A stretch of 38,382 nt of DNA, from contig JADZEX010000056.1 of the NCBI GenBank assembly GCA_020850355.1, positions 1 through 38,382 on the forward strand, read 5' to 3'. This document shows, piece after piece, positions 1-38,382 of the stretch (position 1 is the stretch's first letter; the number at the start of each line of letters is the position of its first letter). A program made the translations under genes and the position numbers. A model generated the notes under the pieces. That model saw only the letters and a list, made by a program, of their open reading frames with translations, ran no database searches and was not told the DNA's origin. This stretch comes from Fimbriimonadaceae bacterium. Its GTDB lineage: Bacteria; Armatimonadota; UBA10988.

Positions 1-106
1 CCACCCGGGCGCGCGGGGCTGCGGCTGTTTGGGCTGGCTGCTTGATCTGGCTGTTCTGGCTGACCCGTCCGCTCCGCCCGCTCCCCCAACCCCCCCAACT
101 CCCCTC

Positions 107-136
107 TTGACTCTCCCCACCCGAACCTGCGATACT
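107..136 (+). promoter_or_regulatory. Candidate sigma70 promoter of the IclR operon
   Basis: A TTGACT -35 hexamer (107-112) and a GATACT -10 hexamer (131-136) are separated by 18 bp. Transcription would start near 143, about 40 nt before the IclR start codon. The same hexamers with the same spacing recur at 33206-33235. Two short inverted repeats lie here: GCGAT-N11-ATCGC (129-149), overlapping the -10, and TTCAG-N5-CTGAA (158-172), between the start site and the ATG. Either could be an autoregulatory operator, but the arms are only 5 bp. The rest of 1-183 is C-rich and shows no gene I can support. Confidence 0.5.
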
Positions 137-183
137 GCTTCGCAATCGCTGAGGCGCTTCAGCATGACTGAATCAGGTGCGGC

Positions 184-930
184 ATGGTCCAGGCGGTCGA
201 GCGAGCGGTGGCATTGTTGGCGGCGTTGGACGCGGCGGGGGCTGCGGGGGTGGGGCTGCGTGAGGTGGCGGGGGCAGTGGGGCTGAAGGAGCCGACGGCG
301 CGGGGGTTGTTGGCGACCTTGGAGGCCTGCGGGTACGTAGTGCAGGAGCCGGGGACGCGGCGGTATGGGTTGGGTCCGGCGGCGGTGGCGTTGGGGCGGC
401 GGGGGGAGTTGGCGCGGCTGAGCGCGGCGGCGGAGGGGCCGTTGCGGGCGTTGGGGCGGGCGGTTGGTGAAACGGTGCTGCTGGCGGCGGCGCACGAAGG
501 CTGGCGGCACACGCTGCTGACCGTCGAGAGCGCGCAGCCGCTGAAGGTGGGAGCGGCCATCGGAGTCGATGACCGCTTCTACACCACGGCCACCGGACGC
601 CTGTTGTTGAGCCGCCTGTCGCGCGAGGCGCGGGCGGCGGTGGTGGGGAAGCTCGGGGACCCCGGCGATCACTGGCCCGAGGCGGCCGCCGGGTGGGAAA
701 CGGTACTGGCCAGGCTGCGGGCCGCCGACCACCTGCGGTACGAGAATCGCGCCGCGCTGGTGGTGGCCTATGCCGTGCCGGTGCCCTGGGCCGCGGCGGA
801 TCTGCCGGCGGCGGTGGGGCTCTACCTGCCGGCCGCACGCGACACCGCGGCGGATCGTGAAGCGCGGCTGCGGCTGCTGCGCGAGGGCGCTGCAGCCATC
901 GCGGCGAGCTGCGAACGGAGAACGGCATGA
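184..930 (+). CDS. IclR-family transcriptional regulator
   Basis: This 248-residue protein has the usual IclR length and layout. Residues 1-65 form the winged helix-turn-helix (start VQAVERAVALLAAL, then GLREVAGAVGL and a recognition helix containing TARGLLATLE). Residues 75-245 form the effector-binding domain, containing the VGETVLLAAAHEG and FYTTATGRLLLSRLS stretches typical of the family. IclR proteins are dimeric repressors or activators of catabolic operons that bind small organic acids. Its stop codon overlaps the start of the next gene (ATGA at 927-930), so it is translationally coupled to the two Fe-S proteins and probably controls them and itself. The ATG is preceded only by a weak AGG, but the N-terminus fits the family. 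The effector cannot be read from the sequence. Confidence 0.9.
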   Translation: MVQAVERAVALLAALDAAGAAGVGLREVAGAVGLKEPTARGLLATLEACGYVVQEPGTRRYGLGPAAVALGRRGELARLSAAAEGPLRALGRAVGETVLLAAAHEGWRHTLLTVESAQPLKVGAAIGVDDRFYTTATGRLLLSRLSREARAAVVGKLGDPGDHWPEAAAGWETVLARLRAADHLRYENRAALVVAYAVPVPWAAADLPAAVGLYLPAARDTAADREARLRLLREGAAAIAASCERRTA

Positions 931-1793
931 CCGAGTTGACGCAGTCCTTCCTGGACTTCGCCCATGACAAGCGCGCCGACCTGGTGGGCTTTGCTCCCAT
1001 CAGTCGTTTCGACGATGTACCTGCCAAGCATCATCCTGCCACCATCTTTCCCGAGACGCAGACGGTGGTGGTAGTCGGCAAGCGGATCACCCGCGGCACG
1101 CTGCGCGGGGTCGAGGAGGGCACGCAGCTCGAGTTGTACGGGCAGTACGGGCTGTCCTGGCTGGCCGACCGGATGCTGGCGATCACCACGATTGCGCTGG
1201 CGACCTTTCTGGAGGACCACCGCCACGAGGCGGTGCCGATTCAGGATCTGCCGCCGCAGACGCCGCCCTCGGGCGTGGCGGTGCGGCCCGATCTGCCGGC
1301 GCCGAACGTGATGATCGACGTGCGGCAGGCGGCGGTGCGAGCCGGGCTGGGCGAGATCGGCTGGTGCGGCGAGGTGCTGACGCCGGTCTACGGCCCGCGG
1401 CAGCGCTTCCAGATCATCCTCACGGACGCTGCGCTGACGCCGACGCCGCTGTTGCAGCAGGCGGTCTGCGACCAGTGCGGCGAGTGCCGCACGACCTGCC
1501 CGCTGGGCGCCTACGACGGCAGCGAGAGCGAGCTGGCGATTGCCGGGCAGAGTTACCGCGTGGGCCACTGCAACCCGGCGGTCTGTCGCTCCTGCAAGAA
1601 CGGCGCGCGGCCCAACCCGCACCACGCGGCCGGGCTGCCCGACCGGCTCGGCGCGCTCTGCATCCGCTCCTGCGTCGACCACCTGGAGCGCGCGGGGCTG
1701 GTCAGCAATGGCTTCACGGCGCCGTTCCGCAAGCGGCCGGCCTGGCAGATCGACCGCACCGGCGCGCCGTCGTTGGCGACCTCGGGCGAATAG
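927..1793 (+). CDS. QueG-fold 4Fe-4S protein, paralogue 1
   Basis: The 288 residues resemble the epoxyqueuosine reductase/reductive dehalogenase superfamily (COG1600-like). The core GLGEIGWCGEVLTPVYGPRQ (about 141-160) matches the QueG-fold substrate/cofactor region, followed by the ferredoxin motif CDQCGECRTTCP with C181, C184, C187 and C191 as 4Fe-4S ligands. A second cysteine set (C215, C220, C223, then C245 and C249 in CIRSCVDHLER) could hold another cluster or metal. No signal peptide or membrane segment is seen, so it should be cytosolic. The gene overlaps the IclR stop by 4 nt and is followed after 9 nt by a paralogue, so the two may form a heterodimeric reductase. It lacks the C-terminal HEAT-like part of true QueG, so I do not call it queG. 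The substrate is unknown. Confidence 0.75.
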   Translation: MTELTQSFLDFAHDKRADLVGFAPISRFDDVPAKHHPATIFPETQTVVVVGKRITRGTLRGVEEGTQLELYGQYGLSWLADRMLAITTIALATFLEDHRHEAVPIQDLPPQTPPSGVAVRPDLPAPNVMIDVRQAAVRAGLGEIGWCGEVLTPVYGPRQRFQIILTDAALTPTPLLQQAVCDQCGECRTTCPLGAYDGSESELAIAGQSYRVGHCNPAVCRSCKNGARPNPHHAAGLPDRLGALCIRSCVDHLERAGLVSNGFTAPFRKRPAWQIDRTGAPSLATSGE

Positions 1794-1802
1794 GAGGCGG
1801 GC

Positions 1803-2864
1803 ATGGCAGCGACGCTGAGCAAAGAGCAGATTGTCGCTTTCGCGCAGTCGCAGGGGCTCGATCTGGTGGGCGTGGCCAACATCGAGCGCTTCGCCGGCGC
1901 GCCGCAGCGGATGCACCCGGCCGAGATCTTCCCGGAGTGCCGCTCGGTGATCGTGGTGGCGCGGCGGATCCTGCGGGGCAACTGGCGAGGCATCGAGGAA
2001 GGCACCTACTGGCCGACCTACACCTACTTCGGTTACCACGGCCTGCTGAACAGCTTCTTCATCCCGGTCGGCGTCTACGAGACGGCCTGCCTGCTGGAGG
2101 ACCACGGCTTCGAAGCGGTGCCCTACTACCCGGGCGTGCCCGAGACGCAGCCCCCCGACCCGCCGCTGCGCCCCGGTGCGGTGGCGCCGAATGTGCATCT
2201 GGCGATTCGGATCGCCGGAGTGGCCGCGGGGCTGGGGGAGATTGGCTGGTCGAAGGTCTTCCTAACCCGCAAGTTCGGCCCGCGGCAGCGGCTGGCCGCG
2301 ATTCTGACCGACCTGGAACTGGAGCCCGATCCGCTGTTGCCGCCGAACACGTTGTGCGACCAGTGCATGGGTTGCTGGGAGGGCTGCCCCTCCGACGCCA
2401 TCCCGCACCTCAACGACAACGACATCGTGCGGATCCAGATTGAGGACCACGTCTACGAGTGGGGCAACACCCACATGGGGCGCTGCACGTTGTGCTACCA
2501 CGGCGGTGATCCGCAAGTCTCGCCGTTCTTGCAGAAGACGCTCCCCGGCTGGGAGTTCGACGTGACCACCCAGGATGTCACCGAGGACGCGGCCTACAAG
2601 CTGTGCTGGCCAGTGGCGCACGGCAGTTGGCGCCGCACCGCCGAAGACCCCTCGGGCTGCCTGGTGGAGGGCCACAACCAGTTGATCCGCTGGGGTGGCG
2701 GCGAGGGCGCCGGAAGCTACGCCATTGAGGGCTCGCGCGGCTGCATGCGCAGTTGCTTCGACCACTTCGAGCGCGAGCGGATGTGCGAGCAGGAGTTCGC
2801 GATGGGGCCCTTCATCCAACGCGAGCGCTGGCTGCTCGGCAAACGCTGCCAGGGCGAGTCGTAG
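1803..2864 (+). CDS. QueG-fold 4Fe-4S protein, paralogue 2
   Basis: This 353-residue paralogue of the preceding protein shares the N-terminal HPAEIFPECRSVIVVARRI block, the core AAGLGEIGWSKVFLTRKFGP (141-160), the ferredoxin motif CDQCMGCWEGCP (C185, C188, C191, C195) and the later CxxC (C228, C231) and CMRSCFDHFERER (C314, C318). It carries about 70 extra residues between the CxxC and CxRSC motifs (about 232-310), including C268 and C286. A strong ribosome site (TAGGAGG, overlapping the stop codon of the gene before) fixes the ATG. The conserved distal cysteines shared by both paralogues suggest a second metal site beyond the ferredoxin cluster. It is probably a redox partner or second subunit of the first protein. 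It is the last gene of the IclR operon, with a terminator hairpin 16 nt after the stop. Confidence 0.75.
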   Translation: MAATLSKEQIVAFAQSQGLDLVGVANIERFAGAPQRMHPAEIFPECRSVIVVARRILRGNWRGIEEGTYWPTYTYFGYHGLLNSFFIPVGVYETACLLEDHGFEAVPYYPGVPETQPPDPPLRPGAVAPNVHLAIRIAGVAAGLGEIGWSKVFLTRKFGPRQRLAAILTDLELEPDPLLPPNTLCDQCMGCWEGCPSDAIPHLNDNDIVRIQIEDHVYEWGNTHMGRCTLCYHGGDPQVSPFLQKTLPGWEFDVTTQDVTEDAAYKLCWPVAHGSWRRTAEDPSGCLVEGHNQLIRWGGGEGAGSYAIEGSRGCMRSCFDHFERERMCEQEFAMGPFIQRERWLLGKRCQGES

Positions 2865-2879
2865 CCGGCGGTCTGCAGC

Positions 2880-2905
2880 AGGGCTCCGGGGTCACCCGGA
2901 GCCCT
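2880..2905 (+). terminator. Rho-independent-type hairpin after the Fe-S operon
   Basis: A perfect 11-bp stem (AGGGCTCCGGG, loop GTCA, CCCGGAGCCCT) begins 15 nt after the preceding stop codon. The following GTTTC is the only T-rich stretch and belongs to the first parS site, which begins at the last base of the stem. It is a likely terminator for the IclR operon, although the T-tract is short. Confidence 0.65.
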
Positions 2906-2920
2906 GTTTCACGTGAAACA
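2905..2920. promoter_or_regulatory. parS: parS site 1 (ParB-binding centromere-like site)
   Basis: A perfect 16-bp palindrome TGTTTCACGTGAAACA, matching the classical bacterial chromosomal parS consensus. ParB/Spo0J binds such sites and spreads to form the segregation complex. It sits directly on the 3' edge of the terminator hairpin. Confidence 0.93.
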
Positions 2921-2948
2921 GCCACCGCCGTCGGAGCACCCGGAGCCC

Positions 2949-2964
2949 TGTTTCACGTGAAACA
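2949..2964. promoter_or_regulatory. parS: parS site 2
   Basis: A perfect copy of the 16-bp parS palindrome, exactly 44 bp after site 1 in the tandem array. Confidence 0.93.
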
Positions 2965-2992
2965 GCGGTCGCCGTCGGAGCACCCGGAGCCC

Positions 2993-3008
2993 TGTTTCAC
3001 GTGAAACA
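2993..3008. promoter_or_regulatory. parS: parS site 3
   Basis: A perfect copy of the 16-bp parS palindrome, 44 bp after site 2 and 17 bp from the stop codon of the convergent histidine-kinase gene. Confidence 0.93.
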
Positions 3009-3024
3009 GCCGTTGCGCCGTCGC

Positions 3025-5931
3025 TCAGCGCGGGTTGGTGAAGTCGGCCAGCGCGGTTGAGAGGGCGTCGACCGCCTGTCGCAGGGCGGGGAGTTCGCTG
3101 ACCGGCGCATCGACATCGCCCTCGCGGGTTAGCAGCTCGATGCTGGACGCCAGGTCGACCACGGCGCCGGCGCGGAAGTTGCTGGCCGAACCCTTGAGGG
3201 TGTGCGCGGCGAGCTGTGCGGCGGCCGCATCGCGCCGGGCGAGGGCCACCTCCAAGTTGGTCAAGAGGCGCGGCGCGTCGCTGATGAAGATCTGGGCGAT
3301 GTCGCGCAGCAGGCTCTCGAAGCCGGCGAACTCGTGATGCAGCGCGGCGAGATCGAAGGGGCCGGCGGGCGCCGTCGGCGGGCCAGCGACGCGGATCCAG
3401 CGTCGCAGGCACTGCGCCAACTGCTCGGTCGAGATCGGTTTGCTGAGGTAGTCGTCCATGCCGACGGCGAGGCACCACTCGCGGTCGCCCTGCATCGCGT
3501 TGGCGGTCAGCGCGATGATCGGCACGTGCTGGCCAGCAGCCTCTTCCTCGCGCCACTGGCGGGTCGCCGCGAAGCCGTCGAGGCGGGGCATCTGGCAGTC
3601 CATCAAGACCGCGTCGTAGCGGCGCCGTCGGAGCAGCTCCAGGGCGGCCTCGCCATCGGCGGCCAGGTCGACGGTGCAGCCGAGCCGGCCTAGCATCAGG
3701 GCGGCCACCTTCTGGTTGACCAGGTTGTCCTCGGCCAGCAGCAGGTGCCCGTCGAGCCCGTCCCCGGCCGGCAGCACCGCGCTCGCGGCGGCGCCGGGCG
3801 GGCTGGCTGGCGCGGTCAGCAGCTCCCGCAAGGCCGCTCGGCGGAGTGGCTTCGGGAGAATCGTGACGTCGCTCGGCAGCGCCTCCGCGTCGGTTCCCCC
3901 CGCCGGCACCGCCAACGCGATTGGCAGCCCGCGCAGGCGCTCGTCCCGTTGGACCTGCGCCACCAGCTCGTGGCTGCCGTGATCGGCGGGGCTGCATCCC
4001 AGCAGCAGCAGGTCGTAGGGTCGGCCCGCCTGCCGAGCGTCCTGGAGCTGGCCCACGACGGTCTCCGCGGCCCCGGCCCGCTCGGCGTCGACGCCCCACG
4101 AGGCGAGCAGCTCGCGCCAGGTGCCGGCGGTCAGCGGGTGCGGGTCGTACAGCAGCACGCGCCGCGCCGAGAGGGGCTCGGGTGTGGTGCTGCTGCTGGC
4201 GGCGGTGGCCAACGGCAGTTCGAACCAAAAGGTCGAACCGCTGCCGACCTGGCTGGTGGCGCCGATCTCGCCGCCCATCAGATGCACCAGTTCGCGGGCG
4301 ATGGCGAGGCCCAGCCCGGTGCCGCCGAAGCGCCGCGTCGTGCCTGCCTCGGCCTGTTCGAACTTCTCGAAGAGCCGCGCGATCTGCTCCTGCGGGATGC
4401 CAATCCCGGTGTCGCGGACTTCCACCCGGACCCGCGCCGCGGTGGCGTCGACGGTCTGCCCGCGCACCGTCAGGCAGACATGGCCCTGACCCGTGAACTT
4501 GACCGCGTTGCCGGCCAGGTTCATCAAGACCTGGCGTAGCCGCCCGCCATCGGCCAGCACATGGCGCGGCGTGCGCGGCTCGTACCGCAGAATCAGCTCG
4601 ACGCCTTTGTCGGCTGCCAGCGGGGCCAGCAGGCTGGCGACCTCTTCGGTCACCACCAGCAGGTCCAGCGGCAGCGGGTCGAGCGTCAGCTTGCCGGCTT
4701 CGATCTTGGAGAGGTCCAGGATGTCGTTCAGCAACGTCAGCAGGGTCGTGGCCGAGGATCGCGCGGTGTCGACAAAGTCGCGCTGGCGGGGGGTCAGGGG
4801 AGTGTCCAGCAGCAGGTCGACCATCCCCATCACGCCGTTCATCGGCGTCCGGATCTCGTGCGACATGTTGGCCAGGAACTCACTCTTGGCCTGGTTCGCC
4901 AGCGCGGCCTCGGCCGCCAGACGGTTGGCCACGGCGGTGGCTCGTTGCAGTTCGACATTGGCCGCGCGGAGCTGCTCGTTGGCCGCCGCGGTGTCGGCCA
5001 GCGCCTGCCGCAGCGCGGCGGCGGCCTGCTGCCGGGCGGTGATGTCGCGGTAGTGCCAGAGGTGACCGCGGTAGAGGCCGTCGACAAACACCGGCACGTA
5101 GTCGCGCTCCAGGATGCGGCCGTCGAGCAGTGCCAGTTCGTCGCCGACCACCGTCTGTTGCGCCGCCAACAATGCGTCGACGCCGGCCACGAAGCGTTCC
5201 GGATCGCAGAACAGGTGCTTCGACTGCTCGGCGGCCTGGCTGCAGTCGATCCCGACCAACGCCGCCGGCGGGGCGGGGATCTCGAACAGGTCGCAGAAGG
5301 CCTGGTTGGTCTGTAGAATCCGCCGCTGGTCGTCCTCCACCAGCACGCCGCCACTGAGGTTGGCGAGCAGGGTCCCCAACTGCTTCTCGCGCAGTTGCAG
5401 GGCGGTGGTGTTGAGGCGGTTCTCGATCACCGTGCCGAGCAGCCGACAGACCGCCACCACCGGGGCCTGCCGCGCCGGATCGTAGGGCGCCCCGCTGAGG
5501 GCCATATCGTTGGCGAGCACGGCGACGGTGTGGCCATGCGCGACGACCGGCACCAGCGCCACCCAGCCGACTCCGAAGGGCACGGTGCGCTGCCCGTCCC
5601 ACTCGGTCCAGGTCTCCGGCTCGATCACCACGGCGCCGAAGTCGCTGCCATCCGAGGCGAAAGCGCGCATCCAGGCGGCACTCGGCTCGAAGAGTTGCGC
5701 CGACTCGTCGACCAGTGCGCCGTGCCGGTCGGTGCCCCAGGTGCCGCGCACCAGGGCGCCCTCGCGGAGCATCACCGCACAGCGCTCGACGCCCAGGTGG
5801 TCCCGCACCAGCTCGACAGCGTGCCGGTAGAGGCTGCTCTGGTCCGGGCAGTCCAGCAGCTCGGCGACGATCTCCGCCGCCGCCAGCAGGCCGCTGCTCG
5901 TTCCGAACGGGTTACCGCCGCTCAGGCTCAC
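3025..5931 (-). CDS. Soluble hybrid sensor histidine kinase (GAF-PAS-HisKA-HATPase-REC-REC-Hpt)
   Basis: This 968-residue phosphorelay kinase has no membrane segment, so it should sense a cytoplasmic signal. Domains in order: GAF-like (about 20-175), PAS (185-300), helical linker (300-345), HisKA with phosphoacceptor H358 in [11 protein letters not shown], HATPase (N475 of the N-box, DTGIGIP at 507-513, GGTGLGLA at 536-543), a degenerate receiver (590-705), an intact receiver (728-845, D735, phosphoacceptor D778, T809, K831) and an Hpt domain with H910 in AHTLKGSA. In the first receiver the aspartate position reads LLLLGC, so it probably cannot be phosphorylated, though K694 remains. The start is GTG with GGAGGGG 6 nt upstream. 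It lies 39 nt after the M60 peptidase gene and is probably co-transcribed with it. No response-regulator partner is in the window, so output probably goes through the Hpt to a distant regulator. Confidence 0.93.
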
Positions 5932-5970
5932 CGGGCACCCCTCCCCAGACCCCGTTGGCTGCCAGCCGCG

Positions 5971-8184
5971 CTACCCGCCGGGCCGGCCCTCCATCGTCCA
6001 GAGGTAGGGCTGCCAGTCCCAGGCCGGCAGTCCGCTGACCGCCGCCCGCGCCGCCTCGCTGGTCGGGACACCCCATTGCTGGAAGAACGGTCCCAGGTTG
6101 CGGTTGACCTGCCGCGAGAAGCGCACCAGCCACTGGTCGCGTTCTTCCTGGTCGTTCTTCGGCAGGCCCTCGCGCGGCGCGTCGCGGTAAGCCGTGAAGA
6201 CCTTCTGGAAGGTCTCCCAGCCAAAGGCCTGCTGCAACTGCACGTACATCCGCAGCGCCAGGAACGGGTCGCCCTTCCACTTCTCGAACGGCGCGCCCGT
6301 CGCGAAGTGCGCCTGCATGCCGGTCTGCAGCTTCGGGTCATTCATCCGGCTGCTGGCCACCGGGACGCCGCAGACCTTCTCGTAGACGTACAGCGTGAAC
6401 AGGTTGACGGTCACCTCGGTGGTGCCGTCGAAGGTCCAGTGGCCCGACTGGTGATTGTGCCCCATCTCGTGGAACATCCCCCAGTCGCCCTTGGTGCGGA
6501 GCGAGGCCACGTCGACGAAGCGCGGGGCGGCGTCCATCCAGGTCATGATCGGGTAGCCCGAGTGCATGTAGCCCGCGCTGATCTGCTGATCCGGCACGTA
6601 CCGCTCGGGTCGCTCCCGTTCGCGCGGCCGCTGCGCCAGGTCGGCGCAGGCGTCCAGCACCTCATCCCAAAAGCGCATCAACGGCGCCGGGTCGACCAGG
6701 TCCTGGATGTTCGCCGTCGGGACCGTGATGATCACCTTCGAGGTGGCCAGCTCGGCCCACGGCCCCAGCTTCGCGCGGCTGGCCTGCCAGGTCTCGACCG
6801 TGTCCACTCCGAGCCGGTAGAGCGGCGCCTCGACGACTCCGGCGAGCGTCACGTTGACGGTCCCGAGCTGGCAGCCGCCGGGGACGTCCAGATAGACCAA
6901 TCCGCCAAAGGCGCTGGCGACCTGGGTGGTCGGCTGCGCCAGTGGCTGGCGCACGCTGACCTCCGGGTGGCGGGTCCACTTCTCGAGGTGCCACAGCGTG
7001 TCGGTGTGGCAGCCGATCCGTACGGCCAGCCCCTTGTTGGCGGCCGCCGCCGGCAACTCGATCGTGATCACCTCGCCCGGTGCCGCGTACAGCCCGAGGC
7101 TGTGCCAGGCCGGGGTGCGGGTGTCGACGCTGACCGCCTGGCGGACCCGCGGGGCCGCCGGCGGCACCAGGCCGGGGAAGGTCGCCGCGGCCGGGTGGGC
7201 CCGAATCTCCTGGGGCGCCAGGTTGCGGCGCAGGCGGCTGTCGACGATGATCGCCAGCCGACCAACCGGGTCGCTCGCGGCCACCGGGGTCTTGGCCGTC
7301 GGCACGGAGCTCGAGCCGACCGTGGCCAGCAGCTCCTTGACCCGCGGCAGCAGCAAGGTATCCGTCGGCGGCATCGCGTTCAGCGCCAGCGCCAGCGTCG
7401 CGCCGACCTGGGTCGCCTTGGCTTTGTCCTGCAGTTCCGCCGACTTCTGCAGCAGCTTGGCGAAGGCCACCTGGGCGTTCAGGCCGTCGAGATCGCCGCC
7501 GCTGGCCCAGCCCTCGCGACCGGTCCGGTCGACCATCTGGTCGGCCAGCGCCAGGCCCATCCGGGCCACGATGCGGTTGGCCCCCTGGTCGACCCGCAGG
7601 TCCTTGCCCGGGCTGAGCTGCTGCCAGCCCCAGGAGCAGCCGGCGACCAGCAGGCCGCCCCCACGCTGCACCCAGGCGGCGACCGCGTCGACCTGCTCGA
7701 CCGGCGCCGGCACGCTCAGCACGCCCTGCCCCAGCAGCAGCACATCGGTCTGCGCCAAGGCCGCGACGACTCCGCCGGCCGGCACCGTGGTGACCTTCGC
7801 GCCGGCGGCCGTGGCGATGGCCTGCAGACTGCCCTGTTCGCAAATGGTGACTCGCGGCGCGGTCTTGCCGGCCGCCAGCCAGGTCACGATGTTGGTGGCC
7901 AGCGCTGCGTTGTCGCGGCGCTGCAGATTGGCGCCGAACAGCCCGTCGTGGCCGACCGCCACCACGCGGCCGGCGCCGGAGCGGGTCGCGGCGACAATCG
8001 CCGCCAGCGCGCCGCCGCTCTTGCCGGCGATCACCGCAAAGGCGTGTTGGCCGTAGATCGCCACCGGCGCCGGGATCGCCCCGGGCGCGGCGACCTCGGT
8101 GACACCCGCCGTGAGCACCTCCCGATCGTTCGGGGCGGCGCTGCCGGCCGACAACAGCAACGTCAGGGCGAGCCACGTTCGCAT
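5971..8184 (-). CDS. Secreted M60 (enhancin-type) zinc metallopeptidase
   Basis: The 737-residue protein starts at an internal ATG of a longer frame. That start has GGAGG 10 nt upstream and a clear signal peptide (MRTWLALTLLLSAGSAAP), so it is exported. The N-terminal third (about 30-240) looks like a class-I amidotransferase-like Rossmann domain often found in such proteins (GRVVAVGHDGLFG, GGGLLVAGCSWGW). The C-terminal half is the M60 domain: the gluzincin motif HEMGH (572-576), then NHQ, with the third ligand E590 in TTEVTVN, matching HExxH-x(8-28)-E. M60 peptidases cleave mucins and other O-glycosylated proteins, so a glycoprotein substrate is likely but inferred. A TATAAT promoter lies 38 nt upstream, and the hybrid kinase follows. 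Confidence 0.88.
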   Translation of the reverse strand: MRTWLALTLLLSAGSAAPNDREVLTAGVTEVAAPGAIPAPVAIYGQHAFAVIAGKSGGALAAIVAATRSGAGRVVAVGHDGLFGANLQRRDNAALATNIVTWLAAGKTAPRVTICEQGSLQAIATAAGAKVTTVPAGGVVAALAQTDVLLLGQGVLSVPAPVEQVDAVAAWVQRGGGLLVAGCSWGWQQLSPGKDLRVDQGANRIVARMGLALADQMVDRTGREGWASGGDLDGLNAQVAFAKLLQKSAELQDKAKATQVGATLALALNAMPPTDTLLLPRVKELLATVGSSSVPTAKTPVAASDPVGRLAIIVDSRLRRNLAPQEIRAHPAAATFPGLVPPAAPRVRQAVSVDTRTPAWHSLGLYAAPGEVITIELPAAAANKGLAVRIGCHTDTLWHLEKWTRHPEVSVRQPLAQPTTQVASAFGGLVYLDVPGGCQLGTVNVTLAGVVEAPLYRLGVDTVETWQASRAKLGPWAELATSKVIITVPTANIQDLVDPAPLMRFWDEVLDACADLAQRPRERERPERYVPDQQISAGYMHSGYPIMTWMDAAPRFVDVASLRTKGDWGMFHEMGHNHQSGHWTFDGTTEVTVNLFTLYVYEKVCGVPVASSRMNDPKLQTGMQAHFATGAPFEKWKGDPFLALRMYVQLQQAFGWETFQKVFTAYRDAPREGLPKNDQEERDQWLVRFSRQVNRNLGPFFQQWGVPTSEAARAAVSGLPAWDWQPYLWTMEGRPGG

Positions 8185-8221
8185 CGTCTGCAAGCCTCCA
8201 GAGTTACCCCCCGCAGCCATC

Positions 8222-8249
8222 ATTATACCCTGCGGCGAGGCGATCCGAA
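8222..8249 (-). promoter_or_regulatory. Candidate promoter of the M60 peptidase gene
   Basis: A perfect TATAAT reads on the minus strand at 8227-8222, unusual in such GC-rich DNA. A weak -35 (TTCGGA, 8249-8244) lies 16 bp upstream. The predicted start near 8215 gives a leader of about 30 nt before the ATG at 8184. It is divergent from the ATPase gene at 8328, and I find no equally good plus-strand promoter in this gap. Confidence 0.5.
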
Positions 8250-8327
8250 GGGCCGCCGTCGGCAATCGGTGGCGCACCGACTTGCCCTGGGCCCGGCCGC
8301 CGGCTACCATCGCGCCACGGAGCCACG

Positions 8328-11300
8328 ATGCCGCTGCGCCGCCGCCTGCTGACCTTCGAGCCCGAACCGCCCGAACCGGGCCACCCGCTGACGCCGGCCG
8401 AGCTGTTGGAGCATCTGCCGGTTGCCCCGGCCGGCTGGCCCGCGGCCTGGTCGCCGGGCGTCCCGCTCTGGATCAGCGCGCCCCCGGGCCGCGGCAAGAC
8501 CCACTGTCTGCGCTGGCTGGCCGGCCAGGCGGTGGCGGCGGGGTGGTGGCCGGTGGGGCTCGACCTGGCCACCACCGAAGATCCCAGCACCTCCCTGGTG
8601 GACCTGTTGCGCGCGGCGGCGGCCGACCGCTGGGGTGCCGCGCCGCCCGCCTGGGAGGCCGCCGACTGGCTGCATTGGCTGGACCACGGACCCGGCGCGG
8701 TGGCCCGCGCCGAGCTGGAGCGGGAGTTCGTCGCCCGACTCGGCAGCAGCCTCCGCGAGGTTCGCCGCCAACGCGGCCCGGAGGCCGTGGCCGAGCTGCT
8801 GGCCGACTATGCGGCGCGGCACGACCTGCCGGCGCCCCAGGCGCCGCCGCCCGCGGCGCGACTGGCTGGCCTGCAGGCCCGGCTGCCGGCCGGCGAGCAG
8901 CCCTGGGCGCTGCTGCTGGACAACGCCGATGCCGCCGACCCGGCGCGGCTGGCAGCGCTGCTGGACGCCCTGACCCGCGAACTGCCGCTGGTCTGGGGCC
9001 GGCCGTGGCGCGTCGCGGTCGCCGCGCTCCGCCCGCCGCCCGGCGAGCTCGCACCACGCTGTCACCCGCTCGACCTCGGCCCGACGGCGCCGGAGGTGCT
9101 GCGCGCGCGCTGCCAGCTTGACCTCTCGCCCGACGCCTGGGCCCTGCTGCTCGGCCTTGCGCCGCTGGTGGCGCGCGGGCTCGGCGACCTGGCCGTGGTG
9201 CTGCGCGACCTGGCGCCGCGCGCGGCCGGCCGCGCGCTCGGGCAGCGCGACCTGCTGGCCGCCGCGCCGTTGGCCAGCCGGCTGGCCGACCTGGTGCCCC
9301 GCAACACGGCGGTGGTGGAGCGGCTGGGGGCCGACCAGCCTGCCGCCGGCGAGCTGCTGCGGTTGTTGCTGTGGCGCGCCGCGGCCGGTCTGCCGGCGAG
9401 CGCCCCGCGGGAGCTGCTGGACGACCTGCTGCCAGCGGCCGCGGTGGCGCTGGCGACCTGGCCGGGCTGCCGGCTCGGCGACTGCCTCGAGTGGGATCCG
9501 TCGGCCCCTGACGAGCTGGCCCTGGCCCGCGCCCTGGCCACCGCGGCGGCGACCCAGCCGCGCCACGCCGGCCGTGACCTGCGCTACGCCGCCGCGAGCG
9601 CCTGGCTGGCCGACTGGCCCCGGCAGGTGGTCGCCGGACAGGTGGCCTACGACGGCCAGGTGGGCCTGCTGCAGCAGCGCGCCGACCTGGCCGCCGGGCT
9701 GCCACCGGCGGTCGGCTGGCGCTGCTGGCTGCAGCTCGGCGACGACCCCGAGCTGCCCCGCGATCCGCGGGTGCTGGTGCTCTGCCCGGCGCCGCCCACA
9801 CCGGCCGAGGACGAGTTCTGGCGCCGCGGCGCCCTGCTGCGGCAGATCGTCGCCGAGCACGACGACTCGCTGGTTCGGCTGGCTGCCGCCACCCTGCTGG
9901 TGGAGCGGGAGCCGCTGGAGCACGACCACCTGACCGCCGCCGCGCGGGCCGGTGCGTGGCTGGCCGACCCGCCGCTGGCCGGCTGGGCCGACCTCGACCC
10001 GGCCAGCGCCCCAGCGCAGTGGCTGCCGGCTTTGTTGCCGCCGCGGCTGCTGGCGCTCTCTCCCGACCGCCGCTCGTGGTGCCGGCCCGAAGCCCTGGCG
10101 GCGCCGCTCGACAGCGCTGCCCTGGCTGCCGCCTGGGACGACTGGCGTCTGGGCCGGCCGTCGCCGTTGCTGCCGGCGCTGGGCTGCGGCGAGGGGCCCT
10201 GCCCGGCCTGGGAGCAACTTGCTGGGGCGCTCGCCGCGCGGGGCAGCCGCCTGGCCCTGCCGCCGCTGCTGGCGGCCTGGACCGCGCCGCCGGTCGGCCT
10301 CACGCCCGACCTGGCGCGCTGGCACGTGCTGGCCTTCGCCGTCCGCAGTGCGCTGCCGTTGGAGCTCGAGGTGCGCGGCGCCGAGGGCCCCGTCCGTCTC
10401 GACTCGGCGCGCCTCCGCGAGCTGCCGCTGGCCAGCTTTGCCCCGGCCGACCTGCTCGCGCTCGTTCGCGCCGACGGCCGCAGTCCGGCCGAGCTGCAGC
10501 CCTACCTGCAGCCGCTGGGCAGCGGCCCGTGGGAGCAGCAGCGCGCCGTGCTGCGCCAGCGGCTGCACCGCGCCGCGGAGGTGCTGGACCTCGCCCGGGC
10601 CTGGCCCGGGGCGCCTCCCGTGGCGCTGCAGACGGCCCTCGGCCGGGTCCAACCGCTGGCCGAGGCGGCCCACCTCGCGGGCTGCGACGCCGCTCTGCAA
10701 GCCACCTTCGGCGACGACCTGGCCGACTGGCTGGCGACCCATGAGCAACTCCGGCTGGCCGCCGAGCTGGCCGCGCAGTTGCCTGAGTTGCGGCTGCTGC
10801 GCCGCCTGCTGGAGCGGGCGGCCAGCCCGGCGCAGCCGCTCGAGGGCGACCGCCAGGCGTTGCTCGGTCAGCTCGACCTGCCGCGGCTGGCGGCCAATCC
10901 CAGCGTGCTGCGCGGCCTGCTGGCGCAGGGCCGGCTGTTTGAGCAGCAGTTCAGCGCCGCCTGGCAGGACGGCCACGCCCGGTATCAAGAAGACGCGGCT
11001 GCCTTGCGCCAGGAGTCCGGTGCGGTGGCCGACCTGGCCGCCGCCCTCGAACGGCTCAACGCCCTCGCGGCGCTCGGACCGCCCGACGCCGCGGCGGCCG
11101 CCGCGACCCTGCCGGACCTGGCGGCGGCGGTCAGCCCGTGCCCGGCCGCGGACCTGCTCGACGGACGGTGTCAGGCTTGCGGCTACCGGCTTGGCGACCG
11201 GCCGCCCGTGGCCCGGCTGGCGGTCCTCCGCGAGGAGCTGCAGGCCGCCTTCCTGGCCCGTTCGCGGCGCCTTCGCGAGCGCCTCACGGCGACCCTCGCG

Positions 11301-11558
11301 GGGCGGCTGGGCGACCGCTTCGAGGCGCTCCACCAGGTGCTCACGCTGCAATCGGCGGCGGCGCTGCCCGAGGTGTTGACCCCCGCCACGGTGGTCCTGC
11401 TCGAGGCCTGCCTGCCGTCGCCGCCGCCCGGTCCGCTGGCGCTCCTGCGCGCCGAGTACCCGGTGGTCACCGCGGCCGAGCTGCCGGCGCTGCTGGCGCG
11501 TTTCGAGCAGTTGCTGCGCGCCAGCCTGGCCGGCGGCGACGCGGTCGAGCTGATCTGA
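8328..11558 (+). CDS. Large P-loop ATPase of unknown function (possibly PglY/BrxC/DUF6079-like)
   Basis: This 1076-residue protein has one recognisable nucleotide-binding module near its N-terminus: Walker A APPGRGKT (51-58) and Walker B WALLLDNAD (193-201), with a possible sensor arginine near 235 (VAALRPP). About 700 mostly helical, Leu/Ala-rich residues follow with no family I can name. Near the end is a small cysteine cluster (C938, C948, C951; spacing CPx8-9CxxC) that may bind metal, followed by a helical tail. The lone N-terminal ATPase, late cysteines and C-terminal ARFEQLLRASLAGGD tail recall large BREX-type ATPases (PglY/BrxC) and DUF6079 proteins. This is a weak inference, and no methylase, PglZ or other defence gene is nearby. 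The ATG has GGAG 5 nt upstream. No signal peptide or membrane span is seen. It is followed after 61 nt by the aminotransferase gene. Confidence 0.6.
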   Translation: MPLRRRLLTFEPEPPEPGHPLTPAELLEHLPVAPAGWPAAWSPGVPLWISAPPGRGKTHCLRWLAGQAVAAGWWPVGLDLATTEDPSTSLVDLLRAAAADRWGAAPPAWEAADWLHWLDHGPGAVARAELEREFVARLGSSLREVRRQRGPEAVAELLADYAARHDLPAPQAPPPAARLAGLQARLPAGEQPWALLLDNADAADPARLAALLDALTRELPLVWGRPWRVAVAALRPPPGELAPRCHPLDLGPTAPEVLRARCQLDLSPDAWALLLGLAPLVARGLGDLAVVLRDLAPRAAGRALGQRDLLAAAPLASRLADLVPRNTAVVERLGADQPAAGELLRLLLWRAAAGLPASAPRELLDDLLPAAAVALATWPGCRLGDCLEWDPSAPDELALARALATAAATQPRHAGRDLRYAAASAWLADWPRQVVAGQVAYDGQVGLLQQRADLAAGLPPAVGWRCWLQLGDDPELPRDPRVLVLCPAPPTPAEDEFWRRGALLRQIVAEHDDSLVRLAAATLLVEREPLEHDHLTAAARAGAWLADPPLAGWADLDPASAPAQWLPALLPPRLLALSPDRRSWCRPEALAAPLDSAALAAAWDDWRLGRPSPLLPALGCGEGPCPAWEQLAGALAARGSRLALPPLLAAWTAPPVGLTPDLARWHVLAFAVRSALPLELEVRGAEGPVRLDSARLRELPLASFAPADLLALVRADGRSPAELQPYLQPLGSGPWEQQRAVLRQRLHRAAEVLDLARAWPGAPPVALQTALGRVQPLAEAAHLAGCDAALQATFGDDLADWLATHEQLRLAAELAAQLPELRLLRRLLERAASPAQPLEGDRQALLGQLDLPRLAANPSVLRGLLAQGRLFEQQFSAAWQDGHARYQEDAAALRQESGAVADLAAALERLNALAALGPPDAAAAAATLPDLAAAVSPCPAADLLDGRCQACGYRLGDRPPVARLAVLREELQAAFLARSRRLRERLTATLAGRLGDRFEALHQVLTLQSAAALPEVLTPATVVLLEACLPSPPPGPLALLRAEYPVVTAAELPALLARFEQLLRASLAGGDAVELI

Positions 11559-11619
11559 CCGCAGGCCTTCCCTTGCGGCCGTTTCTCAGGTACAACACCG
11601 GCGCATTGCGGAGACGGGC

Positions 11620-12906
11620 ATGAGTGAACTGGCCATCAACGGTGGACCGGCGGCGATCAGCGGGTACGAGGCGCAGGGCGAGCCCAAGCTCGGCACCGCC
11701 GAGCTACTTTCGATCGCCCGCCGCTTCGGCTACTCGGAGGACGCCCTGACGCGGCTGGCCGCGGCCGTCAGCGACACTGACCTGCCCCCCGGCGGGCCGC
11801 ATCTCGGCCGCTGGTACGGCAGCGCCAGCCCCAGTTGCGGCGAGCAGTTCGAGGCCGCCGCGCGCGCGGCCTTCGAGGTGCCCTACGCCTTCGCCGCCTG
11901 CAACGGCACCAGCGCGCTGCACGCCGCGATGGTCGCCGTCGGGGCCGGGCCGGGCAAGGAGGTGATCTGCCCCGCCACCGGGTTCCTGGCCACCTCGATG
12001 GCCGCCGCCCTGACCGGCGCCACACCGGTCTTCTGCGATGTCGACACCTCGCTGCAGTTGGACCCCACGAAGCTCGAAGCGCTGATCAACGAACGCACCG
12101 TGGCCGTCGCGCCGACCCACCACTGGGGCTTCGTGGCCGACCTCGAGCCGATCGTCACGATCGCCCACCGCCACGGCGTGAAGGTCGTCGAAGACTGCGC
12201 CCAGGCGCCCGGCGCCAGCTACCGCGGCCGGCCGGTCGGCAGCGTCGGTGACGTCGGCTGCTTCAGCATCTCGGCCTACAAGATCATCGGCGGGGGTGAG
12301 GGCGGCATGGTCGTGACCTCCGACGAGCGGCTCTACGACCGGGTCCGGCAAGCCGCCGAGGGCGGTGGGCTGTGGCGCAGCGACCGTTTCGCCCCGCCGC
12401 GTTACGAGGGCGAGCTGTTCGTCGGAGGCAACTACCGCCTCTCCGAACTGGAGTCGGCCGTCAACCTGGTGCAGATGCAGAAGCTGCCGCAGGTCGTCGG
12501 CCGCCACCGCGCGGTCTGGCACCGCCTGCGCGACCAGCTCGGGCAGTGGCGTGAGATCACCTGGCAGCACAGCAACGACCCGGCCGGCGACATCGGCTAC
12601 ATGCTGCGCTGCTTCCCGGCGACGCACGAGCTTGGCCACCAACTGGCCGCGGCGCTCCGAGCCGAGGGCCTCGGAGTCGGCTACCGCGGGGCCGGCGCCG
12701 CGCCCGACTGGCATGTCGCCCGTGACATGTACCCCCTGCTGACGACCTGCGGCCCGGCCTGCCGCGCCGAACAGTGCCCGACGGCGGCCGATCTCTACGA
12801 CCGTTGCCTCAGCCTGGGGCTCAACCAGTGGCTGACTCCCAACGACGTGGACATGGTTGGCGCGGCCCTGCGCAAGGTCCTCAGCGCCTGCTGCACGCCG
12901 GCCTGA
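11620..12906 (+). CDS. DegT/DnrJ/EryC1/StrS-family PLP aminotransferase
   Basis: The 428 residues form a fold-type I PLP enzyme of the sugar/AHBA aminotransferase family. Visible features are the phosphate-binding CNGTSALHAA (94-103), VVEDCAQAPGA with D192 contacting the PLP ring, and SISAYKIIGGGEGG with Schiff-base K221. Such enzymes transfer an amino group to a keto-sugar nucleotide, or act in aminoshikimate-type chemistry. The C-terminus has several cysteines (CGPACRAEQC, about 371-380; the last residues CCTPA). The start is supported by GGAGA upstream. It is on the same strand as the large ATPase, 61 nt away, and may be co-transcribed. No sugar-nucleotide enzyme lies beside it, so the substrate stays open. 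Confidence 0.85.
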   Translation: MSELAINGGPAAISGYEAQGEPKLGTAELLSIARRFGYSEDALTRLAAAVSDTDLPPGGPHLGRWYGSASPSCGEQFEAAARAAFEVPYAFAACNGTSALHAAMVAVGAGPGKEVICPATGFLATSMAAALTGATPVFCDVDTSLQLDPTKLEALINERTVAVAPTHHWGFVADLEPIVTIAHRHGVKVVEDCAQAPGASYRGRPVGSVGDVGCFSISAYKIIGGGEGGMVVTSDERLYDRVRQAAEGGGLWRSDRFAPPRYEGELFVGGNYRLSELESAVNLVQMQKLPQVVGRHRAVWHRLRDQLGQWREITWQHSNDPAGDIGYMLRCFPATHELGHQLAAALRAEGLGVGYRGAGAAPDWHVARDMYPLLTTCGPACRAEQCPTAADLYDRCLSLGLNQWLTPNDVDMVGAALRKVLSACCTPA

Positions 12907-12930
12907 GGCGCCGCGCCGGCCGGCGAGCGC

Positions 12931-12959
12931 TTGCGGACCGGTGGCGCAGTTGCTACGAT
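12931..12959 (+). promoter_or_regulatory. Candidate promoter of the lectin-domain gene
   Basis: TTGCGG (12931-12936) and TACGAT (12954-12959) are separated by exactly 17 bp, with a predicted start near 12966 and a leader of about 57 nt. This suggests the lectin gene can be transcribed apart from the aminotransferase. Confidence 0.5.
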
Positions 12960-13022
12960 GCCCGCGGGTGCCGGTGGCGACCGTCCGGATGACTGCCGCG
13001 CCGCCCCGGGGAGCGTGGTGCA

Positions 13023-13931
13023 ATGAGTCCAGACCCGGCGACGCCGCTCGAGCAACCGCTGGTGCCGCGCACTGCGCGGGCGACCTGCCCGCCAGAGCCG
13101 CGGCTACGCCTCCAGGCGGCTGGCCGTTTGAGCGAACTGGATCGCTCCGACGCGCGCCGCGTGGGGCGCCATGCCCGCGGTTGCGCGGCCTGCCGCGAGC
13201 AGTTGCGCGGGCACCGCGCGCAGGTGTCGCTCGGCCAGCGCCTGCTGCGGCCACTGCGCGCCACCCCGCTCCGCGGGCGCCTGCTGCTGGCCGTGCTGCT
13301 TGGCGCGGCCACGCTGCCGGCGCCGGTTGACCGCAGCGGCGGCCTGGCCTGGCAGCGGTGTCCGTTGGATGGACACTGGTACGCCCGCACTCCCGCGGCC
13401 GACGCCTGGGCGATTGCCCGCCGCCTGGCGCAGGCGGCCGGCGGCGATCTGGCGGTGGTGCGCAGCGCCGCGCACAACACCTGGCTGACACAGCACCTGG
13501 CCGACGTCGAGTCCTTCGGGCTGTGGCTCGGGTTGCGCGAAGTCGGGGGTGAGGGCCGCTGGCAGTGGGTCGACGGGACGCCGCTGCAGTTCAGTCGGTG
13601 GAACAGCAGCGAGCCCTCCGACGACTCGCATGGCCCGCGCGACGCTGCGGCGATGTACGGCTTGTGGGACCAGCCGCACGGCTCGTGGAACGACACCCCG
13701 GCCGCGCCGCGACCGGATCAGGGGACCGCCGAACGCTGCACCGCCGGGCTGGCCGAGCGGGTCACCGATCCCCTGCCCGGCCGCTGGCGGCAGCCCTGGG
13801 TGCGGCTGACCGGTGGGCTGCTCAGCGGGCTGCTGCTGCTCAACGGCCTGGCTCTCGGGCTCCGCCGGCGGCACTACCACCGGACGGTGGACCGCTGGCC
13901 GCGGTTCGAGCGCGAAGGGACCGCGGGATAG
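13023..13931 (+). CDS. Membrane protein with anti-sigma-type zinc finger and C-type lectin domain
   Basis: The 302 residues show an unusual order of parts. At the N-terminus (about 24-62) is a zf-HC2-like anti-sigma zinc-binding segment with H50, C54 and C57 (RHARGCAACREQL). A membrane segment follows (about 86-101). Residues 110-240 form a C-type lectin-like domain: WQRCPLDGHWY, GLWLGLREVGGEGRWQWVDG, an EPS in place of the usual EPN (197-199), and WND (222-224) before a final Cys (C239). A second membrane segment (about 258-281) and a basic tail end it. The finger and tail should be cytosolic and the lectin domain outside. Anti-sigma HC2 fingers bind ECF sigma factors and lectin domains bind glycans or proteins, so an outside-in sensor is plausible. 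No sigma-factor gene is adjacent. Confidence 0.75.
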   Translation: MSPDPATPLEQPLVPRTARATCPPEPRLRLQAAGRLSELDRSDARRVGRHARGCAACREQLRGHRAQVSLGQRLLRPLRATPLRGRLLLAVLLGAATLPAPVDRSGGLAWQRCPLDGHWYARTPAADAWAIARRLAQAAGGDLAVVRSAAHNTWLTQHLADVESFGLWLGLREVGGEGRWQWVDGTPLQFSRWNSSEPSDDSHGPRDAAAMYGLWDQPHGSWNDTPAAPRPDQGTAERCTAGLAERVTDPLPGRWRQPWVRLTGGLLSGLLLLNGLALGLRRRHYHRTVDRWPRFEREGTAG

Positions 13932-14018
13932 GACGCCCACTTCGTTTGGGCGCTGGCGGAGGCGCCCACTTCGTTAGGGCGCTGACGGAAGCGCCCACTT
14001 CGTTAGGGCGCTGGGAAT
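13932..14018. repeat. Three 29-bp tandem hairpin repeats between convergent genes
   Basis: Units at 13932-13960, 13961-13989 and 13990-14018 share the core GCGCCCACTTCGTTAGGGCGC. Each can fold as a 6-7-bp GC stem with a short loop. They fill the gap between the lectin gene and the convergent glycosidase-like gene, whose TAA stop lies inside unit 3. They probably act as stacked terminators or RNA-stabilising hairpins. The unit seems to derive from the 3' end of the minus-strand gene. Confidence 0.85.
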
Positions 14019-15664
14019 CCTCGGACGAGGTCGCCGAAGGGTCCCAACAGGGCGTACTTCGACTGCCAGGTGGTGTACATGATGCCCGTCACGCCGGGCA
14101 CGCCGCGCATCGCCTCCAGCCAGGCGCGGCTGCCGTCGAGGGTGTCGGCGTCGTAGTAGGCCGCGGCCAGCGTGCGGTGGCCGCGGGCGCTGAAGAAGGT
14201 CAGGCTGGCGCGGGCGATGCGCTGGTACCAGCAGGCGATCACCAGGTCGCGCGGGATGAAGTCGGCGGCGCCGCTGTAGTCCCCTTCCACCTGGTAGTAG
14301 TCGCCGTGGGCGTTGTGCTGCGGGTCGAGCATGTCCGACCAGACGTAGCAGGTCACCCCGGGCAGGTGGCGCCGTAGAATCTGCTGCTGCCGGGTCAGGC
14401 AATCGCCGAGGATCTGCGCCATGCTGAGGCCGCGTTGCTGGTCGGCCAGATCGGTGCCGCCCTGCCGGATTTCGTCCATGCTGAGCAGCACCTTGGCGGC
14501 TGGAACGTGCTTCGCCAGCCCGGCGGCCACGGCGTCGAAGTAGTCGTTCAGCCGCGGCGCCGACATGCAGACGCTGAGCTGCCGGTTGGCGACGTGCTGG
14601 GCGTGGTACCAGCTCACCAGCAGCCGCGCCCCGTCGGCGATGCGGCTGCCAGCGGGCAAGGTCAGCGGCGGGTCGGGGCGGTCGCCGAAGTCGAGCAGCC
14701 GGGGGTCGGCGAGCGGCTCGAAGTGGCGACCCTCCTCGTAGACCGTCGCCCCGTCGGCCGCGGTCACCCGCACCGGGCAGCCCTCCCGGCGCAGCACGTT
14801 GCGCAGGCCGACCGGCGTCAGGCTGACGTCGTCCAGCCAGAAGGTGCCGCTGCGGCCTTCCCAGGAGCCGAAGTAGAGCCGGATCTTGGCGTGCCGGCCG
14901 GTGCTGAAGGTGAGGTTCAGCGGCTGCCAGTCGAAAGTCGCCGCCGGCAGCTCCTGGGCCACCAGCGTCGGATTGCCCGGGGCGTTGGCCATCACCTGAA
15001 TCCGCGCGCAGCCAGCCGGGCTGACCTGCTCGGCCTTCACCCAGAGCGTCAGGCGGTACGGCCGATAGGGCTGCAGGGTGAACTCCTGCATCGCCCGCGC
15101 GTGCGACCCGAGCCCTTTGGCGCCGGGATTCTCGAAGCGCAGGGCGACCTCGCCGCTGTGCCGCACGGCGCGGTCGCGGAAGGTGATCTGGCCGGGCTGG
15201 TCGTGAAACGCCCACCCCGCGGCGCGGTCGCCGGTGCCCTCCTCAAAGCCGGCGTTGGCGACCGTCGCGCCGGGATCGGGCAGCACCGCGGCGCTGCGAC
15301 CGGTGACCTGGAAGGGCACCTCCTTGGCCGGATGACCCACCGCCAGGCTGCGGTCGAAGCCGAGTGCGCCGCCGCCGTAGCCGACGCTATAGACCAGCGG
15401 AATCAGCTCCAGCCGGTGCTCGGCGGCGATCGCCCGGACCTGCGTCAGGCGGGCCAACTGCGCTGGCGGCCACTTGTGGCAGCCCTCCAGCCCCGACCAG
15501 CAGACGCCGTTGTAGCCGTGCGCGGCAGCCGTCGCGGCGAGCTCCCGAAACTCGCTGACCTGCGCGTCGTTCGACAGGTTGCGGGTCAGGAAGAACCAGC
15601 GGTCGGGGTAGTCGGCGGCTCCGGCCAGGGAGCAGGCGCAGAGCAGCAGCACAGCGTGGCGCAT
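14003..15664 (-). CDS. Secreted glycoside-hydrolase-like protein with inserted carbohydrate-binding-like domain
   Basis: The protein (553 residues from the ATG) begins with a signal peptide (MRHAVLLLCACSLAGA). The first barrel-like part spans about 20-115 (HGYNGVCWSG, LELIPLVYSVG). A beta-sandwich resembling a galactose-binding/CBM domain is inserted at about 136-285 (NAGFEEGTGDRAAGWAFHD ... GTFWLDDVSL). The barrel resumes at about 345-550, with an acidic pair D397-E398 in LLSMDEIR that may be catalytic, and the strands CYVWSDMLD, LVIACWY and GIMYTTW. This fits a TIM-barrel glycosidase acting outside the cytoplasm. The exact GH family is not clear. The start overlaps the upstream glycosyltransferase stop (TGATG); a GTG one codon earlier is also possible. 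The stop lies in the 29-bp repeat array. Confidence 0.7.
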   Translation of the reverse strand: MRHAVLLLCACSLAGAADYPDRWFFLTRNLSNDAQVSEFRELAATAAAHGYNGVCWSGLEGCHKWPPAQLARLTQVRAIAAEHRLELIPLVYSVGYGGGALGFDRSLAVGHPAKEVPFQVTGRSAAVLPDPGATVANAGFEEGTGDRAAGWAFHDQPGQITFRDRAVRHSGEVALRFENPGAKGLGSHARAMQEFTLQPYRPYRLTLWVKAEQVSPAGCARIQVMANAPGNPTLVAQELPAATFDWQPLNLTFSTGRHAKIRLYFGSWEGRSGTFWLDDVSLTPVGLRNVLRREGCPVRVTAADGATVYEEGRHFEPLADPRLLDFGDRPDPPLTLPAGSRIADGARLLVSWYHAQHVANRQLSVCMSAPRLNDYFDAVAAGLAKHVPAAKVLLSMDEIRQGGTDLADQQRGLSMAQILGDCLTRQQQILRRHLPGVTCYVWSDMLDPQHNAHGDYYQVEGDYSGAADFIPRDLVIACWYQRIARASLTFFSARGHRTLAAAYYDADTLDGSRAWLEAMRGVPGVTGIMYTTWQSKYALLGPFGDLVRGFPAP

Positions 15665-16794
15665 CACGGTCTCCCGGCGGCGCGGCAGCCGCTGACGGCG
15701 AAACGGTAGGCAGCCAGGTGCTCGCGGGCCGAGCGCGCCCAGGTGTAGGTCGCCGCCCGCGCGCGGCCGGCGGCAGCCAGCGCCGCGCGGTGGTCCGGAT
15801 CGGCCAGCAGCCGGGCCAGGCAGTCGGCCCAGGCGACGGCGTCGTGCGGCGGCAGGTGCGGTGCGGCATCGCCGGTCACCTCGACCAGGGCCGGCGTGTC
15901 GCTGACCACCGCTGGCGTCCCGCAGGCCAGCGCTTCCAGCGGCGGCAGGCCAAAGCCCTCGTAGAGGGACGGGTAGAGAAACAACGTCGCCGCGCTGTAG
16001 AGCGGCGGCAGGTCCGCGTCGGCGACGTAGCCCAGGAAGCGCACCTGGTCCTGCAGCCGCAGCCCCTCGACCAGGCTGTAGACCTCGCGGTAGAGCCAGC
16101 CGGCCTTCCCGGCAATCGCCAGCGGCGCGGTCAGGCCGTGCCGCCGCACCGCCTCGGCGTAGGCGTTGATCAACCCCAGCAGGTTCTTGCGGGGCTGCAG
16201 CACGCCGAGGCTCAGCAAGAACGTTTCGGGCAGCCCGTACTGCGCCCGCACCGCGGCCTGGGCCGCGGCCGGGGCCGGCTGGTACTGCGACCCGATGCCG
16301 TTCGGCGCGGCGAAGACGCGGTCGGGCGGTAGGCCGTACAGCCGCACCAGGTCATCGCGCGTGGTCTCGCTGACACCCACCACCGCCGCCGCACGGCGCG
16401 CCGTGCGGGGCACCAGGGTCCGCAGCCAGGCCCCGTCGCGCCGGGTGAAAGTCTGCGGGAAGAGCTCGAAGCTGCAATCGTGGACGGTGGTCACCAGCGG
16501 GCAGGGCAGCCACGGCGGGCCGACATACTGCAGATGCACCAGGTCGACCGCCAGCTCGCGGGCCAGGCGGGGCAGGGCGAGCACCGACCAGAGCCGGCCC
16601 CGCGGGCTGGGCGCCACGGCCACCGACAGGTTCGGTGCGGCGGGCAGCAGCCCGTCCGGCGGCGCCGCGTCGAGGGCGGCCGTGAAGCGCCAGTCGGGCG
16701 CGGCCGCTGGCAACGCGCCGAGCAGGCCCAGCCAGTAGGTGCGGTCGCCAGTTTTCGGGCTCAGCACGCAGCGGGCGTCAAGCAGCACGTGCAT
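15664..16794 (-). CDS. Family 4 glycosyltransferase (GT-B)
   Basis: Taking the internal ATG with GGGAG 5 nt upstream gives 376 residues starting MHVLLDARCV. The fold is GT-B: the acceptor half includes LVHLQYVGPPW and VTTVHDCSFELFP, and the donor half begins at LLSLGVLQPRKNLLGLI (about 193-209). The GT4 signature EX7E is present as E279 and E287 in SLYEGFGLPPLEALACGTP. Such enzymes transfer a sugar from a nucleotide sugar, often a mannosyl group, to a glycan or lipid at the inner membrane. Its stop overlaps the start of the secreted glycosidase-like gene, and the four-helix membrane protein lies 19 nt upstream, so the three form an operon. The sugar specificity is unknown. Confidence 0.88.
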   Translation of the reverse strand: MHVLLDARCVLSPKTGDRTYWLGLLGALPAAAPDWRFTAALDAAPPDGLLPAAPNLSVAVAPSPRGRLWSVLALPRLARELAVDLVHLQYVGPPWLPCPLVTTVHDCSFELFPQTFTRRDGAWLRTLVPRTARRAAAVVGVSETTRDDLVRLYGLPPDRVFAAPNGIGSQYQPAPAAAQAAVRAQYGLPETFLLSLGVLQPRKNLLGLINAYAEAVRRHGLTAPLAIAGKAGWLYREVYSLVEGLRLQDQVRFLGYVADADLPPLYSAATLFLYPSLYEGFGLPPLEALACGTPAVVSDTPALVEVTGDAAPHLPPHDAVAWADCLARLLADPDHRAALAAAGRARAATYTWARSAREHLAAYRFAVSGCRAAGRP

Positions 16795-16813
16795 CGGGGC
16801 TCCCGTCCGCGAG

Positions 16814-17332
16814 TCACCAGACCGGCGTCTCGGCCGGCAGCCCGACCTCGTCACCCTCGCAGGCGGCGATGATCGCCGGGCGAGTCATCGCGAAGATCAT
16901 GCCGCCGTAGAGCACCAGGCAGAACCCCAGGCCAAGCACGCCGCCGATTAGCCCGCTCAGGGCGCCGGCCGCAGCCGGACCACCGACACCTTCCTGCATC
17001 TGGCGGGTGTAGATCAGCGAGACCGGGGTGCTGATCACGGCGACCAGCAGCGAGAGCACCGCCCAGGCGATCAGCAGCTTGCGCGACGAAGAGCGCAGTT
17101 GCCAGAGGCCGACCGAGCCAATCAGCAACACCAGTGCCAGGAGGATCGCCAGCCCGCCGCTGATCACTGCGAAGGTCTTGTACCAGCCCGGCATGGCTGG
17201 CATGAACTCGGCCAGTGGCCCGCTCGGGGCCAGCACAAACAGCAGCGAGAGCGGTGTGCAGGCCAACGTCGAAGCGCCGTAGAGCATCCCCAGGATAGCG
17301 ACGACGGTGGCCAGGGTCGGTCGTTGCGGCAT
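16814..17332 (-). CDS. Four-helix integral membrane protein, unknown function
   Basis: The real start is the ATG at 17332, where AGGAGG lies 7 nt upstream; the open frame continues further up but reads arginine-rich non-coding sequence. The 172 residues contain four hydrophobic segments (about 8-35, 50-75, 84-108, 122-150), a positively charged loop (RSSSRK, about 80-85) and a short acidic C-terminal tail ending LPAETPVW. No catalytic motif is visible. It is first in the operon with the GT4 and glycosidase-like genes and could be a small membrane partner of either, but this is only position. Confidence 0.75.
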   Translation of the reverse strand: MPQRPTLATVVAILGMLYGASTLACTPLSLLFVLAPSGPLAEFMPAMPGWYKTFAVISGGLAILLALVLLIGSVGLWQLRSSSRKLLIAWAVLSLLVAVISTPVSLIYTRQMQEGVGGPAAAGALSGLIGGVLGLGFCLVLYGGMIFAMTRPAIIAACEGDEVGLPAETPVW

Positions 17333-17380
17333 CACAGCACCTCCTGCGCGGCAGCTTGGCGCGGCCACGGCGGTGGGTGC

Positions 17381-17410
17381 ATTGTAGGACGCCGCGGCGG
17401 GCCGGCGCAA
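17381..17410 (-). promoter_or_regulatory. Candidate promoter of the membrane protein/GT4 operon
   Basis: On the minus strand, TTGCGC (17410-17405) and TACAAT (17386-17381) are spaced by 18 bp. Transcription would start near 17374, about 42 nt before the ATG. It is back to back with the promoter of the cobalamin-transport operon. Confidence 0.55.
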
Positions 17411-17435
17411 CTGCGGCGGCAACCCCGGGCGGGCC

Positions 17436-17464
17436 TTGACATTTGCGGCGCGGTCGGTTGCAAT
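17436..17464 (+). promoter_or_regulatory. Promoter of the cobalamin-transport operon
   Basis: A perfect TTGACA (17436-17441) is followed after 17 bp by TGCAAT (17459-17464). The predicted start near 17471 lies 10 nt before the riboswitch P1 stem, as expected for a riboswitch-controlled operon. Confidence 0.7.
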
Positions 17465-17480
17465 GAGCCGGGGCCGGCGG

Positions 17481-17647
17481 CAGGTACCGCCGGTCCCGCC
17501 CGACGGTAGCGGAACACGGTGCAAGTCCGTGGCTATCCCGTAACTGTAACCGGCGACGACCCGCGGACGATGCCACCGAGCCTGCGCTCGGGAAGGCCTG
17601 CGGGGCGGTGGACCCGGAAGCCAGGAGACGGCCGTCGGGGCGACCTG
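17481..17647 (+). promoter_or_regulatory. Cobalamin (B12) riboswitch
   Basis: The 167-nt leader carries the conserved B12-aptamer signals in order: the P1 5' strand CAGGT (17481-17485), GGAACACGGTGCAAGTCCGTG (17511-17531), the B12-box-like GTAACTGTAA (17540-17549), and the AGCCAGGAGAC junction (17619-17629), closed by the P1 3' strand ACCTG (17643-17647). P1 ends 13 nt before the ATG of the transporter gene, and GAGG (17649-17652) lies directly beside it. This favours control of translation: cobalamin binding should hide the ribosome site and shut off import. No clear intrinsic terminator is seen. Confidence 0.92.
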
Positions 17648-17660
17648 CGAGGACAGGACG

Positions 17661-18860
17661 ATGACCACTGCGCTCCCGGCCCGCCGCGGTCTGCGGCTCG
17701 GTCTTCTGCTGGCCACCCTGGGCAGTCAGCTCGGCGGCTGTCGCCACGCCCCGTCCCCGGCAACCCCACCGGCCAGCGCCCCCGTTGCCGCCGTCCGGAA
17801 GCTGCCGCTGCGCCACGCCGAGGGCTTCCAGGTGACCTTCCACGCGGGCTGGAAAGAACTCACCTTGCTACGTTCCTGGCGGGGTGACGGCGTCGCCGAG
17901 ACCTGGTGGCTGGTGCCCCACGGCGCCACCCCGCCGCCGAGCGCCATCGCGGATCACACGATTCGTGTGCCGGTGCGCCGGGCGGTGATGATGTCGACCA
18001 CCTACCTGCCGACCCTCGTCGAGCTCGGGCAGCTCGACACCCTGGTCGGCATTTCGGGGCAGCAGTACCTGACGACCCCGGCGGTGCGCCAGCGCTACGA
18101 CGCCGGGCAGGTCGCCGACCTGGGCGAAGGCGCCGAGGTCAATCTCGAGCGTCTGGTGGCCCTGCAGCCCGATCTGGTGATGACCTTCGACATGGGTGAT
18201 CCGCAGTACGACCACGGGGGCAAACTGCGCGAAGCCGGGCTGCCAGTGGTTTTCAACGCCGACCACCTCGAGAACACCCCGTTGGGCCGCGCCGAGTGGC
18301 TGAAGTTCATCGCCGCCTTCTACAACGCCGAAGACCAGGCGGCCACCTGGTTCGATCGTCTCGAACGCGACTACCAGCAGCTCCGGGAGCGCACCGCCCA
18401 GGTCCGGCGGCGCCCGTTGGTGTTGTGCGGCTCGGCCTTCAGTGGCACCTGGTACATCCCTGGCGGGGGCAACTGGAGCGCGGTCTACCTGGCCGATGCC
18501 GGCGCCCGCTACGCCTGGGCCGACAACCCCTCGACCGAGGCGCTGCAGCTCGGATTCGAAGCGGTCCTGGCCCGCGCCGCCGCCGCCGACTGGTGGCTCC
18601 ACCCGGCCGCCGAGCCGACCACCCTGGCCAGGCTGCTGGCGCAGGACAGCCGCCTGGAGCGCTTCGCGGCGGTTCGCGCCGGGCGCGTTGCCAACAACAG
18701 CCGCCGGATGCGGGCCGGCGGGGGCAACGCCTACCACGAGCAGGGGGTCGTCGAGCCGCAGGTGATCCTGGCCGACCTGGTGCGGCTGCTGCATCCCGAG
18801 CTGCTGCCGCAGCATCGGCTGGTCTACTACGAGCCCGTGCCCCGCGGAGCCGCCCAATGA
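17661..18860 (+). CDS. btuF: Cobalamin-type ABC importer, substrate-binding lipoprotein
   Basis: The 399-residue protein has a lipoprotein signal peptide (LGLLLATLGSQLGGC, lipid-anchored C27) and a FecB/BtuF-type periplasmic-binding fold. The first lobe contains RAVMMSTTYLPTLVELGQLDTLVG and LERLVALQPDLVMTF; the second follows a long helix at about 230-245. The B12 riboswitch just upstream and the permease and ATPase just downstream support a cobalamin or corrinoid ligand; from the fold alone it could be a siderophore binder. It is longer than E. coli BtuF by about 130 residues, partly from an N-terminal extension (28-100) before the binding fold. The last codons overlap the permease start (ATGA at 18857). 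Confidence 0.85.
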   Translation: MTTALPARRGLRLGLLLATLGSQLGGCRHAPSPATPPASAPVAAVRKLPLRHAEGFQVTFHAGWKELTLLRSWRGDGVAETWWLVPHGATPPPSAIADHTIRVPVRRAVMMSTTYLPTLVELGQLDTLVGISGQQYLTTPAVRQRYDAGQVADLGEGAEVNLERLVALQPDLVMTFDMGDPQYDHGGKLREAGLPVVFNADHLENTPLGRAEWLKFIAAFYNAEDQAATWFDRLERDYQQLRERTAQVRRRPLVLCGSAFSGTWYIPGGGNWSAVYLADAGARYAWADNPSTEALQLGFEAVLARAAAADWWLHPAAEPTTLARLLAQDSRLERFAAVRAGRVANNSRRMRAGGGNAYHEQGVVEPQVILADLVRLLHPELLPQHRLVYYEPVPRGAAQ

Positions 18861-19891
18861 ACTCGCGCGGCTGGCCCTGGGGCAAGCTGTTGCTGCTGGC
18901 GGCGCTGTTGCTGCTGGCCTTCGCTACCTCGCTGGCCTGCGGCGCGGTCGACGTGCCGCTGCGCGAGACCTGGCGCTACCTCAGCGGTGGCGGCGGTTCG
19001 GCGCAGGTGCAGGTGATTCTGCACGACCTGCGCCTGCCGAAGGCGATCACCGCGCTGCTGGCCGGCGCGGCCCTGGCGGTCAGCGGGCTGCAGATGCAGA
19101 CGCTGTTCCGCAATCCGCTGGCCGACCCCTTCATCCTCGGGCTGCACGCCGGCTCCAGCCTCGGCGTGGCGTTGGTGCTGCTGGGCGGTGGCGGGGTGAT
19201 CCTGGGGGCGGGCAGCGTGCTGGGCAACCTCAGCCTGGTCGGCGCGGCGACCCTTGGCGCGGCGGTGGTGCTGCTGCTGGTGCTGGCCGTCGCCCGCCGC
19301 GCCAGCAACCCCGCGACCACCCTGATCGTTGGCCTGATGGCCGGCCACGCCACCGGCGGGCTGGTCACGGTGCTGGTCCACTTCAGCCGCCTGGAGCGCC
19401 TGCGGGCCTTCATGACCTGGACTGCCGGCAGCTTCGGTGGAGTCACCTGGCAGCAGCTCGGCACCTTCGCCCCGGCAGTGCTGCTCAGCCTGGTGGCCGT
19501 CACGCTGCTGTTGAAGCCGCTCAACGCGCTGTTGCTGGGCGAGGGTTACGCCGCGACCATGGGCTTGCGGGTGCGCCGTGCGCGAGCCGGGATCATCGTC
19601 TGCGCGGCACTGCTGGCCGGCAGCGTGACGGCCTACTGCGGGCCGATTGGGTTCCTCGGCGTGGCGGTGCCGCACTTCTGTCGGGGGCTGCTGCGGACCG
19701 CCGATCACCGCGTGCTGCTGCCGGCCTGCGCGCTGTTGGGGGCCACTCTGGCTCTGCTGGCCGATGTCGTGGCGCAGCTTCCCGGCGAGGGCCAGGTCTT
19801 GCCTCTGAACGCCGTCACCTCGCTGATCGGCGCGCCGGTGGTGACCTGGGTGGTGCTCCGCGGGATGCGTCGCGAGGGGGATGGTGCATGA
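18857..19891 (+). CDS. btuC: Cobalamin-type ABC importer, FecCD/BtuC permease
   Basis: Starting at the ATG that overlaps the btuF stop (ATGA) gives 344 residues, the normal length for this family; a longer upstream frame only shadows btuF. The sequence has about ten hydrophobic segments and the family blocks LRLPKAITALLAGAALAVSG, QTLFRNPLADPFILGLHAGSSLG and GPIGFLGVAVPHFCR, the last being the coupling region that docks the ATPase. It forms the inner-membrane channel as a homodimer. It also overlaps the next gene by 4 nt, so all three transporter genes are translationally coupled. Confidence 0.92.
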   Translation: MNSRGWPWGKLLLLAALLLLAFATSLACGAVDVPLRETWRYLSGGGGSAQVQVILHDLRLPKAITALLAGAALAVSGLQMQTLFRNPLADPFILGLHAGSSLGVALVLLGGGGVILGAGSVLGNLSLVGAATLGAAVVLLLVLAVARRASNPATTLIVGLMAGHATGGLVTVLVHFSRLERLRAFMTWTAGSFGGVTWQQLGTFAPAVLLSLVAVTLLLKPLNALLLGEGYAATMGLRVRRARAGIIVCAALLAGSVTAYCGPIGFLGVAVPHFCRGLLRTADHRVLLPACALLGATLALLADVVAQLPGEGQVLPLNAVTSLIGAPVVTWVVLRGMRREGDGA

Positions 19892-20880
19892 GCAGCGTGC
19901 TCCACGCCCGAGGCCTGAGCGTAGGCTACCTGCCGGACCGGCCGGTGGCCGCCGACCTGGACCTGACCGTCGCCGCGGGCGAGCTGGTCTGCCTGCTGGG
20001 CCCCAACGGTGCCGGCAAGTCGACCCTCATCCGTACCCTCTGCGGGCTGCTCCCGCCGCTGGCCGGCGAGGTGGCGCTGCTCGGTGAGGAACTCGGCCGG
20101 CTGACTCCGTGGCAGCGCGCGCAGCGGCTGAGCGTCGTGTTGACCGACCGGGTCAGCGTCGGGCACCTCACCGTCGAGGCGCTGGTGGCCCTCGGGAGGC
20201 AGCCGCACACCGACTGGACCGGCCGCCTGCGGGCCAGCGACTGGGAACGGATCGACTGGGCGATCGCCGCGGTCGGCGCCGAGGCGCTGCGACAGCGGCT
20301 GGTCGCCGAGTTGAGTGACGGCGAGCGGCAGAAAGTGCTGGTGGCGCGGGCCCTGGCGCAGGAGCCGGCGCTGATTGTGCTGGACGAGCCGACCGCGTTC
20401 CTGGACCTGCCGCACCGCCTGGAGCTGACCCGCCTGCTGCGCGACCTGGCCCAAAGCGGTGGGCGGGCGGTGATCCTATCGACCCACGACCTGGACCTGG
20501 CGCTGCGGGCCGCCGACCGGCTCTGGTTGCTGCGGCCGGGCCAACCGCTGCAGGCCGGCGCACCCGAGGATCTGGTGCTGGCCGGGGCGGTGGCCGCCAC
20601 CTTCGAGCAGCCGGGGTTGCTGTTCCACCCCGAGACCGGCGCCTTCGAAGCACCGGTCGCCGGCCGCGGCGCGGTCTGCCTCGATGGCCACGGCCTGCGG
20701 GCGGTCTGGACCCGCCGCGCGCTGCAACGTGCCGGCTACCAGATTGACGACGCCGCCGACCTGGTGGTCACCGTCTGCGACGCGCCGGAACCATGGCAAC
20801 TCGCGCGGTGCGGCCAGACCATCGAGTGCGACGATTTGGCGACCCTGGTGGCGACCTTGCGGGCGCTGCCGCCGGGCTGA
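19888..20880 (+). CDS. btuD: Cobalamin-type ABC importer, ATPase subunit with C-terminal extension
   Basis: The 330 residues begin with a standard FecE/BtuD ATPase: Walker A GPNGAGKS (38-45), signature LSDGE (142-146; the usual second Gly is Asp), Walker B ALIVLDEP with catalytic E167, D-loop FLDL and switch H200. After about residue 255 there is an extra domain of about 75 residues (CLDGHGLRAVWTRRALQRAG ... IECDDLATLVATLRALP), absent from typical BtuD of about 250 residues. It might be regulatory. The stop is 1 nt from the stop of the convergent beta-helix gene, leaving no room for a separate terminator. Confidence 0.9.
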   Translation: MSSVLHARGLSVGYLPDRPVAADLDLTVAAGELVCLLGPNGAGKSTLIRTLCGLLPPLAGEVALLGEELGRLTPWQRAQRLSVVLTDRVSVGHLTVEALVALGRQPHTDWTGRLRASDWERIDWAIAAVGAEALRQRLVAELSDGERQKVLVARALAQEPALIVLDEPTAFLDLPHRLELTRLLRDLAQSGGRAVILSTHDLDLALRAADRLWLLRPGQPLQAGAPEDLVLAGAVAATFEQPGLLFHPETGAFEAPVAGRGAVCLDGHGLRAVWTRRALQRAGYQIDDAADLVVTVCDAPEPWQLARCGQTIECDDLATLVATLRALPPG

Positions 20881-20881
20881 C

Positions 20882-23542
20882 TCAGCGGATCGCCAGGGGC
20901 CAACTGGCGCGCTCGGGATCCTGGTAGCAGCCGATCTGGTCGAACGGGATCGCCTCCCAGCCCAGGCCGAAGGCCGGCGAGTCCGGTTGGAGGCGGTAGT
21001 CGTCGCGGGCCGCGGCGACCACCCGCGGGTCGGCCACCAGCGAGTTGCGGTCCTGCCCGGTGGCCTGCCAGGCGGCCCATTCGTCGAGCAGCGTGGCCGC
21101 CTGTAGCGTCGCTCCGTCGACCCACAACTCGCCCTCGTCACGGCGCAGGATCACCCGCAGGTAGAGCGTTTCGGCGAGGCCGGGGCGGTACTCCGGCTGG
21201 TCCTCGGCCGGCAGCCGGAAGGCGACCTTGGCCTGCTGCCAGGCGGTGCCGACCTGCACCTGCGTGGTGAATCGCAGGTCCCAGGCGCCGCCTTTGTAGC
21301 AGAGCGCCTCGACGGTCACCGGGGTTTCCGCCGCCGCCGCGCGGAGCCAGACGGCGGCCTGGTACGCGGCGCCGGGCTGCGCCCCGCGGACCGCGGCGCC
21401 CTCCAGCATGACCTGCCGCTCCCAGGCCGGGCGCGGCTCCAGCAGGGGCGAGTCGACGCCCCGCAGGCGCACCGCGCGAGTGCCCTGGTGGACCGGCGTG
21501 CCGACCAACTCGGCCCGTGACTCGGGCAACGGCCGGCGCGCCGTCCAGCCCGGTGGCAGCCCCGTCGCCGGGCCTTCCTCGAAGTCGCCATTGGCCAGCA
21601 AGTTCGGCCCGCGCACGTCCTGCACCGCAAACAGCCCCGTGCGCGGCGGCTGGCCCTCCTGCCAGACCAGGTTGCGGTCGCTTGGGTTGGTTGCCGGGTC
21701 GACCCCGCGGTACAGGATTGCCTTGGCCGCGCCCCGCGGCAGCAGGATGTTGCGGCGGACGCTGTTGTGGTGCATCGTGCGGCCATCGGGCAGCGCCGCC
21801 GTGCGGGGGTCCCGCAGCGGCGGGTCGGCGCGTTGCCAGTTGGGCTGCCCGACCGTTGAGTCGAACTGCTGCAGCCAGCCGTTGCGGCTGAGGCCGAGCT
21901 GCCAGAAGAAGTGGTCGACCGTCCAGCCGCTGAGCTCGACCTGTTGCAGCCCGCAGTCGGCGATCAGGTTGTTCTCGATGCGGTTGTCGCGTCCGTCGTG
22001 CAGCATGATCCCGCCGCGCGGCGCGCGCAGCACCACGTTGCCGGTGGTGAGCGTCCCCGAGGCGCTCCAGTCGAGGTAGATGCCCCAGGCGAAGTAGGGC
22101 GCGCGCCACTCGCCGTTGACCCGCCCGCGGCCGATCACGTCGTGGATCAGGTTGTGGCGGATCACGAACCCCTGGGTCGACCGCCAGTCCGTCGCCCCGC
22201 AGTAGATCGCCCCCGTGTCGGTGGTCTCCTCACAGAGCTGCCAGAGATGATTGCCCTCGATCCGGTGGTCGGCGCCGCCGGCCATGATGCCGAAGCGCGG
22301 CAGGTCGTGGATGCTGTTCCGCCGCACGACGTTGCCGACTCCGTTGACGGTGATCCCCGCGCCCTGCTTGTAGAACACGCCGGAGCGCGCAACGTGGTTG
22401 TTCTCGGCCACGTTGCCGGCGGGCGTGCGGCTGGCCAGGTCGCCGCCGCCCAGCGAGATGCCGTGGCTGCCGATGTCGGACAGATCACAGCCGCTGATGC
22501 GGTTGCCGGTCCCGCCGGCGAGGCTGACTCCGGAGCCCCAATAGGTGCCAACCAGGCGAATCTGGCAGGCGACCAGTCGGCACTGCGTGGCGTTGCTGAG
22601 CTGCACTGCCGTGCCGTCGCAGACTTCCAGCCCGAGGCCCTGCACCGTGACGTGGCGGGCGCCGTCGATCTGGAGCAGGTTGTTCAGCCGCGGCGCCCAG
22701 ACCGTGGCACCGGCCAGCGGCTCTGGCGGCCACAGATAGAGCGTCCCCGCGGCGGCGTCGAGCCACCACTCGCCCGGCGCATCGAGCTCCTCGCGGAGAC
22801 CTTCGACGTAGTAGCGGTCGTGGGGGCTGATGCGATAGGAGCAGTCCTTGCCGACGAGGATTCGCCGCTCCGCCGGGTCGACCGAGGCGATTGGCACCAG
22901 GTCGTTCCACCACTCGTGGCTGGCGAAGATGCAAACCCGGCCGCTGGTCGGATCGGCCCAGGTGCGCCAGTCCTCGGGCCGCGTCTGGAGCGTCCGGCGG
23001 CCGGCGGCGGTGGGAAAGAACGGCGTCCCCTCCGTCGGTGCCTGCGGGTCGACATAGGCCCAGCCGCTGGTGAACGGCTCTCGCGGGTCCCAGTTCGGGT
23101 AACGCGCCAGAACCAGCCGGCGGTCGTTCCAGAAGAGTTGCTGAAAGGCCACGCCCCGCAGCCCCTGGGCCGCGACATCAGCCCGCAGCAGCTTGCCGCC
23201 GGCCGGTTCGAAGCCACCCAGCGCCACACCGCCGCGGAGCACCGGTCGCTCGTCGCGCCAGGCGCGGACGGTCAGCGGCGCTGCAGCGGTGCCGGAGTCG
23301 GCGGCTTCGAAGCGCACCGTGGCGGCCAGCGGATAGGTGCCGCCGCGCAGCCAGATCGTGATCGCCTCGTCGGGTGCCTTGGCCCGCTGCAGGCGCGCCG
23401 CGTCGCGGGCCCGGGTCAAGGTGGCGAAGGGCGCGGCCAGCGTGCCGGCCGCGGTGTCGACCCCGCTCGGGGCGACCCAGAACTCGGCGGCCGGCAACCG
23501 GCCGGCCAGCAGCGCACAGCAGAGCCAACCCCAGCGGGTCAT
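20882..23542 (-). CDS. Secreted right-handed parallel beta-helix protein (putative polysaccharide-active)
   Basis: The 886-residue protein has a signal peptide (WGWLCCALLAGRLPAAEF) followed by the DUF1565-type opening FWVAPSGVDTAAGTLAAPFATL common in extracellular beta-helix proteins. From about 280 to 560 there are repeated coils of the PbH1 type (NRISGCDLSDIGSHGISLGG, NVVRRNSIHDLPRFGIMAGG, HRIEGNHLWQL, DNRIENNLIADCG). A C-terminal beta-sandwich resembling a carbohydrate-binding module covers about 640-810 (LLANGDFEEGPATGLPPGW). Such proteins are often polysaccharide lyases or hydrolases, but I cannot name the catalytic residues. The ATG has GGGAGG 6 nt upstream, right after the stop of the DUF6785 gene, so it is the last gene of that operon. 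Confidence 0.85.
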   Translation of the reverse strand: MTRWGWLCCALLAGRLPAAEFWVAPSGVDTAAGTLAAPFATLTRARDAARLQRAKAPDEAITIWLRGGTYPLAATVRFEAADSGTAAAPLTVRAWRDERPVLRGGVALGGFEPAGGKLLRADVAAQGLRGVAFQQLFWNDRRLVLARYPNWDPREPFTSGWAYVDPQAPTEGTPFFPTAAGRRTLQTRPEDWRTWADPTSGRVCIFASHEWWNDLVPIASVDPAERRILVGKDCSYRISPHDRYYVEGLREELDAPGEWWLDAAAGTLYLWPPEPLAGATVWAPRLNNLLQIDGARHVTVQGLGLEVCDGTAVQLSNATQCRLVACQIRLVGTYWGSGVSLAGGTGNRISGCDLSDIGSHGISLGGGDLASRTPAGNVAENNHVARSGVFYKQGAGITVNGVGNVVRRNSIHDLPRFGIMAGGADHRIEGNHLWQLCEETTDTGAIYCGATDWRSTQGFVIRHNLIHDVIGRGRVNGEWRAPYFAWGIYLDWSASGTLTTGNVVLRAPRGGIMLHDGRDNRIENNLIADCGLQQVELSGWTVDHFFWQLGLSRNGWLQQFDSTVGQPNWQRADPPLRDPRTAALPDGRTMHHNSVRRNILLPRGAAKAILYRGVDPATNPSDRNLVWQEGQPPRTGLFAVQDVRGPNLLANGDFEEGPATGLPPGWTARRPLPESRAELVGTPVHQGTRAVRLRGVDSPLLEPRPAWERQVMLEGAAVRGAQPGAAYQAAVWLRAAAAETPVTVEALCYKGGAWDLRFTTQVQVGTAWQQAKVAFRLPAEDQPEYRPGLAETLYLRVILRRDEGELWVDGATLQAATLLDEWAAWQATGQDRNSLVADPRVVAAARDDYRLQPDSPAFGLGWEAIPFDQIGCYQDPERASWPLAIR

Positions 23543-23555
23543 CAGCCGCCTCCCA

Positions 23556-25553
23556 TCAGGTCAGCAAGAAGCGATAACTGGTCCCCGTGCCGCTGAGCAC
23601 GGCGACGATCACCCAACACCCGGCCGCCACAAACTCGCCGAGAATCAGGCCCAGGAAGAAGGGGTAGCAGCGACGGTAGGCCTTCATGCCGCCCCAGCGG
23701 AGCACCGCCGACTTGCAGCCCCAGCCCAGCAGCAGTGAGAACCAGAGCTGGATCAGCGGCCAGCTCGGGCCCATCGCGAAGCCCAGCGGGTGGAGTGGGA
23801 AGCCGCCGAACTGGTTGCGGGCAACGCACAGCGCCAGCATCACGGCCGCGCCCAGGCCGACCGTGGCGAGATGCGCTGGTTGGGCTTCGAGCGGCTGGTT
23901 GAGCATACTGGCAAGCTGCTGAAAGGGCTGCTGCGGCGAGGCGATCATGAACCAGGCCTGCTGCGAGATCGCCCCGTAGCGGTAGGCGGTGTACAAGATC
24001 GCGCCGCACGAGACGATCATCGAGAGGCCGATCGCCAGCCAGATCGGCCGGGTCATCTGCCGCCGCGGCAGGCCCGCACCGTCGGCCAGGCGGAACGCGT
24101 CGAGCAGCGACGGCCACAGCACGGCGCGCAGATCGAAGCAGAAGACGCGCTCGAAGAAGGCCAGCACGGTCAGCGCCCGCGGCCCCAACGCGCCGGTGCC
24201 GACCGCCGTCAGCAGCATGTCGGTCGGCCGGAAGGGGGCCTGGATGAACAGCAGGCCACCCTCGGCGATCATCCGGCTGAGCACCATCACGACCACCAGC
24301 AGCAGCACCAGACAGAGCAGGGCCAGCCCGCTGGCCAGTCCGGCGAGGTTCAGGATCAGCGTCGCCCCGAGCAGGCCGCCGAGCCCGGTCAGCAGCGCGC
24401 CGCGGTAGCTCTGCGGTTCGTCGCTGGACGCCGGTCGGCGGACCTCGCGCCAGGCCTGCAGCAGGTGCGGCCGCGCGGCGTAGAGCAGGTAGCCGGCCAG
24501 CACCAGGAAGGCACCCAGCATCTGCAGCCCGGCGTAGCGCGGCACCGGGTAGTTCGGCATGAAGGCGATGGTGTAGCCGTGGTAGGCCAGCAGCGCCCCC
24601 TCCAGCTTGAAGAGCAGGTAGCAGAACCAGAGGCTGAAGCTGAACTCGGCGGGGATTAGGAAGGTCAGGCCGATCACCGAGAAGTGGACCCACAGCCAGA
24701 GGATGCCCAGTTGGTTCCACGGCGGCGTGGTGAAGGAGCTGCTGAGGTCGATCCGCAGGGGAATCTCGGGCACCGCCGGGAAGTAGGTGTGCAGGCCATT
24801 GCAGAGGTGGACCACCGTCGGAATCGCGAAGCCGGCCCAGACCGCGGGCTGCCGTAGGAAGGGTGGCCAGGCCCCCGGGGTCTCGAAGCTGCTGAGCGCC
24901 AGCGGCAACTGCACCAGCGGGAAGGTCAGCCGTTCGCCCTCGACCCACTGCCGCCGCAGCAGCACGGCCAGCGCCCAGTAGACCGCGAAGATCGCCAGCG
25001 CCAAGGTCAACCAGGCGGTCAGCGGCACGACCCACGGTTCCCAGGGCACCGCGACGCGGCCGGCGACGCCTTCGTAGAAGCGACGCAGGATTTCGGGATC
25101 GGCGGGCCGGAAGACCGGCGGCAGATGGTCGTAGAACGGCGGCAGGCCGTTGACCGGCGAGTTCGGCAGGCGACTCAGGTCGAACGGCACGAACCACTGT
25201 GGCACGAAGCGGTAGAACCAGGTGGCCCAGCCGTTCTCGGCCGTGGCGAAGTACCCGACGCCGACCAGCGTCGGAATCAGGTAGGCCGCCAGCCCAAACG
25301 ACGGGATGCCGGAACCCACCAGCAACATGCCGTAGATCCCGACAACCTCGCCCGGCTGCAGGGCCCAGCGGCGGCGCAGGCGGGCGACCAGCGGGTTGGC
25401 CACCAGGATCAGCAACAGGAACAGGAAGAACGCGCCGACCGGCAGGTGGCAGGCGGCGATCCAGGTGCCCCGCAGTTGCAGGTCACTGTAAGGAATCAGC
25501 ACCGCCAGGGCAATCACCCCGACCGCGCCCAGCACCACGGCCCGCGAGGTCAT
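23556..25553 (-). CDS. DUF6785/DUF6784-type polytopic membrane protein
   Basis: The 665 residues contain a dozen or more hydrophobic segments and the opening VIALAVLIPYSDLQLRGTWI plus YGMLLVGSGIPSFG and RRQWVEGERLTFPLVQLPLAL, which I recognise from the DUF6785 family of planctomycete-like bacteria; the C-terminal part (LGWGCKSAVLRWGGMKAYRR, about 612-631) matches its DUF6784 half. The family is distantly like oligopeptide (OPT) transporters, so import of a small solute is possible but unproven. It lies 56 nt after the GcvH-like/PAS gene and 13 nt before the beta-helix gene. The operon pairs a membrane carrier with a secreted polysaccharide-active protein, which hints at uptake of glycan breakdown products. 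Confidence 0.8.
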   Translation of the reverse strand: MTSRAVVLGAVGVIALAVLIPYSDLQLRGTWIAACHLPVGAFFLFLLLILVANPLVARLRRRWALQPGEVVGIYGMLLVGSGIPSFGLAAYLIPTLVGVGYFATAENGWATWFYRFVPQWFVPFDLSRLPNSPVNGLPPFYDHLPPVFRPADPEILRRFYEGVAGRVAVPWEPWVVPLTAWLTLALAIFAVYWALAVLLRRQWVEGERLTFPLVQLPLALSSFETPGAWPPFLRQPAVWAGFAIPTVVHLCNGLHTYFPAVPEIPLRIDLSSSFTTPPWNQLGILWLWVHFSVIGLTFLIPAEFSFSLWFCYLLFKLEGALLAYHGYTIAFMPNYPVPRYAGLQMLGAFLVLAGYLLYAARPHLLQAWREVRRPASSDEPQSYRGALLTGLGGLLGATLILNLAGLASGLALLCLVLLLVVVMVLSRMIAEGGLLFIQAPFRPTDMLLTAVGTGALGPRALTVLAFFERVFCFDLRAVLWPSLLDAFRLADGAGLPRRQMTRPIWLAIGLSMIVSCGAILYTAYRYGAISQQAWFMIASPQQPFQQLASMLNQPLEAQPAHLATVGLGAAVMLALCVARNQFGGFPLHPLGFAMGPSWPLIQLWFSLLLGWGCKSAVLRWGGMKAYRRCYPFFLGLILGEFVAAGCWVIVAVLSGTGTSYRFLLT

Positions 25554-25609
25554 GCCGCGGGTTTACGCCAGGCGCGGTCGGGAGTCCTGCTGGCGCTGGC
25601 GGCGAGCCG

Positions 25610-26383
25610 TCAGCCCTGCGGGTTGAGCACCACCACGGCGCAGCGCGGACGGCCCGGCCGGGCGATCGGCGTGTAGGTCGCCCGCACCGTGGTCTCGTCG
25701 CCGCTGGCGTTGGTGACGACGTACTCGGCATCGCAGACCGGCTCGTTGTTGAGCATCGAGCAGAGCCCGGGGCAACCGGACTTGGTGATCGGCGTCGCCA
25801 CCGCATCGTCGAGGTGGCAGCCGAACAGCTCGGCGCACAACGGGCCGTGCTGCAAGTCCTTGGCGGCCAGGCCGATCAGCTTCTCGGCAGCCTCGTTGCA
25901 GGTCAGGATGCGGCGCCGTTCGTCGATCAGGAAAGCCGGCTGGGTGCTGGCGGTGAGTGCCTCGGGCAGGGTGTCGCCGCGCGGCTCGGCCTTCCCCAAA
26001 ATCAGAGCCTCGTAGCTCGCGGCGTCTTCCAGTTCGGCCAACTCGGCCGGGTTGGAGAGCCGCACCGCCACCAGCCAGCCATCGTCGAGCGGCGCCTTGT
26101 TGACCAGGTGCGGCGTCATCCAGAGGGCCTCGTTGATCGCCACCACCTCGCCCTGGACCGGCGGGAAGAGCTGCGTCAGGCCGTAGCCGGCCGACTGCAG
26201 GTAGCCGAAGGGCAGGCCGAACGCAACCGGCGCGCCGAGGGCGGGCAGGCCGACATAGAAGATCTTCCCGAAGCGCTCCTGGCCATACGGGGTCAACCCG
26301 ACCATCGCCGTGTCACCTTCGCGGCGAACCCAGAGATGGCTGGCCGTGTACTGCAACTCGGTCGGCACGGTGTAGGTGTCCAT
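25610..26383 (-). CDS. GcvH-like domain fused to a cysteine-rich PAS domain
   Basis: From the ATG with GGAG 9 nt upstream, the protein has 257 residues. Residues 1-131 match glycine-cleavage H protein: HLWVRREGDTAMVGLTPYGQ, then GYLQSAGYGLTQLFPPVQGE, where the lipoylated lysine of GcvH is replaced by Y67, then the NEAL..PHLVNKAPLDDGWLVAVRL end. It therefore cannot carry lipoate in the usual way. Residues 146-252 form a PAS domain (AFLIDERRRILTCNEAAEKL) with many cysteines: C162, C183, C189, C204, C208, C217 and C248, including GCPGLC. These could bind a metal or Fe-S cluster or sense redox state. No output domain is present. It leads the operon with the DUF6785 and beta-helix genes. Confidence 0.8.
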   Translation of the reverse strand: MDTYTVPTELQYTASHLWVRREGDTAMVGLTPYGQERFGKIFYVGLPALGAPVAFGLPFGYLQSAGYGLTQLFPPVQGEVVAINEALWMTPHLVNKAPLDDGWLVAVRLSNPAELAELEDAASYEALILGKAEPRGDTLPEALTASTQPAFLIDERRRILTCNEAAEKLIGLAAKDLQHGPLCAELFGCHLDDAVATPITKSGCPGLCSMLNNEPVCDAEYVVTNASGDETTVRATYTPIARPGRPRCAVVVLNPQG

Positions 26384-26402
26384 GCGCTGCGCTCCTCGAC
26401 GG

Positions 26403-26432
26403 ATTCTACCGATAAGGGTGTGCAACACCCTT
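26403..26432 (-). promoter_or_regulatory. Promoter with 19-bp palindromic operator, GcvH-like/PAS operon
   Basis: On the minus strand a TAGAAT -10 (26408-26403) lies about 20 nt before the ATG at 26383. Just upstream is a perfect inverted repeat AAGGGTGT-GCA-ACACCCTT (26414-26432) covering the spacer and -35 position, where no good -35 hexamer exists. This fits an operator for a dimeric regulator, probably an activator given the missing -35. It could alternatively form an RNA hairpin if read from the other side. Confidence 0.55.
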
Positions 26433-26473
26433 GCCGTCTGACAAGGGCCGCCGAGCCGCCAGCCGCGAGTGCG

Positions 26474-26502
26474 TTGACGGCGCTGCCGGGCGAGAGTAGA
26501 CT
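26474..26502 (+). promoter_or_regulatory. Candidate promoter of the L-rhamnose isomerase gene
   Basis: TTGACG (26474-26479) and TAGACT (26497-26502) are 17 bp apart, with a start expected near 26509 and a leader of about 24 nt holding AAGGAG (26517-26522). It is divergent from the GcvH-like/PAS promoter, and the palindrome at 26414-26432 lies 40 bp upstream of it, so one regulator could affect both. Confidence 0.55.
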
Positions 26503-26532
26503 CGCGCCAACACCGCAAGGAGCTGTGTGTCC

Positions 26533-27759
26533 ATGTCGAGCAACCCCGCGTACGAGCTGCTGGCGGCCAAGTTGGCCGCCAAGGGCCTCTCCATCGATGA
26601 GATCAAGGGCCGCCTGAAGACCCAGTGCATCGAGACCCCGAGCTGGGGCTACGCCGACAGCGGCACGCGCTTCGGCAGCTTCAAGCAGCCCGGCGCGGCC
26701 ATCAGCATTGCCGAGAAGCTGGCCGACGCCGGACAGGTCCACCAGTTCACCGGCGTCGCCCCAAAGGTGGCGATGCACGTGCTCTGGGACCTGCCCGACG
26801 ACGACGCGCTGCAGTCGGTGCCCGCCGCCGCCGCGGCCGCCGGGGTGCGCATCGGGAGCATCAACCCGAACGTCTTCCAGGACCAGGAATACAAGCTGGG
26901 CAGCTTCTGCCACCACGACGCCGAGGTCCGCCGGAAGGCCATCGACCACAGCCTGTTCTGCCTCGACGTCGCCAAAGCCGTCGACTCCGATGTGATCAGC
27001 TTCTGGCTGGCCGACGGCACCAACTACCCCGGCCAGGACAGCTTCATCGCCCGCAAGCACCGCCTCCAGGAGGGCTTCGCCGAGGTCTACGCGGCGATGC
27101 CGCCCGAGATGCTGATGCTCGTCGAGTACAAGTTCTTTGAGCCGGCGTTCTACCACACCGACCTGTGCGACTGGGGCCAGTCGCTGCTGCTCTGCCGCCA
27201 CCTCGGGCCGCAGGCCAAGGTGCTGGTCGACCTCGGGCACCACGCCCAGGGCGTCAACATCGAGCACATCGTCGCGACGCTGCTGGACGAAGGCATGCTC
27301 GGCGGCTTCCACTTCAACAACCGCAAGTACGGTGACGACGACCTGACCTGCGGGGCGATCAACCCGTACGAGTTCTACTTGATCTACAACGAGCTGGCGG
27401 CGGCCGAAGAGGACAGCCGACTGCGCTGCCGGGTCGAGTACATGATCGACCAGTCGCACAACATCAAGCTCAAGATCCCGGCGATGATCCAGACCGTGAT
27501 GACCATCCAGGCCGCCTACGCCAAGGCGCTCTGCGTCGACCGCGCCGAGCTGGCCGCGGCCCGCGAGGCTGGCGACACGCAGGCCGCCGAGCTGGTGCTG
27601 GTCGACGCCTACGACACCGACGTGCGGCCGTTGCTGGCCGTGGTGCGCGCTGAGATGGGCCTCGACCCGGATCCGCTGAAGGCTTACTTCGCCAGCGGCT
27701 ACCAGGAGACCATCGAATCCGAGCGCGGCTTCCGCCAAGGGCGGGGCCTCGGCTCATGA
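26533..27759 (+). CDS. rhaI: L-rhamnose isomerase (Pseudomonas-type)
   Basis: The 408-residue TIM-barrel isomerase interconverts L-rhamnose and L-rhamnulose (and often other aldoses and ketoses) using two metal ions. Spacing of the ligands matches the Pseudomonas stutzeri enzyme: E198 in VEYK, D233 and H236 in VDLGHH, H260 in GFHFNN, D268 and D306 in DQSHN. The protein is complete. The chosen ATG has AAGGAG 10 nt upstream; a GTG at 26527, six bases earlier, is an alternative. The stop overlaps the next start (ATGA). No rhamnulokinase, aldolase or lactaldehyde dehydrogenase gene is in the window, so the rest of the pathway must lie elsewhere. Confidence 0.88.
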   Translation: MSSNPAYELLAAKLAAKGLSIDEIKGRLKTQCIETPSWGYADSGTRFGSFKQPGAAISIAEKLADAGQVHQFTGVAPKVAMHVLWDLPDDDALQSVPAAAAAAGVRIGSINPNVFQDQEYKLGSFCHHDAEVRRKAIDHSLFCLDVAKAVDSDVISFWLADGTNYPGQDSFIARKHRLQEGFAEVYAAMPPEMLMLVEYKFFEPAFYHTDLCDWGQSLLLCRHLGPQAKVLVDLGHHAQGVNIEHIVATLLDEGMLGGFHFNNRKYGDDDLTCGAINPYEFYLIYNELAAAEEDSRLRCRVEYMIDQSHNIKLKIPAMIQTVMTIQAAYAKALCVDRAELAAAREAGDTQAAELVLVDAYDTDVRPLLAVVRAEMGLDPDPLKAYFASGYQETIESERGFRQGRGLGS

Positions 27760-28586
27760 CTCCCGCGGGCCTCTGGCGAACGTTCGCCGACGGGCCCGAG
27801 GAGCGACCCCGCCGAGCGGCGGTGGCGGTGGTGCTCGGCCTGCTGGCCAGCGCCAACGCCACCCTGCTCGGCCTGGCGTTGCCCTGGCGGCTCGGCCGCT
27901 ACACCACCCTTTGCTACGTGCTGCTGGCGCTACTCGGCCAACTCGGCCCGCGCTGGCTGCGGCGGCTGCACTGGGTTGGGCTGGCCGGCCTGGTGACCCT
28001 CAGTACCGTCGTCGCGACGACCCCGCTGGCGCCGACGCTGCTGGCGCAACGGGTCGTCGACGACGGGCCCGCGCCGGCCGACGTGATCGTCGTGCTCAGC
28101 GCGTCGACCTGGTCCACGTCGCTCAACGCCGCGTCGCTCGAACGGTGGCTGCACGGCGTCGAGTTGCTCCACGCCGGCTGGGCCCCGGCGATCGTCTTCA
28201 CCGGCGACCCGCTCAACCGGCTGAACCGCTTCGACGCGCTGGGGCCCGCGACGATGGCGGCGGTGGGGCTCCCAACGGCGGCCGTGGTGCCCTTCGAGGC
28301 GCCGCCGCGCACGCCGCTGACGACCTGGGACGAGGCCCAGGCGATCCGCGCGATGGGCCAGGCCCGCGGCTGGCAGCGGGTCTTGCTGGTGACCTCGCCG
28401 AGCCACACCCAACGCAGCAAGCTGGCTTTCGAGGCGCAGGGACTGGCGGTGCGGGTGGTGCCGGCGGCCAGTACGAAGTACGACCGCGTGCGGCCGACGC
28501 GGCCGGCCTGGCGCCTGGCGATGTTCCAGGACTGGGTCTACGAGACCACGGCGCTGGCGGTCTACCGCCTACGGGGTCGTTTCTGA
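27756..28586 (+). CDS. ElyC/SanA/YdcF-family (DUF218) membrane protein
   Basis: The 276 residues begin with three hydrophobic segments (about 21-41, 48-66, 71-91), followed by a DUF218 domain from about 107 (ADVIVVLSAS, GWAPAIVFTGDPLNR, TTWDEAQAIRAMGQARGWQRVLLVTSPSHTQRS broken by loops). DUF218 proteins such as ElyC and SanA affect envelope or peptidoglycan/polysaccharide assembly in enterobacteria, but their chemistry is not settled. It overlaps the rhamnose isomerase stop by 4 nt, so it is translationally coupled to it. Its 3' end overlaps the 3' end of the convergent deacetylase-family gene by 18 bp. Confidence 0.82.
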   Translation: MTPAGLWRTFADGPEERPRRAAVAVVLGLLASANATLLGLALPWRLGRYTTLCYVLLALLGQLGPRWLRRLHWVGLAGLVTLSTVVATTPLAPTLLAQRVVDDGPAPADVIVVLSASTWSTSLNAASLERWLHGVELLHAGWAPAIVFTGDPLNRLNRFDALGPATMAAVGLPTAAVVPFEAPPRTPLTTWDEAQAIRAMGQARGWQRVLLVTSPSHTQRSKLAFEAQGLAVRVVPAASTKYDRVRPTRPAWRLAMFQDWVYETTALAVYRLRGRF

Positions 28587-29543
28587 GGTCCCGCCCGCCG
28601 CGGCCACGGGCAGCCCCAGCAGGCCGTGCAGAATGTGGACGCTGCCCTCGGCCAGCGCCGTCAGGTCGTAACCGCCCTCGAGGCAGACCACCAGCCGACC
28701 GGCGCACAGCTCGGTGGCCCATTCGGCGGCGCGCAGCGTCATCTGCCGGAAGCCCTCGGCGCTGACTCGCATCTCGCCGAGCGGGTCGCGTTCGTGGATG
28801 TCCATCCCGGCCGAGACCAGCAGCAGATCGGGCTGGAAACCGGCGATCGCCGGGGCGACAGTCTCGTCGAGCAGGTCGAGGTACTCCTGCGTCCGCCGCC
28901 CGGCGCGCAGTGGCAGATTCAGCGTGGTGCCCTCGCCGGCGCCGGCGCCGCGCTCGTCGGCGTCGCCGGTGAAGGGGTACCAGGGCGCCTGGTGCATCGA
29001 GCAGAAGAAGACGCTGGGGTCGCTGTAGAAGGCGTCCTGCGTGCCGTTGCCGTGGTGCACGTCCCAGTCCAGAATGGCCACCCGCTCACAGCCCAGCGAG
29101 CGGGCGTGGCGCGCGGCGACGGCGATGTTGTTGAACAGGCAGAAGCCCATCCCGCGGCCCGGCCGGGCATGGTGGCCAGGCGGTCGGGAGGCCACGAAGG
29201 CGTTGCTGACCTTGCCCGCCAGGACCGCCTCGACCGCCGTCAGCGCCCCGCCCGCACTGAGCAGGGCGACCTCGTAGCTGGCGGCCGAGACGGGCGTATC
29301 GACATCCAGGGCGCCGCCCCCCGCCGCGGCCAGCTCGGCGACGTCGTCGACATAGAGCGGGTCGTGGACTCGTTCGACTTCGGCCCGGGTCGCCGCGCGG
29401 GGCTCCAGCAGCAGCAGATCGCAGAGTGCCGGGTACTCGCCCATCGCCGCCACAATCGCCCGCAACCGCCGGGGCTGCTCGGGATGAAACGGCCCGGTGT
29501 CGTGGTTCAGGTACGTCGTCGAGGTCACCAAACCGCTGGCCAT
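28569..29543 (-). CDS. Histone-deacetylase-family (HDAC/AcuC/APAH-like) zinc amidohydrolase
   Basis: The 324-residue arginase-fold enzyme has an intact HDAC active site: catalytic histidines H124-H125 in RPPGHHARPG, zinc ligands D161 and H163 in LDWDVHHGNG and D248 in SAGMD, and the transition-state tyrosine Y292 in LEGGYDL. Bacterial members deacetylate polyamines, acetoin-related compounds or protein lysines, so the substrate is not fixed. It starts 9 nt after the dnaE stop with GTAAGG upstream, and is probably co-transcribed with dnaE. Its 3' end overlaps the DUF218 gene by 18 bp on the other strand. Confidence 0.9.
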   Translation of the reverse strand: MASGLVTSTTYLNHDTGPFHPEQPRRLRAIVAAMGEYPALCDLLLLEPRAATRAEVERVHDPLYVDDVAELAAAGGGALDVDTPVSAASYEVALLSAGGALTAVEAVLAGKVSNAFVASRPPGHHARPGRGMGFCLFNNIAVAARHARSLGCERVAILDWDVHHGNGTQDAFYSDPSVFFCSMHQAPWYPFTGDADERGAGAGEGTTLNLPLRAGRRTQEYLDLLDETVAPAIAGFQPDLLLVSAGMDIHERDPLGEMRVSAEGFRQMTLRAAEWATELCAGRLVVCLEGGYDLTALAEGSVHILHGLLGLPVAAAGGTSETTP

Positions 29544-29552
29544 ACGCCTTAC

Positions 29553-32500
29553 TCACTCGACCGCCACAGCGCCGTCCGCGCCGACCGCCACCAGCGCCTC
29601 ATGGAGCGCCGTGGTGTAGACCGCGTCGAACTGCGCCGGCAACCTGATACGGCGGTGCGCCACGCCATCCTCCAACCGCAGGATCACCGGCGTGCCGCCG
29701 GGGTAGCGGCGGAGCGCGGAGGAGACCTCTTGCAGGACCCCCCGCAGATCGCCGCCGACCTGCACCGGCACCTCGATCGCCACCGGGCCGCCGAGCTGCG
29801 CCAGCGACTGCGCCCACTCCTCGGCGGCCGTCGCCTCGGCCCGTGCTTCTTCGCGGCGGGCCGCCGCCGGCTTCAGCTTGCGCCACTCGCTGAGCGGCAC
29901 CAGGCGGTCCACCAGCACCCCCGGCAGCCCGTTGCCCCGGACCGGGTCCGGCGCCTCGGTCTTGCCCTGCACCAGCACCAGGTTGTCCAGTTGCACCAGC
30001 TCGCGGCACTTCTCGTAGACCCGCGGGAAGACCACCAGCGAGGTCACGCCGCGGCCGTCGTTGAGCTTCAGCCGCGCCATGTCGTCGCCCTTCTTGGTGG
30101 TGAAGGCGTAGACATCCTCAATCACCCCGCCCAGCAGTACCGTCGTCTCGGCCCGGAACTCGGCCAGGCCGGTCGAGCCGTCCAGCTCCAGCTCGATGTC
30201 GCGCAGCAGCTTCAGCTTGTCGCCCAGCGGGTTCTCGAACAGGATCAGCCCCAGCAGCTCGGTGTCGAGCTGCCGCAGCTCGTCCGGGCTGAACTCGCTG
30301 AGGTTCTTCGGGCGCGGCGCCAGCGTGGCCGTTCCGTCGTCGTCGCCAAACAGACTGCCCTGCCCGACCGCGGCGTCGGCCTTGTCGCGGTGCGCCGCCT
30401 CGTAGATCGCCTCGTAGCAGTCCAGCAACTGCCGGCGGTTGCCGAACGCGCGGCAGGCGCCGGCCCGAATCAGCTTCTCGACCGCCGCCTTCGGGACCGC
30501 CTTGCTGTCGACTCGGCGACAGAAGTCGTAGAGGTCACTGAACTCGCCGGCGGCCCGTCGTTCGGCCAGCAGGTGCTCGCTGACGGCCAGCCCGACGCCG
30601 TTGACCGCACCCAGGCCGTAGACGATGTGGTCTTCGTGGACCTCGAAGTTGACCCCGCCGGTGTTGACGCAGGGCGGCAGCACCTCGATCCCCATCGCGC
30701 GGGTGTCCTGCACAAAGTTCACAATCTTGTCGCGCTTGTCCATCACGCTGGTGAGCTGCGCGGCCATGAACTCGTGGGGGTAGTTCGCCTTGAGGTAGGC
30801 CGTCCAGTACGAGACCACTGCGTAGCACGCGCTGTGCGCCTTGTTGAAGGCGTATTTGGCGAACTTCTCGATGATCAGCATCAGCTCTTCGGCGACGCTT
30901 TCGGCGATGCCGTTCTTGACGCAGCCGCTGATCACGTCCTGCCGGACCTTGGCCATCGTGGCGGCGTCCTTCTTGCCCACCGCCTTCCGAATCGAGTCGG
31001 CGCCGGCCAGCGTGAAGCCAGCCAGGTCGCGCCCGATCTGCATCACCTGTTCCTGGTAGACGATGATGCCGTAGGTGCTCTCGAGGATCGGCTGCAACAA
31101 CGGGTGGAGGTACTCGACCGGCTGCTCGCCATGCTTGCGCGCCACGTAGTCGGCGATGAAGTCCATCGGGCCCGGCCGGTAGAGCGCCACCAGCGCCACG
31201 ATGTCGTCGACACAGTCGGGCCGCAGGTCGCGGCAGACCCGCTGAAAGCCGCTGCTCTCGAGCTGGAAGACGCCAATCACGTCGCCGCGGCTGATCAGCT
31301 CGAAGGTCTTCGGATCGTCCAGCGGGATCGCCCGGACGTCGAACTCGGGCAGGCCATGCTTCTCACGCACCAGGCGGCAGGCCTCGTCGATGACGGTCAT
31401 CGTCCGGAGGCCCAGGAAGTCCATCTTGAGCAGCCCGATCTTCTCGATGGCTCCCATATCGAACTGGGTGACGATGTCCTGACCGCCCGACACGCGGCAC
31501 AGCGGGACGTAGTTGTCGAGGTCGTCGCGGCCGATCACCAGTGCCGCGGCGTGGATCGAGGTGTGTCGCGCCAACCCCTCCAGGCGCAACGCGTTGTCCA
31601 CGACCTGGGCCACCTGGGCGTCGGTCTCGTACCGCCGCCGCAACTCCTCGACCTCCTTGAGCGCCTCGCTGAGCTTGGTGCCCGGCTTTTCCGGCACCAG
31701 TGCGGTGAGGCCGTTGACCACCTCGATCGGCACCTCCAGCACCCGGCCGACGTCCTTGATGGCGGCTTTCGCGCCGAGCGTCCCGTAGGTCACAATCTTG
31801 GCGGTGCGGTTCGGGCCGTACTTCTCGATGGTGTAGGCGACCACTTCCTCGCGCCGCTCCGGCGGGAAGTCGATGTCGATGTCCGGGGCGCTCGGCCGTT
31901 CGGGGTTCAGGAACCGCTCAAACAGCAGGTCATACTGCAGCGGGTCCAGCTCGGTGATGCCCAGCACATAGGCCACCATGCTGCCCGCCGCGCTGCCGCG
32001 GCCCGGGCCGACCCGGATCCCGCGCCGCTTCGCGAAGTCGATCAGGTCCCAGACGATCAGGAAGTACGGGCTGTAGCCCTTCGCCTCGATCACGCTCAGC
32101 TCATAGTCCAGCCGCTGGCGGACCGCGGGGGTCACGGGATCGTAGAACCGGCCGAGCCGTTCGTCGCAGATCCGGCGCAGATACTCCGGCGCGGTGGTCC
32201 CCTCAGGCACCGGGAACTCCGGCAGCACCAGGTCGCCGAACTTGAGCTGCACGTTGCAGCGCTCGGCCAGCTCGCGAGTCCGCAACAGGGCGTCTGGCAG
32301 CTCACCGAAGAGCTGCCACATCTGGTCGGCGCTCCGGAAGTAGAGCTCGCGGCTGCTCATCCGCATGCGGTCGGGCTGGCTCTGCAGACAGCCCGTCTGG
32401 ATGCACAGCAAGAGGTCCTGCGGCCCGGCGTCCGACTCCTTGACGTAATGCACGTCGTTCGTGGCGACCAGCGGAATGCCCGTCTCGCGGCTCAGCTCGA

Positions 32501-33092
32501 TCAACGCCAGGTTGACCCGCTGCTGGTCCTCGGTGTGGTGGTCCATCAGCTCCAGGAAGAAGTGCTCGGGGCCGAACAGCTCGCGGTACTTCTCGGCCGA
32601 CCGCCGCGCCGCGGGCAGGTTGCCATTCAGAATCGCCTGCGGGATCTCCCCGCCGAGGCAGGCCGACATCGCAATCAGCCCGGCGGTGTGCTGCGAGAGC
32701 AACTCGAAGTCGAGGCGCGGCTTGTAGTAGAAGCCGTTCAGCCAACTGTCCGAGACCATCTTGAGCAGGTTGCGCCAGCCGGTCTCGTTCTCGCAGAGCA
32801 GCGTGAAGTGGCAGAGGTGGCGCCCGGTGTCGCCGCTCGACCGCACCTTGTCCAGCCGGGAGCCCTCCGACAGCAGGTAGGCTTCGACGCCCAGGATCGG
32901 CTTGACGCCCTGGTCGGTACACGCCTTGTAGAACTCGACCGCCGCGAAGAGGCTGCCGTGGTCGGTCAACGCGACCGCCGGCATCCCCCAATCAGCGGCC
33001 GTCGTGGCGATCTCCGCGCACCGCGCGGCGCCGTCCAGCAGGCTGTACTCGGTGTGCAGATGGAGGTGGACAAAGTCGCGCGCGCCGGCCAT
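29553..33092 (-). CDS. dnaE: DNA polymerase III subunit alpha (DnaE1-type)
   Basis: At 1179 residues this is a full-length replicative polymerase. The N-terminal PHP domain keeps its metal motifs (HLHLHTEYSLLDG at 9-21, LTDHGSLFA at 42-50, TNDVHYV at 211-217). The polymerase core has GPGRGSAAGS (362-371) and the catalytic aspartates D404 and D406 in PDIDIDFP, with MDFLGLRTM carrying the third. Helix-hairpin-helix and OB-fold (VLLGGVIEDVYAFTTKKGDDMARLKLND) parts follow. It starts at an ATG with GGGAGG 7 nt upstream and has its own promoter. There is no 3'-5' exonuclease domain, as expected for DnaE rather than PolC; proofreading would come from the PHP domain or a separate DnaQ. Confidence 0.97.
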   Translation of the reverse strand: MAGARDFVHLHLHTEYSLLDGAARCAEIATTAADWGMPAVALTDHGSLFAAVEFYKACTDQGVKPILGVEAYLLSEGSRLDKVRSSGDTGRHLCHFTLLCENETGWRNLLKMVSDSWLNGFYYKPRLDFELLSQHTAGLIAMSACLGGEIPQAILNGNLPAARRSAEKYRELFGPEHFFLELMDHHTEDQQRVNLALIELSRETGIPLVATNDVHYVKESDAGPQDLLLCIQTGCLQSQPDRMRMSSRELYFRSADQMWQLFGELPDALLRTRELAERCNVQLKFGDLVLPEFPVPEGTTAPEYLRRICDERLGRFYDPVTPAVRQRLDYELSVIEAKGYSPYFLIVWDLIDFAKRRGIRVGPGRGSAAGSMVAYVLGITELDPLQYDLLFERFLNPERPSAPDIDIDFPPERREEVVAYTIEKYGPNRTAKIVTYGTLGAKAAIKDVGRVLEVPIEVVNGLTALVPEKPGTKLSEALKEVEELRRRYETDAQVAQVVDNALRLEGLARHTSIHAAALVIGRDDLDNYVPLCRVSGGQDIVTQFDMGAIEKIGLLKMDFLGLRTMTVIDEACRLVREKHGLPEFDVRAIPLDDPKTFELISRGDVIGVFQLESSGFQRVCRDLRPDCVDDIVALVALYRPGPMDFIADYVARKHGEQPVEYLHPLLQPILESTYGIIVYQEQVMQIGRDLAGFTLAGADSIRKAVGKKDAATMAKVRQDVISGCVKNGIAESVAEELMLIIEKFAKYAFNKAHSACYAVVSYWTAYLKANYPHEFMAAQLTSVMDKRDKIVNFVQDTRAMGIEVLPPCVNTGGVNFEVHEDHIVYGLGAVNGVGLAVSEHLLAERRAAGEFSDLYDFCRRVDSKAVPKAAVEKLIRAGACRAFGNRRQLLDCYEAIYEAAHRDKADAAVGQGSLFGDDDGTATLAPRPKNLSEFSPDELRQLDTELLGLILFENPLGDKLKLLRDIELELDGSTGLAEFRAETTVLLGGVIEDVYAFTTKKGDDMARLKLNDGRGVTSLVVFPRVYEKCRELVQLDNLVLVQGKTEAPDPVRGNGLPGVLVDRLVPLSEWRKLKPAAARREEARAEATAAEEWAQSLAQLGGPVAIEVPVQVGGDLRGVLQEVSSALRRYPGGTPVILRLEDGVAHRRIRLPAQFDAVYTTALHEALVAVGADGAVAVE

Positions 33093-33133
33093 GCAGAATC
33101 CTCCCGAGGGCGTCGCTCAAGGCTGTGGATCGG

Positions 33134-33162
33134 AGTGTAGCATCGCGCCGAGGCGCCGACAA
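33134..33162 (-). promoter_or_regulatory. Candidate dnaE promoter
   Basis: On the minus strand TTGTCG (33162-33157) and TACACT (33139-33134) are separated by 17 bp. Transcription would begin near 33127, giving a leader of about 35 nt. It is back to back with a plus-strand promoter at 33206. Confidence 0.55.
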
Positions 33163-33205
33163 GGGCGGGCTGCGGGGGCTGGCGAGGGCCGGTGGCGAGG
33201 GCTGC

Positions 33206-33235
33206 TTGACTGGCTGGGCATCGCCCGGTGATACT
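33206..33235 (+). promoter_or_regulatory. Candidate promoter of the small gene/ImmA-like pair
   Basis: TTGACT (33206-33211), an 18-bp spacer and GATACT (33230-33235): hexamers and spacing are identical to the IclR-operon promoter at 107-136. The start near 33242 leaves a leader of about 110 nt with no other gene in it. Confidence 0.5.
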
Positions 33236-33353
33236 TGCTCGAGCCAGCGTCGCAGCCGCCAGGCGCGGCGGGTAGGGGGCCTATGCGGCGCGCTCGGTCG
33301 CGGAAGGAATGACCGTGAAGTCACCCGGTCGACGTCGCCCGTTGCAGCGCAAG

Positions 33354-33706
33354 ATGACCGGCGAGCCGCCACCCAACTGCGCGGCCATCGTCGATCGGGT
33401 GCGCTACCGCGGTAGTCCCGAACACAAGGACTGCCCATCGTTTGCGGGCTGGCCCCGGCCGCGGGCCGACGCCTCGATCTGCGACGCTCCCTGGCGAGCG
33501 ATCCGGAGCCGATCACGCAGTGGCTGCGGCAGGCCATCCAGGCCGGCCAGGTCAGCGCGGCGCGCGACGGTGACTACCCGCGCTATGTCTGGCACCTCGT
33601 CGGCGAGCAGTGGTATGAGGCGCGGTTGACGAACCAGGACAGCGGGGAGTACAAGGGGTACCCGCTGGAGGCCGCTGAGGCCCCAGCCGGAGCGGCCTGT
33701 GAGTGA
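33354..33706 (+). pseudogene. Small partner protein of ImmA/IrrE-like gene, broken by a frameshift
   Basis: Two frames together encode one recognisable protein of about 117 residues. The first frame gives MTGEPPPNCAAIVDRVRYRG SPEHKDCPSF and on to ADASICD; from about 33485 the -1 frame continues with RSLASDPEPITQWLRQAIQA, then DYPRYVWHLVGEQWYEARL and GEYKGYPLE. This matches, from memory, a widespread small family that sits beside ImmA/IrrE-like genes. One base seems lost near 33483-33485 (GAC CGC became GACGC). There is no slippery run, so it is a real mutation or an assembly error rather than evident programmed shifting. The upstream ATG at 33309 and GTG at 33399 are other possible starts. 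The reading frame ends at 33706, overlapping the next start by 8 nt. Confidence 0.7.
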
Positions 33707-35012
33707 CTTTGCACTGCGCTTCGAGTGGCAGGACCCCGGCGGCATCCGGGGCGCGGAGTTGCGCGCGACGTACGCCAGCCTCGAAGTCCTGGTGGATGGC
33801 CGGCCGCTCACCCGAGTCCTCGACTTGCGGCTGAAGACCATCCGTGACGCGGTCCACCTGCCGCTCTATCCGCTGGCGGAGTGGCTCGTGGCCAACTGGT
33901 GGGCCCTCTGGCACGAGGCGCCGGGGAGCCGTCTGGCCGAGCCAGCCGACTACGACCGGCGCCACTGCTGGCGGGCAGCTCGCGAAGGGTACGCCCTGCC
34001 GCCGCTGTCGATCGCCAACGCCGACTCCGCGATGCAGCTCTCCTGGGTTCGCGAGCTGACCACCCAGCGACGTCTGGAGTTTGTCGAGGAAGGCAGTGCG
34101 ACCGTCAGCAGCGCGGCTCTCCGCGAGACGCTCACGGCTTTTGTGGAAACGGTGGTGGGTCGCTTGGGGGAGCTGGGACTGCAGGAAACGCCGCTCCAGG
34201 CCGACTGGGCGGCCATCGGCGCGCTGAGCCCGGAGGAGCAGGAGTTCTGCGAGGCTGCGGGCGTGCTCGGACGTGATCCTTTCGCGATGGACGACGCGGC
34301 CCGCGACGAGCTGATTGGCGTCTGCGAGCAACTCCCGGAAGGGCTCCGCGGCGAGTTCCTCGCCGCCGCGTCGGCCGCCGCGCTCGTGCCGTTGGCGGCG
34401 GAGGTGGCCGCTGCGCTCCAGACGGCTCGGGCGCAGGGCTGTGACCTCTCGGCCGTGCCGTTCCACGATGGCGAGATCCAGGCGCTCGCCGTAGCGACCT
34501 TGTCGCCCTGGCAGCAGGGCTACGCCGCGGCCAGACATGTCCGGCAGCGGCTTGGGCTGGATGGCCAACCGATGGCCACCGATGTCCAGTTGGCCGAAGC
34601 CCTGGCACTGCCAAGCCGCCTGAACCCGACGGTGCCCAGCTCCTGGCAACGGCCGTTCGGGGCGCTGCAAGCGCTGGTCGGCCTGGACCAGGCGGCGCGG
34701 CCTGGTTTCGCGGTCCGCGCCGGGCACACCAACAGCGTCCGTTTTCGCTTCTGTCGGGCCCTGTACGAGTACCTCGCCCAGCCTACCCGGCCCTGCGCGT
34801 TGGTGACCGACGCCGCCACCGGCGAGCAGCAGCGCAATCGGGCATTTGCCGCCGAACTGCTGGCCCCGGCGGCAGGCCTCCAGGAGCTGCTCTCCGGCGC
34901 CCCGGTCGACCAGGACGAGATCGACAACCTGGCCGCGGTGTTCGGCGTGTCGTCGTTTGTGGTCGAGCACCAGATTCGGAATCACCGCCTGGCGCCGCTG
35001 GTCTACCGGTAA
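33699..35012 (+). CDS. ImmA/IrrE-like protein with degenerate metallopeptidase motif
   Basis: The 437-residue protein begins at GTG with GGAG 6 nt upstream. Its C-terminal part follows ImmA/IrrE order: NSVRFRFCRALYEYLA (345-360), where active members have RFTLAHELGHYL, and then QQRNRAFAAELLAP (377-390), which matches the family's ExxANxFAAELLMP, and an IDNLAAVFGVSSFVVEHQI helix-turn-helix-like end. Aligned, the HExxH residues are R, A and E, so zinc binding and proteolysis should be lost. The N-terminal half (1-170) is not like known peptidases. ImmA-type proteases cleave repressors in stress or mobile-element switches; this one may only bind. The frameshifted small gene overlaps it upstream. 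Confidence 0.7.
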   Translation: MSDFALRFEWQDPGGIRGAELRATYASLEVLVDGRPLTRVLDLRLKTIRDAVHLPLYPLAEWLVANWWALWHEAPGSRLAEPADYDRRHCWRAAREGYALPPLSIANADSAMQLSWVRELTTQRRLEFVEEGSATVSSAALRETLTAFVETVVGRLGELGLQETPLQADWAAIGALSPEEQEFCEAAGVLGRDPFAMDDAARDELIGVCEQLPEGLRGEFLAAASAAALVPLAAEVAAALQTARAQGCDLSAVPFHDGEIQALAVATLSPWQQGYAAARHVRQRLGLDGQPMATDVQLAEALALPSRLNPTVPSSWQRPFGALQALVGLDQAARPGFAVRAGHTNSVRFRFCRALYEYLAQPTRPCALVTDAATGEQQRNRAFAAELLAPAAGLQELLSGAPVDQDEIDNLAAVFGVSSFVVEHQIRNHRLAPLVYR

Positions 35013-35024
35013 CGCGACCGCCGG

Positions 35025-36362
35025 TCAGGGGTCTGCCAGGTAGATCCTGGCCAGCCCCTGCCGTGGCAGGTCGGGCGGGCCGATGGGACGGTCGAGGATC
35101 GCGGCGGCGGCAGCATGGCCGCTGCGGACCGCGCCCTCCATGGTCGACGGCCAGCCGGTGGCGGTCCACTCGCCGGCCAGGTAGACCCCCGGCAGGGCCG
35201 TGCGCGGACCGGGACGATGGGCCGTCAGGCCGGGCGCCGGGATGAAGGTGGCCCGCGTCTCACGGCAGGCCGCCGTGCGGAGCGGCGGCGGCAGGTCGCC
35301 CAGCACGCCGCGCACGGCGGCCAGGGCGCGGGTGGCCATCGCGGTCGGGCTCAGACCGGCCCAGTCAACGGCAGCGCTGACCACGACGCTCAGATGCCGG
35401 CCGCCGTCGCGGGCGAAGATCCAGTCGACCGCGTGGTCCAGCAGTCCGAGCAGCGGCTCGCGCAGCACCGGCTCGGCGAACTGCAGGTGGACGCCGACCA
35501 GGCTGGCTGGCTGCAGCTCCGGCCAGCCGGTCGAACGGCCGCGCACGGTGGGCGCCGGCAGCAACTCCGGGACGACTCGCGCGACCTGCCACCAGGGCAC
35601 GGCGCAGACCGCGGCGTCCCACTCGGTCAGCCGGCCAGCGGCCAGCGGCAGGCGGGCGTGGGTGCCGAGCCGCAGCACCACGCCGCTGGCCTGCAGCGCG
35701 GCCCGCGTCGCGGTGTCGTGGAGGTCGTGCAGGCTGCCTTGCGGCACTCCGAGCTGGAAGCCATCGCGGTGCCGCAGCAGGCCTTCTAGGAAGAACATGA
35801 TCCCAGCCGCGGCGGCGATCTGGCTGGCGCCGGCGTTGAGGACCGAGGTCAGCAGCAATCGCCAGAAGGTACGGTCCAGCGTGGCGCTGGTGGTCCGTCC
35901 GAGCCACTGCTGGAAGGTGATCGACTCGAGCTCGCGGTAACGCCGGCCGACCAGCAGCATGCGCTGAAAGGCGAGCGCCAGGCAGAGCCGGTCCCGCGGT
36001 GTGAGGCCAGGCAACGCGGCCAGGCCAGGCGCCAGGTGGAGCGGCGGCGCGGCGGGCCAGGGCCAGGCGCGAAAGAGGCCGCGTTGGCCGTTGCCGGCGA
36101 TCAGCGGCAGCCGGTCGTGCCAGGTGATCTGCTCAGCGACTCCCAGCCGTTGGTAATGCCGCACGAGATGGGTGCAGCAGCGCAGCAGGACGTGCTGGCT
36201 GGTGTCGACCGGCTGAGCCCAGCCCGGCGCCTGGAACGAGGCAGCGCGCCCGCCGAGGCTCGTCCGCTTCTCGACGAGGGTCACCTGCCAGCCGGCATCA
36301 GCCAGGGCGAGGGCAGCGCTGCACCCGGCCAGGCCGCCGCCGACGACTAGGACGCGCGCCAC
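35025..36362 (-). CDS. hpnE: Hydroxysqualene dehydroxylase HpnE
   Basis: HpnE is an FAD-dependent amine-oxidase-type enzyme that reduces hydroxysqualene to squalene. From the GTG chosen the protein has 445 residues, starting VARVLVVGGGLAGCSAALAL with the dinucleotide-binding GxGxxG-like loop at 8-13 (GGGLAG), then LVEKRTSLGGRAASF. The family end LPGVYLAGEWTATGWPSTMEGAVRSG is complete. A GTG at 36395 is a possible earlier start, but the family begins directly at the Rossmann strand. It overlaps hpnD by 16 nt. Its stop is 12 nt from the convergent ImmA-like stop. Confidence 0.93.
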   Translation of the reverse strand: MARVLVVGGGLAGCSAALALADAGWQVTLVEKRTSLGGRAASFQAPGWAQPVDTSQHVLLRCCTHLVRHYQRLGVAEQITWHDRLPLIAGNGQRGLFRAWPWPAAPPLHLAPGLAALPGLTPRDRLCLALAFQRMLLVGRRYRELESITFQQWLGRTTSATLDRTFWRLLLTSVLNAGASQIAAAAGIMFFLEGLLRHRDGFQLGVPQGSLHDLHDTATRAALQASGVVLRLGTHARLPLAAGRLTEWDAAVCAVPWWQVARVVPELLPAPTVRGRSTGWPELQPASLVGVHLQFAEPVLREPLLGLLDHAVDWIFARDGGRHLSVVVSAAVDWAGLSPTAMATRALAAVRGVLGDLPPPLRTAACRETRATFIPAPGLTAHRPGPRTALPGVYLAGEWTATGWPSTMEGAVRSGHAAAAAILDRPIGPPDLPRQGLARIYLADP

Positions 36363-37213
36363 GCCGGGGCCCAACGCGAGGCGACGGCCGCCCACAGAAT
36401 CTGCGGCCCGGGCGCCGCGGCGAGGCGGCCGGAGACGGCGTAGTCGGTGGCCCGCAGGCGAGCCAGCAGGCTGCGATACTTGACGGTCATCGCAACGATC
36501 CCCGGGCGGTCAGCGGGGCGGAGCATGTAGAACAGACTGTCGGCGCGCTCGTACTCGCGCTGCGCTTCAGCACCGACCGCCGCCAGCAGCGCGCGCACCG
36601 CCGGCAGCCGCGGCCCACTCAGATCGCCGGTGGTCAGGTGGTGCTGCGCCAGCAGGTCCGCCGGCAGGTAGATCCGATCGAGCTGCAGGTCCTCGCTGAC
36701 ATCGCGCAGGATGTTGGTCAACTGCACCCCGCGGGCATTGGCCTGACTCAGCGCCAGCAGCGCCGGGTCGCAGTATCCGAGGATCCGCAGACAGGCCTCG
36801 CCGACGGTGCCGGCCACGCCGTCGCAGTAGCGCCGCAGCGCCGGCCAGTCGGCGCAGCGGACCGGACCCAGGTCGCCGCCGCAGGCGTCGAGGCAGCGCT
36901 CGAACAGCGCGGTCGGCAGTTGGTACCGCCGGGCGGTCTCGGCAATCGCCAACAGCGGGCTGCCGAACTCAATGCTGCCGCCGCTGAGGGCCCGTTGCAC
37001 GGTCGTCCGCCAGATCTCGAAAGCGGCTCGCTTGGCCGGCTCCTGGCCGGGCTCGTCGACCAGGTCGTCGGTGATTCGGAAGAAGGCGTACATCGCGAAG
37101 ATGCCGTCACGCTGCGCCGGTGGGAACAGCTTCATGCCGAGCCCGAACGACGAGCTGGCGGCCTTCACGATCTCGCGGCAGCGGGCGTAGCTGGACGTCA
37201 ACTGGCCTGCCAC
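36347..37213 (-). CDS. hpnD: Presqualene diphosphate synthase HpnD
   Basis: The 288-residue all-helical prenyl synthase joins two farnesyl diphosphates to presqualene diphosphate. Both Mg-binding motifs are intact: DDLVDE (49-54) and QLTNILRDVSED (164-175), with YAFFRITDD and YCDGVAGTVGEACL also as in the family. Start is GTG with GGAGG 5 nt upstream. The gene overlaps hpnC by 16 nt and hpnE by 16 nt, so the three are translationally coupled and act in sequence. Phytoene synthase is the main alternative for the fold, but the gene trio fixes the call. Confidence 0.93.
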   Translation of the reverse strand: MAGQLTSSYARCREIVKAASSSFGLGMKLFPPAQRDGIFAMYAFFRITDDLVDEPGQEPAKRAAFEIWRTTVQRALSGGSIEFGSPLLAIAETARRYQLPTALFERCLDACGGDLGPVRCADWPALRRYCDGVAGTVGEACLRILGYCDPALLALSQANARGVQLTNILRDVSEDLQLDRIYLPADLLAQHHLTTGDLSGPRLPAVRALLAAVGAEAQREYERADSLFYMLRPADRPGIVAMTVKYRSLLARLRATDYAVSGRLAAAPGPQILWAAVASRWAPAWRAS

Positions 37214-38112
37214 GGCATCCTCCCTCCGGTCAGCACTCGCAGCATCAAGGCCACCTTGCCCACCTTGCCCAGCGCCGGGCGACGGCTTAGGGTGTCGTAA
37301 TCTTGACGCGCGATCCGGTCGAGGATCGACCAGCCGCCAGCGCTGAAGAGCGTCACATCCCGCCGCAGCCGGCGATCCAGGGTCTCCAGCAGCGGCAGCC
37401 CGGCGCGGAACAGCTCATAGGTTCGCGCGCACTCCCACCGCAACAGCTCGCGGTACTGCGGCGTGCAGCGCCCAGCGGCGATCTGGTCAAGGCTGACGCC
37501 GTACTGGTCGAGGTCTTCCTGCGGCAAGTAGACTCGCTCTCGCTCAACCCAGTCGCGGCGGACATCCTGCCAGAAGTTGGCGAGCTGCAAGGCGGTGCAG
37601 GTGCAATCGCTGAGGCCCTGGCGCTCCGGGTCGCGGTAGCCGCCGAGGTAGAGCACCAGCCGGCCGACCGGGTTGGCGCTGCGGGTGCAGTAATCGAGGA
37701 CCTGCTCCCAGGTCTGGTAGCGCGACTGGTGGCGGTCCTGCACAAAGGCGTCGAGCAGGTCGTCAAACGGCTGCTGCGGGATCTCGAAAGCGTCGACCGT
37801 CTCCTGCAACGCGACGAAGACCGGGTGGGTGGCCTGCCCGGCGTACATCGCGTGGAGCCCCTCGCGCCAGGCGGCCAGCAGCCGCAAGGCCTCGTCCGGA
37901 GCGCTGACCTCATCGGCCAGATCGTCGCTGACGCGGCAGTACGCGTAGACATTGGCGAAGTGCTGGCGGAGTGGGCCGGGCAGGAACCAGGAGACGACCG
38001 TGAAGTTCTCGTAATGCTGGCGGGTGAGCTGCGCGCAGAACTGCCGCGCCGCCACGGGGCTGGCCGGCGTGGTGCGCGCCAGATCATACCGTTGGACCAC
38101 TGACTGCGCCAC
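37198..38112 (-). CDS. hpnC: Hydroxysqualene synthase HpnC
   Basis: HpnC converts presqualene diphosphate to hydroxysqualene by adding water. The protein is a squalene/phytoene-synthase-fold enzyme with SDDLADE near residue 65 and the second motif LQLANFWQDVRRDW near 178, both typical of HpnC. The start is uncertain: GTG at 38112 has GGTGGAG 6 nt upstream (304 residues), while GTG at 38124 coincides with the predicted transcription start and would be leaderless (308 residues). It is the first gene of hpnC-hpnD-hpnE. No squalene-hopene cyclase is in the window, so the end product (hopanoid, sterol or squalene itself) is not shown. Confidence 0.92.
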   Translation of the reverse strand: MAQSVVQRYDLARTTPASPVAARQFCAQLTRQHYENFTVVSWFLPGPLRQHFANVYAYCRVSDDLADEVSAPDEALRLLAAWREGLHAMYAGQATHPVFVALQETVDAFEIPQQPFDDLLDAFVQDRHQSRYQTWEQVLDYCTRSANPVGRLVLYLGGYRDPERQGLSDCTCTALQLANFWQDVRRDWVERERVYLPQEDLDQYGVSLDQIAAGRCTPQYRELLRWECARTYELFRAGLPLLETLDRRLRRDVTLFSAGGWSILDRIARQDYDTLSRRPALGKVGKVALMLRVLTGGRMPWQAS

Positions 38113-38129
38113 ACCGCACTCCACCTGGG

Positions 38130-38158
38130 ATTATGCCGCACGGCCGGGGAGGTGTCCA
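38130..38158 (-). promoter_or_regulatory. Promoter of the hpnCDE operon
   Basis: On the minus strand TGGACA (38158-38153, 5 of 6 consensus bases) and CATAAT (38135-38130, 5 of 6) are separated by exactly 17 bp. Transcription should begin near 38123, leaving almost no leader before hpnC. The first right-hand parS repeat unit begins 8 bp from the -35, so ParB spreading could touch this promoter. Confidence 0.68.
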
Positions 38159-38205
38159 GCACGGCCAGAGCGGCCACCGCCGCGCCGCCGCCTGCGCCCG
38201 CCGGC

Positions 38206-38221
38206 TGTTTCACGTGAAACA
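38206..38221. promoter_or_regulatory. parS: parS site 4
   Basis: A perfect 16-bp parS palindrome at the end of the first 58-bp unit. Confidence 0.93.
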
Positions 38222-38263
38222 CCCAGAGCGGCCACCACCGCGCCGTAGCCTGCGCCCGGCGGC

Positions 38264-38279
38264 TGTTTCACGTGAAACA
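38264..38279. promoter_or_regulatory. parS: parS site 5
   Basis: A perfect 16-bp parS palindrome, 58 bp after site 4 and 25 bp before site 6. Confidence 0.93.
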
Positions 38280-38288
38280 CCCGCCCCC

Positions 38289-38304
38289 TGTTTCACGTGA
38301 AACA
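38289..38304. promoter_or_regulatory. parS: parS site 6
   Basis: A perfect 16-bp parS palindrome within the 25-bp-period part of the array. Confidence 0.93.
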
Positions 38305-38313
38305 CCCGGCCGC

Positions 38314-38329
38314 TGTTGCCCGTGAAACA
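38314..38329. promoter_or_regulatory. Degenerate parS-like site
   Basis: TGTTGCCCGTGAAACA differs from parS at positions 5 and 7, both in the left half-site; the right half is intact. ParB binding is probably weaker or lost. Its place in the 25-bp period shows it is a decayed copy. Confidence 0.8.
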
Positions 38330-38338
38330 CCCGCCCCC

Positions 38339-38354
38339 TGTTTCACGTGAAACA
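38339..38354. promoter_or_regulatory. parS: parS site 7
   Basis: A perfect 16-bp parS palindrome, 25 bp after the degenerate copy. The window ends 28 bp later, so more copies could follow. Confidence 0.93.
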
Positions 38355-38382
38355 GCGCACCCCAACGGCCGGCGCGCCCGGC

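Follow-up and report, generated by a model that had tools for sequence, protein, structure and literature searches.

The gene at positions 25610 to 26383 on the minus strand of the window, the whole 38,382-nucleotide stretch of Fimbriimonadaceae DNA analyzed here, encodes a protein of 257 amino acids in which a GcvH-like domain without its lipoyl lysine is fused to a C-terminal PAS domain. We observe that this fusion is a maintained protein, with loss of the lysine going along with the fusion, and we tentatively read it, with a probability of roughly 0.4, as a cytoplasmic sensor-adaptor in which a redox-linked PAS domain would use the non-lipoylated GcvH domain as its docking output. The coordinates of the original prediction are correct, the gene running from an ATG at 26383 to a stop codon at 25610 to 25612. 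A TTG start further upstream, at 26518, was disfavored, since the relatives align from the ATG.

The GcvH-like domain (residues 10 to 128; 26000 to 26356, minus strand) is matched by Pfam GCV_H over residues 10 to 127 (E = 7.1e-26), and the NCBIfam GcvH models match it below their curated cutoffs (99.0 bits versus 115.85 and 105.7 versus 117). An AlphaFold2 model computed from an eight-row alignment (the window protein, L023, and six GcvH sequences from viral contigs) has a mean pLDDT of 76, with about 73 to 95 in the GcvH half; single-sequence prediction gave a pLDDT of 41.6 and was therefore not used. In Foldseek comparisons with this model, the N-terminal half matches E. coli apoH (3a7a) with a TM score of 0.93 and most H-proteins with scores of 0.85 to 0.94, and the GcvH fold is thus predicted to be retained in the fusion. 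The fusion shares with GcvH (Pfam PF01597, TIGR00527) the fold, the length, and the conserved H-x-W, P-x-x-G, and G-W positions, but it differs in the missing lipoyl lysine, a loop longer by one residue, a change of HEW to HLW or HMW, the fused PAS domain, and scores under the NCBIfam GcvH cutoffs. The HEW change was left uncounted as a second lost functional residue, since some lysine-bearing GcvH proteins also vary at that position. The GcvH fold has likewise been reused outside glycine cleavage in LbpA of sHdr sulfur oxidation and in GcvH-L (PDB 5a35), neither of which is, to our knowledge, fused to PAS. LbpA has been reported as lipoate-binding (PMC6067878).

With respect to the lipoyl site, the lipoyl-lysine of GcvH sits at the tip of a hairpin that is formed in the modeled fusion by strands 60 to 64 and 68 to 72. 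By alignment and model, this former lipoyl hairpin (residues 60 to 78, GYLQSAGYGLTQLFPPVQG; 26150 to 26206, minus strand) is one residue longer than in GcvH and contains no lysine, and aligned to the GcvH of its own genome the fusion reads LQSAGYGLTQLFPPVQG. It had been proposed that Y67 replaces the lipoylated lysine. The absence of the lysine is borne out, with no other lysine at the lipoyl position in the alignment with GcvH, whereas the exact residue is Y67 or G66 according to gap placement: given the additional loop residue, an ungapped count from the conserved P-V-x-G places the lysine column at Y67, and alignment from the other side places it at G66.

Across 291 Armatimonadota genomes searched with a four-row profile, full-length fusions with both domains are found in four, namely, the window genome, G002 (68% identical and from another genus), G001 (37%), and G006 (31%). 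The lysine column reads G/Y in the window protein and G002, E/P in G001, and A in G006, so that the lipoyl lysine is absent from 4/4 fusions, whereas it is kept in 58/58 distinct non-fused GcvH domains; these 58, which include second copies in many genomes, are a sample from the same searches rather than the full GcvH complement of the phylum. In an IQ-TREE phylogeny of GcvH domains, the four fusions form one clade with an ultrafast bootstrap of 97, nested among lysine-bearing GcvH proteins, with G001 and G006 as long branches that could inflate this support. Judged from these sequences, the fusion and the loss of the lysine apparently arose once within the sampled phylum. Good support for the predicted reuse of the H-protein fold comes from the lysine counts, the single clade, and the purifying selection described below.

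A scan of genome contigs yielded a single relative, which is apparently G002 itself. Viral contigs scanned for the fusion and for PAS gave no relative, and a plasmid search gave GcvH-length matches only, with no record covering 80% of the fusion. No described GcvH-PAS protein was found in the open-access literature on GcvH or GcvH with PAS, and GCV_H-PAS architectures may be present outside Armatimonadota in other databases. As separate observations on GcvH, genes for this protein occur on IMG/VR contigs with a viral classification (L140 to L147), some longer than 100 kb, and a divergent stand-alone GcvH-like protein (L105, G017:C1:354700-355700) reads IEGFKAV at the lipoyl site and retains the lysine.

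The PAS domain (residues 143 to 250; 25634 to 25957, minus strand) is weakly scoring yet real: Pfam PAS matches residues 143 to 191 (E = 1.5e-6; 28.6 bits versus 22.6), weaker PAS models extend to 251, and the C-terminal half of the model is matched by Foldseek to PAS domains, including 3mjq (TM score 0.80), DosP, and FG214. Nothing beyond PAS was detected by profile search, and the 257 residues contain no catalytic, enzymatic, or DNA-binding output domain, as originally predicted. Elsewhere in the window, positions 3025 to 5931 encode a hybrid histidine kinase with PAS, HisKA, HATPase, receiver, and Hpt domains.

The protein has seven cysteines, as had been counted, and all lie within the PAS half (162, 183, 189, 204, 208, 217, and 248). 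Their conservation among homologues holds for three and fails for the other four: C183, C189, and C204 (C-x5-C-x14-C-P; 25772 to 25837, minus strand) are invariant in 4/4 fusions, although G001 and G006 are only 25 to 35% identical in the PAS half, whereas C162 and C208 are common to the window protein and G002 only and C217 and C248 are private to the window protein. The GCPGLC motif (residues 203 to 208; 25760 to 25777, minus strand), which includes the invariant C204, is nearly kept, as DCPGLC, only in G002. Compared with a background of 16/121, the 3/7 invariant cysteines correspond to a hypergeometric P of about 0.05, so that cysteine conservation is modestly above chance and suggestive only. 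The loop at residues 188 to 203, in the stretch between C189 and C204, is modeled with low confidence.

Remote PAS domains with a C...C...C-P motif at the matching place were found by a PAS profile search of related genomes (L080, L084, L085, L094, L096, and L103); motif inspection assigns GGDEF to two of these proteins and suggests that one is a histidine kinase. In L080, L085, and L096 (PAS-GGDEF and kinase sensors), the second cysteine is placed differently from that of the fusion and, unlike in the fusion, standard output domains are present. Since similar motifs occur in such ordinary sensors, the cysteine triad is, on sequence grounds, one variant within a broader class of PAS domains. 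For the L085 and L096 PAS domains, a search by sequence gave no match to a solved structure. NreB is a histidine kinase whose four cysteines, in two CxxC pairs, also lie inside a PAS domain, but the fusion has three conserved cysteines with other spacing, the rest not being aligned among the relatives; a fourth ligand of a different nature is conceivable. The NreB PAS domain holds a [4Fe-4S] cluster, as cited in PMC9918477. The suggested new sensor or adaptor would fit the fusion. The proposal that the PAS half is redox-responsive or binds an Fe-S center gains a little from the three invariant cysteines and is weakened by the related motifs in ordinary PAS sensors.

It is possible, if doubtful, that the ligand of the PAS domain is instead heme, flavin, or some other small molecule and that the cysteines are structural or zinc-binding, in which case the sensor-adaptor role would stand but sensing would involve neither thiols nor an Fe-S center. 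Among the top PAS matches by fold and by profile are two heme sensors, DosP and FG214, of which FG214 comes from a member of the same phylum (PMC13060918). The remote PAS domains whose cysteines are similar belong to ordinary GGDEF or kinase sensors, and two histidines of the fusion, H178 and H190, are close to its cysteines. However, unlike the three cysteines, neither histidine is conserved throughout, conservation of H178 failing in G006 and that of H190 in both G001 and G006, and a ligand is not predictable from similarity of PAS folds. FG214, an HTH-PAS heme switch of Fimbriimonas ginsengisoli, binds heme through histidines and has an N-terminal effector controlled by its C-terminal PAS (PMC13060918). 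It resembles the fusion in this one-component design, with the effector N-terminal and PAS C-terminal, but its effector is a DNA-binding HTH and its ligand heme, and the fusion has a GcvH-like domain in place of the HTH. FG214 is a precedent for the layout of the fusion, not for its ligand.

The survey of GcvH-PAS fusions and their neighbors, which yielded the four fusions across the 291 genomes, revealed no common neighbor: the surrounding genes differ between genera, and no partner gene beside the fusion is shared among the four loci. In the window, a DUF6785/DUF6784 membrane protein gene (23556 to 25553, minus strand) lies 56 bases downstream, on the same side as a gene for a beta-helix protein, and is not beside the fusion in the relatives read; the divergent L-rhamnose isomerase gene (26527 to 27759, plus strand) is also divergent in G002. 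A gene reading like GDP-mannose dehydratase lies downstream of the fusion in G002 and a similar dehydratase-like gene in G001, followed in both by an adenylosuccinate-lyase-type gene (the dehydratases and the G002 lyase were named by eye). Further along the window, a histone-deacetylase-family gene (28569 to 29543) is convergent with a DUF218 gene, a long open reading frame resembling DNA polymerase III alpha (29553 to 33092) adjoins this pair, and two adjacent squalene/phytoene-synthase genes with an amine-oxidase-type gene (35025 to 38124, minus strand) resemble the HpnCDE squalene set.

None of the loci read has glycine-cleavage or lipoylation genes beside the fusion. The window genome (G000) encodes a normal GcvH at C78:4101, with ESVKAA at the lipoyl site and the lysine present, and an adjacent gene resembles one for a lipoate ligase; since this genuine GcvH, as well as GcvP and GcvT, is encoded apart from the fusion, the fusion is not the carrier. 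GcvT is present in 4/4 fusion-bearing genomes and GcvP in three. Because G001 gave no GcvP match, though it has the fusion, a lysine-bearing GcvH, and GcvT, the fusion there may be directed at something other than glycine cleavage.

The G006 locus (L058:4555-7913) raises the prospect, which we consider improbable, that the fusion serves an enzyme encoded nearby, such as SudB/SudA (NfnAB-like), as a dedicated accessory subunit acting as an assembly or electron-transfer scaffold. Here, SudB-like and SudA-like (NfnAB/sulfide-dehydrogenase-like) genes, whose products are DHODB-type (Fe-S/flavin) and GltD-like subunits, lie directly downstream of the fusion in the same orientation, and an O-methyltransferase gene comes next. 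However, this adjacency occurs in one genome only, the other three fusions adjoining other genes; the best SudB match of the window genome sits in a separate NuoF-like cluster without the fusion, and G033, which belongs to the G006 family, carries a SudB fragment (75% identical) that lacks an upstream fusion. SudB was rejected as a general partner, since elsewhere it is encoded separately from the fusion.

Purifying selection acts on both domains of the fusion, with a dN/dS between the window protein and G002 of 0.41 (0.39 for the GcvH half and 0.41 for the PAS half), comparable to 0.44 for the neighboring rhamnose isomerase in the same pair. It is because of this value and the missing lysine throughout the fusion clade that we regard the fusion as maintained, with lysine loss accompanying it. 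A functionless, decaying GcvH paralogue in an accidental fusion would fit the patchy distribution and the long branches of G001 and G006, but it is very unlikely given an open reading frame preserved in all four genera, selection in both domains like that on the adjacent enzyme gene, the invariant cysteines, and the retained predicted fold. That a different residue of the GcvH domain remains modified is hardly credible, since K40 and K96, though present elsewhere in the domain, are neither at the hairpin tip nor conserved in the other fusions.

For the redox-linked sensor-adaptor that we prefer, a duplicated GcvH gene would have lost its lipoyl lysine and acquired a C-terminal PAS domain. The cysteine triad would let the PAS domain sense a redox-related cue, whether as a thiol/disulfide switch or through a bound metal or Fe-S center, and the GcvH-like domain would be the output module, because the lipoate-carrying lysine is absent yet the fold, as modeled, is kept. 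This output may dock on a protein that recognizes GcvH, for example, a glycine-cleavage or lipoylation enzyme, and block or tether it depending on the state of the PAS domain. We put forward, as an idea with clearly less than even odds, that a disarmed GcvH carrier domain serves as the output of a PAS sensor, signaling by lipoyl-carrier mimicry through docking on the enzymes that recognize it or on the lipoylation machinery. The association between lysine loss and fusion in Armatimonadota is clean enough to make this idea testable. If true, an enzyme cofactor carrier would have been turned into a signaling output alongside the loss of its cofactor site, and redox sensing would be directly linked to lipoate or one-carbon metabolism.
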